DNA of 64,000 nucleotides, from the NCBI GenBank assembly GCA_951828535.1, contig OX639990.1:1103300-1167299 (forward strand), read 5' to 3'. The position numbers and the translations under genes were made by a program. Numbering within the stretch: the stretch's first letter is position 1; each line of letters starts with the position of its first letter. This stretch comes from an uncultured Candidatus Entotheonella sp. (GTDB lineage: Bacteria > Tectomicrobia > Entotheonellia > Entotheonellales > Entotheonellaceae). Positions 1-64,000 of the stretch are shown one piece after another. A model generated the notes under the pieces. The model was not told the origin of the DNA and ran no database searches. It saw only the letters and a list, made by a program, of their open reading frames with translations.

Positions 1-131
1 CCCGGGATGTGCCCGGTTTCATACAGCAGGATGTCCTCATCGGACTCGACAATGCGCACGGATGGGTCATTGCGGTGCTCGGCAACCCATTCGGTACTCA
101 CCAACACTTCTGGATGAACATACTCGGCCAT
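1..131 (-). CDS. Sulfurtransferase (rhodanese family), N-terminal fragment cut by window edge
   Basis: Reading leftwards from an ATG at 131 gives about 43 residues that begin [19 protein letters not shown] and reach ETGHIPG at the window edge. This is the typical start of a thiosulfate or 3-mercaptopyruvate sulfurtransferase, with the VSTEWVAEH opening and the DExxxLYxxGHIPGA segment of the first rhodanese domain. A GGAGG ribosome-binding site lies about seven bases upstream. The catalytic cysteine would lie outside the window. A decayed copy of the same 5' end occurs at 2045-2236 on the same strand. The family is clear; the exact substrate cannot be told. Confidence 0.75.
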
Positions 132-304
132 AAGAGGTGCCTCCGCGCTCAAAGAAACGGTCAGGAGGACCAAACCACATCCTCCGCTACCTGCCCTACC
201 CTAAGCCATTCGTCAGGACCGCATCAGCGTAACGGCCAGAACCCGAAACCCATCTTGAAACGGACAATCAACGGCAGGCAATGGGCCTATGAGTCTGGCG
301 CTTT

Positions 305-1855
305 TTATGGTTCCTGACGAATGAAGTCGGCTATACGCTCTCCGATCATCATGGTGGTCACATTGGTGTTGGCCCGGATACAGTCGGGCATGATGGAGGC
401 ATCAACGACTCTGAGGTTTTCGAGCCCGTGCACCTTGCCATATTGATCCACCACGGCCATGGGGTCTGACGCCGGCCCCATCTTACAGGTCCCGGAGATG
501 TGCTGACCTGTGGTGACCTCCCGCAGCAGATAGGCATCCAGGGTCTCGTCAGTCGCGAGTTCAGCATCCGTGGGCTCGATGCGTTCGGCAATGATGTCCT
601 GAAACGCCTCGTGCTCGGCGAGCTTCGCCGCTCGCCGAACCATTTCGCGCATGCGTCGCCGGTCGAACTCGTCCTCGAGATAGCGGTAGTCCAAGGATGG
701 CTGAACGCTGGGATCGGTGGATTGGAGGCGCAATTCTCCCGAACTCATGGCCAAGTCGAGGACACCCAGCATCCGAATACCCAAGGGCAGCATACGCCCG
801 CCGCCGCGGTTGACCCGCTCGGTGGCAAATGACTGCATAAAGATCATCAGGTCGTTGCGCAGGTCGGAGCCTTCCGCCGTCCACCGCAGCGCCATCTGGA
901 TTCTGGGGGCAAATCCGTCCAGGGCGTGCGACGCCTTGGTACGCCAGGTGACGTAGATGATGGGGTGATCGCGTAAATTCTGGCCGACGCCAGGCAGAGG
1001 TTGCACTACTGAGATACCCAAGTCGCGCAATTGGTCTGCTGGACCTACGCCGGACAGCAACAGGACATGAGGTGATCCGATGGCACCGGAGCTGAGAATA
1101 ATTTCTTCTCCCTCGACGACAAACGTCTGCCCACCACTCTCCACTTCCACCGCAACGGCCTTCTTGCCATCAAAGATGATGCGGTGCACCGTGCAATTGG
1201 GCCTGATGGTCAGATTCAACCGATGTCGGCCCATATTTAGGTAGCCTAGGGCAGTGCTCCAACGAATCCCATTGGGGTTGTTGCAAGGCACCGGGCCGAT
1301 GCCGGTGGCATCGGGATCGTTGTGGTCCGGACTGTCCGGGAACCCTGCGGCTCTGCACGCATTGTAGAATGCTCTCTGGTCTGTCAGCCACTCGTCCGGC
1401 TGAAAGCGCCGCGCCATGATCGGTCCATCAGAGCCATGGAAGTCGTCCCCGCCGAAATCCATGTCCGTCTCGATGGTACGGAAATACGGCATCAGGTTCT
1501 GAAAACGCCACAGGTCATTGCCCATGGCAGCCCAGGCGTCGTAATCCTCAGGAACGCCACGGAGAAAAACCTGGCCGTTGATCGCACTCGAACCACCCGT
1601 AACTTTACCCCGCGGCACCAACATCTCCTCTGACATGTCCGTCGCCTTGCCAACAAACTGCCAGTTGTGATCGCTTACCATGATGTCTGTGGCGGTGGAG
1701 AAGCCAAACTTGACCTCATCCGGCAAGCGTTCAAAGTCGGGATAATCGGGCCCAGCTTCGAGCAGCAAAACCGACCGCTGGGGGTCCTCACTGAGGCGCG
1801 TTGCAACGATGGCGCCGGCTGATCCTGCTCCTAACACAATGTGATCGTACTTCAT
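305..1855 (-). CDS. GMC-family FAD-dependent oxidoreductase (choline/alcohol dehydrogenase type)
   Basis: 516 residues. It opens with MKYDHIVLGAGSAGAIVAT, an FAD-binding GxGxxG motif, followed by LLLEAG. GGSSAINGQVFLRG near residue 90 and GAIGSPHVLLLSG near residue 250 are the two GMC signatures. The C-terminal half has QHISGTCKMG with the catalytic His and RANTNVTTMMIGER with the second catalytic His/Asn position. It probably oxidises a primary alcohol to an aldehyde; the substrate is unknown. The start at 1855 is preceded by GGAGG eight bases away. The reading frame stays open to 2077, but that extra N-terminus is the remnant of a sulfurtransferase gene and not part of this enzyme. Confidence 0.88.
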   Translation of the reverse strand: MKYDHIVLGAGSAGAIVATRLSEDPQRSVLLLEAGPDYPDFERLPDEVKFGFSTATDIMVSDHNWQFVGKATDMSEEMLVPRGKVTGGSSAINGQVFLRGVPEDYDAWAAMGNDLWRFQNLMPYFRTIETDMDFGGDDFHGSDGPIMARRFQPDEWLTDQRAFYNACRAAGFPDSPDHNDPDATGIGPVPCNNPNGIRWSTALGYLNMGRHRLNLTIRPNCTVHRIIFDGKKAVAVEVESGGQTFVVEGEEIILSSGAIGSPHVLLLSGVGPADQLRDLGISVVQPLPGVGQNLRDHPIIYVTWRTKASHALDGFAPRIQMALRWTAEGSDLRNDLMIFMQSFATERVNRGGGRMLPLGIRMLGVLDLAMSSGELRLQSTDPSVQPSLDYRYLEDEFDRRRMREMVRRAAKLAEHEAFQDIIAERIEPTDAELATDETLDAYLLREVTTGQHISGTCKMGPASDPMAVVDQYGKVHGLENLRVVDASIMPDCIRANTNVTTMMIGERIADFIRQEP

Positions 1856-2044
1856 CAGACGGTCCTCCGGAAAGTTTTTGCCGTAACGACTCGCCATGGA
1901 TAATATAGATGACCTCAACCCATTGGATCTGCGTATTGAGTTAAAGCGTTTTGTCTCACGTGGAAAGCCACGCAACCTGTCCCACATGACCAACAAAACC
2001 CTGCCCAACGGTTTGAGGTCATGATACCACATCTCCGCCCATTG

Positions 2045-2236
2045 ATTGACGTAGTCGCGCACCACCTGCTCTTGCAACTCGTTTTACCAGTCTACCTTTA
2101 TGGCGCCGGGTATGTGTCCGGTTTCGTAGAGCAGGATGTCCTCATCCGATTCGACGATCCGCACGGGTGGATCGTTGAGGCGAGCGGCAACCTATTCGGT
2201 GCTCACCAGTACTTCGGGATGGGGGTACTCAGCCAT
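2045..2236 (-). pseudogene. Decayed duplicate of the sulfurtransferase 5' end
   Basis: From ATG 2236 the frame reads [14 protein letters not shown], then TAG where the copy at 1-131 has Trp15, then continues to [13 protein letters not shown], a TAA at codon 51, and ELQEQVVRDYVNQ, all typical of rhodanese N-termini. Homology stops about there, well short of a full domain. It is thus a truncated copy with two in-frame stops. It lies between pilD and the GMC oxidoreductase, and its tail supplies a false N-terminal extension to the latter. The likely history is a partial duplication of the sulfurtransferase locus around the GMC gene. Confidence 0.75.
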
Positions 2237-2296
2237 CTTGTTTGCCTTCCTGTTCGGAGAAATAGTCTGGAGGATCAGCCCCCTCCCCTGGCGTCA

Positions 2297-3058
2297 TCAG
2301 AACGACAACGTCCAGCGGCCGTACCATGCCAACAATGCCTCACCCCACAGCATGGCCACGGTCCCTCCGATGGCCAGAAACGGGCCGAATGGCACGGGGT
2401 CTCGCCGCCCCTTGAGTCCCAATAGGATGAGCGTCAACCCACTTATCGCCCCGCAGAAGGCGCTCAGAATGATCGTTGCAAGCACCGCTTGCCAGCCGAC
2501 AAACGCCCCGATCATGGCGATGAGCTTCACGTCGCCGCCGCCCATACCGGCGGGATATACGGAAACGATGAGAAAGAAAATTCCCCCACCCAGGCAGGCG
2601 CCAGCAACAGCATTGACAAATCCGAGTGACGAGGGAAGCGAGCTAATGGCGATGCCGACCACGATGCCCGGCAACGTCACCGCATCGGGAATGATCATGT
2701 GCGCGAGGTCAATGAAGGACACGATCAGCAACGCCGTCACCAACAGGGCGTAGGCAAAGGCGTGCACCGTTAGCCCGAGTTGGTGATAGCCGATCAGGTA
2801 AAGCAGGCCGCCAAGGCTCTCCACGAGCGGATAACGCCAAGAAATGCGCCCCTGGCAGAAAGCGCAGCGGCCTCTCAGGGCGACAAAACTGACGAGCGGC
2901 AGGTTGTGCCACGGACGCAGCGGGTGTTGGCAGGACGTGCACCGTGAGGCGGGGTATACGATGGACTGTCGTAACGGAAGGCGGTGGATGCAAACGTTGG
3001 CGAAGCTAGCGGCGATGCTTCCCAAAACAAAGGCGACGACGTAGCCAAGGGTGGGCAT
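2297..3058 (-). CDS. pilD: Prepilin leader peptidase / N-methyltransferase (type IV prepilin peptidase)
   Basis: 253 residues, a polytopic inner-membrane aspartic protease of family A24. It cleaves the leader of type IV prepilins and methylates the new N-terminus. Visible are the cytoplasmic zinc loop with CTSCQHPL and CAFCQGR, the first catalytic Asp in SFIDLAHMIIPD, and the GGGDVKL motif with the second Asp, followed by hydrophobic helices. The start at 3058 (MPTLGYVVAF) is chosen because homology begins there; the frame stays open further upstream into the pilin gene. It lies ten bases after the pilin stop, so enzyme and substrate are probably cotranscribed. Confidence 0.9.
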   Translation of the reverse strand: MPTLGYVVAFVLGSIAASFANVCIHRLPLRQSIVYPASRCTSCQHPLRPWHNLPLVSFVALRGRCAFCQGRISWRYPLVESLGGLLYLIGYHQLGLTVHAFAYALLVTALLIVSFIDLAHMIIPDAVTLPGIVVGIAISSLPSSLGFVNAVAGACLGGGIFFLIVSVYPAGMGGGDVKLIAMIGAFVGWQAVLATIILSAFCGAISGLTLILLGLKGRRDPVPFGPFLAIGGTVAMLWGEALLAWYGRWTLSF

Positions 3059-3068
3059 GGGTGCGACG

Positions 3069-3503
3069 TTACGTTCCTCTCTCGATCCCTGCGGGGGTGA
3101 CGGTAAGCTGCCTTCCCGTGACGCCTTCGGGCACATTGACAACGATGTTGAGGGTGTAGGTTTCACCGTCATCAGAGTTATAAGACAGGGACTTGATGGA
3201 AACCTTAGCAGGGTCGGCAGGTAAGGACGCGCCCTGCGGGTTAAGCAGGTCGACCGCCTCGTCATAGTCCTCGATATCCTCGCCGAGGGGATAGAGGGTG
3301 CTGACTTGTTCGGCAGCATAGCTCGCCAGTGCAGCGCGAACGGTTTCGGCGGTAGCCACCGCCGCAGCGACACGACTTCGATTGCGATAAGCGGTGAAAT
3401 TCGGCACCGCGATGGCGGCCAGAATGCCGATGATGGCAACCACGATCATCAGTTCGATGAGGGTAAAGCCGTGTTTACGGGTGGCACCAATTTGTTTCAA
3501 CAT
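3069..3503 (-). CDS. Type IV pilin-like protein (class III signal peptide)
   Basis: 144 residues. A short basic leader MLKQIGATRKHG is followed by FTLIELMIVVAIIGILAA, the classic prepilin cleavage site (after Gly) with Glu5 of the mature protein and the hydrophobic assembly helix. The rest is a soluble domain of about 100 residues without recognisable subtype. It could be a PilA-type major pilin or a minor pilin/GspG-like pseudopilin. The start 3503 is favoured by the GGGAGG-like site just upstream and by the leader length; an upstream in-frame start would give an unusually long leader. pilD follows ten bases downstream. Confidence 0.85.
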   Translation of the reverse strand: MLKQIGATRKHGFTLIELMIVVAIIGILAAIAVPNFTAYRNRSRVAAAVATAETVRAALASYAAEQVSTLYPLGEDIEDYDEAVDLLNPQGASLPADPAKVSIKSLSYNSDDGETYTLNIVVNVPEGVTGRQLTVTPAGIERGT

Positions 3504-3846
3504 CGTTGCCTCCCCCTCTCCGATGGCTTTAGGCGGTAGCGCGGTTGGTGCTTGAGCCTTACAGATCAACCGAGTGAAGGCGAGTGTGCACAGATCCTTT
3601 TGCGTACAGATCGCTCCGCACGAGGTGGATTTGGGAAACGACGAGATGGCCGAAGGTGTGATTCTTGTACTCGCTTAAGAACGCGTCAAGTTCCCTGCCG
3701 ACCTGCGTTCCGCGAGCACGAGCCAAGGTCAAGTGCGGTCGGAATGGCCGCTCCTCCACCGAGATTCCCAGCGCTGCCAAGGTCGATTCGATACGGCGTT
3801 GGAGTTGTAGCAATTCGCGCCGCGGATCGTCAAGACCCATCCATAA

Positions 3847-4804
3847 GAGTCTGTTCCATAAGTCATCAGGCCACGATTTCCGAAGACATACGTGGTCTCT
3901 GGTGCCGAGCGACCCGTCGCATCATGAAGCGGCATCCGGCCAGCTTGACCCAGGCCAGAGAACTTGCCACAGTCCTCTCTACGTCCTTGGCAAGACGACG
4001 GCAGCGTCCCATCCACGCGAAGGTCCGCTCCACTACCCAACGACGTGACAAGACCGTAAATGCCTTGGCGCCCTTGGGCTTGGGCACAATCTCAATCAAC
4101 TCCGATACACCCAACTCTTCCAGTGCATCCTGTAGCTTCGGACCCGCATAGCCGCTGTCCGCAAAGAGCTTCTCGACACATACTGCCACTTCCAGGAGCG
4201 CCACAATCACAGCGGGCGCACCGTCTCGGTCCTGCACCGATGCCGCGTGGACCTCAACCACAATCGGAGAGCCTTCGACATCAACCGCGATATGGCGCTT
4301 GCGGCCCACAACCTGCTTGGCACCGTCATAACCGCGCGGCCCCCCGCTCTCTGTCGTCTTGACACTCTGGCTGTCGATAATCGCCGCTGTCGGCTCGGCC
4401 CTGCGCCCCGCCTCGCCCCGTGCAAGATCACGAAGCGCATCCATCATGCGGTCGAAAACACCGCCACCTTGCCACCTGTAAAAGTAGTTGATGACCGTCG
4501 AATAGGGCGGAAAATCACCTGGCAGCGCCCGCCACTGGCAACCCGTGGCAAGCACATACTGGATGGCATTGAAGACCTCGCGTAAGTCCGTCTCGCGAGG
4601 GCGCCCCAGGGGTCCCTGTTTGGGCAGCATCGCTTCGACGATCTCCCATTCCTTGTCTGTCACGTCGCTTTCGTAGCGTCTGCCCTCACGTTTATAATCC
4701 TTGCGAGTGGTCTTATTCCAAGGCATGTGGTTTGCTCCAAGTGGTTTCGCAACCAACTCGGAATACCACATGTCGGGACCACTCGCGACTTTAGGAACAG
4801 ACTC
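3847..4804 (-). mobile_element. IS5-family insertion sequence, 958 bp, complete
   Basis: Both ends can be read. The 18-bp terminal inverted repeats at 3847-3864 and 4787-4804 begin GAGTCTGTTCC and end AAGTC, differing at two central positions. The element is flanked on both sides by TAA (3844-3846 and 4805-4807), a 3-bp target duplication fitting the IS427/IS1031-type groups of IS5. One transposase gene fills the element on the minus strand. The intact repeats, the exact duplication and the uninterrupted transposase suggest a recent insertion into thpR. Confidence 0.92.
3866..4726 (-). CDS. IS5-family DDE transposase
   Basis: 286 residues starting MPWNKTTRKDYKREGRRY. An N-terminal DUF4096-like segment (LTDxEWxxIEPxLP style: VTDKEWEIVEAMLPK) is followed by QWRALPGDFPPYSTV. 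The DDE catalytic residues sit in AAIIDSQSVKT, LFADSGYAGPK and RRWVVERTFAWMGR. The length is normal for the family. The stop lies one base inside the left inverted repeat. The upstream thpR fragment is in frame with it, so a hybrid protein starting at 5083 is possible, but the ATG at 4726 matches family N-termini. There is no frameshift, so it is probably active. Confidence 0.92.
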   Translation of the reverse strand: MPWNKTTRKDYKREGRRYESDVTDKEWEIVEAMLPKQGPLGRPRETDLREVFNAIQYVLATGCQWRALPGDFPPYSTVINYFYRWQGGGVFDRMMDALRDLARGEAGRRAEPTAAIIDSQSVKTTESGGPRGYDGAKQVVGRKRHIAVDVEGSPIVVEVHAASVQDRDGAPAVIVALLEVAVCVEKLFADSGYAGPKLQDALEELGVSELIEIVPKPKGAKAFTVLSRRWVVERTFAWMGRCRRLAKDVERTVASSLAWVKLAGCRFMMRRVARHQRPRMSSEIVA

Positions 4805-5148
4805 TAAGACCCGTGGACGGCTGGCATTGGGAAAGCAACCAAGACCTCGTGCCACGACGCTGAGTGGCTCCAAGCCTTCTGCGGCCTGCCGCAATGCTTG
4901 ATGAATCGCCGGGAGGGTGTCCGCCGGCACGTCCCCCAGAAATTTGAGCGTCAGGTGGACGGATTCGGGGCGCACCCAGCGCATGGGCAGCTTGCAGCCA
5001 GTCGCGGCCACGCCGGTGCAAGCTCTATACAAGTCAACGGACGGTCTGATAGCAACAAAAACCCGCACCCTCTCATCACACATGATTACACCTCGGGTGC
5101 CCAGTTTCGTCCGGCAAAACCGGCCTTACATTCCGGTGGCAAGAGAGG

Positions 5149-6336
5149 TCACACAACATCCCGCAATACACCACCACACGCTTTCACCGTCGTCCCGGCG
5201 TATTCGCGCGCCCAGCGATCCGCCTCCAGCGCCACTGATATGTCGTCAAGAGGAATGGCCATATGCCGTGCCATGGTGGCCTCAATCACCTTCGGAATCG
5301 CCAGGAAATTGATCAACCCTTCGAGGAAAGCTTGCACGGCGACCTCGTTGGCGGCGTTCAGAACAGCTGGCATGGTGCCCCCACAACGTGCCGCTTCAAC
5401 GGCCAACCGCAGGCATGGAAAACGGTCGTGGTCAGGAGAATGGAAATGCAGGGCTCGCACGGAAAACAGATCGAGCGACGGCAGGGTGTTCGGCAGTCGC
5501 TGCGGATAAGCCAGGGCGTAGGAGATTGGTACTCGCATGTCTGGAATGCCAAGTTGGGCAAGCACGGAACCGTCGTGAAATTCAACCATGGAGTGAACAA
5601 TGCTCTCAGGGTGCACGACGATCTGGAGATTCTCGACAGGCACGTGAAAAAGTTGGTGCGCCTCAATCAGCTCAAGTCCCTTGTTCATCATCGTGGCGGA
5701 GTCGACCGTAATTTTCGGACCCATTTTCCAGTTCGGGTGCTTGAGGGCCTCGACGACGCTGGCGGATCGCATGTCATCTAACGACCAGTCGCGGAACGGC
5801 CCGCCGGATGCCGTCAGTAAGATACGGCGCAACGCCGATCGCTGCTGATTTTGCAGGACCTGAAAAATAGCGTTGTGCTCACTATCGACAGGGATAATTC
5901 TCCCCCACTCCGGCCTATCGGGACGGATGATCAATTCTCCCGCCATGACCAGGGATTCCTTGTTCGCCAGTGCCACGTCCAACCCGGCCTGGACGGCGCG
6001 CAGAGTCGGCCACAGTCCGATAGAGCCAACCACCGCCGACATCACCAAGTCAACATCGGGATACACAGCGGCGCGGCACAGTCCGTCCAAGCCTGAATCC
6101 ACCTCGACATCCAGATTTCCCAGACGGTCACGCAGATAGTCGGCTTTTTTCTCGTCGAACAGCACGGCCAGCCGCGGGCGGAAACGGCGCACCTGCTCCT
6201 CAAGCTTGTCCACGTTGGAGTGGGCTGCGAGCGCCAGCACGGCAAATTTGTCAGAATGAGAAGCGATCACGCTCAAGGTGTTAACACCAATTGAACCCGT
6301 TGAACCGAGCACGGCGATACCTTTTCGGGTGTCCAT
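5149..6336 (-). CDS. dxr: 1-deoxy-D-xylulose-5-phosphate reductoisomerase
   Basis: 395 residues; makes 2-C-methyl-D-erythritol 4-phosphate, the committed step of the MEP isoprenoid pathway, using NADPH. The Rossmann motif GSTGSIGVNTL opens the protein; ANKESLVMAGE, the metal-binding PVDSEHNAIFQ, LTASGGPF and the MMNKGLELIEAH helix are all present, as is the C-terminal NAANEVAVQAFL. Length is normal. It follows cdsA by 36 bases in the usual cdsA-dxr order. Downstream is the broken thpR instead of rseP. Confidence 0.97.
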   Translation of the reverse strand: MDTRKGIAVLGSTGSIGVNTLSVIASHSDKFAVLALAAHSNVDKLEEQVRRFRPRLAVLFDEKKADYLRDRLGNLDVEVDSGLDGLCRAAVYPDVDLVMSAVVGSIGLWPTLRAVQAGLDVALANKESLVMAGELIIRPDRPEWGRIIPVDSEHNAIFQVLQNQQRSALRRILLTASGGPFRDWSLDDMRSASVVEALKHPNWKMGPKITVDSATMMNKGLELIEAHQLFHVPVENLQIVVHPESIVHSMVEFHDGSVLAQLGIPDMRVPISYALAYPQRLPNTLPSLDLFSVRALHFHSPDHDRFPCLRLAVEAARCGGTMPAVLNAANEVAVQAFLEGLINFLAIPKVIEATMARHMAIPLDDISVALEADRWAREYAGTTVKACGGVLRDVV

Positions 6337-6372
6337 ACAAACGCCTCCCTAATCCGTCCACAAGGCACATCC

Positions 6373-7188
6373 TCAGGCAGCGGACGCCTTGCCCAGCGCT
6401 TCAAGCGCATAGCATAACGTCGGGGCAGCGAACAGCATGCTGTCGATACGATCCAGACCACCCCCGTGGCCGGGAATGAGCCCGCTGGAGTCTTTTGCAC
6501 CGGTGTAGCGTTTGAGCATTGATTCTCCCAAATCACTGATCTGAGCCGCAAGCGTTATGAGGAAACCGAGCAGCACGCCTTGCCACAGCAGCAGTTGAGG
6601 TACCAGGAACGGTGCCGTCGCCCCGGCGGTCACCACACCGCTCAGCGCCCCCCCTATGGCGCCTTCCCAGGTTTTACCGGGGCTGAGCGATCCGACCAGT
6701 CGGCGGCGTCCCAGGAGCTTTCCAGTATACATGGCCATGGAGTCACTGACCCACACCGTGATGCACATGAAAAGCAGGTACCATTGCCCCGCCTGCATGC
6801 CGCGTAGAACGATAAAGTGGCTGAGGCACCAGGCAATGCCAAGGACGCCGAAAGCGCCGTGCAGCACCATGGGAAATTTACCGGACACGCCCTGCGAAGA
6901 AATGATAGCGGTCAGGGTGAGTAGCAAGAGGCTAAGGAACAGCGCCGGCGAAAGCCAAGGCCAGCCGCCCAGATAGGCCGCCACCGTCAGGGCAAAGGCC
7001 GCAACGTAACAAGCCCCGCTACCGATGGGCAAGTTTATCCGTTTCAACAGGGTGCTGTATTCGTGTAAAGCCAGGATGCTGACGGCTAAAACAAGGAGGG
7101 AAAACAGTTCAACAGGCGCGTACAGAAGGATAAGAATGAAGGGGGGAAGAATTACCAGGGCACTGATCACACGCCGCAATTGTTCCAT
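6373..7188 (-). CDS. cdsA: Phosphatidate cytidylyltransferase (CDP-diacylglycerol synthase)
   Basis: 271 residues, an integral membrane enzyme that makes CDP-diacylglycerol from phosphatidic acid and CTP. Several hydrophobic helices fill the first 190 residues. The family signature is near the C-terminus: LSPGKTWEGAIGG followed by DLGESMLKRYTGAKDSS and HGGGLDRIDSMLFAAP. It sits between frr and dxr, but the uppS gene that usually lies just upstream is missing: the 135 bases to frr encode nothing recognisable. Confidence 0.95.
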   Translation of the reverse strand: MEQLRRVISALVILPPFILILLYAPVELFSLLVLAVSILALHEYSTLLKRINLPIGSGACYVAAFALTVAAYLGGWPWLSPALFLSLLLLTLTAIISSQGVSGKFPMVLHGAFGVLGIAWCLSHFIVLRGMQAGQWYLLFMCITVWVSDSMAMYTGKLLGRRRLVGSLSPGKTWEGAIGGALSGVVTAGATAPFLVPQLLLWQGVLLGFLITLAAQISDLGESMLKRYTGAKDSSGLIPGHGGGLDRIDSMLFAAPTLCYALEALGKASAA

Positions 7189-7323
7189 GAGCCGTCCACA
7201 CCGCTAAACAGCACGGAAACGCTCTCAGTTATTAGGGAAACATGTTGAACCCGGAATCGGGACAACTGAGCAGCGCGGAGCCACACCTGGGGAATTCTCA
7301 TCAAAAGACGACGGACATTCCTG

Positions 7324-7880
7324 CTAGACCTCCAGAATCTCGTGTTCCTTGCCGTTCAAAACGTCATCGACCTGAGAAATGAAGCGATCAGTAATCTTCT
7401 GGACTTGCTCCTGCCCACGGCGCAGATCGTCCTGGGAGATGTCCTTGGTCTTTTCCAGGTCCTTGAGTGTTTCGTTGCCCTCGCGGCGAACATTGCGCAG
7501 GGCGACTTTCGCGTCTTCACCAATCTTCTTGACCTTCTTGACCAAATCTTTGCGGCGCTCGGCGGTCAGCGGCGGGATTGCCAGTCGGATGATCTTGCCG
7601 TCGTTCATGGGCGTCAACCCCAAGTCAGAGCGCTGAATGGCCTTTTCAATGAGCCCGACCTGCGATTTGTCCCACGGCTGAATGGTCAGCAAACGGCTTT
7701 CAGGAGCCGCCAGGGTGGCCATCTGATTCAAAGGCGTGGTGGTGCCGTAGTAATCCACGTCGATCCCCTCCAGAAGCGCCAGTGTGGCGCGCCCGGTACG
7801 GATTCGGGACAGCTCTTTGCGGAGGGCGGCTAACGAGCGCTCCATTTTGTGATCCACTTCGTGGTAGACGTCATCCTGCA

Positions 7881-7881
<1 letters not shown>
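7324..7881 (-). CDS. frr: Ribosome recycling factor
   Basis: 185 residues, the full normal length. It splits post-termination ribosomes together with EF-G. Typical segments are KMERSLAALRKELSRIRTGRA at the start of the long helical domain, DVDYYGTTTPLNQMA, TIQPWDKSQV, IRLAIPPLTAERRKDL and the C-terminal helix with ITDRFISQVD. It overlaps the pyrH stop by one base (TAATG), which suggests translational coupling with pyrH. Confidence 0.97.
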
Positions 7882-8615
<734 letters not shown>

Positions 8616-8651
8616 TTACGCACGAGAGCGGTCCATATCAAGGGCCGCGGC

Positions 8652-9251
8652 CTACAACGCTTCTCCGAGTTGGAAGCGCACAAAACGGCTGACGGTGATA
8701 TTCTCGCCGGTTTTGGCGATCTTGGAGGTGATGAGGTCGCCCACGCTCATGTTGGGGTCTTTCACGAACGGCTGATCCAGTAGGCAGACTTCCTGGAAGT
8801 ATTTGTTGAGGCGTCCTTCAACCATCTTGGCGATGGCCTGGGCTGGCCGGCCTGAAGCTTGTGCTTGCTCCTCAAGGATCTGGCGCTCCTTGACCACGAC
8901 ATCTTCCGGCACGTTGTCACGCGTGGGATAGAGAGGATTGCTGGCGGCCACTTGCATGGCAAGATCGTGCACCAGTTCCTGGAAGTCATCGGTTCTGGCA
9001 ACGAAATCGGTCTCGCAGTTGACCTCGATCATCACGCCGAGACGTCCGCCACCATGAATGTAGGAGCCCACCGAGCCCTCGCGGGTGCTGCGCTCAGCCC
9101 GCTTTGCTGCAGCCTGCAAGCCTTTCTTACGCAGGTAGTCCTGTGCCTCCTCGATGGAACCGTTGGTGGCCGCAAGCGCCTCCTTGCAGTCCATGATCCC
9201 GACACCGGTTTTCTCCCGCAATTCCTTCACCATCGCTGTGGTAATCGACAT
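8652..9251 (-). CDS. tsf: Elongation factor Ts, short form
   Basis: 199 residues. It is the nucleotide exchange factor for EF-Tu. The N-terminal UBA-like domain VKELREKTGVGIMDCKEAL and the following GSVGSYIHGGGRLGVMIEVNCETDFVAR are strongly conserved. Compared with the enterobacterial form (about 283 residues) most of the second core subdomain is absent; this short form is normal in several deltaproteobacterial and deep lineages. It is 31 bases downstream of rpsB. Confidence 0.96.
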   Translation of the reverse strand: MSITTAMVKELREKTGVGIMDCKEALAATNGSIEEAQDYLRKKGLQAAAKRAERSTREGSVGSYIHGGGRLGVMIEVNCETDFVARTDDFQELVHDLAMQVAASNPLYPTRDNVPEDVVVKERQILEEQAQASGRPAQAIAKMVEGRLNKYFQEVCLLDQPFVKDPNMSVGDLITSKIAKTGENITVSRFVRFQLGEAL

Positions 9252-9282
9252 AATCCTTCCTTCTTCTTTCCCCTGAGCTTAC

Positions 9283-10140
9283 TCAATCTTCGGCAGGCAA
9301 TTCTGCGGGCGGGTCAACCTCACTCGAGGCCGTGACGGCAACCGCGGATTCGACAGCCGCCTCGGGCTGGGCGGCCTCAGCCTGAGCGTCCGCGGGGCTC
9401 AATTCCTCCTGCGGCGGCGTCGAGACAGCGCTTTCCTCTTCCGGCGAAGCGGCCTGACGCTCATGTATCCCCTCGATCGCGGCCTGCGCAATTTGCGAGG
9501 TCATCAGTCGAATGGCGCGGATCGCATCGTCATTGCCTGGAATGACGTAGTCGATGTCATCCGGGTTGCAATTGGTATCGACGATCGCAACCGTCGGAAT
9601 ACCGAGTTTCTTGGCTTCACTAATGGCGATCTTTTCTTTCTTGCAATCAATAACGAAAAGGGCGCCCGGCAGGGCTTCCATCGACTTGATGCCGCCCAGC
9701 AACTTCTCAAGCTTGTCGGCCTTCTTTTGCAACTGCAACACTTCTTTCTTGGGCAGGCTCTCCCACATGCCCATTTCCTGCATGTGCTCAAATTCTTTGA
9801 GTCGCCCGAGGCTGTTCTTAATCGTCGAAAAATTCGTCAGCATGCCACCCAGCCAACGTTGATTCACATAATGCTGCTGAGCGCGCGTCGCCTCACTGCC
9901 TACGATGTCCTGCGCCTGCTTCTTCGTGCCGACGAACAGGATGTGGGCCCCACGCGATGTTGTGCGGCGAACGAAGTCGCATGCCTCGCCAAAACGCTCT
10001 AACGTCTGTTGTAGATCAACGACATAGATACCGTTCCGCGCCCCGAAGATATACCGCTTCATTTTCGGGTTCCAGCGATTTGTCTGATGCCCGAAGTGCG
10101 CCCCGGACTCTAATAATTGTCGGATGGTAATTGTTGCCAA
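9283..10140 (-). CDS. rpsB: 30S ribosomal protein S2 with acidic C-terminal tail
   Basis: 285 residues from a TTG start. The TTG at 10140 gives [20 protein letters not shown], the family start, and lies eight bases after GGAGG. A GTG at 10149 in the same frame overlaps that ribosome-binding site and is unlikely. Conserved segments include [34 protein letters not shown] and the [10 protein letters not shown] end of the core. The last 60 or so residues are a tail rich in Ala, Glu, Pro and Ser that is not part of the S2 fold. It is followed by tsf, the usual partner. Confidence 0.96.
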
Positions 10141-10223
10141 AAGGTTCACCTCCTCCTGTGCCTGGCCCCAGCACGGGTCAACTGTGCAACACTGCCATGG
10201 CAGCCGGTGCAGCGCTCGTTGCC

Positions 10224-10619
10224 TTAGCGTTTGGAGTATTGAAAACGCTTGCGCGCTTTCTTCTGTCCATACTTTTTCCGTTCCTTGATGCGTGAATCAC
10301 GCGTCAGAAAACCCGCTTGCTTCAGTATCGGTCGAAACGTCGCATCCAGATGCAACAGACTCTTGGCGATGCCGTGCCGGATCGCGCTGGCCTGCCCGGA
10401 CACGCCGCCGCCGCGTACAGTGATGTAGGCGTCATACTGACCAAGGGTGTTGGTGAGTTTGAGGGGAGACTCAATGGAGGTCTTGTGGGTTTCAAGCGGG
10501 AAGTAATCCTCGAACGGGCGGCGATTGATGGAAATCTTGCCGTCCCCAGCCATAAGCCATACACGGGCAATCGCGGACTTGCGTTTGCCCGTGTCGTAGT
10601 AGCGAAACTGTTCTGCCAT
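10224..10619 (-). CDS. rpsI: 30S ribosomal protein S9
   Basis: 131 residues. The start at 10619 ([20 protein letters not shown]) has GGAG a few bases upstream and matches the family; an upstream in-frame start adds 13 unrelated residues. Conserved segments are [33 protein letters not shown], and the basic C-terminus [17 protein letters not shown] that reaches tRNA in the P site. It follows rplM by 64 bases, the universal L13-S9 pair. Confidence 0.97.
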
Positions 10620-10683
10620 ACCCTCTCCAAAACCGTGTGGCATCAAATGAACTGCCAAGCGCCATCCGCCTGGCAGACAATAC

Positions 10684-11115
10684 TCAACTAATGTCCAAGG
10701 GCTGCGGCTGCTGGCTCGCGTGCGGATGCGTGGGCGTGGGATACACCTTCAGCTTGCGATACATGGCCCGCCCCAGTTTGGTTTTCGGGAGCATGCCCCG
10801 CACCGCCAACTCGAGGAGCCGCTTGGGCTTACGCTGATGCATCTTCTCGGCGGTCACTTCCCGAAACCCTCCGGGGTACCCGGTGTGCCAGCGATACAGC
10901 TTTTGCGCCCATTTCTTACCCGTCAGAACGACCTTGTCCGCATTCACAACGACGACGTAATCGCCCGTATCAACGTGGGGTGTATAGATGGGTTTGTGCT
11001 TGCCGCGAAGAATCTTCGCCACCTCACAGGCGAGTCGGCCCAAGACTTTGTTCTCTGCATCAACGACGTACCAACTATGAGTGACGTCTTCCTTACGAAT
11101 GGAGACTGTCCGCAT
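10684..11115 (-). CDS. rplM: 50S ribosomal protein L13
   Basis: 143 residues from ATG 11115, which has GGAG about nine bases upstream. The core motifs are present: [45 protein letters not shown] and [22 protein letters not shown]. The last dozen residues ([14 protein letters not shown]) form a slightly extended tail. A strong promoter lies just upstream, so rplM-rpsI can be transcribed as its own unit. Confidence 0.97.
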
Positions 11116-11169
11116 GATTGCAACTCCGTACCGTGAAATATGGCTGTGCCTTGCAAAACGCAAGGCACC

Positions 11170-11198
11170 AAGATAGATAGCCGGGCAATCTTTGTCAA
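11170..11198 (-). promoter_or_regulatory. Sigma-70-type promoter for rplM-rpsI
   Basis: On the minus strand TTGACA (11198-11193) is followed after 17 bases by TATCTT (11175-11170). The -35 is perfect and the spacing ideal. The predicted transcript starts about 50 bases before the rplM start codon. This is a sequence match only. Confidence 0.7.
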
Positions 11199-11226
11199 GA
11201 CAACGCCAACCCTCGGCGATCCCCAA

Positions 11227-11610
11227 TCAATAGAGAAACTGCGGGGAAGCATCGAACGCCGCCGGCACGTGTACCACCTCTGGCGCCGTATCCGGCGGGC
11301 AGGTGACTGCCACCACGTCAAACCGCAGTTCGGTATCTCGTACTTGGTGTTCCTGGACGTAGGCCATCGCGACGTGCACGATCTTCGCCTGCTTTTGTCT
11401 GGTGACCATCGCTTGCGGCGCGCCGAAGTCCGTTCGACTCTTGGTCTTGACTTCGACAAAGACCAACGCCGAACCGTCCCAGGCAATGATGTCGATCTCG
11501 CCCTGCTTGCAACGGTAATTTCGTTGCTGGATGCGATAGCCAAGACGTTTCAGATAATCGACGGCTATCTGCTCACCCTGCGCACCGCGTCTCAGGCGCC
11601 ACTTGGTCAT
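11227..11610 (-). CDS. yraN: UPF0102 family endonuclease-like protein YraN
   Basis: 127 residues of the UPF0102 family, a small PD-(D/E)xK-fold protein of uncertain role found beside rnhB in many bacteria. The motif set is clear: G-x-x-GE-x-xAxxYL near the N-terminus (AQGEQIAVDYLKRLGYRI), RNYRCKQGEIDIIAWD with the Asp, and LVFVEVKTKS with the ExK pair. It overlaps rnhB by four bases (ATGA), so it is translationally coupled. Confidence 0.9.
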   Translation of the reverse strand: MTKWRLRRGAQGEQIAVDYLKRLGYRIQQRNYRCKQGEIDIIAWDGSALVFVEVKTKSRTDFGAPQAMVTRQKQAKIVHVAMAYVQEHQVRDTELRFDVVAVTCPPDTAPEVVHVPAAFDASPQFLY

Positions 11611-12257
11611 GAATCGGCCTTGCCGGAAGCTGGTGCCGGATCGAGCACACCGCGAAAACTGAGCCGATGAATGGCACAGGGGCCCTGGGCGCGCAGGCGC
11701 GCGTAATGATCACGAGTGGGATAGCCCTTATGCCGCGCAAAACCGTAAGCAGGATAACGCTTGCCATAAGCCACCATCATACGGTCACGCGTCACCTTGG
11801 CGATCACGGATGCGGCGGCAATGGAGGCGCAGGAAGCATCGCCGCGCACAATGGGGCGTTGATCGATGGCGGTCGACAGCGATATCGGGCCGTCAATCAG
11901 CAGCAGATCGGGAACCCTCGCAAGTTGCCTCACCGCACGCAACATGGCTTCCTTTGTCGCCCACAGGATGTGATGCCGGTCAATCAGCCGGTGCGACACA
12001 ACGCCGACACCATACGCCATAGTTGTACGCAAGATAAGCCGGTAAACCGCCTCTCGCTGGCGCTCCGTCAGACGCTTCGAGTCCTGCAGCCCTGGAACGT
12101 CATGTGCGGAAGGAAGGCACACGGCAGCGGCAACCACCGGACCCGCCAGCGGTCCGCGCCCTGCTTCATCAATGCCGGCGATGGTGCGATACCCTGCCTG
12201 ACGTGCCTCCTGTTCGAACGGCAAGTGAGACACGCCGGAGATGTCGCGCTGGGCCAT
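11607..12257 (-). CDS. rnhB: Ribonuclease HII
   Basis: 216 residues; removes RNA from RNA-DNA hybrids, including single misinserted ribonucleotides. Catalytic residues are seen in GIDEAGRGPLAGPV (Asp, Glu), LLIDGP (Asp) and the later GDASCASIAAASVIAKVTRDR (Asp). The GRG motif that recognises the RNA-DNA junction is intact. It lies 11 bases downstream of rplS, the common rplS-rnhB order. Confidence 0.96.
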   Translation of the reverse strand: MAQRDISGVSHLPFEQEARQAGYRTIAGIDEAGRGPLAGPVVAAAVCLPSAHDVPGLQDSKRLTERQREAVYRLILRTTMAYGVGVVSHRLIDRHHILWATKEAMLRAVRQLARVPDLLLIDGPISLSTAIDQRPIVRGDASCASIAAASVIAKVTRDRMMVAYGKRYPAYGFARHKGYPTRDHYARLRAQGPCAIHRLSFRGVLDPAPASGKADS

Positions 12258-12268
12258 GCACCGGATCC

Positions 12269-12619
12269 TCAGACGCGCGTGCGACGCTCTTTGATGCGCG
12301 CCGCTTTGCCCCTCAGTTTGCGTAGGTAAAACAGCTTGGCGCGGCGAACCCGTCCGCGCCGCACGACTTCAATGCCGTCAATCCTGGGCGAATGCAAAGG
12401 GAAAACTCGCTCCACCCCGATGCCCGAGGAAACCTTGCGCACGGTGAAGGTACGACGAACGCCGCTGCCACTGATGGCAAGCACCACGCCCTGGAACGCC
12501 TGCACGCGCTCGCGGGTGCCCTCAATAATGCGCACCTGCACCCGCACCGTATCGCCGGCACGAAACTCGGGCAGATCGCGCTTCATCTGGGTTTGTTCGA
12601 TATCCATTAACGCATGCAT
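12269..12619 (-). CDS. rplS: 50S ribosomal protein L19
   Basis: 116 residues. Conserved are the [16 protein letters not shown] strand, [15 protein letters not shown], the [21 protein letters not shown] segment and the basic [23 protein letters not shown] end. The length is normal. The ATG at 12619 is used; the one at 12607 (MDIEQTQM) is also possible. It lies 55 bases after the PF09936-type methyltransferase. Confidence 0.97.
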
Positions 12620-12674
12620 AACGCTATTTCCTCAACAAAATTTGAAGGGGCCCGGCTCTTCCCATCGCGTCGAC

Positions 12675-13241
12675 TCAACCGAGCAGTCGGTCGAGCATAA
12701 TACCCGCCGCGACCCGTACCGGCAGGTGATTGTATCGGGTACCAACAGCAATGGGAGCCAGGATGTAGTTACAGCCGGCCATCAGCTCGTCCGTAAGTCC
12801 CCACCCCGTCCCCAAAAGCAGCAGGAAAGCCTCCCGCTGCCGCCAAATGATGTCTCGCAGGTCGGCGTACGACGTGCACTGGGGAAACCGCCGTGCATCC
12901 GTTGCAATGGTATGGGGTGCGCTTCCACATCGCCGCGAAATGTCCTGCTCGACCTCCGCAAGGCTGTCGACGATGCAGAGATGCTGCAGCGCCTCGGCGC
13001 GTGTCGAATTATAGGCAGCACCGTATCCTTCGGTCCAGTGAACGATCATCCGACAGGCCAGCTCGCGCTGACGCTGGAACGGCGTCACCACGTAACAGCC
13101 CATGACGCCATACGTCGTGACCAACCGGGCGAGATCGTGCAGGTTGACGGTCGTCAGCGAGGTGGCAATCACCTCGCGGTTCTTGTTATACACGGGAAAA
13201 TGCAACAGCGCGACGAACAACTGAGGGCGGTCATGACTCAT
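12675..13241 (-). CDS. TrmD-associated RNA methyltransferase, SPOUT-like (PF09936 family)
   Basis: 188 residues. It matches the small family of predicted SAM-dependent RNA methyltransferases encoded next to trmD in Deltaproteobacteria and some other lineages. Seen are LFVALLHFPVYNKNREVIAT, TTVNLHDLARLVTTYGV, the C-terminal LLLLGTGWGLTDELM knot-like glycine segment, and NHLPVRVAAGIMLDRLLG. The RNA target is not established. It overlaps the end of trmD by 11 bases, so it is coupled to it. Confidence 0.85.
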   Translation of the reverse strand: MSHDRPQLFVALLHFPVYNKNREVIATSLTTVNLHDLARLVTTYGVMGCYVVTPFQRQRELACRMIVHWTEGYGAAYNSTRAEALQHLCIVDSLAEVEQDISRRCGSAPHTIATDARRFPQCTSYADLRDIIWRQREAFLLLLGTGWGLTDELMAGCNYILAPIAVGTRYNHLPVRVAAGIMLDRLLG

Positions 13242-13977
13242 GCGGGTTCGTTTCTTCGCGGCCGATTTCCCGCAGAATCGCTCGGTCCTGAGGCGTCAGC
13301 GGAACGCGCGCCAACAGGTCCGGACGCCTTTGCAGCGTCGTCTGCAGGGCCTGCTGGTGCCGCCATTCGGCAATCGCGGCGTGGTCTCCAGACAACAGAA
13401 TACCCGGTACGCGGGCGCCGTCAAAGGTTTCCGGCCGCGTGTATTGCGGCCCCTGCAACAGGCCGTTGAAAAACGAATCCTCCTCCACCGATTGGCGATC
13501 TCCTACAACGCCGGGAATCATCCGCCCCACCACGTCCAACACCACCATGGCCGGCAGCTCGCCGCCCGTCAACACGTAATCGCCAATCGAAAGTTCGGCG
13601 TCAATGTAGGGCATGACGCGGGCGTCGATCCCGCTGTAGCGGCCGCAAATGAGCACCACGCATGAATGACCCAGCAAAGTCTTGGCAAATTCCTGATCGA
13701 GCACCCTGCCCTGCGGACTCATCAACATGACGTAAGCCGGGCCAAAGCGTTCCTGCAGCGCCTGAATGCCCGCGACAATCGGCTCCGGCTTCATCACCAT
13801 GCCGGCACCGCCACCGTAGGGGCTGTCGTCGGTTACCCGATGCCGCCCCGAAGCAAAATCGCGCAGGTCATGCACGGTCACGCGCAGGTGCTGGTGCGTC
13901 TGCGCCCGCTGCAGGATGCTCGCCTGCAGGGGTGAGACGAACATGCCGGGAAAAATGGTGAGGATATGAACGTCCAT
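13231..13977 (-). CDS. trmD: tRNA (guanine-N1-)-methyltransferase
   Basis: 248 residues; methylates G37 of tRNAs and so prevents +1 frameshifting. It is a SPOUT knot enzyme. Conserved are HILTIFPGMF, DLRDFASGRHRVTDDSPYGGGAGMVMKPEP, LMSPQGRVLDQEFA, LICGRYSGIDARV and the knot SIGDYVLTGGELPAMVVLDVVGRMIPGV. It lies between rimM and the PF09936 methyltransferase. Confidence 0.97.
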   Translation of the reverse strand: MDVHILTIFPGMFVSPLQASILQRAQTHQHLRVTVHDLRDFASGRHRVTDDSPYGGGAGMVMKPEPIVAGIQALQERFGPAYVMLMSPQGRVLDQEFAKTLLGHSCVVLICGRYSGIDARVMPYIDAELSIGDYVLTGGELPAMVVLDVVGRMIPGVVGDRQSVEEDSFFNGLLQGPQYTRPETFDGARVPGILLSGDHAAIAEWRHQQALQTTLQRRPDLLARVPLTPQDRAILREIGREETNPHES

Positions 13978-13992
13978 CGTGCACGGATCAGT

Positions 13993-14505
13993 TCAGCCGG
14001 GTAGGTTGTGGAGGTACATCGCGCCGCCCTCCAGGTCGATGGTGCGGACAATGTCCTTAAGTGCTGGCACCAGGGTCTCGCGGTCATCATGGCTGACAAC
14101 GTAGACATCGTTGCTGCCGGTGTGAATGATGTCCGTCACGATGCCCAACGCCTGTCCGTCGCCGGCGTACACGGTCAGACCTTCGATTTCAAACCAGTAG
14201 TATTCACCGACGGGCAAGGAAGAAAACCACTGGCACGGGACAAGCACTTCGTAGTCTCGCAGGTGTTCCGCCTCGGATAGGTCTCGACAGCTTTCGATTT
14301 GCACCAGCACCCGGCTATGGGCTATACGCCACGCCAGAATCGTGCATGTCTGAACGGGTGCTGTCTTGTGCCGTATTCGTACCTGCCGTTCGCTGAGTTC
14401 GGGCAGCAGCGCCACGTCGGACACATACGGCAGGAAAACCAACTCGCCCCGAACGCCATGCGGCTTCGTAAAACGACCAATGGCAACGAGCTTTTCGTGC
14501 TCCAT
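13993..14505 (-). CDS. rimM: 16S rRNA processing protein RimM
   Basis: 170 residues; assists maturation of the 30S head and binds S19. The N-terminal domain has AIGRFTKPHGVRGELVFLP, and the PRC-barrel domain begins at EYYWFEIEGLTVY and runs through LGIVTDIIHTGSNDVYVV with a VPALKDIVRTIDLEGG end. Length and position between rpsP and trmD are normal. The small KH-domain gene often found between rpsP and rimM is absent. Confidence 0.95.
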   Translation of the reverse strand: MEHEKLVAIGRFTKPHGVRGELVFLPYVSDVALLPELSERQVRIRHKTAPVQTCTILAWRIAHSRVLVQIESCRDLSEAEHLRDYEVLVPCQWFSSLPVGEYYWFEIEGLTVYAGDGQALGIVTDIIHTGSNDVYVVSHDDRETLVPALKDIVRTIDLEGGAMYLHNLPG

Positions 14506-14538
14506 CCTGCCGTATTCCCTGCCACCGGTTACAGGCGA

Positions 14539-14820
14539 TCAGCTTTCTTCCTCAGACTCCGCTACGGTGCTTCCCGAACCCAACAACCCCTGACGTTTCA
14601 GGATATCGCGCACCGGGTCGGAGGGCTGCGCTCCCCGCGCCAGCCACAGGCGGACTTTGTCTTCCGCCAGCTTCACCTCAGACGGCTCCGTAAGCGGGTT
14701 GTAGGTCCCCAATGTCTCAATGAACCGACCGTCACGCGGCGCCCGCGCGTCGGCTACGATAATACGATAGAAAGGACGCTTCTTGGCGCCCATGCGTTTC
14801 AGGCGAATACGAACAGCCAC
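14539..14820 (-). CDS. rpsP: 30S ribosomal protein S16
   Basis: 93 residues beginning [20 protein letters not shown], followed by [22 protein letters not shown], both highly conserved. The C-terminus carries a short acidic run (VAESEEES). It lies 38 bases downstream of ffh and 33 bases upstream of rimM. Confidence 0.97.
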
Positions 14821-14858
14821 TCGAACACCTCATGTTGAAATTGTAAACAGATCACCCC

Positions 14859-16196
14859 TCAAAAGGGTCGTACCATGGGCATTCCCGCCCACTTGCGATG
14901 GCTCTTGCCCTTGCCAGTCACCATGGACTTCATGAGCTTGCGCATCTGACCGAACTGTTTCAGTAAGCGGTTGACGTCCTCCACCCGGGTGCCGCTGCCG
15001 AGGGCGATGCGCTTCCGCCGGTTACCGTTGATCAGGGCCGGGTTACGGCGTTCGACCAAGGTCATGGAACCGATGATGGCCTCAACCTTCTTCAAGTCCT
15101 TCTCGCCGGCCACCGGGAGCTTGGCGCCCTTGAGGCCCGGGATCAATTCCATCAGATTCTCCAGCGGCCCCATCTGCTTGACCTGACGCAATTGGCTTTG
15201 AAAGTCCTCGAGCGTGAAGCTCGCCTGGCGCATCTTCGACTCAAGGTCCGCAACCGATTCGGGGTCGATGGCCTGCTCGGCCCTTTCGATGAGCGTCAAC
15301 ACATCGCCCATGCCGAGGAGCCGCGACGCCATGCGCTCCGGGTGGAAGGCTTCCAAGGCGTCCAGCTTTTCGCCAACCCCGACGAATTGGATGGGCTTGC
15401 CGACCACCGCCTGGATCGACAACGCCGCCCCACCCCGAGCGTCGCCGTCGAGCTTGGTGAGAATCACGCCCTCGATGCTCACCGCCTGGTTGAAAGCCGT
15501 CGCCACGTTGACCGCCTCTTGCCCGGTCATCGCATCGACCACGAGAAACGTGTAGCGGGGATTGGTGGCCGTCTTGATCTCCGCCAGTTCTTGCATCAGC
15601 GTCTCGTCAATCTGCAACCGTCCCGCTGTGTCAATGACGATGGCGTCGGCTTGATGCTGAGGCGCCTCCTCGAAAGCCTGCCGGCAGATATCGACCGGGT
15701 CGCGGGAACCTTGCCGCACCACCACGGGAGTCTGGATCTGCTCCCCGAGCAGGCGCAATTGCTCCATCGCCGCGGGGCGATACACGTCAGCCGCCACCAG
15801 TAAAGGGCGGCGTCCCATGTCCTGCAATTTCCTGGCAAGCTTGGCCGCCGAGGTGGTCTTCCCGGAACCCTGCAAGCCAACCAGAAGGAAGGTGGTCGGC
15901 GGCTGCGACGCCATGGTAAGCGGCGTGTGTTGCGAGCCCATGAGGGTCGTCAATTCGTCCCGGACAATCTTCACCACCTGCTGACCCGGCGTCAGGCTGC
16001 GCATGACTTCCTGCCCGAGGGCCTGCTCACGCACCCGCTGCACAAAGCCCTTGACGACCTGAAAGTTGACGTCCGCTTCCAGAAGCGCCAGCCGGATTTC
16101 GCGCGTCGCCTCCTTGATGTTGGCTTCCGTCAGCTTGCCGCGCCCACGCAGTTGGGAAAAAATGCCGTCGAGTTTTGCCGAAAGGGATTCAAACAT
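14859..16196 (-). CDS. ffh: Signal recognition particle protein Ffh
   Basis: 445 residues; the GTPase that binds signal sequences with 4.5S RNA and targets ribosomes to the membrane. Start 16196 (MFESLSAKLDGIFSQLRG) matches the family N-domain; the frame stays open upstream through the promoter. The G domain shows GLQGSGKTTSAAKLA, VAADVYRPAAMEQL, DTAGRLQ and TKLDGDARGGAAL. The methionine-rich M domain (KQMGPLENLMELIPG to RKLMKSMVTGKGKSHRKW) is complete. Confidence 0.97.
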   Translation of the reverse strand: MFESLSAKLDGIFSQLRGRGKLTEANIKEATREIRLALLEADVNFQVVKGFVQRVREQALGQEVMRSLTPGQQVVKIVRDELTTLMGSQHTPLTMASQPPTTFLLVGLQGSGKTTSAAKLARKLQDMGRRPLLVAADVYRPAAMEQLRLLGEQIQTPVVVRQGSRDPVDICRQAFEEAPQHQADAIVIDTAGRLQIDETLMQELAEIKTATNPRYTFLVVDAMTGQEAVNVATAFNQAVSIEGVILTKLDGDARGGAALSIQAVVGKPIQFVGVGEKLDALEAFHPERMASRLLGMGDVLTLIERAEQAIDPESVADLESKMRQASFTLEDFQSQLRQVKQMGPLENLMELIPGLKGAKLPVAGEKDLKKVEAIIGSMTLVERRNPALINGNRRKRIALGSGTRVEDVNRLLKQFGQMRKLMKSMVTGKGKSHRKWAGMPMVRPF

Positions 16197-16248
16197 GCCG
16201 CGTCCTTGGGTCTCCAAAGGGCCGGGTGAAGTGCCGGGGAACTGGGGA

Positions 16249-16276
16249 ATTATTGTGTTTTCTGGCCCCTTGTCAA
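16249..16276 (-). promoter_or_regulatory. Sigma-70-type promoter for ffh-rpsP operon
   Basis: On the minus strand TTGACA (16276-16271) is separated by 16 bases from AATAAT (16254-16249), which matches five of six -10 positions. The ffh start codon follows about 50 bases downstream. It lies in the 114-base rpe-ffh spacer. Confidence 0.65.
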
Positions 16277-16310
16277 GCGCCGCGGCGCCCTGGCAGGCCA
16301 AACGGCACCC

Positions 16311-16958
16311 CTAGGCAGCCCGCAATGCCTGGATGGCCGCCCCGTAATCCGGCTGTCCGAAGATCGCCGTGCCGGCCACCAGAACGTCAGCCCCGGCAGC
16401 GCAAATCTCGGCAGCGTTATCGGCCTTCACTCCCCCGTCGACTTCGATGGACACCGGCAACCGGCGCTGCTCGATCTGCTCTCTCAGCGCGCGGATTTTG
16501 TCGAGTGTCGCAGGCAAAAAGCGCTGCCCGCCGAAGCCCGGATTCACCGACATCAGGAGCACCATGTGCACCTCAGACAGGATCTCGTCCAGGGCGTGCA
16601 GCGAGGTGGCGGGATTCAAGACGACACTGGCGCGCACCCCGGCATCCTTGATGGACTGGATGGTGCGGTGCAGGTGGCGGCAGGCTTCGACGTGAACCGT
16701 CAGATTGTCACTACCGGCGTCGATGAAATCCGGCAGCAGGGCGTCCGGTTGCTCGACCATCAAATGAACGTCCAACGGCAGTTGGGTAACCGACTTGATG
16801 GCCTTGATCACGGGCGGGCCAATGGTCAGGTTGGGCACGAAATGGCCATCCATCACGTCGACGTGCAACAGGTCGGCCCCGGCGGCCTCAACCTGGGCGA
16901 TCTCCTCACCCAAACGGGTGAAATCCGCCGCCAGTATCGAGGGAGCGATCATCACCAT
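16311..16958 (-). CDS. rpe: Ribulose-phosphate 3-epimerase
   Basis: 215 residues; interconverts ribulose 5-phosphate and xylulose 5-phosphate in the pentose phosphate pathway, whose rpiA partner is at 32389. TIM-barrel motifs are IAPSILAADFTRLGEE, LHVDVMDGHFVPNLTIGP, LDVHLMVEQP, LMSVNPGFGGQRF and VDGGVKADNAAEICAAGADVLVAG. The ATG at 16958 has GAGGAAG just upstream; an ATG six bases later is an alternative. An earlier in-frame start would overlap rsmB. Confidence 0.95.
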   Translation of the reverse strand: MVMIAPSILAADFTRLGEEIAQVEAAGADLLHVDVMDGHFVPNLTIGPPVIKAIKSVTQLPLDVHLMVEQPDALLPDFIDAGSDNLTVHVEACRHLHRTIQSIKDAGVRASVVLNPATSLHALDEILSEVHMVLLMSVNPGFGGQRFLPATLDKIRALREQIEQRRLPVSIEVDGGVKADNAAEICAAGADVLVAGTAIFGQPDYGAAIQALRAA

Positions 16959-16975
16959 ACGGAACTTCCTCAACG

Positions 16976-18346
16976 TTACGAGTTTCGTGCGCAAAAACGG
17001 GCCGCAAAGACGCCCTCGGTGCCATACTGCTCCGGCGTCAGGTCAAGGGTTTCAATAGAGGGAGAATGCCGATCGAGTTCTTTTGGAAGGTCACCGGCCA
17101 CCGCGTCGAGCCGCATATTCGGGTGGCGCTCCAGGAACGTCCGCACCACGTCGCGCGTCTCCTCCGGCTCGTTGGAGCACACACTATACACCATCAACCC
17201 ATCAGCGGCGAGGTAGCGGTGCTGCGCCTCAAGCAGCGCCAACTGCGTGGCTTGCAAGCCCTGCAGATCCTCGGAGCCTTTGCGCCACTTGATGTCAGGA
17301 TGACGGCTCAGCACGCCCAGCCCGGAACACGGCGCATCCACAAGAATACGGTCGAAGACACCCGACCACGGCAGCGGCCCGGTGCTGTCCGACGCCATGG
17401 GCGTGATGCTCGTGAAGCGCAGACGCCGCACGTTGGCATCCAGGAACTGCAAGCGGCTCGCCCGCCCGTCGCAGGCCAAGATCTGCCCAGTGTCGCCCAT
17501 AAGCTGGGCTAAGTGAGTCGTCTTGCCGCCTGGCGCTGCACAGGCATCAAGCACGCGCTGTCCGGGCTGTGCCCGACACAACGGCGCCACCAGCATGGCG
17601 CCTTCGTCCTGAACCTGGAATAAGCCGTCCCGGTAACTCGGCAGCGCGTCCAGGCGACTCGTTCCCTGCACGACCAGCGCCTCTGCCAGCAGACGGGAAG
17701 GCCTGACGAGCCGGAGCCCTTCTTGCACAAGGCGCTGCGCCAAAGCCTGCGGGGTGGTGCGCAACGTGTTGACCCGCAGGGTGACGTCTCGGGGACGATT
17801 ATTCTCGGCGCACAGGGCTTGCGTACGCGCCCAGCCGTAACGGTCCAGCCAACGTTCAACCAGCCATTGCGGATGCGAGTGTGCCACCGCGAGATGCGCT
17901 GTCGGCTGTGTGTCGGCGTCCGGCAGAGCATACGTGGTGTGCCGCCGCAGCAGGGTTCGCAGAACGCCGTTCACCAGACCAGCGACCCCGGCGTGCCCAA
18001 AACGCCGTGCCAACTCCACCGAGGTATGCACCGCCGCGCGAGGTGGGACCTGTTCCATCCACAAGCATTGATAAGCTCCCAGCCTGAGGATGTTGCGAAT
18101 CCAAGGCGTCAGAGAGTCGAGCGGGCGGCTACACGCTTTTGACAACAGCCAATCGATGCGCCCCTGCCAGCGCACCGCGCCGTACACACACGCCGTCACG
18201 AAAGCCCGGTCCCGCCGCTCCAGGGCGTCGTCGTCCAACATCTCGCGCAGCGCCACGTCCGTGTAAGCCTGCTCCGCGTCAATGGCGTGGAGCGCGCGCA
18301 GAGCCGTCTGCCGAGCCGTTCCGCCTCGGGGCTCAGTTTCAGGCAA
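16976..18346 (-). CDS. rsmB: 16S rRNA (cytosine-C5-)-methyltransferase RsmB
   Basis: About 456 residues. An N-terminal NusB-like helical domain (RQTALRALHAIDAEQAY to VNGVLRTLLRR) precedes the SAM-dependent catalytic domain with VLDACAAPGGKTTHLAQL, VDAPCSGLGVLSRHPDIKW (catalytic Cys) and VYSVCSNEPEE (second Cys). It methylates C967 of 16S rRNA. The start is uncertain: a TTG at 18346 lies after AGGGG and overlaps the fmt stop by eight bases, which is the best choice; the frame stays open upstream inside fmt. Confidence 0.93.
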   Translation of the reverse strand: MPETEPRGGTARQTALRALHAIDAEQAYTDVALREMLDDDALERRDRAFVTACVYGAVRWQGRIDWLLSKACSRPLDSLTPWIRNILRLGAYQCLWMEQVPPRAAVHTSVELARRFGHAGVAGLVNGVLRTLLRRHTTYALPDADTQPTAHLAVAHSHPQWLVERWLDRYGWARTQALCAENNRPRDVTLRVNTLRTTPQALAQRLVQEGLRLVRPSRLLAEALVVQGTSRLDALPSYRDGLFQVQDEGAMLVAPLCRAQPGQRVLDACAAPGGKTTHLAQLMGDTGQILACDGRASRLQFLDANVRRLRFTSITPMASDSTGPLPWSGVFDRILVDAPCSGLGVLSRHPDIKWRKGSEDLQGLQATQLALLEAQHRYLAADGLMVYSVCSNEPEETRDVVRTFLERHPNMRLDAVAGDLPKELDRHSPSIETLDLTPEQYGTEGVFAARFCARNS

Positions 18347-19271
18347 ACCATTGCCCCTGCTGAACTCGGTAGCCCTGCGCAAAGTCGGATGCCGGCATAA
18401 GGCGCCGATTGGCTGGCTGAAGCTCGTGGATGAACAGTTGATCGGTGCCGCAGGCCACAAGCACCCCCTCCGGCGTCACCGCGGTCACCGTGCCCGGCGC
18501 CTCCGCATGGGGTTCGTCGTGGACGGCGGTACGCCACAGCTTGACGTCCAGGTCGCCGAAACGGGTTGTAGCGCCCGGCCACGGAACCAGGCCGCGAATG
18601 CGATTGTGCAGCACCGCGGCCGGTTGTTGCCAGTCAACAGGCGCCAATTCCTTGCTCAGCTTCGGCGCATACGAAACGCCAGCTTCGGGTTGGGGGTGCG
18701 GCGCCATTGTTCCCTGTTCGATGACTGCAAGCACCTCAAGCAAGCCGGCGGCGCCGAGATCCGACAGCCGGGCGCCCAGGCGCAGGGCGTCATCGTCCGC
18801 CGTGATGTCGCAGGCGGCGTGCCACCAGATGTCGCCCGTATCCACGTGCTCGTCCATCTGGATCACGGTACAACCGGTCACCGTTTCCCCCTGCATCAGC
18901 GCCCAGTTGATCGGCGCCGCGCCGCGGTACTTCGGCAACAGCGAGGCGTGGACGTTGATGCAGCCATGCAACGGAATTTCCAATACCGACGGCGGCAGAA
19001 TGTTGCCATAGGCCACCACCACGATGGCCTCCGGACGCAAGGACGACAGATGCTCAACAACAACCGCGTCCCGGCGCAGGCTCGGCGGCTGCAAAACGGC
19101 ACAGTCATGCGTCATGGCCAATGTCTTGATCGGCGACGGAGAGGGTTTCCGGCCACGGCCGCGCGGCCGGTCCGGTTGCGTGACAACCGCCAGAACGTCG
19201 TGAGACGAGCCGAACAGGCCGCGCAACGTCGGCTCGGCAAAGGGGGCCGTACCCATGAATATGACCCGCAT
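18339..19271 (-). CDS. fmt: Methionyl-tRNA formyltransferase
   Basis: 310 residues; formylates initiator Met-tRNA. It begins MRVIFMGTAPFAEPTLRGL, with TQPDRPRGRGRKP, then VVVAYGNILPPSVLE, the active-site HASLLPKYRGAAPINWAL, and GCTVIQMDEHVDTGDI. The C-terminal OB-like domain follows. It lies 18 bases after def, the classical def-fmt pair. Confidence 0.97.
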   Translation of the reverse strand: MRVIFMGTAPFAEPTLRGLFGSSHDVLAVVTQPDRPRGRGRKPSPSPIKTLAMTHDCAVLQPPSLRRDAVVVEHLSSLRPEAIVVVAYGNILPPSVLEIPLHGCINVHASLLPKYRGAAPINWALMQGETVTGCTVIQMDEHVDTGDIWWHAACDITADDDALRLGARLSDLGAAGLLEVLAVIEQGTMAPHPQPEAGVSYAPKLSKELAPVDWQQPAAVLHNRIRGLVPWPGATTRFGDLDVKLWRTAVHDEPHAEAPGTVTAVTPEGVLVACGTDQLFIHELQPANRRLMPASDFAQGYRVQQGQWFA

Positions 19272-19289
19272 GGATGACTCCGTACAGGA

Positions 19290-19811
19290 TTATTGGCTCT
19301 TGCCCTGTGACTGGCGTTGAGCACGCCTGAATTTCCGCAGGACGATATCACGGCCGACAGGGCCCATGCGGTTGAAGAAGAACCGTCCTTCCAGGTGGTC
19401 CGTTTCGTGCTGAAACGCCCTTGCCAGGAGGTCCTGGGCGGGAATTTCCACCGCTGCGCCCGCGCGGTTCGTGCACCGTAACAGCACCTCGGCGGCGCGC
19501 GGCGTCGGGCCGTAAATGCCGGGAAGGCTCAAACACCCCTCGTCCGCCTGCAGGCGGCCTTCGAGACCGTTGAGTTCGGGATTGATGGCCGTTATCACCC
19601 CGTTCGGGTCCTGGCCGCTGGTAATATCAACGACGAAAACCCGCAAAGACACACCAACCTGAGGCGCGGCCAACCCGATCCCGGGCGCCGCGTACATGGT
19701 CTCGATCATGTCGTCGATCAGTTGATCAAGCGCTTCATCAATACTCTCGACCGGCTGGGCCTTGCGGCGCAGCACGCTGTCCGGGTAGGTGCGGATGGGT
19801 AATACCGCCAT
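19290..19811 (-). CDS. def: Peptide deformylase
   Basis: 173 residues; removes the N-formyl group from new proteins. The three family motifs are GIGLAAPQVGVS, EGCLSLPGIYGP (metal-ligand Cys) and FQHETDHLEGRFFFNRM (HExxH metal site). Upstream, 107 bases separate it from priA and show no gene. Confidence 0.97.
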   Translation of the reverse strand: MAVLPIRTYPDSVLRRKAQPVESIDEALDQLIDDMIETMYAAPGIGLAAPQVGVSLRVFVVDITSGQDPNGVITAINPELNGLEGRLQADEGCLSLPGIYGPTPRAAEVLLRCTNRAGAAVEIPAQDLLARAFQHETDHLEGRFFFNRMGPVGRDIVLRKFRRAQRQSQGKSQ

Positions 19812-19918
19812 TCGGTGTCCTTTGGCGTATCGATGGGTAACGAGAGGAGATGATTGGGAACAGCAATATATAGCGCAGGCACAGTCCGCTTTCCAGCCGG
19901 GCCAGTGCCATCGCCCCG

Positions 19919-22426
19919 TTACAGAAAGCTGACCGGATCAATATCCACGTTGACGCGCGTCAGCCGCGGGAACGCCTTTTGCCGGCGGGCCTCGGCCAAT
20001 CCGGCGGTGAGGCATTGGTGCAACGCTTTGCTCGACACGCTCTTCACCAGGAGGTGCCAGCGGTAGCGGTCGTGCAACCTGGCGATGGGCGCCTCGGCGG
20101 GTCCCAGGACGATTACATCAGAGCGCGGCGGAATCTGGCGTTGCAGCGTTTCGCCGATTCGCTGGCTGGTTGCCTCCGCCTGCTCGGCCTTCGGGTTCTC
20201 GACAATCAAGCGCGCCAGACGGGAGAACGGCGGGTACAGCACGTCGCGCCGCCGGGCGGTCTCGTGTTGGAAGAAGCCGGCGAAGTCGTGCCCGTATGCG
20301 AACGCCACGCTGTCGTGTTCGGGGCGATAGGTTTGCATGAACACGTGTCCGGGGCGTTCGCCTCGCCCGGCCCGCCCGGCAACCTGGGTCAGCAGTTGAA
20401 ACAGCCGTTCGGGCGCCCGGAAGTCGGGCATCGACAGGCTGGCGTCGGCGGACACCACCCCGACCAGGGTGATGTTGGGGTAATCGTGCCCTTTGGCAAT
20501 CATCTGGGTGCCAACCAGGATGTCGATGTCGCCGTTGCCCAGGGCACGGAGAATGCGCTGATGCGCCGCCTTGGCGCGTGTGGTATCACGGTCCATGCGC
20601 GCCAGGCGCGCCTCGGGAAACAGCGCGCTCAACACCGATTCGACCTGCTGGGTGCCGAGGCCGTGGGGCCGCAATGACGTGCTTTCGCACCCCGCGCAGA
20701 ACGTCGGCACCGCTTGGTTGAAGCCGCAGTAGTGGCACCGCAGCCTGTGGGTGCCGCGATGATACGTCAGCGCCACGCTGCAATGTTCGCAGTAGGGAAC
20801 AGCGCCGCAATCACGGCATTGCAGGTAGGCGGCAAAACCGCGCCGGTTAATCAGAATGAGGCATTGTTCGCGGCGCTCCAGGCAGGCGGCGATGGCTTCC
20901 CGCAGCGGGTCGGAGACGATCCGTTCGTTCGGCGCCGTGTGCTCCCGCTGGTCCACCAGCGTGATCGCCGGCAGAGGCTTGTCGTCAATACGATGGGGTA
21001 GTGATAGGAGCAGGTACTTGCCCGTTTGGGCATTGTGAAACGATTCCACCGCCGGGGTTGCGCTACCCAGGACCACCACCGCCCCGTTCTGCTGAGCGCG
21101 AACGATGGCAACGTCCCGGGCGTTGTAGCGCGGTGTTTCTTCCTGCTTGTAGGAGGTGTCGTGCTCTTCGTCAACGACAATAAGGCCGAGATGCTGCATC
21201 GGGGCGAAAACCGCCGAGCGGGTTCCGATGGCAATCTGTGCTTCGCCGCGCGCCAGACGACGCCATTCGTCGAAGCGTTCGCCGCCGGAAAGGCCGCTGT
21301 GCAGCACACCGAGCCGGGAAGGAAAACGGGCCGCAAAGCGCTGCACGAGTTGGTCGGTCAGAGCTATTTCAGGCACCAGGACGAGCGCCGATTTGCCTTG
21401 GCGCAGCACGCCGGCAATCGCGCGCATGTAAACCTCGGTCTTGCCGCTGCCGGTAATGCCGTGCAACAAAATCGGTGTCCCGTCCGGTGCCGCCAGCATG
21501 GCCTCGATCTGTTCCAGAGCGCACCGTTGGGCGTCATTCAGGACAGGCAGCGAGGCCGGCTGGTCGGGCGGCAACGGGACGACCCGGCGCAGGTCTTCGA
21601 CCTCGTATACCTCCACGAGCCCCTGCTGCTGCAGGCGCTTGACGGCAGCCGGAGCGCCCGCAAGCTGACGCCGCAGCGTCTTCAACTCGCATGCCGGCTG
21701 TTCCAACAGTAAAGCCAGGACCTTCGCCTGGTTCGGGGCGCGGGGTCGAATCTGCTCCACAAGGGTCCGGGCGGCGTCAGCCGCGGGGAGCAGGCGCACC
21801 ACGGTTGTCGTGCGTTCCCGTACCTTGGGAGCATGGCGCTGGCGGGTCTGGCTGACGAGTCCTTGATCTTGCAGACGCCGCAGCAAGCCCGCGAGGTTGC
21901 CCGTGCCAACGGATTTGGCGAGGTCTTGGCGGCGCGAGATACCTTGGCGTTCCAGACAACGAAGTACTTCCTCTGCCCTGCCCGCCGGCCACGTCGGCGA
22001 CGATTGCCGGGCCTCGGGCGTCAGGTTGTAAACGGTGGCCGAGCGTTCCCGGAAGCCCTCGGGTATGGCGGCCTTCAGGACCTGACCCCACGAGCACAGG
22101 TAATAGTCGGCGACCCATTTCGTTAACCGCAGCAGGTCGGCCGAGACCACCGGTGTCTCGTCCAGCACTTCGCTCAACGGTTTGAGATCGGATACGGTGC
22201 TGCGGGCGGCAAGCCCGACGATGTAGCCGAGGAGTTCCCGGTGCCCGACCGGAACCATCACCCGTTGGCCGACCGCACAATGCGCCTGCAAGGCTGGCGG
22301 AATGCGGTAGTCAAGCGGGTCTTCGAGGGGAAGTTCGACGACGACCTTGGCGATGCAAGGGGATGATGTGGATAGGGGCGCGGATTCAGAAGCGGATGAT
22401 TGAGCGAGCTCGGCGTCGCTTGCCAT
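19919..22426 (-). CDS. priA: Primosomal protein N' (replication restart helicase PriA)
   Basis: 835 residues; a 3'-5' helicase that reloads the replisome at stalled forks. After the N-terminal DNA-binding domain come Walker A GITGSGKTEVYMRAI, LVPEIALTDQLVQRF, Walker B VVDEEHDTSYKQEE, VLGSATPAVES, the zinc-binding cysteines CRDCGAVPYCEHC and CHYCG...CAGC, and ILVGTQMIAKGHDYPNITLVG with AGRAGRGERPG. The first 30 residues are Ser/Ala-rich and variable. Confidence 0.96.
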   Translation of the reverse strand: MASDAELAQSSASESAPLSTSSPCIAKVVVELPLEDPLDYRIPPALQAHCAVGQRVMVPVGHRELLGYIVGLAARSTVSDLKPLSEVLDETPVVSADLLRLTKWVADYYLCSWGQVLKAAIPEGFRERSATVYNLTPEARQSSPTWPAGRAEEVLRCLERQGISRRQDLAKSVGTGNLAGLLRRLQDQGLVSQTRQRHAPKVRERTTTVVRLLPAADAARTLVEQIRPRAPNQAKVLALLLEQPACELKTLRRQLAGAPAAVKRLQQQGLVEVYEVEDLRRVVPLPPDQPASLPVLNDAQRCALEQIEAMLAAPDGTPILLHGITGSGKTEVYMRAIAGVLRQGKSALVLVPEIALTDQLVQRFAARFPSRLGVLHSGLSGGERFDEWRRLARGEAQIAIGTRSAVFAPMQHLGLIVVDEEHDTSYKQEETPRYNARDVAIVRAQQNGAVVVLGSATPAVESFHNAQTGKYLLLSLPHRIDDKPLPAITLVDQREHTAPNERIVSDPLREAIAACLERREQCLILINRRGFAAYLQCRDCGAVPYCEHCSVALTYHRGTHRLRCHYCGFNQAVPTFCAGCESTSLRPHGLGTQQVESVLSALFPEARLARMDRDTTRAKAAHQRILRALGNGDIDILVGTQMIAKGHDYPNITLVGVVSADASLSMPDFRAPERLFQLLTQVAGRAGRGERPGHVFMQTYRPEHDSVAFAYGHDFAGFFQHETARRRDVLYPPFSRLARLIVENPKAEQAEATSQRIGETLQRQIPPRSDVIVLGPAEAPIARLHDRYRWHLLVKSVSSKALHQCLTAGLAEARRQKAFPRLTRVNVDIDPVSFL

Positions 22427-22444
22427 GAGGGAGGCTCGGAGTGG

Positions 22445-22822
22445 TTACGACACGTCGTAATTCAGACGCCCGCCGGCTTTGCGGCTTTCCATTTCTTCCT
22501 GGCAACCGCGGCAGAAGCGCGTCCACGGAATCGCTTCAAGGCGCTTGATTTCGATCGGGTCTTCGCAGTTCGCGCAAATCCCGTAATCGTCGTGATTCAT
22601 GCGCTCGAGGGCATCCTCAATGGCACGCAACTCATCCAATTCGCGGCTCTTCAGCATGAACGTAATTTCGCGGTCGCGGGCATTGCTGGCAATATCCAGG
22701 GAATCTCCGTGGGTGGCCTCATCATCCATCGTCTGCAGGTGTTGTTCGCCGGAAATTTTGGAGAGGATACCCTGACGCCGCTGTTGTAAATCCGTCCGTA
22801 TCTTTTCGTATGATTCTGCCAT
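22445..22822 (-). CDS. DksA/TraR-family zinc-finger transcription factor
   Basis: 125 residues beginning MAESYEKIRTDLQQRRQGIL, a coiled-coil region carrying DDEATHGDSLDIASNARDRE. The C-terminal four-cysteine finger reads YGICANCEDPIEIKRLEAIP and RFCRGCQEEMESR. Such proteins enter the RNA polymerase secondary channel and tune initiation, often with ppGpp. The ATG at 22822 has GAGGGTGG upstream; the longer reading frame to 22954 lacks homology. It sits 18 bases before priA. Confidence 0.88.
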   Translation of the reverse strand: MAESYEKIRTDLQQRRQGILSKISGEQHLQTMDDEATHGDSLDIASNARDREITFMLKSRELDELRAIEDALERMNHDDYGICANCEDPIEIKRLEAIPWTRFCRGCQEEMESRKAGGRLNYDVS

Positions 22823-22978
22823 GACGCTGCCACCCTCTGATAACGACTTACACCGCAAAACGTGATCAGGAGAGGCCGGCAAAAACGAGTTCTGATAACC
22901 GCCTCTCACGGAAAAAAGAGCGACATTATAGATGCCGAGCCTTGAGAATGTCAACGAGGCTGCCGTCGCACACCGGGT

Positions 22979-23764
22979 CTACGACATGGCTGCGACGAAG
23001 GCGCCATTGCTCCGTTCGGTGCGGCCCGTGACGGGGGAAAAGTGAATACCGCATTCCTTTACGCCCTGTATTTCCCACCACCAGCGCCCGGCCCGATCAT
23101 CCTCGCCGGGATACGTGGCTCGCGTGCAGGGCCCACAACCGATACTGGGATAACCTTGCTCGTATAACGGGTGGTAAGGCACGTCATGCTCGCGGACATA
23201 CGCCCACACGTCTTCCTTGGTCCAATCGGCAAGTGGGTTGAGCTTCACGATGCCGCCGTGCGTGTAATCCAATTCTACTTTCTTGATGTGAGATCGCGAG
23301 GAGCTTTGGCCGCGCCGCAACCCCGCAAACCAGGCATCGGCATTTTCCAACCCGCGCGCTAACGGGCGCACCTTGCGCAGGTTGCAGCATTGCATCCTCA
23401 GGTCCGTCGAGTTGTAAAAGGGGTTCACGCCGTTTTCCCGGGTGAATGCTTCGATGTCGCGGTGGTCGGGAAATAGCGTTCGCAGCCGCATCGCCGGATA
23501 GTGGTCGCGGACGCGGTCAATAAATGCGTAGGTCTCTTGAGGGAGGCGGCCCGTGTCCACCGTGAGGGCGCGAACCGAAGGCCGAAGCCGGCAAGCCATG
23601 TCCAAAATAATCATGCCTTCCGCCTGCAAGCCGGTGACCACCACCGCGGCGTCACCGAAGCCCCCCAAAGCCCAGGCGATCACCTCCTCAGGATCGGCGT
23701 CGGCGAATCTGGCGGCCATGGCATCAACTTCATTTTTGTCAAAGCGGATCCGTTTAAAACCCAT
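22979..23764 (-). CDS. cysH: Adenylyl-sulfate / phosphoadenylyl-sulfate reductase
   Basis: 261 residues; reduces APS or PAPS to sulfite in assimilatory sulfate reduction. The PP-loop-derived fold shows TVDTGRLPQETYAFID and the PLADWTKEDVWAYVREHDVPYHPLY segment. Cysteine pairs QCCNLRKV and IGCGPCTRA are those that bind a 4Fe-4S cluster in APS-type (plant-like) reductases, and KECGIH supplies the C-terminal catalytic Cys. Thus the APS-reducing type is likely. No sulfate genes adjoin it. Confidence 0.93.
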   Translation of the reverse strand: MGFKRIRFDKNEVDAMAARFADADPEEVIAWALGGFGDAAVVVTGLQAEGMIILDMACRLRPSVRALTVDTGRLPQETYAFIDRVRDHYPAMRLRTLFPDHRDIEAFTRENGVNPFYNSTDLRMQCCNLRKVRPLARGLENADAWFAGLRRGQSSSRSHIKKVELDYTHGGIVKLNPLADWTKEDVWAYVREHDVPYHPLYEQGYPSIGCGPCTRATYPGEDDRAGRWWWEIQGVKECGIHFSPVTGRTERSNGAFVAAMS

Positions 23765-23822
23765 TCTTTAACTCCTCCATCTACGCAATGCCGAGGCTCA
23801 AGACTTAACCGGCAACAAAATA

Positions 23823-23862
23823 AAAACTGCCCACTCACCTACGGCAGGGAGTGGGCGGTTTT
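23823..23862 (-). terminator. Intrinsic terminator, strong hairpin upstream of cysH
   Basis: A 14-base inverted repeat (arms 23823-23836 and 23849-23862, one G-U pair) encloses a 12-base loop. The arms read AAAACYGCCCACTC on either strand. On the minus strand the hairpin is followed by TTTTTATTTTG, a good U-tract, so it would end transcripts coming from 24169 or from within the spacer. The A/T-flanked stem could also work on the plus strand. Confidence 0.75.
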
Positions 23863-24168
23863 AACGACGGACAAACCGGCTTACTTCATCCACATCCCCG
23901 TGGCTGACACACGCAGCAAATCGTGCCGCGACAACACGCGCCGCCAGTCTCATGGGTACACAGTGAGGTAGAAGAAAACCGGTAACTCGTCGTGGAAATA
24001 TCCGTCATGAGCAGTCATTGCCTTTTGAAGTGATCTGAACGGTAACGGGTACTCTACCACAGGTATTTTCTGCAGGGCAAGCCCCCATCTGGCTCCGCAT
24101 CGAACGAAACCGCCCGACAACAGACGTATCCTCCCAGAAGTCAGACGTTAAGGCGGTGATTTTCCCAG
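23863..24168. other. 306-base spacer without a protein gene
   Basis: No open frame with recognisable content was seen on either strand between the hairpin at 23823-23862 and the SDR stop at 24169. On the minus strand the hairpin closes this stretch, so it could be a long 3' untranslated end or hold a small RNA. No match to 4.5S, RNase P, tmRNA or a SAM riboswitch was recognised; 6S RNA could not be confirmed or excluded by eye. Confidence 0.4.
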
Positions 24169-24963
24169 CTACCAGGCTCGCCAGCCGCCGTCAACGTGCA
24201 GCACGGTGCCGGTCACGTACGATGCGGCGGGCGAGGCGAGGTAGATGATGGCGCCCAGCAACTCCCCTTCCCTCCCCAGGCGCCCCAGGGGCGTGAATTG
24301 CTCCATGCGCGTCCGCTGCTCGTCGTGTACCCGGCCCAGGCGGGGATCGGTGATCATTTCGGTCGGGAACCAGGACGGTGCCAGGGCGTTTACCGTGATG
24401 CCGTGGGCCGCCCATTCGACCGCCAGTTGCCGGGTCAGATTGGTGACGGCGCCCTTGGTGGCGGCGTAACCGACGGTCCGGTGCACCGAGTTGGCCCCTT
24501 CCCCGAGCACCGAGGAGATATTGATGATGCGCCCACCCTGGCCGCGCTCGATCATCCGACGCCCGACGTGCTGGCAGCACAAGAATACCGCCGTCAGGTT
24601 GACGTCCAGCGCCTGCTGCCATTTTTCCAGATCGTGGCGCTCCGCACGGCCCACGGGCGCGATCCCGGCATTGTTGACCAGGATGTCAATGGGGCCCAGC
24701 ACGTCATGCACCTCCCGGACGGCCGCCTCGATCTGCTCCTCATGCTGAAGGTCAGCCTGCACGGAATACGCCCGCACCCCGAATGCCTCCAACTCGGCGG
24801 CCACCGCCTGCAAACGCTCCAACCGCCTTGCTACAACGGCGACATCGGCGCCGGCCATCGCCAGACCTCTGGCAAATTCCTTCCCCAAACCGCTGGAAGC
24901 ACCGGTGACCAGCGCCACTTTGCCACGCAGGCCGAACAAGCGTTCCAGGTCTGACAGGCTCAT
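24169..24963 (-). CDS. Short-chain dehydrogenase/reductase
   Basis: 264 residues of the classical SDR fold. The NAD(P) motif is VALVTGASSGLGKEFA, with DILVNNAGIAP, the active-site Ser in INISSVLGEG, and YAATKGAVTNLTRQLAVEW with Tyr and Lys. The C-terminal SYVTGTVLHVDGGW is typical of the FabG/gluconate 5-dehydrogenase-like branch. Its ATG follows the stop of the sarcosine-oxidase-like gene with no gap (TAGATG), so the two are cotranslated. The substrate is not known. Confidence 0.9.
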   Translation of the reverse strand: MSLSDLERLFGLRGKVALVTGASSGLGKEFARGLAMAGADVAVVARRLERLQAVAAELEAFGVRAYSVQADLQHEEQIEAAVREVHDVLGPIDILVNNAGIAPVGRAERHDLEKWQQALDVNLTAVFLCCQHVGRRMIERGQGGRIINISSVLGEGANSVHRTVGYAATKGAVTNLTRQLAVEWAAHGITVNALAPSWFPTEMITDPRLGRVHDEQRTRMEQFTPLGRLGREGELLGAIIYLASPAASYVTGTVLHVDGGWRAW

Positions 24964-26127
24964 CTATTTCTCGACGGCGGAAGGGGCCAGGCGTGCGGCG
25001 CTGAACAGGGAAATATCGTGCCGAGTGGCGTCGCCCTCAGCCAGGTCGGCCAGGATTTCGCCGATGACGGGGCAGAATTTGAAGCCGTGTCCTGAAAAGC
25101 CGCCGGCGAACACCACCCGCGGGTCTTCGGGGTGAACGTCGATGACGAAATGCCCGTCGGGGGAGTTGGTGAACATACAGGTGGCCGTGGACAAAATCGG
25201 ACCCTCGCCGTCCGGAAAATAGCGCCGCACTAGTTCGCGCAGCAGGGCTTCGTCCTCAGGGTGAAAGCCCCGGTCCATGGTGGCAGGGTCGTCCACAAGT
25301 TGTTCCAGATGGTGAAAACGGCCAATCTTGAAGCCGGGGATTCCGTAGATCGGCAGGCCGTAAAAGTGTCCCTCCTCGACATCCAAAATGAAAACCGGAA
25401 ACGCGTCCATGTGAAAGGCGCTCGGCACGCGCGGCTGCATCCAGATCAGCACCTGCCGCTCCGGTTGCAGCACGCCGTGGTAGGGCGCCAGAAGCCGGTG
25501 GGTCCAGGCGCCGGCCGTCAACACCAGACGCTCGGCCTGATAGATGCCGCGATTGGTTCGGACCTGCACGCCGGCATCGCTAGTCTCCCAGCCCTCAACG
25601 GTCTCGCGGCCGTGAATTTCGGCGCCGTGTTGCAGGGCCGCCGTCACGTGCGCCACGATGCACCGTTCAGCCGCCAGAAGTCCGGCCTGAGGCTCGTACA
25701 GAGCCATCAACGGCGCCTGCAGTCCGTAGCCGGGGAATCGCCGGCGTACCGCCTCGGCCTCCAGAATCTCGTGCGTCAGGTTGTGCTCCTGCACCGACTT
25801 CAGCGCGCCCGCAAATACCTCACTCGTTTCGGTGCCGATATTCATCGCGCCGGTAACGTGAAGCAGACGCTCCTGGACGGTCCGCTCCAGTGCCCACCAC
25901 AGTTCGTAAGCGCGGTGCAAGAGCGGCACGTAGGACGGATGCTCGTAGTACGCCAAACGGATGATCCGCGAGATGCCGTGAGACGATCCCTGCTGGTGCG
26001 GAATGTCGTACTGTTCAAGGCCCAGAACCCGCTGGCCCCGTTTCGCCAGGTGATACACCGCCGCACTGCCCATCCCCCCGACACCGACAACGATCACGTC
26101 ATACGTCTGCATGGTAGCCTCCGTCAT
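24964..26127 (-). CDS. Monomeric sarcosine oxidase / N-methyl amino acid oxidase-like flavoenzyme
   Basis: 387 residues of the MSOX/MTOX family, which oxidise N-methyl amino acids with release of formaldehyde and peroxide. FAD-binding VIVVGVGGMGSAAVYHLAKRG and QQGSSHGISRIIRLAYYEHP are typical. ATCMFTNSPDGHFVID carries the Cys that holds FAD covalently in this family. GGFSGHGFKFCPVIGEIL is the conserved C-terminal loop. The start overlaps the DUF2007 gene stop (ATGA). The exact substrate (sarcosine, N-methyltryptophan or other) is open. Confidence 0.88.
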   Translation of the reverse strand: MTEATMQTYDVIVVGVGGMGSAAVYHLAKRGQRVLGLEQYDIPHQQGSSHGISRIIRLAYYEHPSYVPLLHRAYELWWALERTVQERLLHVTGAMNIGTETSEVFAGALKSVQEHNLTHEILEAEAVRRRFPGYGLQAPLMALYEPQAGLLAAERCIVAHVTAALQHGAEIHGRETVEGWETSDAGVQVRTNRGIYQAERLVLTAGAWTHRLLAPYHGVLQPERQVLIWMQPRVPSAFHMDAFPVFILDVEEGHFYGLPIYGIPGFKIGRFHHLEQLVDDPATMDRGFHPEDEALLRELVRRYFPDGEGPILSTATCMFTNSPDGHFVIDVHPEDPRVVFAGGFSGHGFKFCPVIGEILADLAEGDATRHDISLFSAARLAPSAVEK

Positions 26128-26375
26128 GTGTCGTCAGCCGCCGAGGCGTTACGATAAATCAACAAGATACGTTGGGCGAACGGGGCATCGGCTTCAGGCA
26201 CGTAGATTTCCATTTCCCCCAGCGCCCCGTGCGACATCGGCAGTTGCGGCACCCGCCGGGACTTGATACGCCACTCCAGCCCCTCCCCGGCCAGGATGCC
26301 AGTAATCAGGTGCAGTTCCGCATCATTGAAAGCCGTGTGGATTTTCTTCCACGCTTCATCCGGTGTTTGTCGCAC
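26124..26375 (-). CDS. DUF2007-like small protein
   Basis: 83 residues. HTAFNDAELHLITGILAGEGLEW and the later EIYVPEADAPFAQRILL fit the small DUF2007 fold, called a putative signal-transducing protein, where residues report domain swap or ligand binding. No membrane segment. It overlaps the oxidase gene by four bases (ATGA), so it is made with it. The function is unknown. Confidence 0.6.
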   Translation of the reverse strand: MRQTPDEAWKKIHTAFNDAELHLITGILAGEGLEWRIKSRRVPQLPMSHGALGEMEIYVPEADAPFAQRILLIYRNASAADDT

Positions 26376-26411
26376 AACCCTAGCTCCGAGACCCAGATAA
26401 GGGTCCGCCCG

Positions 26412-26639
26412 TTAACGGTTCATGTTGAAGAAAAACCACAACCCGAAGATTGTCCAGACGACGATGAGCGTTAGGCAGCCGTATTGGATAACCCATTCCT
26501 GGCGCCGTTGCGTCTCGGCGACCTGCGGGTCGACGTCAACCGGCAGCGCCGCCGTCTCCCCAACATGCTCGCCGCATTGGTAGCAGTAATTGTAGCGCTC
26601 GGGCATCTCCGTCTGACACAGGGGGCACGTTTTCATCAT
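26412..26639 (-). CDS. Small zinc-ribbon membrane protein
   Basis: About 75 residues. Two CxxC pairs near the N-terminus (TCPLCQTEMP and YCYQCGEH) form a zinc ribbon; residues 50-70 are one hydrophobic helix (CLTLIVVWTIFGLWFFFN) ending in NMNR. The start is uncertain: ATGs at 26639 and 26636, or a longer frame to 26681. It precedes the DUF2007-oxidase-SDR set on the same strand by 36 bases. No function is recognised. Confidence 0.65.
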   Translation of the reverse strand: MMKTCPLCQTEMPERYNYCYQCGEHVGETAALPVDVDPQVAETQRRQEWVIQYGCLTLIVVWTIFGLWFFFNMNR

Positions 26640-26704
26640 GATCGGAGCGTCCCGGAGAATGGCGGCCGCGGAAGGCAGCATACAATACCGGCTCCGCCGC
26701 TGGG

Positions 26705-26733
26705 TTTCCCCTTCGGCATCACCTATCTATAAT
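26705..26733 (+). promoter_or_regulatory. Possible promoter for the TPR protein gene
   Basis: A perfect TATAAT at 26728-26733 lies 17 bases after a weak -35 (TTTCCC, 26705-26710). The coding start is about 48 bases further on. The match rests mainly on the -10. Confidence 0.4.
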
Positions 26734-26780
26734 AAGTGATCGAGCTAGGGTGCGGACACAAATGGCATGTGGAGACGAAT

Positions 26781-27950
26781 GTGAAACGGCGCCGTCGAAC
26801 CTTTTTGGCAATTCTTGCGCTGTTCCTGTGCCTGCGGCCCGGCGCGGCGGAACTGGACCTCGCCGATTCCCATGAGGCCGCCCCCGAGCTACCTTTCGGC
26901 ATCATGAGAGACGCCGTGCAGGAGGCGTTGCATCTGCGTTTTGTCCAGGCTCACGACGCCGTCAGCCGTGCGGAACCGGATGGCCGAGAGACCCTTGAAA
27001 CGCAATTGACGCGGGGCATCATAGCCTATCTGCAAACGCATTGGCAAACCCGCCAGCGCCCCCCGGCACACGTCACCGCACGCAAGCTTTTCGCGCAAAT
27101 TCTGCAAGATGGTCAGCGCCAACTCGCCGAGTCGCCCCGCCAAGGCCGGCTGCAATTGCTCGCGGGACTGGCCGCCGTTTTTGATGCCCTGCTGCCGCAG
27201 CACGATGCGCCATGGACCCCACTGCAACTCGCCGCGCAAGGACGTTCACGGCTGGAGAAATCACTCCTGTCCCACGAGGCCATGAGCGATGCCCATCTGG
27301 GTCTGGGGATGCTTTACTTCGTCGGGGACGGCGTCCCATCTCTGGTGCAGCGCTTGCTGGGCGGCACCGCCCTGCAAGGTCCCGAGGACGCCGTCCATCA
27401 TTTCCGGCGCGCCGCCGAGACCGGACGATTCAGCCAGGATTTGGCGCGGACGTTCCTGCTCCAACTGTACGTCGCGGAGAAGCGCTACCCAGAAGCCATC
27501 GCCCTCGGCCAGTCGTTGCGCCAGGCGTATCCCGGCAACGGCTACTTCAGTCTGCTGACCGGACGCAGCCAGTTCGAGCACGGCGATAAAGCGCAAGCAG
27601 CCGCCACGCTGAGCGCCTTGGCAACGACCCTAGCGGAGCGGCCTGAGACCCTCGTCGGTACGGATGAACGGTTTGACTTGTATTACACCTGGGGCCGGGC
27701 CCTGCTCGACACCAACCAGCCCGAATTGGCTTTCGAGGCGTTTCGCGGCGCCATCAATAACGACCCGCGTACAACCCGGGACGAAAGCCTGTGGGCGAAG
27801 TTCCACCTGGCGACCCTGTACGAGCAACGCGGGTCGGTCGAAACCGCTCGCCAACTCTACTGCACCTTGTTGCGAGAACGCGACGTCGACAACCTGCACA
27901 GCCAAGCCGAGCATCGCCTCTCACGCCTGGGGTCACGCCGGTGCGGTTGA
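26781..27950 (+). CDS. Exported TPR-repeat protein
   Basis: 389 residues from a GTG at 26781, seven bases after GGAG. The N-terminus KRRRRTFLAILALFLCLRPG followed by AAE is a signal peptide with a likely signal peptidase I site. The mature part is helical with TPR-like pairs: LGLGMLYFVGDGV, DAVHHFRRAAETG, RYPEAIALGQSL, LYYTWGRALLDTNQPELAFEAF and AKFHLATLYEQRGSVETARQLY. It probably acts as a periplasmic scaffold. It is divergent from the small zinc-ribbon gene. No closer function is recognised. Confidence 0.75.
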   Translation: MKRRRRTFLAILALFLCLRPGAAELDLADSHEAAPELPFGIMRDAVQEALHLRFVQAHDAVSRAEPDGRETLETQLTRGIIAYLQTHWQTRQRPPAHVTARKLFAQILQDGQRQLAESPRQGRLQLLAGLAAVFDALLPQHDAPWTPLQLAAQGRSRLEKSLLSHEAMSDAHLGLGMLYFVGDGVPSLVQRLLGGTALQGPEDAVHHFRRAAETGRFSQDLARTFLLQLYVAEKRYPEAIALGQSLRQAYPGNGYFSLLTGRSQFEHGDKAQAAATLSALATTLAERPETLVGTDERFDLYYTWGRALLDTNQPELAFEAFRGAINNDPRTTRDESLWAKFHLATLYEQRGSVETARQLYCTLLRERDVDNLHSQAEHRLSRLGSRRCG

Positions 27951-28023
27951 ATCCCGGACCACCGCCAGCCATCTGGTGTCGACAACGGCGAGCGCCATAT
28001 TGAAAACAAGGAAAGGAGTGGAA

Positions 28024-28854
28024 GTGGAAAACGATGCGGAGTATTTCCCGCCGCGTTTGCGGGGGCAAGTGGCCTTGATAACCGGGGCGGGACGCGGGTT
28101 GGGACGAGCCTACGCGCTGCGGCTGGCGCAATTGGGCGCCGATATCGTCGTCAATGACGTCGATCTGGCTTCCGCCGAACAGGTCAGCGAACCCCTGACA
28201 GCCGGCTCGGTGGCGGAAGAAATCCGCCAACTGGGACGGCAAGCCATCGGCATTACCGCCGATGTCACTTGCGAGACCGCGGTCGAGCGGATGGTGGACG
28301 AAGCTCTATCCTCGTTCGGTCAAATCGACATTCTGATCAACAACGCCGGCGGCGGGCGCGGCAGCCAAAGCGTAACCCAGTGCCCGCCCGAGGTCTGGGA
28401 CACGGTAATGGCGAAAAACCTGCACTCGGCCTTCTTGTGTTGCCGTGCCGTCGGCCGTCACATGCAACAGCGCCGCCGCGGCAAGATCATCAACGTCGCC
28501 TCGGTAGCCGGCTTGCGGCCATTGATGCCGGTGCTCGCCCCCTACGCCGTGGCGAAAGCGGGTGTCATTCAACTGACCCGCGCGCTGGCCCTGGAACTCG
28601 CGTCATACGGCATCAACGTCAACGCCATCGCACCCGGATACGTGGCAACCGTCAATTGGATGGGCGGGCTGGGGAAAATTCAGGACGAGCTGGTCACGCA
28701 GATTCCCATGGGCCGCATCGGCCGATCCGAGGATTGCGCCAAGGTGATCGAGTTTCTCGCCACGGACCTGTCGGATTTCGTCACCGGTCAGGTGATCAGC
28801 GTGGACGGCGGCATGGGGCATCTCAACCCGGCCTACATGGGGCAGGCTTATTGA
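28024..28854 (+). CDS. Short-chain dehydrogenase/reductase
   Basis: 276 residues from a GTG after GGAG (another GTG lies six bases earlier). Classical SDR motifs: VALITGAGRGLGRAYALRLA, an acidic cofactor site VVNDVDLASAE, DILINNAGGG, INVASVAGLRP and YAVAKAGVIQLTRALALELA. The Asp after the second strand suggests NAD(H). NVNAIAPGYV and FVTGQVISVDGGMG complete the fold. It converges with the next gene, overlapping by seven bases. The substrate is unknown. Confidence 0.88.
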   Translation: MENDAEYFPPRLRGQVALITGAGRGLGRAYALRLAQLGADIVVNDVDLASAEQVSEPLTAGSVAEEIRQLGRQAIGITADVTCETAVERMVDEALSSFGQIDILINNAGGGRGSQSVTQCPPEVWDTVMAKNLHSAFLCCRAVGRHMQQRRRGKIINVASVAGLRPLMPVLAPYAVAKAGVIQLTRALALELASYGINVNAIAPGYVATVNWMGGLGKIQDELVTQIPMGRIGRSEDCAKVIEFLATDLSDFVTGQVISVDGGMGHLNPAYMGQAY

Positions 28855-29957
28855 GCCGCGGCCTGCTGGCAGCGAAACCCGACGAAGTTCGCCGAAATAC
28901 CCGGTAGCAGGACCGACCGCACGCCGCAACCGACGTGACGCGAATCGCTGGCGCCGGAGCCGCCGCACAACACGCGGCCGCCCCGGTCGTTCGTCGTGCC
29001 GCTCCACTCCAAAACGTTACCGGCCAGATCGTAGACGCCGTACGGACTCGGTGTCTGAGGCATGTCCCCCACGGCAACCGGCAGGGTGAAGGACAACTGC
29101 CCGGTTCCCTCCCCCGCAAGCGGCTCGCTGCCCCACGGAAAGGCGCGGCCGTCAATGCCCCGGCATGCTTTGTCCCACTGCGGCTCCTCGGGAAGCGATT
29201 TGCCGGCCCAGCGGCAATACGCGTCCGCCTCATACCACGTTACGCCAACCACGGGTTGCTGGGCGGCATTGAAATCCTCGTTGTTCCAATAGCTGGGCTG
29301 CTCACGTTTCTTGCTTTCGCGCCAAGCCCACCCTTCCGGCAGCCAGTAGCTGGCCTCGGCATACCCACCGCCGGCGATGAAGCGCTGGTATTCGGCATTG
29401 GTCACCTCGTACACGTCTATGGCGAATGCCTCCAGCGCCGCCGTCGTGCCGTCGCCGCGCTGAAAGGCGCCGGCCGGAATGCGCACCATGTCTTCCATTG
29501 ACGGCATTAAGGGCATTTCGGACGCCGCAGGCTCCACGTCAAACGTCGCCACCAAGTCGCGGTAGGTCACCAAGGCGAGTTGTTGCTGCGCCGTCAGACC
29601 GCTCACATAGGCTTGCACGTGGGTGTCGGCGCCAGGATCCGGCTCGCAATCTTCCCGCCATAAAATGAGTCCCTCGCCCGCCGTTCGGGAGACCAACAAC
29701 AGGTTCCCGCTCAAGCCCAGATAATGCTGCAACACGATGAAGAGTTTCTCTTGTTGGCGGTCCGGTCGAACCCCGGTGGCAGCCGCCTCAATCATGGCAT
29801 CCAGCACCCGGTCATTCAGCACGACGTCCGTCGCAGCATCACGGGCACACGCCGGTAAATCAGACGACTGCATATCCTGCGACCACGCATCGCTACCCAG
29901 CATAAGAACCAAACCCAATGCCGCGCCAATCATCCATCCTGACCTGCTATGATTCAC
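28848..29957 (-). CDS. Exported SUMF1/EgtB/PvdO-fold protein (sulfatase-modifying-factor domain)
   Basis: 369 residues with a signal peptide (GWMIGAALGLVLMLGSDAWS). Residues 25-150 are a unique helical part. From MVRIPAGAFQRGD to VGFRCQQ is a sulfatase-modifying-factor domain: IDVYEVTNAEYQRFI, PVVGVTWYEADAYCRWAGKSLPEE, WDKACRGIDGRAFPWG, YGVYDLAGNVLEWSG and RVLCGGSGA. The GGSxLCxxxYC cysteine pair of true formylglycine-generating enzymes is not present (GGSGASDSRHVGC here), so sulfatase activation is doubtful. Confidence 0.78.
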   Translation of the reverse strand: MNHSRSGWMIGAALGLVLMLGSDAWSQDMQSSDLPACARDAATDVVLNDRVLDAMIEAAATGVRPDRQQEKLFIVLQHYLGLSGNLLLVSRTAGEGLILWREDCEPDPGADTHVQAYVSGLTAQQQLALVTYRDLVATFDVEPAASEMPLMPSMEDMVRIPAGAFQRGDGTTAALEAFAIDVYEVTNAEYQRFIAGGGYAEASYWLPEGWAWRESKKREQPSYWNNEDFNAAQQPVVGVTWYEADAYCRWAGKSLPEEPQWDKACRGIDGRAFPWGSEPLAGEGTGQLSFTLPVAVGDMPQTPSPYGVYDLAGNVLEWSGTTNDRGGRVLCGGSGASDSRHVGCGVRSVLLPGISANFVGFRCQQAAAQ

Positions 29958-30287
29958 ACCACTCCCTCACTTCAAGAAAGTCAAAACCTCTGATTCCCTC
30001 TGCTCTGAGGAAACGTCAAAACAGCCAATGTAGAGAACCCACATGGCCCTGTCAATTTGCCGCAACGCAACGGAGTTCCTAACACTCCCACGGACCCGGA
30101 AACGTCTGCAGACACCCTCCTTCCCCGCTTGGTCGCGCGGCATTTGCGCCCCTAAAAGCGCTCTGTTATTCTAGCCGTCCTGAGCTAACCCCCGCTCTGT
30201 GACAATTGGAAATTTCCGTTTGCCCGACCCTGGTCCCAGGCGTGAGATATTGTCCTCTTTGGTGTGTAACACGAAGGAGATATCTCA
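29958..30287. other. 330-base intergenic region
   Basis: This spacer separates the exported SUMF-fold gene (minus) from the more AT-rich gene at 30288 (plus). It holds a perfect 10-base palindrome GGAAATTTCC near 30208-30217 and a weak promoter-like pair, TTGCGC and TATTCT, 17 bases apart near 30145-30173. AAGGAG stands ten bases before the 30288 ATG. Nothing else was recognised. Confidence 0.4.
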
Positions 30288-31049
30288 ATGAATCGTCCTT
30301 TCATTCACGGGATCAACTTTGAGGAACGTCTACGCACCAAACTTGAAGCGTTGGGATGCCGTATCTACTACGACCAAACGTACGATCACCAGTACAAGCT
30401 CGACTTCATCGTGAACGGCTTTCGAGATGTGGCACGGCTACCGGAGCATATCGGCATGCAAATCACGGCCAATAAAGACGATGTGACAAAGCAGCGTGAC
30501 TTCGCTTACGTTCAAAAGAAAAACATCATCGTTCCTAAAGCGGTGTATTTGGAAGCCGACCCTACGGCTGATATTGAACAAGGGGCTGCCACGCTGGTCT
30601 ATGCCGCACTCTTGACGCTGGTGTTCAATCGTGCTTACAAGTATCGTCGCGTCGTTGGTTTACGGCTGACCCGTAACTTCTCTTTCGAGTTCTTCGATCT
30701 CGAAGAGAATATCCGACGCTTGCAAGACATGGAAAAAACCATCAAATCTCCGCGAGCCGTGACGCTCAGCGAAGAGTTGTTGCAGGGGAAGATCATCAAC
30801 TTTAATAAAGAAAAGGGGTATGGATTTATTGAATGTGAGAGTCGGCCAAACAATGTCTTCTTCCACATCAGGAATGACGTTGATGAAGAAGTCCTGACAC
30901 GGATTGAAGCAGTTCAAGAAGAATCAACAGGCTGGCGGCAGTTGGACATTCCGGTATCATTCCGGGAAAAATCAGTTATTCGGTTCGGGGAAGATAAACC
31001 TGCCGCTTTCGATATCAAGCTATCCGCCCAAACGCCTACGGGTATTTAA
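30288..31049 (+). CDS. Unknown protein: possible nuclease-like N-domain fused to a cold-shock domain
   Basis: 253 residues. Residues about 160-245 look like a cold-shock/S1-type domain: GKIINFNKEKGYGFIE (RNP1-like KGYGFI, 176-181) and NNVFFHI (RNP2-like, 189-194), so RNA or ssDNA binding is likely. Residues 1-145 begin INFEERLRTKLEALGCRIYY and run through KLDFIVNG to IGMQITANK. The helix-Glu, Asp39 and Gln58-x-Thr60 layout recalls a PD-(D/E)xK core with a replaced catalytic Lys, but this is only a guess. The gene is visibly more AT-rich than its neighbours, suggesting transfer. The ribosome-binding site is AAGGAG. Confidence 0.6.
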   Translation: MNRPFIHGINFEERLRTKLEALGCRIYYDQTYDHQYKLDFIVNGFRDVARLPEHIGMQITANKDDVTKQRDFAYVQKKNIIVPKAVYLEADPTADIEQGAATLVYAALLTLVFNRAYKYRRVVGLRLTRNFSFEFFDLEENIRRLQDMEKTIKSPRAVTLSEELLQGKIINFNKEKGYGFIECESRPNNVFFHIRNDVDEEVLTRIEAVQEESTGWRQLDIPVSFREKSVIRFGEDKPAAFDIKLSAQTPTGI

Positions 31050-31164
31050 TCTCTCACCCAGGCTACTGAAGAGCCTATCTCCTCTTACGGATCAGCGCAG
31101 CGCAAACGAAACCACGATTCTGTCCGACGCTGGCGTACGCGCGGCAAGCCGAATCCCCTGTTCT

Positions 31165-32304
31165 TCACGGCAACGCCTGGAGGGTTACCGGCATGCTGCG
31201 GCGCTGGGCGTTGCGGATGAAGGTCACCTGTACGGTAGCGCCCACCTCGAAGGCCGCCAAGGCGTCGTGGAAATCGTTCAGGGATGCCACCGGGTGCGTC
31301 TCCACGCTCACAATGACATCACCCAGAACCAACCTGCCTTGCGCGTCGCGTCCGGTGCCATGCAGCCCGGCGGCCTCCGCGGCGCCGGACTCGATCACGT
31401 CGAGTACCAGAACGCCGGACAGGCCCAGCCGCCGCGCCGTGTCGTCGTCGGCAAGGCGCGCACCGATGCCCGGACGCACCACCCTGCCGTGACGCAACAA
31501 CTGCGGCACAACCCGATTGACGGTATCCACCGGCACCGCAAAACCGATGCCGGCGCTGGAACCCGACGGGCTGTAAATTGCCGTGTTGACACCGATCAGC
31601 CGGCTGGCGCTGTCCAGCAACGGGCCGCCCGAATTGCCCGGATTGATCGCCGCGTCCGTCTGAATGACGCCCGTGATCGTCCGTCCCGTAACCGAGGTAA
31701 TCTCCCGTCCCAGCGCGCTGATGATGCCGGTCGTCAGCGTTTGATCCAGCCCGAACGGGTTGCCGATGGCGAACACCTTCTGCCCAACCTGCAGACCGGT
31801 GGAGGTGCCAACCGCAATCGGGCGCAGGCGATGGCTCGGCGCGTTGATGTACAGCATGGCAAGGTCCTGATCGGGCGCCGCACCGGCCAGGCGCGCCTCC
31901 CACGTCGTGTGGTCCGCCAGAGTTACCCGGGCGGCGCTGGCGCCTTGAATGACGTGAAAATTCGTGATGATGTGCCCCTCGTCGTCCCACACGAACCCCG
32001 ATCCGGTACCCTGCGGAATTTCGAACATGTTGAGGCTGTAGCGATCCGGCCGTAGCGCCACCGTCGTGATGTAAACGACGGACGGCGAGGCATTGCGGAA
32101 CAGCTCAATCGTGGTCTGCTCGTCCTGCGCCAGTTCGCCCCGCGGCGTGATGGCCCGCGGCACCGCGTCGGGGTCGTACACGCCGACGTCGAAGCGGTTC
32201 ACGAACAGCCAGACAAGCGCCAGAAGGAGAAGCCCCAAGGCCCACAGGCGCCAACGCCTGACGGACTCGTAGGAAGAACGTTGCGGATCGTCAGAGGGAT
32301 GCAT
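31165..32304 (-). CDS. HtrA/DegS-type serine protease with one PDZ domain
   Basis: 379 residues. A single N-terminal membrane anchor ([18 protein letters not shown]) precedes a trypsin-like domain with the triad in HIITNFHVI (His), DQDLAMLYI (Asp) and GNSGGPLLD (Ser). One PDZ domain ([36 protein letters not shown]) ends the protein. An anchored protease with one PDZ resembles DegS or HhoA, which handle envelope stress. It is transcribed away from rpiA. Confidence 0.92.
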
Positions 32305-32388
32305 GGCTTTTCGTCTCCAGGTACAGGTAGCGGATGGAGTATTCTAGGAACGCCGAAGGCAAACCGCCATAATACAGAGGAAACAGCC

Positions 32389-33117
32389 ATGAACGACAGC
32401 AACTCCGACACCCAGCAACTGCTGAAAAGCGCCGTCGGACAGGCCGCCGCTGCCCGTGTGGCGTCCGGCAGTGTGATCGGACTCGGCACCGGCTCCACCG
32501 CGGCGTTCGCCATCGAGCACCTCGGCCGGCGTTTGCGGGCGGGCGACCTCACGGACGTTCGCGGCGTTCCCACGTCTTTCGACGCCGCCAACCTGGCAAG
32601 ACGCAACGGCATTCCCCTCACTACCATGGACGACACGCCCCGAATCCACGTCGCCATCGACGGCGCCGACGAGGTGGACCCGCACCTGGCATTGATCAAA
32701 GGCGGCGGCGCGGCCCATACCCAGGAAAAGATCATCGACGCCCACGCCGATCTGTTCATCGTCATCGTCGACGACAAGAAACTGGTGCAGCGGCTCGGCT
32801 CCACGTTCGCCGTGCCCGTCGAGTTGCTGCCGATGGCCGTCGTACCCGTAACACGCGCCATCGAGCGCTTGGGCGGCCACCCTCAACTGCGCATGGGCGC
32901 GAAGAAAATAGGCCCTCTGATCACCGACCAGGGCAACATGCTGCTGGACGTCACCTTCGATGCCATCGACGACCCCGCGCACCTCGAACGGACTTTGAAC
33001 AACATCCCCGGCGTTGTCGAAAACGGCCTGTTCGTGGGCCTCGCCGACCTGGTACTGGTGGGCGAGATCGTCGACGGCGAGACGCACGTTCGGGAACTGT
33101 CCCGCTCCACAGCATGA
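32389..33117 (+). CDS. rpiA: Ribose-5-phosphate isomerase A
   Basis: 242 residues; interconverts ribose 5-phosphate and ribulose 5-phosphate. Key motifs are [35 protein letters not shown] with the catalytic Asp region, [17 protein letters not shown] and GNMLLDVTF. The ATG at 32389 follows AGAGGA; the longer open frame reaches into the htrA spacer. It is divergent from the HtrA-type gene by 84 bases. Confidence 0.96.
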
Positions 33118-33184
33118 GTGGCCCGGCGCCGTTTGCGACACCCCGGCCAACCCGCTACAATGGCCGCCTTTTCAGGAGAAAAGC

Positions 33185-34135
33185 ATGGCAAGCATCAAGA
33201 TGGGCATTGGCCTGGGGCTGTGGCACCAGGGCATGCCGGACGCCGCAACGCTGTTCGAGTACATCGACAAAGCCGAAGCCTGGGGGGTCGATTCCGTCTG
33301 GCTCAGCGACCACATGATGGGAAACCGCGAAGAGGTGGCCATCGTTCCCATGATGGCGGCGATCGCGGCGCGTACCCAGCGCCTCAAATTCGGCCCCAGC
33401 GTCATGATGATGCCCCTCCGCCACCCCATTGCGGTGGCCCGCGAGGTGGCCACCCTGGCCTACCTGTCGAACGGACGCATGATCATGGCCGCCGGGCTCG
33501 GCGCCGACAAGCAGGAAGCCGAGGCCTTCAAGGTGCCGCTCAAGGCGCGCGGCGGCATGACCGACGAAAGCATCGCTATCCTGCGCCGCTTGTGGCAGGA
33601 ATCTGACGTCACCCACCACGGTAAGCATTACCAGTTCGAGCACGTAACGATCACCCCACGCCCACAACAGAAAATCGACATCTGGATCGGCGGGCGCAGT
33701 GACGCCGCGCTCAAACGGGTGGCCCGCGTCGGCGACGGCTGGTTCGCCTCCTTCGTCACGCCGCAGGAATTCGCCGAGGGCATCGAAAAAATCGCCGCTT
33801 TTGCGCAGGAATACGGACGGCAGCCCGAGAACATCGAGTCCGGCAGCATTGTCTTCTGCCACGTTGATCCGGACGGCGACAAGGCCCGGCGGGACTTCGC
33901 CGCCTTTTTTGCCGGCAACCTTCGCCGGCCGCCGGAAATGATGCTCGGACGTAGCGCCGTGGGAACACCCGATGAATGCCGCGAAATCCTACAGCGGTAT
34001 TGCGAGCACGGTTTGACCAAGTACGCCCTGTGGCCAGCCTGCCCGCCCGACCAGCTCATTCGGCAACTGGCCTTCTACGCGCAAGAGATCATGCCCTGTT
34101 TCGAGCGCCGTAACGCGCCCGTCCTGGCGTCGTAA
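33185..34135 (+). CDS. Luciferase-like flavin/F420-dependent oxidoreductase (LLM class)
   Basis: 316 residues of the bacterial luciferase-like TIM-barrel family. Visible are the initial strand KMGIGLGLWHQGMPDAA, VDSVWLSDHMMGN, RLKFGPSVMMMPLRHPIAVAREVATL, MIMAAGLGADKQEAEAF and IDIWIGGRSDAALKRVARVGDGW. Such proteins use FMN or F420; the substrate is open. A ribosome-binding site AGGAG precedes ATG 33185. It starts 67 bases after rpiA. Confidence 0.85.
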   Translation: MASIKMGIGLGLWHQGMPDAATLFEYIDKAEAWGVDSVWLSDHMMGNREEVAIVPMMAAIAARTQRLKFGPSVMMMPLRHPIAVAREVATLAYLSNGRMIMAAGLGADKQEAEAFKVPLKARGGMTDESIAILRRLWQESDVTHHGKHYQFEHVTITPRPQQKIDIWIGGRSDAALKRVARVGDGWFASFVTPQEFAEGIEKIAAFAQEYGRQPENIESGSIVFCHVDPDGDKARRDFAAFFAGNLRRPPEMMLGRSAVGTPDECREILQRYCEHGLTKYALWPACPPDQLIRQLAFYAQEIMPCFERRNAPVLAS

Positions 34136-34167
34136 GCGCCGGACGGTCCGCCGCGGAAGGTACCCAC

Positions 34168-35096
34168 ATGCGCCCCTTCCATTCTCCCCAATGGCCACGG
34201 CCCCTTGGCCCTACCTGGAATCCTTCGGAACCCGAATGGACGGCCATCCCCACGATGGCCGCAGCGGTGCCCACTCGTCGGTCCTACATCCTGCACGCGC
34301 TGCTATTTCTTGCCACTCTGGCCACAACCGTCGCCGCGGGCATGGTGTGGGAGGGCCTCAATCCATTGGCGCAGCCGGGTCTCTTCTATCTCGGCCTGCC
34401 CTACGCCGCTACGCTCATGGCCATCCTCCTGTGCCACGAAATGGGGCATTACCTGACGGCCCGCTACTACGGCATGGACGTGACTTTGCCGTACTTCATT
34501 CCCTCGCCGATTCCGCCAGTGGGGACCTTCGGCGCCTTCATTCGCATGAAATCGCCGCCGCTCAACCGGCGCGCCTTGCTTTACGTCGCCGCAGCCGGGC
34601 CCATCGCCGGCTTTTGCGTGGCCCTGCCCGCCATGCTCTACGGCTATGCGACTTCCGACGTGGTGACGAATTCGCAGGTGGGATTCGGCTTCAGGCTGGG
34701 AGAACCGCTGTTGCTGCAGATGATCAGCCAGGCCGTGGTCGGCTCGCTGCCGCCGGAAACCACGCTGAGCCTCAACAGCGTCGGCATGGCCGCTTGGTTT
34801 GGCATCCTGGTCACGATGTTCAACCTGCTCCCCATGGGCCAACTCGACGGTGGGCACATTGTCTACGCGTTGGTGGGGGGACGCGCCCGCTACGTCACCT
34901 GGGCACTCGTTACCGCGCTCGTGGCCATGGGATTTGTGATGTGGGAAGGCTGGTGGATCTGGGCCTTGATCGGCTTATTCGTCAGTCTCCGCCACCCGAC
35001 GCTTATAGACCCCTACACGACGCTCGACCTCCGCAGCGGGGGCGTCGCCTGCCTCGCCTTTGTCATCTTCATCTTGTGCTTCATGCCGTTGCCGAT

Positions 35097-35121
<25 letters not shown>
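34168..35121 (+). CDS. Site-2-type intramembrane metalloprotease (M50 family)
   Basis: 317 residues with several membrane helices. The zinc motif LLCHEMGHYLTARYYG and the C-terminal NLLPMGQLDGGHIVYAL (Asp ligand) define the family, as do PYFIPSPIPPVGTFGAFI and AAAGPIAGFCVALP. No PDZ domain is evident, unlike RseP, so it belongs to the plant EGY/cyanobacterial-like S2P branch. The N-terminus may start at the internal MAAAVPTRRS instead. It overlaps the convergent hyuB end by 25 bases. Confidence 0.9.
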
Positions 35122-36671
<1,550 letters not shown>

Positions 36672-36710
36672 TTGTAACTCCTTGGGACGGAGTGGCCATG
36701 CGTACATAAT

Positions 36711-36794
36711 GGTCATTCCGGTGCATGCCGGAATCCAGCGACCTGTAGCCTCTGCTCCAGAAAACCCTGGACCCCGGCTTTCGCCGGGGTGACG
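36711..36794. repeat. REP-like palindromic intergenic repeat
   Basis: Two short palindromes lie between hyuA and hyuB: TTCCGGTGCATGCCGGAA and CCCCGGCTTTCGCCGGGG, about 40 bases apart, framed by TCATT and GTGACGG. This form (TCATTCC...GGAATCCAGcg ... CTGGACCCCGGC...GGGGTGACGG) resembles dispersed extragenic palindromes common in GC-rich genomes. It may act as mRNA stabiliser or attenuator inside the operon. Confidence 0.6.
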
Positions 36795-36848
36795 GAAAAC
36801 TCGGGGGCAGGCAGTGCGAGTCGACAGACTGAACCGACCCTTCCTTCA

Positions 36849-38822
36849 TCAACGCTGCTGCAGCACCAGGTTGTAATAATCGTCGATGCGCGCCGTGAAA
36901 TCGTCTGGCACCACGGTGGTCGCGCTGTATTCGGTAATCAGTGCCGGGCCGGGCAAGTGCTGACCGGGCTGCAGGCGCTGACGGTCGTAAACCGGCGTTT
37001 GCAACCAGCCCCCCTCGCCCCACATGGGCACCGTGTCGACGTGCGCGTCACCGCCGCCGTTGCCGTCCGCCATCCGCAGCGGGCGATGCGCCACCCCGGC
37101 CGGCCCCACCACCCGGATGCGCACGTTGACGATCTGCGTTGCCCGCGTGCTGTCGGCATAGCCGTAGCGGCTTTCGTGCCGGCGGTGAAACTCGTCGCTG
37201 CAATGGTCGCTCCACGGCACCACCAACTCGAACGACTGGCCCACGTAGCACATGTCAACGAAACGGCTGATCTCAATGGCCTGCGGCGCAACGCCTTCCT
37301 CCTGCATCGTCTCCCTGCCGCGCGCCTCCAGTTCCCGGAACGCCGCCTCGGCCCGTTCGCGCGTCAGTTCCGCCACCGGGACCAACAGGGTCTGAGCGTA
37401 TTCCTGCACGTAGTCGGACACCAGCATGCCGTAGGCCGACAGGATGCCGGGATGCGCCGGCACCAGCACCGTGGGGATGGACAACCGCCGCGCCAGATCC
37501 GCCGCGTGCATGCCGCCGGCGCCGCCGAACGACACCAGGGCAAACTCTCGAGGGTCATGGCCGCGCTCCACCGAAATGACGCGGATGGCGCCTTCCATAT
37601 TGGCGTTCACCACCTCCAGGATGCCCTGGCACAGCACCTCCGGGCTCAGGCCGGTGCGCCCCGCGAAATCCGCCGCCGCCGCCCGGGTGCGCGGCACGTC
37701 CAGCCGCATGTTGCCGCCCAGGAATCCGTCCGGGTGCAGGCGGCCCAGGTACAGGTTGGCGTCGGTGACGGTCAGCCCCGTGCCCTTGCCGTAGCACACC
37801 GGACCCGGATCAGCGCCGGCGCTCTGCGGGCCGACCTGCAGCGCGCCGCCCGCATCGATGGTGGCCAGCGAGCCGCCGCCCGCCCCTACCGTGTGGATGT
37901 CCAACACCGGCACCTTGACCGGGCAGCCCGCCACAATCGTCTCCGTCGTCGTGCGCGGCTGTTCCTCGCACAGCGACACGTCCGTGGAAGTGCCGCCCAT
38001 GTCGAACGTGATGACGTGGGCATAGCCGACCTCGCGGGCGCTGCGAAACGCCCCCACCACGCCGCCCGCCGGTCCGGACAACACCGTGTGCACGGCTTCC
38101 TGGTGCGCCCGCGCCGCCGACATCACCCCGCCGTTGGAGCGCATCACCCGCAGCTTGGCGCCCCGCAGCGCCTCGGACAAACTTTGCAGGTAACGCTGCA
38201 TCACCGGGCGCAGATAGGCGTTCACCACCGTGGTGCTGCAACGCTCGTACTCGCGAAACTCCGGTAGCACCTGATGCGACACCGACACGGGGATGCCGAG
38301 CCGCTGCGCCGCCTGCGCGATCGCCGCCTCGTGCACCGGGTTGGCGTAGGCGTGCAGCAGGCAGACGGCCAACGACTGCGCCCCGGAACGCCGCACGCGC
38401 TCGACAACCCGCTCGATTTCCGACGGCGCCAGGGGCTCCAGCACCTCACCGTCGTAGGCCAGGCGTTCGGCAACGCCGAACCGCATGCGGCCCGGCACCA
38501 GCGGCGGCAGCTTCTCCACGAACGGGTCATACAAGTGCGGGCGCGTCTGCCGCCCGATCTCCAGCACGTCCTCGAATCCCCGCGTCGCCACCAACGCCGT
38601 GCGGGCGCCCTTGCGCTCCAACAGCGCATTGGTCGCCACGGTAGAGCCGTGCACGACCTCCACCCCGACGAGATCGGGACACAGGTGCTCCAGCCCCTCC
38701 AACACTGCCTGCGCCGGGTTGTCCGGTGTCGACAGGACTTTATGAATTACCGGCGCGCCGTCCTCGATGCGGATGAAATCGCTGAACGTGCCGCCGGTAT
38801 CAACGCCAATATGCGTAACCAT
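36849..38822 (-). CDS. Hydantoinase A / N-methylhydantoinase alpha subunit family
   Basis: 657 residues. An ASKHA-fold ATPase: HIGVDTGGTFSDFIRIEDG opens the nucleotide-binding domain; VVHGSTVATNALLERKGARTAL, ITFDMGGTSTDVSLCE and VGAGGGSLATID are typical. The C-terminal half ends in GPALITEYSATTVVPDDF. It works with HyuB, encoded 177 bases downstream past a REP-like repeat. Hydantoin, N-methylhydantoin or 5-oxoproline are all possible substrates. Confidence 0.92.
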   Translation of the reverse strand: MVTHIGVDTGGTFSDFIRIEDGAPVIHKVLSTPDNPAQAVLEGLEHLCPDLVGVEVVHGSTVATNALLERKGARTALVATRGFEDVLEIGRQTRPHLYDPFVEKLPPLVPGRMRFGVAERLAYDGEVLEPLAPSEIERVVERVRRSGAQSLAVCLLHAYANPVHEAAIAQAAQRLGIPVSVSHQVLPEFREYERCSTTVVNAYLRPVMQRYLQSLSEALRGAKLRVMRSNGGVMSAARAHQEAVHTVLSGPAGGVVGAFRSAREVGYAHVITFDMGGTSTDVSLCEEQPRTTTETIVAGCPVKVPVLDIHTVGAGGGSLATIDAGGALQVGPQSAGADPGPVCYGKGTGLTVTDANLYLGRLHPDGFLGGNMRLDVPRTRAAAADFAGRTGLSPEVLCQGILEVVNANMEGAIRVISVERGHDPREFALVSFGGAGGMHAADLARRLSIPTVLVPAHPGILSAYGMLVSDYVQEYAQTLLVPVAELTRERAEAAFRELEARGRETMQEEGVAPQAIEISRFVDMCYVGQSFELVVPWSDHCSDEFHRRHESRYGYADSTRATQIVNVRIRVVGPAGVAHRPLRMADGNGGGDAHVDTVPMWGEGGWLQTPVYDRQRLQPGQHLPGPALITEYSATTVVPDDFTARIDDYYNLVLQQR

Positions 38823-38878
38823 TTATGCTCACTCCGTAAGGTATGGCGACCAACGCCGTCCGGCACCCTATCCGATGG

Positions 38879-38912
38879 GTAGGTCGGATTAGCCGCAGGC
38901 GTAATCCGACGG
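38879..38912. repeat. Palindromic extragenic repeat
   Basis: GTCGGATTA (38883-38891) pairs perfectly with TAATCCGAC (38902-38910) around a 10-base loop. The word GTAGGTCGGATTAGC...GTAATCCGACG is a widespread dispersed repeat of proteobacterial genomes. It lies just upstream of hyuA, on the boundary with the defence island. Confidence 0.6.
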
Positions 38913-38957
38913 CAGAGGCCCGCGTGGCGCCACGGACATGTCGACCGCTAAGGAAGT

Positions 38958-39155
38958 TCACTCGTCCGTCTCAAACAAGGTTTCGATTTCTGTCGAGTCC
39001 ATACGGTCAAAATCCTTGGGCACGGAGATTTCGCCAGCCAGAAACCCGGTTCGGCTCGTCGCCCCGAACCTTGGTGTTTCCACCGCCACGACGTTGCCCG
39101 CAGCACGTATATGCCGTGCAAGAATGTCCCGGACATCACCGGGATTTTTCGACAC
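38958..39155 (-). pseudogene. Antitoxin-like tail fragment (Phd/YefM-type C-terminus?)
   Basis: An open frame of 65 residues whose second half, SRTGFLAGEISVPKDFDRMD followed by STEIETLFE, looks like the C-terminal tail of prevent-host-death (Phd/YefM) antitoxins, which typically read GxLKGxIxVPDDFDxxxxxEIxxLFE. The first half is unrelated and begins inside the Res remnant in another frame. It is read as a scrap of an antitoxin gene lacking its DNA-binding half. Low certainty. Confidence 0.4.
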
Positions 39156-39285
39156 GGCGCAGGCCGCGCCCTATCACCTACTCGCACAGAAGCTGGCTGG
39201 TAAAGGCGCGCGGCCCCATGATGTGGGTCACGGTTTTCGCGTCCCACCCCTTGGAAAGTATGCCAACGGAAATCACTTTCTGTAC
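39154..39285 (-). pseudogene. Remnant of type III restriction enzyme Res subunit (helicase motif VI region)
   Basis: The frame reads [20 protein letters not shown], then [15 protein letters not shown], a TAG, then VIGRGLRR. This is the conserved helicase segment of Res subunits, normally ...[32 protein letters not shown], with the Gln turned into a stop. Only about 44 codons remain. The res gene would normally follow mod directly; here it is found after three other genes, so most of it was lost or replaced. Confidence 0.75.
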
Positions 39286-39572
39286 TCGCTCGTGCGCCGT
39301 CGTCCACACGATATCCAAATCGACTGCGTCATAGGTATGAATCGTGCGGTTGCGCATGCCGACCATCCGGCCCACGGAATCGCCGCATGCCGCTCCCGGA
39401 ATGCCGCCGAAACCCGGCCTGCCGCCTCGCCGATGATCTCTAGCCGCGGGATGACGGAATCCTGCAATTGGACGTTTCGCATGAAATCCTCCTGCGTCAC
39501 CCCTTCGAGGTAGGCCCGCACCAGTCGCGCGGACCCGACAATGTCTACGATGTGCGAGCCGTCACGATCCAT
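39286..39572 (-). pseudogene. hepT: HepT-like HEPN ribonuclease toxin, frameshifted
   Basis: From ATG 39572 the frame reads [20 protein letters not shown] through [20 protein letters not shown] to AIPW near 39380. The homology then moves to the next frame: [20 protein letters not shown] and VWTT. One missing base near 39376-39380 explains it. The HEPN catalytic motif RNxxIHxY (RNRTIHTY) lies after the break. The end is lost at the Res remnant. It partners mntA, whose repaired end overlaps its start by 11 bases. Confidence 0.8.
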
Positions 39573-39872
39573 AGATCACCTGGGCGGATTTCAGGATGCT
39601 GTTCCTGCGCAGTTGGTTGTGACTCGCCTCAATCCCCCGCCGACTGACCAGATCGACCTTGCGCCCGAAGATTTCTTCAATTCGAGCTCCATGTCGTCGA
39701 GATCGAACAGCGTGTGCCTGGCGCCTTTTCCAAAACTAACCAGCACGTCTACATCGCTGTCCGCGCCGAAGTCGTTCAGCAATGCCGACCCGAACAGCGC
39801 AAGCTCGGTGATCTGCCAGCGCCGACAGAAGGCGGCAATCCCGTCAGGCGGTACGTTGATACGTGCGTTCAT
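39562..39872 (-). pseudogene. mntA: MntA-like nucleotidyltransferase antitoxin, frameshifted
   Basis: The frame from ATG 39872 (MNARINVPPDGIAAFCRRWQ) carries the minimal nucleotidyltransferase motif FGSALLNDFGADSDVDVLV and reaches MELELKK. There the homology shifts frame: IFGRKVDLVSRRGIEASHNQ then LRRNSILKSAQVIYGS, stopping at 39562. One lost base near 39681 accounts for this. MntA normally AMPylates HepT to neutralise it. Its start overlaps the TIR-like gene stop by four bases (ATGA). Confidence 0.82.
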
Positions 39873-40699
39873 GTTGCAAATACCCGATTCGCGTCGATGT
39901 CGTATCCGGCGTTCTTCAACTCCTGGACAAGACTCATTTTCCATCCGTCAGAATCGTCCAGCGGGATGTAAAGGACGCCATCGTAGTCCGACGGCCTTTC
40001 CAAGTCCCCCTGCACCAAGGCGCAGACGTGTTCCCGACCGAGCTTCCCGATGAAGTACCCAAACTCGAAAATGACGTTTTGCCTTGCGCGAGGCCTGGAT
40101 TCGCCCGTACCGTCTTGCAGCCTGCCTATATCGTCCGGCGTCAACAGAACCACGGCGAACCCGACACGCGCAAAATCCTCAAACTTTTCAATAATCGTGC
40201 GGCCTTCATTCGGCTGCTCGTGCAGCACCACGGGTTTGAGTTCCAACCTTTCCAGGAACCTCGCTATTTTTTCACGAGCTCCTTCGTCTCTGCCGTGGAC
40301 GACAAAGACTTCTTTCGTGGTTATCTGTTCACCTTTGTGGTTGTCGGAGGACTGTGACGCCTCACTTTCGTCTTCCCAATACTCGTTGATCTCATGAATC
40401 ATGGATTCGAGTATCGCCGCTGCCGATTCGAGGCCTCGCGTATAGGCATTCTGACGGTCCGGAGCAGATTGGTATACCGAAGATGAAAATTGGTATGCGG
40501 AAGATGGAAAGTAACGTACTGCTTCAAATTCGCCGATATGGCGTGAATCGCTACCAAACGTGCTGGTGATGGCCACCCTCGTATCTCTTTGCCATTTTTC
40601 AAATGATGGCGAGTCCGGCCGAAATTGTTTCAGTTCAGGCATTTCACCCAGCGCCTTGCGCAGCCGTTCAAGCGCTTTGCCTTTTTTCGTTTGCGCCAT
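39869..40699 (-). CDS. TIR-like nucleotide-binding protein (PF10137 type)
   Basis: 276 residues. The C-terminal domain is the TIR-like predicted nucleotide-binding domain: VFVVHGRDEGAREKIARFLE at 131-150, HEQPNEGRTIIEKFE at 160-174, GFAVVLLTPDD at 180-190, and ARQNVIFEFGYFIGKLGR at 205-222. Members occur in antiphage systems, where such domains degrade NAD or bind nucleotide signals. Residues 1-120 are a helical N-domain (SFEKWQRDTRVAI, LESAAAILESMIHEI). Its ATG overlaps the mod stop (TGATG) and its stop overlaps mntA (ATGA), so it is coupled to both. No break is seen. Confidence 0.85.
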   Translation of the reverse strand: MAQTKKGKALERLRKALGEMPELKQFRPDSPSFEKWQRDTRVAITSTFGSDSRHIGEFEAVRYFPSSAYQFSSSVYQSAPDRQNAYTRGLESAAAILESMIHEINEYWEDESEASQSSDNHKGEQITTKEVFVVHGRDEGAREKIARFLERLELKPVVLHEQPNEGRTIIEKFEDFARVGFAVVLLTPDDIGRLQDGTGESRPRARQNVIFEFGYFIGKLGREHVCALVQGDLERPSDYDGVLYIPLDDSDGWKMSLVQELKNAGYDIDANRVFAT

Positions 40700-41033
40700 C
40701 ACCCGACCTCCACGATCTTCAGACTCTCAATCCCCCGGTCGTCCACAATTTTCACCGCTGCCCGTCGATGCTCCCCCGCCTCAAACGGCAGCAAGACGGT
40801 GCCCCGATAGGCTTCCATCTGGCTTGCATCGATCTCGGCCCTGAGATGGTGAGCCAGCTTCGCCCAGCCGTCGTTGCCGCCGGCCATGGGGAAAAACACC
40901 TGGCGCGGAAACAGGCTGCGCCCGTCATAGTCCGGGTCGAGCATCCACAGGGCGATGTGGTCCGAACCGCCGGATTCGACGTTGCCGGTCTTGGTGTTGT
41001 AGTAGTCAAAGCCGTGCACCGCCAGGCTGTGCA

Positions 41034-41496
41034 AGTTTTGAGTTGATCGTTTTGAGGGCGGGGTTGGATGGGAAAATTCAGGGCTTCAGCGATTTCTGCA
41101 AGCCTGCCAGCAACCTGCCGATCTCCTCGCAGCCGCTCAATAACCCTTCGGCATCCGGCGAGGTCAGATACCCCAAATTCTCCGAAATCGTCAGCAACGT
41201 TTCCAATTCCGCCAACGAGCCTTGGGCTATTCCAAGAAACTGCCGGAACTCCCCGCTCGTGTTTCTGGCTTGGCCTTCCGCGATATTGGCCGATATCGAA
41301 ATCCCAGCCCTGCGTATCTGCGAGGTAATGCCATACGTCTCTTCCTTGGGAAAGGAGCGCGTAGAGGCATAGAGCTTGCCAATCAAGCCGATTGATCTCT
41401 TCCAGACGATCAAGTCCCGATAGCTTCTTGAACGCTCCATATTCGCCAAGCCTCCGCCGCCCCTCACCAAAAACTAAAACCTGAAAACTCGAAACT
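41034..41496 (-). mobile_element. Small IVS-like element carrying a four-helix-bundle protein gene, inserted in mod
   Basis: The 463-base insert separates two parts of mod. Its ends are near-inverted copies: AGTTTTGAGTT at 41034-41044 and AACTCGAAACT at 41486-41496 (10 of 11 positions complementary). Inside, the flanks are rich in short words such as CTGAAAACTCGAAAC and CTCAAAAC. No clear target duplication was found. The content is one gene for a 23S-rRNA-intervening-sequence-type protein. Such sequences are known from 23S rRNA genes and as free copies; how they move is not known. Confidence 0.7.
41078..41440 (-). CDS. Four-helix-bundle protein, S23 / 23S rRNA-intervening-sequence family
   Basis: 120 residues. 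The family pattern is clear: YRDLIVWKRSIGLIGKLYAS, FPKEETYGITSQIRRAGISI, SANIAEGQARNTSGEFRQFL and IAQGSLAELETLL. Members form pentamers of four-helix bundles with a basic face; a role in nucleic-acid binding is suspected, none proven. ATG 41440 follows GGAGG. It lies in an element that breaks the mod gene and reads in the same direction. Confidence 0.9.
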   Translation of the reverse strand: MERSRSYRDLIVWKRSIGLIGKLYASTRSFPKEETYGITSQIRRAGISISANIAEGQARNTSGEFRQFLGIAQGSLAELETLLTISENLGYLTSPDAEGLLSGCEEIGRLLAGLQKSLKP

Positions 41497-43260
41497 TCCA
41501 CGTCTAGTTGGCCGATCAGCCAGAAGCTCTCATTGCCTGCCCGCTTCTTCTTCAGGTCGCCGGTCAGCAAGTCGGCGTTCATCTGCGCCTTGAGCAAGGC
41601 GACCCCGGGCCACTGGGTCTCGTCGATGTCCTTGGCCGCCTCGGGGTCGAACTGAAACGCTGCGAAGACGATGATCTTCGGTTTGGGCACGAGGCTTCGC
41701 GCCTCCTCAATGGCGCGGGCGACCTGCCGCTGGTCCAGCAGGGCGTGGTTCGGACCGAATGAAACCACGAAGGACGTGGACGTGTAGGCGGTGGCGGATT
41801 CATGCACGTGATCGGCCCCGGCGGCGTCCGGGCGCGTCTCGCCCTCGGCGTGCAGCCAGCGGGTGCCCGGCAACAGTTCCAGCCGCGCAAACGAGATGCG
41901 CTGCCCGGCCTTACCGCGAATGCCTGTCTTGAGCAATTCGTCGCGCCCATCACTTTGCCGCAGAGTCTCACCGGTGCGGACGATCGAAAGATCGGCGGTA
42001 ATGCCTGCTTCAGGGTCGGGATGATTATCGACGATCTTATCCACTGCCGTGACAACGGGAGCCGGCACCGCCTCAACAGTGAACAGCCCGGTAACACGGG
42101 CTTTCCTGTGGTCGATCTTCGGCTGGTCGTAGAGTGTGATCGGGCTGGGCGATTCATCGTAGGCTATGGTCGCTGCAGAAACTCTGGGCGCGCTCTTGAA
42201 CACAAAACTGCTGCCCACACCCTCATAAGGATGAACGAGTCCGTAGTAGTCGAAATTAGCTGTCATCAGTCGCTGTCGTGCGATGGCGATGGCAACCCGC
42301 GACGTGTCGCAGGTAATCCACCGACGACCCCATTGCTCGGCGACCAGAGCTGTTGTGCCGGAACCACAAGTGGGATCAAAGATCAGATCTCCCAGATCAG
42401 TCGTCATCAAGATACAACGCTGGATAACCTTTTCGTCAGTCTGTACTACGCATTTCGGCTTGAGTTTACGCATCTGTGACGACCATACATTGTGTATAGT
42501 CTTCCCGGCACCGAAAATTTCATCCATGACCACGCCGACGCGATGGACGTTCTCATCGCCTATCTGCACGAAACAGCTTCCGCTCTCATGCAAAAGCTCC
42601 CGCGCCAGCAGCAAGCGGTCTCGGAGATACAGCGAGGTAGGAGTGAACGCCAAGCTCCCAGGTGCCCGGAAGGCGCGAATCTGCTCCGGCTCGCCGGTCA
42701 GGTCGTCATCCCTGCCGTCGATAACCTCGCGTCGGTTCACGAAGGGCAGGAAGTTGGAGCCGTAGCGGATGCCGTAGGGTGGGTCGAGGTAGACCGTCTG
42801 CACCTGCCCGCCAAGGCCCTCCTTCTCGATCAGGCTGTTCATCACCAACAGGCTGTCGCCCGCAATCAGGCGATTGGTCCAGTTGTGGCGGTGACGGTAG
42901 AACTCGATGGCCTGGCGGAGCGGCGGGTTTTCCCCCGACGCAGCAAACAGGGACATCTGCGGTTGCGCGCCGTTTCGCTTGCGCACCGGCTCAACAATCG
43001 TGCGCGGGTCGATGCGCTCGTGCACGTGCAACGACACGGTCGGCACCTCGAACGATGTATGCTCCGCCTTGGCGGCCCACGAGAATTGCGGGTCCAAGTG
43101 CGGGTCGTGGGCATAGATCCTACGGCCCGTGTCTCGGTCGGTCTCCGGCGTGACCAAGCCGACGGGCGGGTTACTCACACGCTCCTTATCGGTATGCGCG
43201 TAGGTCTCAATGTCCCGCCAAGCCTTGCGCCGCGCCATGATTCGTCCCCTTCCCTGTTCG

Positions 43261-43290
43261 TTGACACGTCCGTGACCCCCTTGCTATACT
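43261..43290 (+). promoter_or_regulatory. Sigma-70-type promoter for rpsT
   Basis: TTGACA (43261-43266) and TATACT (43285-43290) are 18 bases apart. The rpsT ribosome-binding site AAGGAG follows at 43303-43308. The region is divergent from mod, whose start codon lies at 43238. Confidence 0.75.
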
Positions 43291-43318
43291 GCCCGCTCAC
43301 CAAAAGGAGACCTTACTT

Positions 43319-43597
43319 ATGGCAAATCGTCATCCCTCAGCAGTGAAACGCGACCGCCAAAACAAGAAGCGCAATGAGCGTAACACCATGCTGCGCTCGG
43401 CCCTGCGCACCACCATCCGGCGCGTCACCTCGGCCGTCGCGCGCAAAGACGTTCCCACCGCTCAAGCCGAGCTTCCCGTTGCGGTTCGCGCCTTGGGCAA
43501 AGCCACCACCAAGGGCATTATTCACAGGAACCAGGCTTCCCGGCGCATCTCTCGCCTCACCCGCAAGGTTGCGGCGCTCGCCAGTCAGTCCGCTTAA
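43319..43597 (+). CDS. rpsT: 30S ribosomal protein S20
   Basis: 92 residues beginning MANRHPSAVKRDRQNKKRNE, with the conserved RSALRTTIRRV helix, KGIIHRNQASRRISRLTRKV and a short Ala-rich end. A strong promoter precedes it and an intrinsic terminator follows, so it is a single-gene unit. It converges with holA and overlaps its end by four bases. Confidence 0.97.
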   Translation: MANRHPSAVKRDRQNKKRNERNTMLRSALRTTIRRVTSAVARKDVPTAQAELPVAVRALGKATTKGIIHRNQASRRISRLTRKVAALASQSA

Positions 43598-44598
43598 ACC
43601 CCCGCGCACAGCTGGAGAACCAACCCCTCCAGAATAGTCCGCGGGGGTTTGTTTGTGCTTTTAAATGTCAGATCCGCCTCCAAAGCAGCCCCATATAATT
43701 CCTGCAATCGCTCGGCAGAAAAGGACCCGCTCTGCGCCATCAGGGTGCGGCACACGTTGGGCGGCAAGCGCAACGTCTTGGCGATGCGGTAACGATCCTG
43801 ATCTTGGCCGGCGAGTTGCTTGATAGTCCACAACAGGCGGAAGTGCCGCACGATCATGCTCATGACGACCAGCGGCGGCTCGCCCTGGTTGAGCAGGTGG
43901 TCGACTTCCAGCAACGCCGGCCCCGGTTGGCGGCCGCCGAGCGCGTCGGACAGCGCAAAAAGGGAATGCTGCCGCGATGCCTGCCCTACCGCCTGCACGT
44001 CTTCCAGGCTCACCTCCCCCGGCTCGCCCACGTACGTACACAGTTTCTCGATCTCACGCTCCAGAATCCGCAGGTCGGGGTCATGGTCTTGCAACAAGCC
44101 GCGAATGGCTTGATCGGTAATGCTGTAACCTGCCTCTGTCACCGCCTTGGCCACCCAGCCGCGCAGGTTGCCGCCGTCCAGTGGCGCACAGGCCACCGCC
44201 GCCGCGTGCTTCCACACGAAGTCGGGGGACTTCTTCGGCTCGCTGTCCCGGCTACCGGCGATCAACGCCGTGCTCTCGGAAGGCGACGTTACATAGCCTT
44301 CCAGCAGCTTCCAATCGGCTTTGCGCAACTCCTGTAAGTCCTGCACCACCACCACCCGATACATCGCCATGACAGGCAGCGTGCGGGCCGTTCCCAGCGC
44401 TTCGGCGAGGCTGTCGCGGTCCGCCATGGCATAGCGGTCGTAATTGAAATCGCGCGGCGCGACGCCGAGAATGCGGGCTGTCAAGGTCTCGGTGTACTCG
44501 CGGATCAGGTAGGCTTCCTGGCCAAAGAAGAGGTAGAACGGATCGATGGTGCCTTGGTCCAATCGACGCCAGAGGTCGGCGATGGCAAGACGCGGCAT
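43594..44598 (-). CDS. holA: DNA polymerase III delta subunit
   Basis: 334 residues; the clamp-loader wrench that opens the beta ring. Seen are PFYLFFGQEAYLIREYTETL, ARTLPVMAMYRVVVVQDLQEL, GWVAKAVTEAGYSI, REIEKLCTYVGEPGEVSLEDV and the C-terminal FALSDALGGRQPGPALLEVDHLLNQ with MSMIVRHFRLLW. It follows lptE by four bases, the common lptE-holA order. Confidence 0.93.
   Translation of the reverse strand: MPRLAIADLWRRLDQGTIDPFYLFFGQEAYLIREYTETLTARILGVAPRDFNYDRYAMADRDSLAEALGTARTLPVMAMYRVVVVQDLQELRKADWKLLEGYVTSPSESTALIAGSRDSEPKKSPDFVWKHAAAVACAPLDGGNLRGWVAKAVTEAGYSITDQAIRGLLQDHDPDLRILEREIEKLCTYVGEPGEVSLEDVQAVGQASRQHSLFALSDALGGRQPGPALLEVDHLLNQGEPPLVVMSMIVRHFRLLWTIKQLAGQDQDRYRIAKTLRLPPNVCRTLMAQSGSFSAERLQELYGAALEADLTFKSTNKPPRTILEGLVLQLCAGV
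43597..43654 (+). terminator. Intrinsic terminator of rpsT, inside the holA 3' end
   Basis: AACCCCCGCG (43597-43606) pairs with CGCGGGGGTT (43640-43649); a nested CTGGAG/CTCCAG stem fills the loop. TTTGTTTG follows on the plus strand. The hairpin also encodes the last holA codons on the other strand, where AACCCCC is not followed by a T run. Confidence 0.75.
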
Positions 44599-44602
44599 AC
44601 GG

Positions 44603-45223
44603 TCACCCTTCCAACAAGGCGATAGTCAGCCAGGCGGCGCAACGGTCGGCAAACTGCCGCGCCAACAGGGCCAGGGCGGCCTCGCGTGCCACAGCCGCCT
44701 CGCGCACGTCCCCGGTGCGCGACACCAGGTATTGGGCCCGCGCCGGGATTTCATGCTGCAGCAGCGGCCGCGGCTCCTCCCCGCTCAGAACAGAAACGCG
44801 GATGTCGGCTTCGAGGCGGTATTCCAGCACGTTGTCGTTCGGCCCATACGACAGCGCCGTTGCGCGAAAGCGGCGAACGCGGCCCTGCACCCGCGTTTGA
44901 GCCGCAGCCGCCGAGGTCAACCCGAACCCCCGTCCCTCCATCAGCGCCTGACGCAACGCCGCGGTGGCGTAATGTTCTATCTGGGGCTCGCGCGTTCCAT
45001 TGGTAAACGGCTCCACCGCCACGGCGGCAGCCCGCTTGTCGAGTTGGGCCGATGGCGAGCCGATGAGCGTGTACCCGCAGCCCCACACCGTCAACCCGAC
45101 GACAGCCAGAAACACCAAGCCGTGCCAATGCCAAAACCGCGAGCGGCCAGGATGACACAATCTCTGTTTTTCGCTGAATGAAGGCGAAACGCCTCGTGAG
45201 TCTATCTGTGGATCGCTGTACAT
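44603..45223 (-). CDS. lptE: LPS-assembly lipoprotein LptE-like protein
   Basis: 206 residues from the first ATG. A hydrophobic stretch LVFLAVVGLTVWGCGYTL includes a plausible lipobox with Cys near residue 49, then AVAVEPFTNGTREPQIEHYA, the usual LptE pattern of a small outer-membrane lipoprotein that plugs LptD. The roughly 45 residues before the hydrophobic part are unusually long, so a TTG or GTG just before it may be the real start. Position beside holA supports the call. Confidence 0.75.
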   Translation of the reverse strand: MYSDPQIDSRGVSPSFSEKQRLCHPGRSRFWHWHGLVFLAVVGLTVWGCGYTLIGSPSAQLDKRAAAVAVEPFTNGTREPQIEHYATAALRQALMEGRGFGLTSAAAAQTRVQGRVRRFRATALSYGPNDNVLEYRLEADIRVSVLSGEEPRPLLQHEIPARAQYLVSRTGDVREAAVAREAALALLARQFADRCAAWLTIALLEG

Positions 45224-45276
45224 GTGCGAAACTATAACATGACGGCACCGGCGCTTGCGCAGACCGAGAAAAGATG

Positions 45277-45306
45277 TTGTCCAAGCCCGGCGAACTCAGT
45301 TATAGT
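45277..45306 (+). promoter_or_regulatory. Promoter for tRNA-Arg
   Basis: TTGTCC (45277-45282) and TATAGT (45301-45306) are 18 bases apart, and the tRNA begins 18 bases after the -10, a typical distance for stable RNA genes. Confidence 0.6.
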
Positions 45307-45324
45307 ACGGCTTCGTTTAGTTGT

Positions 45325-45399
45325 GCCCCCGTAGCTCAGCATGGATAGAGCAACGGCCTCCGGAGCCGTGTGTCGGACGTTCGAATCGTCTCGGGGGTA
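45325..45399 (+). tRNA. tRNA-Arg (anticodon CCG)
   Basis: 75 bases fold into a cloverleaf. The acceptor arm pairs GCCCCCG with CGGGGGT (closing G-U), the D arm is GCTC...GAGC, the anticodon stem ACGGC/GCCGT encloses CTCCGGA with anticodon CCG, and the T arm is GGACG-TTCGAAT-CGTCT. The discriminator is A and the CCA end is not encoded. It reads CGG codons. Confidence 0.93.
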
Positions 45400-45455
45400 C
45401 CTTCCCTCCCCACTCCGGTATCGTTTCCCGCCCGGGGTCATCCTACGAGCCGCGC

Positions 45456-46745
45456 ATGGAACGCATCGAGGTTATCCCAACCCCGGGCATCGCGCCGGAA
45501 CACGCCGTTCCCGGCTCCAAGAGCTATACCAACCGCGCCCTGACCATCGCCGCCATGGCCGGCGGCACGAGCACCCTGCGCGACGTCCTGATCAGCGACG
45601 ATACGCGCGTTGCCCGCGCCGCCCTCGAACGCCTGGGGATCCAGGTCACGCACGACGACGGCGTCTTCATCGTGCACGGGCTGGGCGGGCAATTCAGCGA
45701 CCCCGGCACACCTCTCTTCCTCGGCAATTCCGGCACTGCAACCCGGTTCCTGACCGCCATGATGACCCTGGCGGGATTCCCCAGCACGATCACCGGCAAT
45801 GAGCGGATGCAGGAGCGCCCCATCGCCGACCTGCTCGCCGCCCTCGCTGAGCTCGGCGCCGAGGTTAGCAGCGAACGCGGCAACGGCTGTCCGCCGGTCC
45901 GCATCGGCGCCACGCGCCTGCAAGGCGGCCGCGCCACCGTCTCGGGCGCTATCAGCAGCCAGTTTCTGTCTGCTCTACTCATGGCAGCGCCCTACGCCCG
46001 GCATGACGTGGTGCTGGAGGTGCAGGACACGCTGGTGTCGGTGCCTTACGTCGACTTGACCCTGGACATCATGGCGCGTTTTGGCGTCGAAGTGGCGCAT
46101 GACGACTACCGGCTGTTTCGCATTCCGGGCCGGCAAGTGTACACGGCGCGGGACTACCCCATTGAGGGCGATGCCTCATCGGCCAGCTATTTCTGGGGCC
46201 TCGCCGCCCTGCTCGGGCAAGCCATGTGCGTCACCAACGTGCCGCCCGATTCGGTGCAGGGCGACACGCGTTTCCTGCAGGTGCTGGAACGCATGGGCTG
46301 CACCGTGTCGCGGCGCCAGGGGTGGCATGTGGCGGGGCCGCAGCAGCTACGGCCGCTCGGCGACATCGACCTCAACGCCCTCCCCGACGCTGCCATGACG
46401 GTCGCCGTGCTCGCTGCCTTCTGCCAAGGCGAAACGCGGCTGTGCAACATCGCCAACCTGCGCGTGAAGGAAACCGACCGCCTACGCGCTCTGGCCACCG
46501 AGCTGCGCAAAATCGGCGCCGCGGTGACGGAATTGCCCGACGGTCTGCGCATCGGCGGCAACCCTGCCGCCCTGCAGGGTGCGGAAATCGACACCTACGA
46601 CGATCACCGCATGGCCATGTGCTTCGGCATGGCCGGCGCCCGCCTGCCGGGCATCCGCATCCGCGAGCCGGACTGCGTCGCCAAGACCTACCCCGGCTTC
46701 TGGGACGATCTGCAACACGTCGGCATCGCTGTTGAGAAGGTGTGA
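45456..46745 (+). CDS. aroA: 5-enolpyruvylshikimate-3-phosphate synthase
   Basis: 429 residues; sixth step of the shikimate pathway. Motifs are HAVPGSKSYTNRALTIAAMA, LFLGNSGTATRFLTAMM (PEP/glyphosate site), RMQERPIADL, GDASSASYFWGLAALLG and NLRVKETDRLRALATELRKI. The Asp-His segment DTYDDHRMAMCFGM is intact. The start 45456 gives MERIEVIPTPG; the frame also runs upstream through the tRNA gene, which cannot be coding. The ribosome-binding site is weak. Confidence 0.96.
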   Translation: MERIEVIPTPGIAPEHAVPGSKSYTNRALTIAAMAGGTSTLRDVLISDDTRVARAALERLGIQVTHDDGVFIVHGLGGQFSDPGTPLFLGNSGTATRFLTAMMTLAGFPSTITGNERMQERPIADLLAALAELGAEVSSERGNGCPPVRIGATRLQGGRATVSGAISSQFLSALLMAAPYARHDVVLEVQDTLVSVPYVDLTLDIMARFGVEVAHDDYRLFRIPGRQVYTARDYPIEGDASSASYFWGLAALLGQAMCVTNVPPDSVQGDTRFLQVLERMGCTVSRRQGWHVAGPQQLRPLGDIDLNALPDAAMTVAVLAAFCQGETRLCNIANLRVKETDRLRALATELRKIGAAVTELPDGLRIGGNPAALQGAEIDTYDDHRMAMCFGMAGARLPGIRIREPDCVAKTYPGFWDDLQHVGIAVEKV

Positions 46746-46748
46746 GGC

Positions 46749-47294
46749 GTGAACGTCGTCATGACCGGACTGCGCGGCACCGGCAAAAGCACCCTCGGCA
46801 GGGTCCTCGCCCGCCTGCTGGGCTACGGCTTCCGCGACACCGATAAAGACATCGTGCGCCGCGCCGGCATGTCCATCAACGACATCGTGGCGCAGCACGG
46901 CTGGGACCATTTTCGCAACCTGGAACGCCAAGTCGTGGCCGGCGCGGCCAAGCTCCACCAACACGTCATCGCGGTCGGCGGCGGCGCCCTGATCAACGAG
47001 GAGAACGCGCGGGTCCTCAAGGAACACAGCGTCGTGGTTCTACTCGTCTGCGACCTGTCGGTCTTGGCAGCGCGCATCGCCCGCCACAGCCACCGTCCGT
47101 CCCTCACCGGGCAGGGGGCTGCGGAAGCGGAAATTGCCCAGGTGTGGGAGGCGCGGCGCGAGCGCTATCATGCCGTTGCGGACCTGACGTATGACGTGTC
47201 GGCACAAAGCAGAAACGAGGGGGACGATCTGCGCCGCAAGGCGGCGGGTCTTCATCGACTGCTGCGGCAGTCGAACCGTTTCGCAGCCGGGTGA
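46749..47294 (+). CDS. aroK: Shikimate kinase
   Basis: 181 residues; phosphorylates shikimate, the substrate-making step for AroA, encoded just upstream. Walker A MTGLRGTGKSTLGR, FRDTDKDIVRRAGM with the shikimate-binding Asp, VGGGALINEENA, and lid residues SHRPSLTG are present. Only three bases separate it from aroA, so the two are one operon; the start GTG at 46749 follows GAAGGTGTGAGG. Confidence 0.93.
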   Translation: MNVVMTGLRGTGKSTLGRVLARLLGYGFRDTDKDIVRRAGMSINDIVAQHGWDHFRNLERQVVAGAAKLHQHVIAVGGGALINEENARVLKEHSVVVLLVCDLSVLAARIARHSHRPSLTGQGAAEAEIAQVWEARRERYHAVADLTYDVSAQSRNEGDDLRRKAAGLHRLLRQSNRFAAG

Positions 47295-47369
47295 CTTGCG
47301 TGACGGCTAGTAGTCCAACAGCTTTGGATTGATGGCGTATAGGCTGGGCGTCGAGAAGCGTAGTCCGAC

Positions 47370-48560
47370 TTACTTGACCGCTCCTGCGGTGAGGCCGGAG
47401 ACGTAGTAGTCCATGAAGAAGACGTAGGCAACGACGATGGGGATGGAGCCGACCATGGCGCCGGCCATGAGCTGGCCCCAGTAATAGATGTCACCTCGAA
47501 TGAGTTCGGAGATGACACCCACGGAGATGGTTTTGGCACCGGTGGTGGAGATGAACACCAGGGAGTAGAGAAACTCGTTCCAGGACAGCGTGAAGCCGAA
47601 CAGAACGGCGCAAATGATACCCGGCACGGCCATGGGGAGGACGATGCGTAGCAGGGCCTGGATGCGGTTGCAGCCGTCGATCATGGCGCATTCCTCGATT
47701 TCCTTGGGAATGGTGCGGAAGTAACCCATCAGCAGCCACGTGCAGAAGGGAATCAGAAAGGTGGGATAGGTGACAATCAGCGCCAGGGTGCGGTCCGACA
47801 GGCCCAGGCTGTCGACCACCCGCGCCAGGGGTAGGAACAGCAACGAGGGCGGCACCAAGTAGGTGACGAACACTGCCACGCCGAACGTCTCGGCGCCCCG
47901 GAACCGCAGACGGGCCAGGGCGTAGGCAGCCAAAATAGCAATCGCCACCGAGATGGCCGTGGCACAGATGGAGACCTTCAGCGTATTGATCAGCCACACC
48001 ACGTACGGCGTCTCCTCGAACAGATAGCCGTAGTTGCCGACCGTGAACCCGGCGCCGGTGATCCAGAACGGCACCGCCTCCAGGTCGTACAGCTCGTTGT
48101 CTGTCTTCAGCGACGTGACCACCATGAAGTACAGCGGGAACAGGGCGAAAAACAGGTACGGCAGCAAGGGTAGGTATTTGGAGATAAACACCCCCAGCCA
48201 CATATCTCGCTTGCTGGCGAACGCCGGGCCCAGGCGCCCCAACGCCAGCACCAGGTACATGGACCCGAGGATGGCCACGATATTGGACACCTGAACCGCC
48301 GCGCCCGCGCCGCGCCAAGCGAACACGCCCAGAATCAGCCGCATCAGCACGTACAGCGTCAGCAGCACAATGCTCCCCAGACGCACAGAATCGCTGCGGC
48401 GCCACAGGCCATAGGCCAGCAGCAGGCCGATGGCGCCGAGCACCACCACAAAGGGCTGTCCGGCGACGATACCGGCGAGCACGTGCAGCAGCGCGAACGC
48501 CACGCCAGCGAAATGAATCGATTGTGCCGAGAGCCACATTCCGACGTTCCTTTCCGTCAC
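47370..48560 (-). CDS. Sugar-type ABC transporter permease (MalG-like)
   Basis: 396 residues. The C-terminal 270 residues form a carbohydrate permease with the EAA loop EEcAMIDGCNRIQALLRIVLP-like (KEIEECAMIDGCNRIQALLR). The first 115 residues add about four membrane helices (VAFALLHVLAGIVAGQPFV, VLLTLYVLMRLILGVF) that normal MalG-type permeases lack. It is 35 bases after the MalF-like partner. Neither ATPase nor sugar-binding protein is encoded near it. Confidence 0.88.
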   Translation of the reverse strand: MTERNVGMWLSAQSIHFAGVAFALLHVLAGIVAGQPFVVVLGAIGLLLAYGLWRRSDSVRLGSIVLLTLYVLMRLILGVFAWRGAGAAVQVSNIVAILGSMYLVLALGRLGPAFASKRDMWLGVFISKYLPLLPYLFFALFPLYFMVVTSLKTDNELYDLEAVPFWITGAGFTVGNYGYLFEETPYVVWLINTLKVSICATAISVAIAILAAYALARLRFRGAETFGVAVFVTYLVPPSLLFLPLARVVDSLGLSDRTLALIVTYPTFLIPFCTWLLMGYFRTIPKEIEECAMIDGCNRIQALLRIVLPMAVPGIICAVLFGFTLSWNEFLYSLVFISTTGAKTISVGVISELIRGDIYYWGQLMAGAMVGSIPIVVAYVFFMDYYVSGLTAGAVK

Positions 48561-48595
48561 GTAAAGAATGGCCTGCCTCCCCTACCCGCTGACGG

Positions 48596-49579
48596 CTAAT
48601 CGTACGTCGTATCCCGACGAATCAGCTTCAACTGGAAATAGACGATCACCAGCATAAAGGGGAACAGGAACAATGAGATGGCAGCGCCGGAACCGAGCTG
48701 CCCGCCGATCAGTCCGTAGGTGTAGGACAGGGTGGAAAAGAGGTGCGTCATGTTTTCCGGGCCGCCCCGGGTCAGCACGAAAATGATGTTGAACTCGGCC
48801 AGCGTGAAGATCGTCGAGAACAGCACCACCACCGCCAGCACCGGGCGCAGCAGCGGCAGCGTGATGTGCCAGAAACGCCGCAGCGCCGCAGCGCCGTCCG
48901 TTTCGGCGGCCTCGTACAACTCGTTGGGGATCGACACCAGACCAGCAAGCACCGTGATGGCGAAGAACGGCAGGCCGCGCCAGGTGTTGACGATGATGAC
49001 GGCCAGCATGGCCAGATACGGGTCAGACAGCCACGCCGGGCCGCGCTCCGCCAGGTTGAGATGCACCAGCGTCCAGTTGATGACGCTGTATAGCGAGTCG
49101 AACATCCACCACCACGCCAGGGTGCTGAGGGCGGTCGGCACCACGAAGGGCAACAACAACGCGCCGCGGATTACCTTGTTGAAGCGCAGGGTGCGGTTCA
49201 GCAGCAGCGCCAGGGTGAGGCCCAAGATGGCTTTCAGCGCCACCGAGGCGGTGGAGAACACGATGGAATTTTGCAGCGTTTGTAGAAAAATACTGTCGCC
49301 GAACAGCTCGATGAAATTTTCCAGCCCCAGGAACGTCAGTTCCCCCTCCCGGAAGCCCAGAAACTCCGCCCAAACCCACTCGGTATCGATCCAGGCATTG
49401 CTGACGCTGTAGGCCAGCGCGATGCAGAACGGCATCGCCACCAACAGGGCAATCCAGCCGAAAGCCGGCAAGACGAATGCATAGCCCGTGGTTGCGTCCG
49501 CACCGCTCCACTCCAGCAGTCGTTGCCAGAGGCTCGGTCGCGTCTCCTGCTTCTCCAGGGATGTGGCTTCAGTCACCAT
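48596..49579 (-). CDS. Sugar-type ABC transporter permease (MalF/UgpA-like)
   Basis: 327 residues from ATG 49579 (MVTEATSLEKQET) after GAGGAT. Six helices are seen, from GYAFVLPAFGWIALLVAMPF to SGAAISLFLFPFMLVIVYF, with the EAA loop NELYEAAETDGAAALRRFWH and the ITLPLLRP that follows it. It partners the next permease. The liv operon ends 125 bases upstream on the same strand. Confidence 0.9.
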   Translation of the reverse strand: MVTEATSLEKQETRPSLWQRLLEWSGADATTGYAFVLPAFGWIALLVAMPFCIALAYSVSNAWIDTEWVWAEFLGFREGELTFLGLENFIELFGDSIFLQTLQNSIVFSTASVALKAILGLTLALLLNRTLRFNKVIRGALLLPFVVPTALSTLAWWWMFDSLYSVINWTLVHLNLAERGPAWLSDPYLAMLAVIIVNTWRGLPFFAITVLAGLVSIPNELYEAAETDGAAALRRFWHITLPLLRPVLAVVVLFSTIFTLAEFNIIFVLTRGGPENMTHLFSTLSYTYGLIGGQLGSGAAISLFLFPFMLVIVYFQLKLIRRDTTYD

Positions 49580-49704
49580 CGTGAAATCCTCTGTAACCCG
49601 ACAACAGCATGAAGAACTTCGGCCGGAAACCAAGGGCCCTACTCTACGCGGCCGACCCGGCGGTGACAAGTTGAATAGCGCCCCGACGCGCCGCTGACGG
49701 CCGG

Positions 49705-50499
<795 letters not shown>

Positions 50500-50529
50500 G
50501 ACCTGACAGGCCTCCCGATTCGCGGCGCC

Positions 50530-51765
50530 CTACTCCTGCAACCCCGCCTTTCTGACCTCGTCAAGCACCACGTCCCGGTAACCCTGAAACCACTCGGTGT
50601 GCGGCACCAGGTCCTCGCCCTGGGTCTCGTAGATGCGCACCCAGCCGCCGCCCTCGTGATCCTGAGCGGTGACGCTGAGCGGCGGCAGGAAGCCGCCCAA
50701 GGTGAAATCGGTGATGCGCTCGTAGCCCATCTTCACCTTTTCCCCGGTTACCGGCAGGCCGAAGTTCTCCACCGCCAGACGCAGCCCTTCGACGATGATC
50801 GCCGCCGTAAAGACGCCGCGGTTGTAGTACACCTGGCCCACCATGTCCGGCACTTCCTGTCCGTCCTCCTCGTACATGCTGACGATGTCGCGAATTACCG
50901 GAAAATCACGCCCGACACCGGCAAATTGCATCCCCAGGTAGCCCTGGGCGTTCTTCCAGCCGGCAGCGATCATGTCCATCTCGCCGGCGCCCCACACCAA
51001 GCTGACCACCTTGTTCAGCGGGAAGCCGTTCTTGCGAAACTCGCGGATGGAAATAGCCGGCGCCTTGCCGAACAGGTGCGAGACCACCCACTCGGCCCGC
51101 ATGCGGCGCGTGATGTCCAGGACCGCGGCGGCCATTTCGATACCCGGCGGCGGCACCGCAAATTCGCGGCAGCTGTAGCCTTCCTGCTCGCAAATGCGCC
51201 TGAAAATGGGCAGCGGCTCGCGCCCGGCGGGATTGTCGTAATAGATATACGCGACCTTGGCACCCGCCGCGGCCCCCTGGTCCTTGATGAATTGCATCGC
51301 CGCCCCCGCCTGCGACCAATACGAGGCCGCCACCGGGAAGATATACGGAAAGCGTTCCCCGTCCGCCGCATCGGCGCGCCCGAAGCCCGGCGTCAGGCCC
51401 GGAATTTTGTCTTCCATGTGCCGCGGCGTCAGCGCGTACACGATGGGCGTGCCGTAATCAACCGTCGCCACACCCCCCGCGCGCTTGATGCGTTCGTAGG
51501 CCTCGACACCGCGGTCGACCTTGTAGGCATGCTCCACCTCAATATAGCGCACCGTATGCCCATTGATCCCGCCCTTCTTGTTGATCAGCTTGATGTAGTC
51601 GTTCGCCCCGGGGCACAGCAGCGTGCCGATGAACTTCGTCGGGCCGGTGCGGTCGCACTGTCCGCCCACGACAATCTCATCGGCCGACAGCAACCCCCCG
51701 GTGCCGAGCAGTACCACCAGCACACCCAATGCACCGAGCCATTTCGTAGCGCAACGCGACTGCAT
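50530..51765 (-). CDS. Periplasmic binding protein of branched-chain amino acid-type ABC transporter
   Basis: 411 residues. A signal peptide (WLGALGVLVVLLGTGGLLSA) precedes an extracellular ligand-binding receptor domain: EIVVGGQCDRTGPTKFIG, NKKGGINGHTVRYIEVEHAY, VAYIYYDNPAGREPL and GFPLNKVVSLVWGAGEM. Binding proteins of this branch take aromatic or aliphatic acids as often as amino acids. Gene order places it between livM and livF. Confidence 0.88.
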   Translation of the reverse strand: MQSRCATKWLGALGVLVVLLGTGGLLSADEIVVGGQCDRTGPTKFIGTLLCPGANDYIKLINKKGGINGHTVRYIEVEHAYKVDRGVEAYERIKRAGGVATVDYGTPIVYALTPRHMEDKIPGLTPGFGRADAADGERFPYIFPVAASYWSQAGAAMQFIKDQGAAAGAKVAYIYYDNPAGREPLPIFRRICEQEGYSCREFAVPPPGIEMAAAVLDITRRMRAEWVVSHLFGKAPAISIREFRKNGFPLNKVVSLVWGAGEMDMIAAGWKNAQGYLGMQFAGVGRDFPVIRDIVSMYEEDGQEVPDMVGQVYYNRGVFTAAIIVEGLRLAVENFGLPVTGEKVKMGYERITDFTLGGFLPPLSVTAQDHEGGGWVRIYETQGEDLVPHTEWFQGYRDVVLDEVRKAGLQE

Positions 51766-51825
51766 GGAAGCTCTCCTTTCTGCAAGCAGATTTGCCCGAT
51801 GCGCCCTACCCTGTCCGCTCCGACT

Positions 51826-52908
51826 TCAGTACGAGTAAGGCCACAATCGGAAGTACCGTTTGACGTGTTCCCACATGCGAGCCAGCCCCTCCGGCTCGAC
51901 AGTGAGGAAAAAGATGATCAAGGCGCCGAACAAGAACAGCTGCATGTTGGCCAGAAAATTGGCCACATCCTGGTACGGAATGCCGAACACGCCCTCGGAA
52001 ACGCTCACTACCGTCAGGTCCAGGGCGATGGGAAACAACTTGATGAAAATGGCCCCGAAGACCGCCCCCAGCACGCTGCCCAGACCGCCGATGATGATCA
52101 TCGCGAGGTATTCGATCGACACCACCAGGACAAAATTCTCGTAGTTGGCGATGCGCAGGTAATACGTCCACAGCGCTCCCGCCACACCGGCATAGAACGA
52201 GCTGATAGCGAAAGCCAGCAGCTTGTAGCGAAACAGGTTGACGCCGATGATCTCCGCCGCGATGTCGCGGTCGCGGATGGCGATGAAGGCCCGCCCGATG
52301 CGCCCCCGCACCAGGTTCTGCGCCCCGAAGAAGGCCAGCAGAAAGACCACCAGCACCAGGTAGTAGCGCCGGAACTCGGTGTTGAACTCGAAGCCGAACA
52401 GCTCCGGGTTGTCGACGTAGATGGAGGACTGCGCGCCGCCGCTGATCCATGGCACGTGGTTGATGACCCACTCGATAATGAGCTGCGCCGCCAGGGTGGC
52501 GATGGCCAGGTACAGGCCCTTGATGCGCAAGGACGGAATGCCGAACAGAGTTCCGACCAGCGCGGTCGTGCAGCCGCCCGCCAGGATGCCGAACCAGAAG
52601 GGCATGCCGTAGCGGCTCGACAGGATGGCGGCGGTGTACCCGCCGACCATCATGAAGGCGCCCTGGCCGATGGAAATCTGCCCGGTGTAACCGACCAGGA
52701 TGTTTAGGCCGATGGCGCCGATGGCGGCCAGGGCGATGGTGGTGACGATGCTCATCAGGTGCTCGTTGTTCGCCATCATCAGCGGTATGGGCAACAGCAC
52801 CAGCAAGGCCACCACCACCCGCGTGGTGTTCCTGGCCAGCGGCAGCGTGTAGAGGGCCATGTCGCCCTCGTAGCTCGTCTGAAAGACCCCCGATTCCCGG
52901 CTAATCAT
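51826..52908 (-). CDS. livM: Branched-chain amino acid-type ABC transporter permease (LivM-like)
   Basis: 360 residues with ten or so membrane helices. IGLNILVGYTGQISIGQGAFMMVGGYT and RIGRAFIAIRDRDIAAEIIGVNLFRYKLLAFAISSFYAGVAGAL are LivM motifs, and MIIIGGLGSVLGAVFGAIF completes them. It lies three bases from livH. Confidence 0.93.
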   Translation of the reverse strand: MISRESGVFQTSYEGDMALYTLPLARNTTRVVVALLVLLPIPLMMANNEHLMSIVTTIALAAIGAIGLNILVGYTGQISIGQGAFMMVGGYTAAILSSRYGMPFWFGILAGGCTTALVGTLFGIPSLRIKGLYLAIATLAAQLIIEWVINHVPWISGGAQSSIYVDNPELFGFEFNTEFRRYYLVLVVFLLAFFGAQNLVRGRIGRAFIAIRDRDIAAEIIGVNLFRYKLLAFAISSFYAGVAGALWTYYLRIANYENFVLVVSIEYLAMIIIGGLGSVLGAVFGAIFIKLFPIALDLTVVSVSEGVFGIPYQDVANFLANMQLFLFGALIIFFLTVEPEGLARMWEHVKRYFRLWPYSY

Positions 52909-52911
52909 TCT

Positions 52912-53796
52912 CTACACCCGCTCGATCGTCTCGTGCCCAAAGAAGCCGTAGGGCCTGATAAACAGGACCAGAATCATCAGCACATAGGGAATGAAATCCT
53001 TCGTGCCGCCGCCCACCAGGGGATCGAGATAGCCGGCCGCCAGGCTCTCGATGACGCCCATCAGCAGGCCGCCGATAATGGCGCCGCCGATACTGTCCAG
53101 GCCGCCGAGAATGACCACCGGAAAGACCTTGAGGCCGACCAGGGCCAGAAAGGTGTCGACGCCGATCTGGTTGCCCCAGATGATGCCGCCCGCTGCTGCC
53201 GCCAACCCGGCGATGGCCCACGACAAGGCGAACACCCGCGGCACTTTGATGCCCACCACCATCGACGCCTGCTGATCATCGGCCACCGCCCGCATGGCCA
53301 CCCCGAGGCGGCTGCGCGTGAAGAACACGCCAAAGCCAATCAGAAACAAAATGGCGATGACCGCGGCCACCAGATTGATAGGGGAGATGTAAACCGGCCC
53401 CACAATGTAGGGTTCAAACCGGACCGGCAGGGCCAACTCTCGTGTGCTGGCGCCCCATATGATCGTGACCAGCCCCTGCAGCACGAAACTCAGGCCGATG
53501 GTCACCATGATGACCGATACCACCGGCTGCCCGACCATCGGCCGCAGGATGCCGCGCTCCAGCACGAAGCCCAGCACCACCATGCCGGCGCACAACACCA
53601 GCACCATGGCCCACAGCGGCATGCCGTGTCCGCCGGTCATCACCGCCGCCGCATAGCCGGCAAACATCAGCAGGTCGCCCTGCGCAAAGTTGATGACGCT
53701 GGTGGCCTTGTAAATGAGCACGAAACCCAGCGCCACCAGGGAGTACATGAGCCCCACCAGCAGGCCATTGGCGGTCAGATCGAACAGGAATTCCAT
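52912..53796 (-). CDS. livH: Branched-chain amino acid-type ABC transporter permease (LivH-like)
   Basis: 294 residues. NGLLVGLMYSLVALGFVLIYKATSVINFAQGDLLMFAGY is the LivH opening; RSRLGVAMRAVADDQQASMVVGI is the ATPase-coupling loop, and FPVVILGGLDSIGGAIIGGL the late motif. It follows the acyl-CoA ligase by 11 bases, so both belong to one transcript. Confidence 0.93.
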   Translation of the reverse strand: MEFLFDLTANGLLVGLMYSLVALGFVLIYKATSVINFAQGDLLMFAGYAAAVMTGGHGMPLWAMVLVLCAGMVVLGFVLERGILRPMVGQPVVSVIMVTIGLSFVLQGLVTIIWGASTRELALPVRFEPYIVGPVYISPINLVAAVIAILFLIGFGVFFTRSRLGVAMRAVADDQQASMVVGIKVPRVFALSWAIAGLAAAAGGIIWGNQIGVDTFLALVGLKVFPVVILGGLDSIGGAIIGGLLMGVIESLAAGYLDPLVGGGTKDFIPYVLMILVLFIRPYGFFGHETIERV

Positions 53797-53807
53797 GAGC
53801 CTCTCCC

Positions 53808-55718
53808 CTACGCCTCGGCCAGAACTGCGCCGACGTCACGAATCGCCAGCGTGGTCTCCAGCGTTGCCTGACGCCCGTCCTGGTAAGTGATGACCGAGGT
53901 CACCGGAACGGTCGCGACCTCTTCGGCGAACAGGGCGGCAATAATATCGGCGTAGCGTTCCGCCACCAGCCCGCGGCGCACCTTGCGCGTGCGGGTGATC
54001 TCCTCGTCGTCGGCGTCCAGCTCCTTGTGCAGCAGCAAGAAGCGCCGGATGTGGGTCGATTCGGGCAAGTCGCGGTTCACGCGGTCGACCTCCAGCGCAA
54101 TGAGATCGTAAACCTCCGGTTTCTGCGCCAGATCGGTGTATGTGGTGTACGGCAGGCGGTTCTTTTCCGCCCAGCGCCCGACGTTCTCCATGTCAATATC
54201 GACCATAGCGGCGACGTACGGGCGATCCTGGCCAAACGACACCGCCTCTTTGATATACGGGCTGAACTTCAGTTTGTTCTCGATGAATTGCGGGGCGAAG
54301 CGGGTGCCGTCGGTCAACGCCGTCACGTCCTTGGCGCGGTCGATAACCACCAGATGGTCGTTCGGATCCATGAGCCCGGCGTCGCCCGAATACAGCCAGC
54401 CGTCCTTGAGGGCGGCAGCGGTAGCGGCCTCGTCCTTGTAGTAGCCCTTGAAAACCATCGGGCCATTGACCAGCACCTCGCCGTCGTCCGACACCGCCAT
54501 CTCGACGTTGGGAAACGGCTTGCCGACGGTTCCGAGAGACACGTCGCCATCGCGCTGCACGCAGGTGACGCCGGATTCCGTTTGGCCGTAAACCTGCTTG
54601 AGATTGATGCCGAGGGCGCGAAAGAACAGGAATATCTCCGGGCCGAGCGGCGCGCCGCCGGTGTAGGCCGAGCGGATGCGGCGGAAGCCGAGATGGTCGC
54701 GCAGGGGGCCGAAAACGAAGAACTCCGCCAGCTTGTGCAAGCCCTTCTGGAGGGCGCCCACCGGTTCTTTCGCCATGCGCTTGCGGGCCACGTCCTCGCC
54801 GACCGGCATCAACTTGTTGAACAGCCAGCGCTTCACAAACGAGGCGTCGTCGACGCGGGTGCGTACTTCGGAGACGAGGTTCTCCCAGATGCGCGGCGGC
54901 GCCACCAGGAAGTGCGGGGCAATCTCCCGGATATTCGCCTGCACCGTCTCCGGGCGTTCCGGGCAGTTCACCCGGCATGCCGTCATCAGCGCGCCGGCCA
55001 GCGACCAGAAGGTGTCGCCAACCCAGGCGGGCGGCAGGTAGGCCAGTGTTTCGTCGGTGGGATAGTAAGGCTCGACGAACTGCATGCCCTCCACCGCGGT
55101 GATCAGGTTGGCGTGCGACAGCATGGCGCCCTTGGGCTGTCCGGTGGTGCCGGAGGTGTAGCAGATCAGCGCGACGTCGTCGGCTTGTCCCGCCGACACG
55201 TGCTCATCGAAAAGTTGCGGCTGTTGCCGGCCCAGCTCGCGGCCCTTTTCCTGGACGGCGGTGAAGCTGGTCAACCACGGATCATCGTAATGCCGCAGGC
55301 CCTTGGGGTCGTCGTAGATCACCCGGCGCACCTTGGACAGGCTGTCCTTCAGTTCCAGAACCTTGTCCACCTGCTCCTGGTCCTCGGCCAGCACCATGAC
55401 GGTGTCCGAGTGGTCGATGACGTAGGCCAGTTGCCGGCTGATGGAGTCCTGATACAGCGGCACCGGCATGCCGCCGAGCGCCTGCGCAGCCACCATGGCC
55501 CAGTAGACCTGCGGCCGGTTGTCGCTCAGGATGGCCAGCTTGTCGCCCCGCTCGAACCCCAACGCGACGAGCCCGAGCGCCAGGTCGCGCACCTCGTCCA
55601 GGTACTGGCGCCAGGTCCACTGCTGCCAGATACCCTTTTCCTTTTCCCGCATGGCCACCTGGTGAGGAAACTCGCGGGCGTTGCGCACTAGGTAGTGCGG
55701 CAGGGTGGTCTCGGCCAT
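53808..55718 (-). CDS. AMP-dependent acyl-CoA ligase (long-chain fatty-acid-CoA ligase type)
   Basis: 636 residues of the adenylate-forming family. The P-loop ALICYTSGTTGQPKGAMLSHAN, QVYGQTESGVTCVQRDGD, GWLYSGDAGLMDPNDHL and the hinge VVIDRAKDVTALTDGTRFAPQ are present. It would activate a carboxylic acid with ATP and CoA. Its location between livG and livH links transport to activation; such a ligase within liv operons is common in Proteobacteria. The chain length or aromatic nature of the substrate is not known. Confidence 0.9.
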   Translation of the reverse strand: MAETTLPHYLVRNAREFPHQVAMREKEKGIWQQWTWRQYLDEVRDLALGLVALGFERGDKLAILSDNRPQVYWAMVAAQALGGMPVPLYQDSISRQLAYVIDHSDTVMVLAEDQEQVDKVLELKDSLSKVRRVIYDDPKGLRHYDDPWLTSFTAVQEKGRELGRQQPQLFDEHVSAGQADDVALICYTSGTTGQPKGAMLSHANLITAVEGMQFVEPYYPTDETLAYLPPAWVGDTFWSLAGALMTACRVNCPERPETVQANIREIAPHFLVAPPRIWENLVSEVRTRVDDASFVKRWLFNKLMPVGEDVARKRMAKEPVGALQKGLHKLAEFFVFGPLRDHLGFRRIRSAYTGGAPLGPEIFLFFRALGINLKQVYGQTESGVTCVQRDGDVSLGTVGKPFPNVEMAVSDDGEVLVNGPMVFKGYYKDEAATAAALKDGWLYSGDAGLMDPNDHLVVIDRAKDVTALTDGTRFAPQFIENKLKFSPYIKEAVSFGQDRPYVAAMVDIDMENVGRWAEKNRLPYTTYTDLAQKPEVYDLIALEVDRVNRDLPESTHIRRFLLLHKELDADDEEITRTRKVRRGLVAERYADIIAALFAEEVATVPVTSVITYQDGRQATLETTLAIRDVGAVLAEA

Positions 55719-55761
55719 CGTCTCTTCCTCATGTTGCGGTGGTTGGTGCGCGCAGCCGGGA

Positions 55762-56541
55762 TCAGTTCGCGGCCTGGGTTCCCAGGTAGGCTTTGATGAC
55801 TTCCGGCGCTTCCTTGACCTCGTCCGGTGTACCTTCGGCGATTTTCTGTCCCAGATCGAGAACGACGACTCGCCCGGAGATGTCCATGACCACCCCCATG
55901 TCGTGCTCGATCAGGACGATGGTGGTACCCCACTCGTCGTTCACGTCCAGGATGAAGCGCGCCATGTCCTCTTTTTCTTCTATATTCATGCCGCCCATTG
56001 GCTCGTCGAGCAGCAGCACCTGCGGGTGCGCCGCCAGAGCGCGGCCGAGCTCGACGCGTTTCTGCAAACCGTAGGCCAGCGCCCCCGCCGGCTGTTTGCG
56101 CAGCGGCTGGATGTCGAGAAACTCGATGACGTCTTCGACCACCTCGCGGTGTTGGACTTCTTCCCGCAAGGCCGGCCCGAAGCGCAACATGGCGCTCAGC
56201 GCTCCGGTGCGCATGTGGACGTGCCGCCCCAGCATGAGGTTGTCGAGCACCGTCATGCCGCGAAACAACGCGATGTTCTGGAAAGTTCGGGCGACGCCCA
56301 AGGTAGCGATGCGGCTGGGAGAATGACGTGAGATGTCGCGGTCGGCGAGGAGAATCGAACCGCTGTCGGGATGGTAAAAACCACTGATCATGTTCAGGAG
56401 CGTCGTCTTGCCGGCGCCATTCGGCCCGATCACCGAGACGATCTCACCCCGGTGCACCTGCAAGCTGACGTCGCCAATGGCCTGCACCCCACCGAAATGC
56501 TTCGAAACGCCTTGGATGTCAAGGTGGCATTCGATGGTCAT
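55762..56541 (-). CDS. livG: Branched-chain amino acid-type ABC transporter ATPase (LivG-like)
   Basis: 259 residues. Walker A VIGPNGAGKTTLLNMISGFYHP, Q-loop GVARTFQNIALFRGMTVLDNL, signature LAYGLQKRVELGRALA (a degenerate LSGGQ) and Walker B VLLLDEPMGGMN are visible. LivG-type ATPases often carry this altered signature. First gene of the operon; the promoter region upstream holds only the DUF1640 remnant. Confidence 0.9.
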   Translation of the reverse strand: MTIECHLDIQGVSKHFGGVQAIGDVSLQVHRGEIVSVIGPNGAGKTTLLNMISGFYHPDSGSILLADRDISRHSPSRIATLGVARTFQNIALFRGMTVLDNLMLGRHVHMRTGALSAMLRFGPALREEVQHREVVEDVIEFLDIQPLRKQPAGALAYGLQKRVELGRALAAHPQVLLLDEPMGGMNIEEKEDMARFILDVNDEWGTTIVLIEHDMGVVMDISGRVVVLDLGQKIAEGTPDEVKEAPEVIKAYLGTQAAN

Positions 56542-56618
56542 GCTACCCCTTTCTCAGCCGGTGGATGCGGGGGTCTGCGCGGCTCAGGGCGCCAGAGGTG
56601 TCGGGTCTGCCAAAATGG

Positions 56619-56927
56619 TTATTGCATGAGTTTCAACAACGCGACGATCAAACCGGCGGTCACAACGAACATGGAACGAGACGAACCGTCAAATCGTATC
56701 GAAGTCGAGATTCCAACTCTTTCATATGACGGCTAAACCGCGTGTCCAGCTCCTTGATCTGATTGCTCGGACGCAATTCCAATGCCTGCAAGTCATCCTT
56801 GATGGCCAGACGTTCATCAATCAACGCCGCGTGGGTCCGAGCCAGCACTTCCGCCTGGGGTTCAGGCATTCCGGCCTTCGGTAAGATGCTTCACAAAGGC
56901 ATGGGTGTCGAAGATGAGGCTTGCCAT
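56619..56927 (-). pseudogene. DUF1640 (coiled-coil plus membrane helix) protein, frameshifted
   Basis: From ATG 56927 the frame reads MASLIFDTHAFVKHLTEGRN then a stop. Shifting one base near 56870-56876 gives AGMPEPQAEVLARTHAALID and LAIKDDLQALELRPSNQIKE, a coiled coil, and shifting again near 56680 gives MFVVTAGLIVALLKLMQ, a membrane helix with stop at 56619. The family (DUF1640, related to mitochondrial CCDC90) is about 100 residues with this layout. Two single-base changes break it. Confidence 0.7.
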
Positions 56928-57174
56928 GGGCCTTTGCTTAGCACTCGCAAGAAGGCAATCACCCACCGGCGCTCGCGGAAGCGGTAACGTAGGGGAAGGT
57001 CTGCGGGGTGTCAAGGGAAAAGGGGCGGCTTGCCATGGCTCTGGAACGTCCGTCGCTGAGCCCTCTTGGAAAAGCCAGAGACGCCGATGTACCATGATTG
57101 TGCCGGTTGCTACCGAATCGGAAATCACCCGGCGGTGACGTGGCTTTAACAACCAGAATCGAGTACCCATCCGC
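56928..57174. other. Spacer without recognised gene
   Basis: Between the DUF1640 remnant (minus) and the EgtD-like gene (plus). No conserved coding content was found on either strand. A promoter for the downstream gene was not clear by eye. Confidence 0.4.
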
Positions 57175-58155
57175 ATGCCGATGACGCTCACATTCCACGA
57201 GACCCAGTACCCCGAGCAGGTAGCCATGCAGTGTCGCCAGGGATTGCGCGCCCGCAAGCTGCCGGGGCGGCTGTTGTACGACTCGCCGGCGCAGGCGCAG
57301 CGGTGGCTGGCCTACCATCAGGCTTACTCACCGTCGCGCACCGAACCGGAACTGTTGGCGTTGTACGAACGGTCTTTTCAGGCGGCCATTGCCGCCCTGA
57401 CGGGACAACCCCTGCACTACGTCAGCCTGGGATGCGGCGGCGGCAACAAGGACGCCCTGTTCGTGCGCCACGCCCTGGACTACGGCGGCGCGCTGCACGT
57501 CAGCCCCACGGATACCAGCGCCGCGCTGGTGCTGGAAACGATGCTGCGCCTGCAAGGAACGTTCCCCGCCTTGAGCGCCTCGCCACTGGTTGTCGATCTG
57601 GCAGCAGAACCCGACCTCGACTCTTGGCTGGCACAACAGGAAGCCGACGGCGCCCGCCGCGTCTTCGGCTGCTTCGGCATGATTCCGAATTTCGACTACG
57701 CCGCTCTGCTGTCCTACCTGCGGCGTCTGCTGCGGCCTGACGACCTGCTGCTGATTTCCGCCAACCTGTCGCCCGGCCCATACGGCTCAGCGGCCGCACA
57801 GCGCATCCTGCCGCAGTACGACAATCCGCTGGCTCGTGCCTGGTTCAGCGGACTGCTCGACAGCCTGGGCTTTGCGGACGCCGACCTGCGACTGGCGGTG
57901 CGGGCGCGGCCGCTGCGCGAGGACGGCCATATCTGGCGCATCCAGGCCGACGCCCGTGTCTTGCAAGACGTGCAATTGGCGCTTGACGAGGAATTGTTCG
58001 ACTTCCGCGAAGGGGAGGTGCTGGAGGTATTCTTCTCGAACCGCTTCACGCCGACGGCGCTGCCGCAGGTGCTCGACGACGCCGGCTTCAAAGTCGGGCA
58101 GACGTGGGTGCTTGATTCACAGGAGGAAGGAATTTACCTGTGCCAGCGTTCATAG
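57175..58155 (+). CDS. EgtD-like SAM-dependent methyltransferase (histidine-specific family)
   Basis: 326 residues. The layout fits the DUF2260/Methyltransf_33 family whose best-known member trimethylates histidine for ergothioneine. SAM-binding HYVSLGCGGGNKDALFVRHA, FGCFGMIPNFDYAALLSYLR, LLISANLSP and the C-terminal GEVLEVFFSNRFTPTALPQV with SQEEGIYLCQ are seen. No EgtB-type sulfoxide synthase is adjacent. The true substrate may differ. ATG 57175 or 57181 may be the start. It converges with the SDR gene. Confidence 0.62.
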   Translation: MPMTLTFHETQYPEQVAMQCRQGLRARKLPGRLLYDSPAQAQRWLAYHQAYSPSRTEPELLALYERSFQAAIAALTGQPLHYVSLGCGGGNKDALFVRHALDYGGALHVSPTDTSAALVLETMLRLQGTFPALSASPLVVDLAAEPDLDSWLAQQEADGARRVFGCFGMIPNFDYAALLSYLRRLLRPDDLLLISANLSPGPYGSAAAQRILPQYDNPLARAWFSGLLDSLGFADADLRLAVRARPLREDGHIWRIQADARVLQDVQLALDEELFDFREGEVLEVFFSNRFTPTALPQVLDDAGFKVGQTWVLDSQEEGIYLCQRS

Positions 58156-58869
58156 CTGCCAGGCGCCGGTCACCAGCAGATTGGTTCCCGACACGTACGC
58201 GGCCTGCTCGGAAAGGAGGTAATCCAGGGCGCCGAGCACGTCGTCGAACGACCCTTTGCGCCCGGCGGGCAGTCGCCTCGGCGGGCGGCCAACGCTGTTT
58301 TCCAGAAATCCCGGCGAGATCATGTTGACCGTGATGCCCTTGGGCATGAGCAGTTCCGCGTAGCTGCGCGTCAGCACGTGCAGACCCAGCTTGGCGATGT
58401 GGTAGGGCGTCGCCATGACGTGCGCAGCCAGGCGGTCGCAGGCAGAATCGCCGATATTGATGATACGGCCCGGCGGCTGGGCCGCTTCCAGGAGGGGCAA
58501 CGCGAGCTGCGTGAGATGGAAGGCCACCGTGCAATTGAGGCTGAGCGCCTGTTCCCATTGCGCCAGGGTGATGTCGGGTAATCGTTCGATGAAATACCAG
58601 CCGAGATTGTTGACCAGGACGTGCAACGCCGGCGTGCGGCCCGCGATTTCCGCCATCAGGCGCTCGCGGCCCTCGGCCCGCGACAGGTCGGCCTGCACAC
58701 AAACCGCCTCGCCGCCCGCCGCGGCGACCTCGGCCTGCAGCGCCTCGGCATTTTCCCGACTGGTGTAGTAGTGGATGAACAAGCTGTACCCCTGGCGCCC
58801 CAGATGCCGCGCCATGGCCGATCCCAGCCCTTGCGCACCTGCCGTAACCAGGGCATAACGCTGACTCAT
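58150..58869 (-). CDS. Short-chain dehydrogenase/reductase
   Basis: 239 residues. The cofactor motif is ALVTAGAQGLGSAMARHLG (first Gly of TGxxxGxG replaced by Ala). HVLVNNLGWYF replaces the usual NNAG. The catalytic Tyr and Lys are in PYHIAKLGLHVLTRSYAELL and the Ser probably in INIGDSACD. NMISPGFLENS and YVSGTNLLVTGAW end the fold. FabG or pteridine-reductase-like activity is possible. It overlaps the EgtD-like gene tail by six bases. Confidence 0.83.
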   Translation of the reverse strand: MSQRYALVTAGAQGLGSAMARHLGRQGYSLFIHYYTSRENAEALQAEVAAAGGEAVCVQADLSRAEGRERLMAEIAGRTPALHVLVNNLGWYFIERLPDITLAQWEQALSLNCTVAFHLTQLALPLLEAAQPPGRIINIGDSACDRLAAHVMATPYHIAKLGLHVLTRSYAELLMPKGITVNMISPGFLENSVGRPPRRLPAGRKGSFDDVLGALDYLLSEQAAYVSGTNLLVTGAWQL

Positions 58870-58882
58870 GTTTTTAATTTCC

Positions 58883-59012
58883 AGTTTTGAGTTTCCAGAG
58901 CATTAGAAGGTTGAAAAGAATCCGTGTTCAGACTGCCCATCACTCCGGCGGAAGCCGTAGTTTTGAGTTCTGAGGATTGAGAACTGAAGACTCGAAACTG
59001 AAAACTCGAAAG
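58883..59012. repeat. AT-rich spacer sharing end words with the element in mod
   Basis: AGTTTTGAGTT occurs at 58883-58893 and again at 58959-58969, and AACTCGAAA at 59003-59011, the same words that form the ends of the insert in mod (41034-41496). A short hairpin AGTTCT/AGAACT and further GAAGACTCGAAACTGAAAAC-like words fill the gap. There is no gene inside. It may be a relic or an end-only form of the same mobile sequence. Confidence 0.45.
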
Positions 59013-59453
59013 ATGCACGAACCATACCTCAGACCCCAGCAAGCCCACTGCGAGCCATGCGGCCAACAAACCATGTGGCGCCGCATCCCCAACCTCGAAA
59101 AACCCGTCATGATCTGGGAATGCGTCCGCTGCGGCCAGAGCCGCTTCATGGATTGGCGCGTCACCGACTGGCAGCACGTCCATTGCCGGGTCTGCCGCCG
59201 CCGCACCGAGGGCGCCCTGGTGCAGGACGCCACCGGCGGCGCCACCAAATGGGTATGCTGGGTCTGCGGCTGGCTGTTCGCCACCGTGCCGGGCCATTGC
59301 CGGATGTGCAACCGTCGCACCGCCGGGGTGCGCTGGCGCCAGGGTCTGATGCCGCGCTGGACCTGCCTCGCCTGCGGCACGCCGCGGCGCGACGTTCGCC
59401 TCTTCGCTTCGCTCGGCGAAGCCGTCGAGACGGTCGCCCGCTGGCAACCCTGA
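59013..59453 (+). CDS. Unknown protein with six CxxC pairs (multiple zinc ribbons)
   Basis: 146 residues starting MHEPYLRPQQ. Six CxxC pairs are regularly spaced: HCEPCG, CVRCGQ, CRVCRR, CWVCGW, CRMCNR and CLACGT, enough for three zinc ribbons. It is rich in Arg and Trp. There is no membrane segment. No family was recognised; nucleic-acid or protein binding is plausible for such ribbons. It starts right after an AT-rich spacer, without a clear ribosome-binding site. Confidence 0.6.
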   Translation: MHEPYLRPQQAHCEPCGQQTMWRRIPNLEKPVMIWECVRCGQSRFMDWRVTDWQHVHCRVCRRRTEGALVQDATGGATKWVCWVCGWLFATVPGHCRMCNRRTAGVRWRQGLMPRWTCLACGTPRRDVRLFASLGEAVETVARWQP

Positions 59454-59604
59454 CGCCGGGGTGGTGATGACAAATTCAGCATTCCGCGCAACCTCACTTC
59501 CGGCAATCGCTTAGATGGGAAATTCCAGTGGTTTTCCCCAAAACGTGTGGAATACTTCACACGATCCTAACCCGGTCGGCAACATCCCGCTATATCCTCT
59601 GAAA

Positions 59605-60384
59605 TCAAGGGGTTGACGACGCCGCGGTTATCCCCCCGTCGACGAACAGACAGGTGCCGGTGACGAATGAGGCATCATCCGAAGCCAGGAACAGAATACA
59701 GGCCGCCACTTCCTCCGGCGTGCCCGGCCGCTGCAGCATGACGCCGCCCGCGAAGGTCTTCTTGAACTCATCCGGCGTCTTGCCAGCCTCCCGCGCCCGG
59801 TTCTCGTGGAAACGCGTGAAGATCGGCCCCGGGCACACGGCGTTGACCCGTATGCCCTCCATGGCGTGGTCCATCGCCAGGCCGCGCGTCAGCCCGGCCA
59901 CGGCAGCCTTGCTGGTGTCGTACTGCGTCATGTTACCGCCGGCGGTGACGGCGCGTATCGACGCCACGTTGACGATGCTGCCGCCGCCGTTTTGCCCCAT
60001 CACCGGAATGGCGGCCTTGGCGCAGAAGGCATAGCCCTTCACGTTGACCGCCAGGATCGTGTCCCAGCTCTCGGCGCTGGCCTCCACCACCGTCTGGTAC
60101 AACCGGATGCCGGCGTTGTTCACCAGCACGTCGAGCCGCCCGAAACGATCCACCGTGCGCCGCACGAAGTCCGCCGCTGCCTCTTCCCGTTCCATTTGCG
60201 CCGGCACAAACAGCGCCTCAACACCCTGACCCTGCAAGTCCACCGCGACCCACTCGCCGCGCTCGCCGTCGCGGTCGGCAATCGCCACCCGAGCGCCCTC
60301 GGCGCCACAACGCCGCGCCGTCGCCTCGCCGATCCCCGACGCGCCGCCCGTCACCGCCACAACCTTGCCCTCAAATCGTCGCAT
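59605..60384 (-). CDS. Short-chain dehydrogenase/reductase
   Basis: 259 residues from ATG 60384, after GAGGAG. VVAVTGGASGIGEATARRC and VAIADRDGER (Asp for NAD) are the cofactor site; DVLVNNAGI, IVNVASIRAVT and YDTSKAAVAGLTRGLAMD the active site; NAVCPGPIFT and FVTGTCLFVDGGIT the end. It is divergent from the CaiB-type gene. The substrate is unknown. Confidence 0.9.
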   Translation of the reverse strand: MRRFEGKVVAVTGGASGIGEATARRCGAEGARVAIADRDGERGEWVAVDLQGQGVEALFVPAQMEREEAAADFVRRTVDRFGRLDVLVNNAGIRLYQTVVEASAESWDTILAVNVKGYAFCAKAAIPVMGQNGGGSIVNVASIRAVTAGGNMTQYDTSKAAVAGLTRGLAMDHAMEGIRVNAVCPGPIFTRFHENRAREAGKTPDEFKKTFAGGVMLQRPGTPEEVAACILFLASDDASFVTGTCLFVDGGITAASSTP

Positions 60385-60533
60385 AACGCCCCTACTCCTC
60401 GCTTCTGTTTGTCTTGAGACCTGAAAACCTTTCCCATCTATACGCCCCGCCGCCGTTCTGTCAACCCTTCGTAGACCCTCCACCGCCACCTGTGGTATAA
60501 ACGCGCTATCCAGCAACCGCTTGAGGAATTCCC

Positions 60534-61814
60534 GTGCCTGACCAAGCCCTCGAAGCCCGCATCGCCGCTCTCGAAGCCGAGCTGAACGAGCTCAAGCAGC
60601 AACGCCTACAACACCTCGACCGCGCGCCCAAAGCCCTCGACGGCGTCCGCGTACTCGATTTGTCGCGCTACATTTTCGGCCCCTTCTGCACCCAAATGCT
60701 GGCCGATATGGGCGCCGACGTCATTAAGATCGAACCCCGCGAAACGGGCGACCCGGCACGTCAGGCCGGCAGCGTACGGGTGCACGGCGACAGCGCCTCG
60801 TTCCTCGCCCGCAACCGCAACAAACGCAGCCTCGGCGTCGATCTGCGGCAGCCCGACGGACAGGAAATCATCCGCCGCCTCACCGCCCTCAGCGACGTGC
60901 TCATCCACAACTTCCGGCCCGGCGTCATGGCCCGGCTCGGCCTCGACGCCGTACGCCTGCGCCCGCTCAACCCGTCGCTCATCTACTGCTCGCTCTCCGG
61001 CTACGGCCAGGATGGCCCGCTCGCCACACGCCCCGGACAGGACCTGCTGCTGCAAGGGATGTCCGGCATCATCAGCACCACCGGCTGGGAAGGCGGCCCA
61101 CCGGTCGCGGTCGGCACCTACCTCGCCGACGTCACCGGCGCCCTGACCGCGGCCTACGGCGTCGTCACCGCCCTGCAAGCGCGCTCGCAATACGGCATCG
61201 GTCAGGAGATGGAAGTCTCGCTGCTCGACGCCATGATCGCCCTGCAATCCATGGAGGCCACCGTCTTTCTCAACTCCGGCACCCTGCCGCCCCGCAGCGG
61301 CAGCGGGCATTGGATGATCCCGCAGCCCTACGGCGTGTTTCCCACCCGGGACAAGGGGCTGGTGCTCAACGCGCATTCCGACGAGTGGTGGCGGCGCCTG
61401 TGCGCCGTGCCCGAGTTTGCCGCCTTGGCCGATGACGCCCGCTTCGGCTCCCGCGAGGCTCGCCGGACCCACGGCCAGGCGTTGGTGGCCGCGCTCGAGG
61501 TCATCCTGAGCGCTCGCTCCCGCGACGACTGGCTCGCCTACCTGAGCACCTACGACGTGCTCTGTGCGCCGGTGTACGACTACGCCGAGCTGTTCGCCGA
61601 CCCGCAGGTGCATCACAATGCCATGGTCGTGGAGCAGCACCATCCCGAAGGCGGTCCGATCAAGGTCGTCGGCCTGCCGGTCAACCTGTCCGCCACGCCG
61701 GGCGAGGTCGGCCCGCCCGCCCCGCCGCTGGGCGCGCACACGGACGACATTCTGCGGTCCCTGGGCTATGAAGCCGCGGACATCCGACGGCTGCGTGATC
61801 AGCACATCATCTAA
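60534..61814 (+). CDS. CaiB/BaiF family CoA-transferase
   Basis: 426 residues from GTG 60534, after TGAGGAATT. An N-terminal coiled coil (ALEARIAALEAELNELKQQR) precedes a class III CoA transferase: GVRVLDLSRYIFGPFCTQML, ADVIKIEPRETGD, SFLARNRNKRSLGVDL and HNFRPGVMARLGLD. The catalytic Asp lies in TYLADVTGALTAAYGV. It would move CoA between carboxylates. It is followed by a hydroxyacid dehydrogenase 20 bases on. Confidence 0.9.
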   Translation: MPDQALEARIAALEAELNELKQQRLQHLDRAPKALDGVRVLDLSRYIFGPFCTQMLADMGADVIKIEPRETGDPARQAGSVRVHGDSASFLARNRNKRSLGVDLRQPDGQEIIRRLTALSDVLIHNFRPGVMARLGLDAVRLRPLNPSLIYCSLSGYGQDGPLATRPGQDLLLQGMSGIISTTGWEGGPPVAVGTYLADVTGALTAAYGVVTALQARSQYGIGQEMEVSLLDAMIALQSMEATVFLNSGTLPPRSGSGHWMIPQPYGVFPTRDKGLVLNAHSDEWWRRLCAVPEFAALADDARFGSREARRTHGQALVAALEVILSARSRDDWLAYLSTYDVLCAPVYDYAELFADPQVHHNAMVVEQHHPEGGPIKVVGLPVNLSATPGEVGPPAPPLGAHTDDILRSLGYEAADIRRLRDQHII

Positions 61815-61834
61815 CCCGACAAAGGGAGTCGCTC

Positions 61835-62794
61835 ATGGGTTTCAAAATGGTTCTCTTGCCACCCAACACGCAGGCGGACTGGCCGGAGAAAATTCGCGCT
61901 GTGGTGCCCGATTGCGAGGTAGCCCTGTTCGACAGGCCCGAAGCGGCGCGCGAGGCCATCGTCGACGCCGACGCGGCTTACGGCGACGTGGTGCCGGATT
62001 TGTTGAACCGCGCCGAGCGCCTGCGCTGGATTCAGGCCCCAGCGGCGGCACCGCCCGCCGGGTATTACACGCCGGAACTCATCGACAACGACGTGGTGGT
62101 CACCAACCAACGCGAAATATACAACGACCATATCGGCGCCCATATCATGGCCTTTGTGCTGGGCTTCGCGCGCGGCCTGCATCACTACCTGCCGAGCCAG
62201 CTTCTGCGGCAATGGCGCCCGCGTGGCGAGCACGACATCATCCACCTGTCGGAAGCCACCGCCCTCATCGTCGGCGTCGGCGGCATCGGCAGCGAAACAG
62301 CTCGGCTCTGCGCCGCTTTCGGAATGACCGTGCTCGGCGTCGACGCCCGACGCCCCGAGGCGCCGCCGAGCATGAAAGAACTGCAGCGCCCCGACGCCTT
62401 GCATGAGATGCTGCCGCAGGCTGATTTCGTCATCCTCACCGTTCCGCACACCCCCGAGACCGAAGGCTTGATGGGCAAGGCCGAGTTTCGCGCCATGCGC
62501 AAGTCCGCCTTTCTCATCAATATCGGGCGCGGCGCCTGCGTGAAGCTCGACGAATTGGTCGCGGCGCTGCGCGGCGGCGAAATCGCTGGCGCCGGTTTGG
62601 ACGTGTTCGAGATCGAGCCCCTGCCGCCGGAGCACGCCCTATGGAACACGCCGGGCGTGCTGCTGACGCCGCACGTGGCCGGCATCGGTCCGTACCTGCA
62701 GGAACGCCGCACCGAGTTGCTGCTCGACAATTGCCAGCGCTTCAACGAGGGTCGCCCGCTGCGCAACGTCGTGGAAAAAAACCGCTGGTTTTGA
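61835..62794 (+). CDS. D-2-hydroxyacid dehydrogenase family protein
   Basis: 319 residues. ALIVGVGGIGSETARLCAAFG binds NAD(P); IVL-like DFVILTVPHTPETEGLM, the Arg-containing LINIGRGACVKLDELVAALR, the Glu-containing GAGLDVFEIEPLP and the catalytic His in LLTPHVAGIGPYL are all present. It reduces 2-keto acids or oxidises 2-hydroxy acids. It belongs to a set with the CaiB gene and the methyltransferase. Confidence 0.92.
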   Translation: MGFKMVLLPPNTQADWPEKIRAVVPDCEVALFDRPEAAREAIVDADAAYGDVVPDLLNRAERLRWIQAPAAAPPAGYYTPELIDNDVVVTNQREIYNDHIGAHIMAFVLGFARGLHHYLPSQLLRQWRPRGEHDIIHLSEATALIVGVGGIGSETARLCAAFGMTVLGVDARRPEAPPSMKELQRPDALHEMLPQADFVILTVPHTPETEGLMGKAEFRAMRKSAFLINIGRGACVKLDELVAALRGGEIAGAGLDVFEIEPLPPEHALWNTPGVLLTPHVAGIGPYLQERRTELLLDNCQRFNEGRPLRNVVEKNRWF

Positions 62795-62807
62795 TCGGCG
62801 CCCAGGT

Positions 62808-63443
62808 ATGAACGAACCTCTCTTCCAACCGGACGATTTTGCTCGCCTGGACGACAGCCCGGACGACCTCTTCTACGGCGAGCCGCGCAAGGTGGTACAC
62901 ATCGACGCGGCCGCCTGCGCGGCCGTGGCGGATTTCCTGCACGATGCCGTGCCACCCGAGGCCGAGGTGCTCGACCTGCTCAGCAGTTGGCGCTCGCACT
63001 GGCCGCCTGAGTTGGCCAAGCGCCGCCTGGCCGGCCTGGGCCTCAACGCCGAGGAAATGGCCGACAACCCGGACCTGGACGACATCGTGGTGCACGACGT
63101 CAACGCCGTGCCCCGGCTGCCGTTCGGCGACGCCAGTTTCGACGCCGCGATCATCACTGTGTCGATCCAGTACCTCACCCAGCCAGTGGCCGTGTTCCGT
63201 GACGTGCATCGCGTCCTGCGGGCGGGCGGCCTGTTCGCCGTCATCTATTCCAACCGCATGTTTCCCACCAAGGCGGTGGCCATCTGGCGACGGCTCAACA
63301 ACCGCCAGCACGGCGACCTGATCGCCGCGTACTTCAGAGAGGCCGGTGGGTTCGTCGACCTTGAAGCCCGCGACTGTTCGCCACCCTTCCCGCCAGGCAG
63401 CGACCCGCTATACGTCGTCATGGCCCGCAAAGCGCTGTCCTGA
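62808..63443 (+). CDS. SAM-dependent methyltransferase (type 11-like)
   Basis: 211 residues. A degenerate SAM site, AEVLDLLSSWRSHWPPELA, is followed by VHDVNAVPRLPFGDASFDAA, SIQYLTQPVAVFRDVHRVLR, and AGGLFAVIYSNRMFPTKAV, the usual class I methyltransferase progression. The GxGxG motif is lost, replaced by Ser/Trp, a pattern seen in one branch of this family. Its substrate is not known. It follows the dehydrogenase by 13 bases. Confidence 0.78.
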   Translation: MNEPLFQPDDFARLDDSPDDLFYGEPRKVVHIDAAACAAVADFLHDAVPPEAEVLDLLSSWRSHWPPELAKRRLAGLGLNAEEMADNPDLDDIVVHDVNAVPRLPFGDASFDAAIITVSIQYLTQPVAVFRDVHRVLRAGGLFAVIYSNRMFPTKAVAIWRRLNNRQHGDLIAAYFREAGGFVDLEARDCSPPFPPGSDPLYVVMARKALS

Positions 63444-63552
63444 AGATGGGTGGACGGGATGCAGTGTTGAGCAAGGCGCAGGAACCCGGTCTTGGGTAAT
63501 GCGGGCGAACGTGGGTGAGCGAGGCGGCACCTTGCCGGGTGTCTAAGACCGG

Positions 63553-64000
63553 CTACGCCGCCGCGCCCGTCAGTTTCTTCTTGGGGATGTCCTTCGTCGG
63601 GTCGAAGAAAGGCACCCGCACCACTTCGGCGTCCACAATGCCGTCCTTGGGGAGCTGTACATTGACCTGCGTCCCCTGCCGCCAGTGGGTGCTGGGCATG
63701 ACGGCCAGAGCGATGTTCGACTCCAGGCTGGGGGACCAGAAGGCGCTGGTGACGTAACCCACGTCGGCGCTGGAGTCCCTGTCCTTGACCAGGTAGAAGT
63801 CTTCGTTGTACCAGACGATCGGTTCACCGCCGACCCTGAGGCCGACGAGCCGCTGCTCGACCCCTTCCGCCTTGATCCGGGCCAACGCGTCCTTGCCGAT
63901 GTAGTCGCCCTTGTCGAAATCCACCTGCCAGCCGAGCCGCACCTCGAAGGGGTTGTTCTCAATGTCCATGTCCTGTCCGTAGGAGAGGATGCCGGCCTCC
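63553..64000 (-). CDS. Folate-dependent GcvT/DmdA-like aminomethyltransferase, C-terminal part cut by window edge
   Basis: The visible 148 residues are the C-terminal region of a GcvT-fold protein: EAGILSYGQDMDIENNPFE, LGWQVDFDKGDYIGKDALA, LVGLRVGGEPI and ADVGYVTSAFWSPSLESNIA. The pattern fits the aminomethyltransferase barrel domain. The NPFE/DFDKGDYIGK segment and the FWSPSL ending recall DMSP-demethylase-like or dimethylglycine-type relatives as well as GcvT, so the substrate is open. The start lies beyond 64000. Confidence 0.75.
   Translation of the reverse strand, partial: EAGILSYGQDMDIENNPFEVRLGWQVDFDKGDYIGKDALARIKAEGVEQRLVGLRVGGEPIVWYNEDFYLVKDRDSSADVGYVTSAFWSPSLESNIALAVMPSTHWRQGTQVNVQLPKDGIVDAEVVRVPFFDPTKDIPKKKLTGAAA

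Follow-up and report, generated by a model that had tools for sequence, protein, structure and literature searches.

Analysis of a 64 000 nt stretch of Candidatus Entotheonella DNA (the window) revealed a locus that, with a probability of roughly 85 %, represents the remains of a type III-like restriction–modification (R-M) operon, made up of mod and a BPTD_3080-type res, with TIR, mntA and hepT genes embedded between the two. The gene order, as in intact copies, is mod–TIR–mntA–hepT–res, and every feature described here for the window lies on the minus strand. Because res is represented in the window by two fragments only, the locus is regarded as a relic and not as a functional member of the type III R-M systems. 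Three features had been overlooked by the original prediction for this locus: the res remnants after hepT, a PF05635 gene within mod and an internal deletion of mod.

The mod gene (40699..43238) is a decayed type III-like N6-adenine DNA methyltransferase gene (PF01555, E 1.4e-19; PADLOC MTase_III PDLC03632, E 1e-88), in which an N6/N4 methyltransferase domain with the DPPY motif and the catalytic block could still be recognized. Both the DPPYGIRY and the DPTCGSGTT motifs were found and the region between them was deleted, leaving approximately 150 codons missing between two conserved methyltransferase blocks, with a change of frame near 41030. Alignment to the 1009 aa mod of a sibling Entotheonella species (locus L002) matched aa 1–253, 406–896 and 895–1009, the last of these in another frame, and placed the internal deletion at aa ~254–405 of the sibling protein. 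Relaxed selection on the window's mod was seen as a trend only (P = 0.10). The res gene is reduced to two pieces directly 3′ of hepT (39291–39069). One is fused to the end of hepT (39154..39291) and corresponds to aa 469–514 of the sibling res, with 83 % identity; it matched the NF046055 restr_BPTD_3080 profile at positions 572–608 (E 4e-18, and E 4.8e-24 in the genome search). The other (39069..39155) stems from close to the gene's 3′ end, matching aa 854–882 of the sibling res with 90 % identity by tblastn. The remainder of res is absent, and the fragments persisting after hepT indicate that the gene was lost by deletion, not by replacement. Full-length res was found in the same operon in six other loci (L002–L006 and L041). 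No mention of BPTD_3080 was found in the literature searched.

The TIR-like effector gene (39869..40699; PF10137, E 3.1e-39; PADLOC PDC-S35, E 4e-87) comprises an ORF of 276 aa and is the sole undamaged member of the locus, as had been predicted; mod, mntA and hepT have all decayed. The minimal nucleotidyltransferase antitoxin gene mntA (39562..39872; PF01909, E 3.7e-9; PDC-S09, E 5e-13) is frame-shifted, with its NTP_transf_2 domain divided between two frames by tblastn, and the HEPN ribonuclease toxin gene hepT (39265..39572; PF01934, E 6e-8 and 1e-7) is in two pieces. The pair therefore no longer consists of two intact genes, as a type VII toxin–antitoxin would, but the GSx10DxD motif of mntA, the RxxxxHxY motif of hepT (RNRTIHTY, in the second piece) and the antitoxin-first order have been kept. 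All three gene overlaps proposed for the locus were present at their predicted coordinates. The 3′ end of mod reads GGG TGA TGG and shares one nucleotide, within TGATG, with the TIR-like ATG at 40699; the TIR-like stop codon lies inside an ATGA (39872–39869) overlapping the start of mntA; and hepT starts with the ATG at 39572 whereas mntA ends with its stop at 39564–39562, so that the two overlap by 11 nt (39572–39562) when mntA is read in two frames. These junctions exceed chance because the same ones recur in six to seven loci.

Intact or near-intact copies of the arrangement were identified in Acidobacteriota, Nitrospirota, a gammaproteobacterium and the sibling Entotheonella species; the host of the window is itself a sponge-symbiont-like bacterium. 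The flanks of the window locus match those of the syntenic sibling locus on both the rpsT and the hyuA side, the sibling locus reading rpsT–mod (1009 aa)–TIR–mnt remnant–res (894 aa)–hyuA. The order mod–TIR–mntA–(hepT)–res was found in L003 (Bryobacterales) and in L004, L005 and L041 (Nitrospirota), and the gammaproteobacterial locus L006 carries mod, TIR, MNT/HEPN genes and res. The mod/TIR junction was TGATG or TAATG in seven loci, the TIR/mntA junction was ATGA or GTGA in six, and the 11 nt mntA/hepT overlap was shared by the window, L003, L006, L007 and L034. The TIR proteins of the different hosts are 53–71 % identical, and a single recent transfer among all of them is therefore unlikely. 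Thus, unrelated hosts repeatedly carry mod, the gene of a PF10137 protein and MNT/HEPN genes as one tightly overlapped unit, and the outcome named beforehand as fatal to this idea, TIR homologues never beside mod or overlaps lost, did not materialize: both the adjacency and the overlaps are kept. The description of the unit as a single designed cassette is too strong, as the overlap at the mod end is shared with unrelated cargo and the composition varies. TIR and mntA occur without hepT in L005 and L041, MNT/HEPN occurs without TIR in L051, and a whole TIR–mntA–hepT set occurs without mod and res in L007 and in L034, the latter in the same genome as the window and with an intact mntA–hepT pair.

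The same comparisons weigh on how the arrangement is to be explained. It had been proposed that the TIR and MntA–HepT genes stand in the place of res, as a complete designed cassette with mod in which abortive-infection modules had supplanted the restriction subunit. The tight overlaps in the window and its relatives agree with such a replacement, but in all six TIR loci whose mod is complete or nearly so (L002, L003, L004, L005, L006 and L041) a full-length res lies downstream of the cargo, module composition differs between loci, and the res fragments that persist after hepT refute it for the window locus; we consider it very improbable in general. Hardly more credible is a chance meeting of neighbours within a defence island, joined by ordinary overlaps without functional linkage. 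Short gene overlaps are common in bacterial operons and most members of the wider PF10137 family lie away from this type of mod, but the close TIR subfamily sits directly 3′ of mod in four major lineages with the same junction.

A further explanation, which we regard as unlikely though deserving of more weight than these two, would have the Mod–Res complex silence TIR and HepT, so that a phage protein disabling R-M would release them, as with PrrC and EcoprrI. The placement of the effectors inside the mod–res operon and their apparent translational coupling to mod would suit such a guard role, and precedents include the silencing of HEPN proteins in R-M operons by the R-M complex, which has been proposed and argued for (PMC3710099), and PARIS inside BREX (PMC11341690). 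Against it, the TIR–mntA–hepT set is whole in L034 and L007, which have neither mod nor res, and the TIR gene of the window is whole beside a mod and a res that no longer work. As effector genes are whole where R-M genes are missing, they seem not to need the R-M proteins in order to be tolerated. These natural effector-only loci make the dependence of embedded effectors on their host system testable.

We favour the embedded-cargo relic described above, and the survey of related loci indicates more broadly that, in this R-M family, the space separating mod from res serves as a bay in which defence genes are swapped. This space exceeded 1 kb in 23 of the 37 loci having both genes, and many of these gaps held genes of known defence families, the kinds of cargo comprising OLD/AAA ATPases, CBASS, GmrSD, BrnTA, TIR and MNT/HEPN. 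Defence genes were found between the core genes of the operon in several independent loci (L003, L004, L005, L006 and L041), with different cargo in the same bay elsewhere, and short start/stop overlaps at the mod end also occurred with other, unrelated cargo. In L005, L041, L047 and L007, repeat copies of the mod 3′ tail lie next to cargo, which suggests a route of cargo exchange in which the mod 3′ end probably serves as the recombination handle. What could have remained a curiosity of one genome thus becomes a general statement on the mod–res gap as a site of defence-gene swapping, and the window illustrates that embedded effectors can persist after the R-M core is lost.

In intact copies, mod would methylate the host DNA, and unmethylated DNA would be cut by mod and res together. 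The embedded genes are probably co-transcribed with mod and translated from its message, coupled to its stop codon, and the TIR protein would probably be triggered as a second-line effector that halts growth. MntA–HepT would act as a type VII toxin–antitoxin pair, its RNase held inactive by AMPylation, and cargo would be exchanged by recombination within the mod 3′ end. In the window genome, deletion has removed most of res and decay has affected mod, mntA and hepT, leaving the TIR gene still whole.

PrrC is an effector gene within the type Ic R-M operon EcoprrI, by which it is silenced. The window locus likewise has an effector gene inside an R-M operon (compare PMC3710099), but the effector is a different one and has been kept after loss of the R-M genes. 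Defence genes embedded in other defence operons are an already described kind, reported within multigene immune systems by Payne et al. 2024 (bioRxiv 10.1101/2024.01.29.577857, via PMC11411939) and exemplified by TgvAB inside a type I R-M operon (PMC11411939) and by PARIS. The present locus shares with them unrelated defence modules within the operon of a modification-based system and differs in its carrier, a type III-like mod–res pair, in its cargo, TIR plus MntA–HepT, and in that mod 3′ tails repeated near cargo in related loci point to a means of exchange. The mod and res families and their order in intact relatives are those of type III-like R-M with BPTD_3080-family res (NF046055; MTase_III PDLC03632), whereas the window departs from the standard form in its fragmented res, the loss of much of the mod methyltransferase region and the genes between mod and res. 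Similarly, antitoxin-first order, the 11 nt overlap and both motifs place the mntA–hepT pair with type VII toxin–antitoxins, although it is broken and embedded in an R-M operon, unlike typical pairs.

The TIR-like protein consists of a helical N-terminal domain (about residues 1–110) and a PF10137 TIR domain (131–248), and is of an already catalogued type, PADLOC's PDC-S35, to which it matched over its full length. A conserved, presumably catalytic glutamate, E212, was invariant in 16 sequences, and the NVIFEFG motif aligned to NVVFEFG of Cap12, the sequence match to Cap12 spanning only about 75 residues. The AlphaFold model (pTM 0.49) matched TIR-STING, and structure comparison of the N-terminal domain gave no other informative match. 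The TIR domain is that of the CAP12-Pycsar proteins, but the N-terminal helical domain sets the protein apart, as no STING, Pycsar or other cyclic-nucleotide sensor domain was detected in it and no cyclase adjoined the TIR gene in the window or in the mod-linked TIR loci. The protein probably acts in a second line of defence, as an effector that consumes NAD or binds nucleotides and halts growth once triggered. Pairwise dN/dS between the window and sibling TIR genes was 0.32, and amino-acid change was not significantly in excess on the window branch. The intact TIR ORF of the window may simply await decay and does not imply continued use. In the phage and plasmid collections searched, the family was common on plasmids, mostly as matches to the TIR domain only.

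Furthermore, mod contains a complete gene for a four-helix-bundle protein of the 23S rRNA intervening-sequence family (IVP; 41081..41440; PF05635, E 4.6e-36; TIGR02436, E 2.5e-35) in a different frame, the mod frame being the IVP frame +2 and open throughout. Alignment of the window and L002 with mods that lack the element (L003, L004 and L006) placed its approximate ends at 41030..41500; the imperfect inverted, low-complexity ends (GAGTTTTCAG.../...CTCAAAACTTG) were seen in this alignment and were not reported by the repeat search. Orthologues occupy the identical mod site in L002, L005 and L051, so that nesting was found at one site in the type III mod of three lineages, as well as in a BREX pglX. 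The mod frame is free of stops across the IVP gene in four of four mods that carry it, and the same holds in pglX. Freedom from stops is not general among IVP genes, since 99 of 100 sampled from Nitrospirota and Acidobacteriota had stops in the +2 frame, the one exception (L081) being nested in pglX. The window and sibling IVP genes differ at 24 of 360 nt, and the codon-position counts of 8/10/6 are too few to judge selection on either frame. One short match only was obtained in viral contigs. No earlier description of IVP within protein-coding genes was found in the literature searched, most subscription papers being outside its scope. We consider it an even chance that PF05635 elements can act as gene-bearing, frame-preserving insertions in DNA-methyltransferase genes, from which both the four-helix protein and a +2-frame pass-through linker are made. 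If both frames are translated, a mobile-element-like gene would here overprint a host immune gene and yet leave it unbroken, which would be a rare situation. Such an insertion would resemble the Rickettsia palindromic elements (PMC10969869), which lie in host ORFs that remain open, but with a complete second gene. The window element shares a PF05635 gene and inverted-repeat ends with the 23S rRNA intervening sequences; it differs in lying outside rRNA and in carrying an entire gene in a frame other than that of its protein-coding host.

The decayed operon lies on the minus strand of the window, downstream of holA/rpsT, and is headed by mod, a type III-like DNA methyltransferase gene (start 43238; PF01555 and PADLOC MTase_III PDLC03632), which ends in a TGATG shared with the ATG (40699) of a TIR-like gene of 276 aa (PF10137, E 3e-39). 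The TIR stop overlaps mntA (PF01909) in ATGA at 39872-39869, and mntA, when read across a frameshift, overlaps hepT (PF01934, in two pieces) by 11 nt at 39572-39562. The overlaps and gene families named in the original prediction were therefore correct. The TIR gene is the sole whole member of the operon in the window, where MntA-HepT is inactive; mod has lost the stretch equivalent to aa 254-405 of the sibling species' protein, which separates its two methyltransferase blocks, and its reading frame shifts near 41030.

The suggestion that these modules had replaced the restriction subunit did not hold, and as an interpretation of the locus the original prediction was only partly supported. The piece that opens with the end of hepT goes on to match NF046055 (BPTD_3080 restriction endonuclease; E 4e-18 over profile positions 572-608), and a genome search found the same res remnant beyond hepT (E 4.8e-24). 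Tblastn with the sibling's res located two minus-strand fragments, at 39291-39154 (83 % identity) and 39155-39069 (90 % identity). The syntenic locus of that sibling (L002) carries rpsT, mod (1009 aa), TIR, an mnt remnant and a full res (894 aa) 3' of the cargo, followed by hyuA as in the window. Taken together, the fragments and this gene order indicate that res was originally located 3' of the cargo and was lost by deletion, not by replacement.

A scan with the TIR protein returned 24 loci. Full-length closest relatives lie directly behind mod in five of these, from Entotheonella (L002), Bryobacterales of the Acidobacteriota (L003), Nitrospirota (L004, L005) and Gammaproteobacteria (L006), and in a further Nitrospirota locus found via mod (L041); full-length res lies downstream in 6/6, as two alignment pieces in L006. 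More distant PF10137 proteins mostly had no link to this mod family. The mod/TIR overlap is TGATG or TAATG in the window, L003, L004, L005, L006, L041 and L034 (a second locus of the window's genome); in L002, ~50 nt separate the genes. TIR and mntA overlap in ATGA or GTGA in the window, L003, L004, L005, L041 and L034, and the 11-nt mntA/hepT overlap is found in the window, L003, L006, L007 and L034. The proposed succession of mod and a PF10137 gene thus recurs in unrelated hosts with its overlaps kept, and the window locus is a relic of a recurrent, already known kind of arrangement.

Sampling of mod homologues in 295 Nitrospirota, 396 Acidobacteriota and 369 gammaproteobacterial genomes retrieved 40 loci. 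With the five first-scan loci L002-L006 counted in as well, both mod and res were present in 37 loci, at most 300 nt apart in nine and more than 1 kb apart in 23; leaving out L002-L006, the distance exceeded 1 kb in 18/32. The contents of this bay vary, and include AAA/OLD-type ATPases related to PD-T4-4 and HEC-01, GmrSD, BrnT-BrnA, Bro-N and others, and a CBASS pair (CD-NTase cyclase and Cap15; L060, oriented 5444-6925). Schlafen (L064) and DUF4917/PDC-S21 (L070) genes also follow mod, with no res seen within the stretch retrieved. Start/stop overlaps at the mod end recur with non-TIR cargo (TGATG in L043 and L047; ATGA in L048, L052, L057 and L068), so the apparent coupling is a property of the mod end and is not specific to the TIR module. 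The mod 3' tail is present a second time in front of the cargo in L005 (11205-11285), L041 (oriented 5500-5580) and, as a larger copy, L047 (6896-8146), and in L007 a mod tail alone (9923-10000) is followed by TIR. Since these extra copies adjoin cargo, we infer that cargo is exchanged by recombination in the conserved mod tail.

Defence genes that sit inside the operons of other defence systems have been described before (Payne et al. 2024, bioRxiv 10.1101/2024.01.29.577857, as cited in PMC11411939). Examples are TgvAB within a type I R-M operon (PMC11411939) and PARIS within BREX (PMC11341690). The TIR and MntA families already bear PADLOC candidate names (PDC-S35 and PDC-S09). Our study adds that a type III-like carrier holds a variable bay, that the mod tail is duplicated in some loci and that effector-only loci survive. 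It is the general bay pattern, together with a gene nested in mod, that adds weight beyond the relic.

In the structure model, the TIR protein has a helical N-terminal domain, perhaps a sensor or oligomerisation part, followed by a TIR domain that resembles TIR-STING structures (best E 2e-6). All 16 TIR sequences compared share Glu212, which aligns with the Cap12 motif NVVFEFG; the protein would most likely act by NAD-consuming growth arrest upon infection. MntA-HepT resembles type VII TA systems in gene order and motifs. HEPN proteins in R-M operons have been argued to be held in check by the R-M proteins (PMC3710099), and a strict guard model of this sort could be extended to the present effectors. 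However, the effectors outlive the R-M core, which speaks against it: in L034 (C1 near 3.108 Mb, around 3108350-3110100) TIR, mntA and hepT are intact although mod and res are reduced to fragments of 139 aa and 31 aa, respectively, L007 retains TIR-mntA-hepT with the mod tail as its only R-M part, and the window TIR is whole. The TIR genes of the window and the sibling gave a pairwise dN/dS of 0.32. The window branch of TIR had no significant excess of amino-acid changes (nonsynonymous:synonymous 9:11 vs 7:17, P 0.35), and mod displayed a non-significant trend (33:58 vs 8:30, P 0.10). Elsewhere, L035 and L036 (G003) encode, next to large signalling proteins, PF10137 TIR proteins with an N-terminal part that by eye resembles a response-regulator receiver domain, and in L037 (7964-9250; G002:C1 698469) the subfamily's N-terminal domain is joined to another C-terminal part in a protein of 428 aa.

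Within the window mod, in another frame, lies a complete PF05635 four-helix-bundle gene (IVP; 41440-41081, minus strand). IVP occupies the equivalent mod site in L002 (9201-9560), L005 (9280-9636) and L051 (2429-2785), that is, one site in three lineages, and is absent from the mods of L003, L004 and L006. The inverted low-complexity ends of the element in the window and L002 differ from those in L005. The host mod frame, +2 relative to IVP, is stop-free across it in 4/4 mods; it leaves IVP correctly in L002 and L005, giving uninterrupted mods, whereas the window mod loses frame at the 3' repeat of the element and the L051 mod is decayed. Stops occur in the +2 frame of 99/100 IVP genes from Nitrospirota and Acidobacteriota, the exception being L081. 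Under random synonymous recoding, the probability of a stop-free host frame was 0.014 for the window, 0.02-0.05 for L002, 0.015-0.044 for L005, 0.006-0.008 for L051 and at most 0.0006 for L081. Survivorship, whereby only harmless insertions last in working genes, accounts for such openness no less well than adaptation; under either, the host protein would bear an insert of ~150-195 residues. A literature search covering few subscription papers found no earlier description of a PF05635 gene nested in a protein-coding gene, and the nearest analogy is with the palindromic elements of Rickettsia (PMC10969869).

PF05635 genes were found in 43/100 genomes of Nitrospirota and 85/199 of Acidobacteriota, with as many as 14 strong matches in one genome, and in 0/14 control genomes. 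In L081 / L182 (G036:C34), IVP is nested in a BREX pglX whose reading frame of 1376 aa stays open; in a close relative (G052; 87 % identity across the part searched) the pglX frame measures 1181 codons and lacks the element. PglX was the protein tested by HMM, and further long ORFs in L081 were assigned by eye to BrxC, PglZ and BrxL. The same pglX also contains, elsewhere in the gene, a short solo stretch of the GTGGCGA-type repeat.
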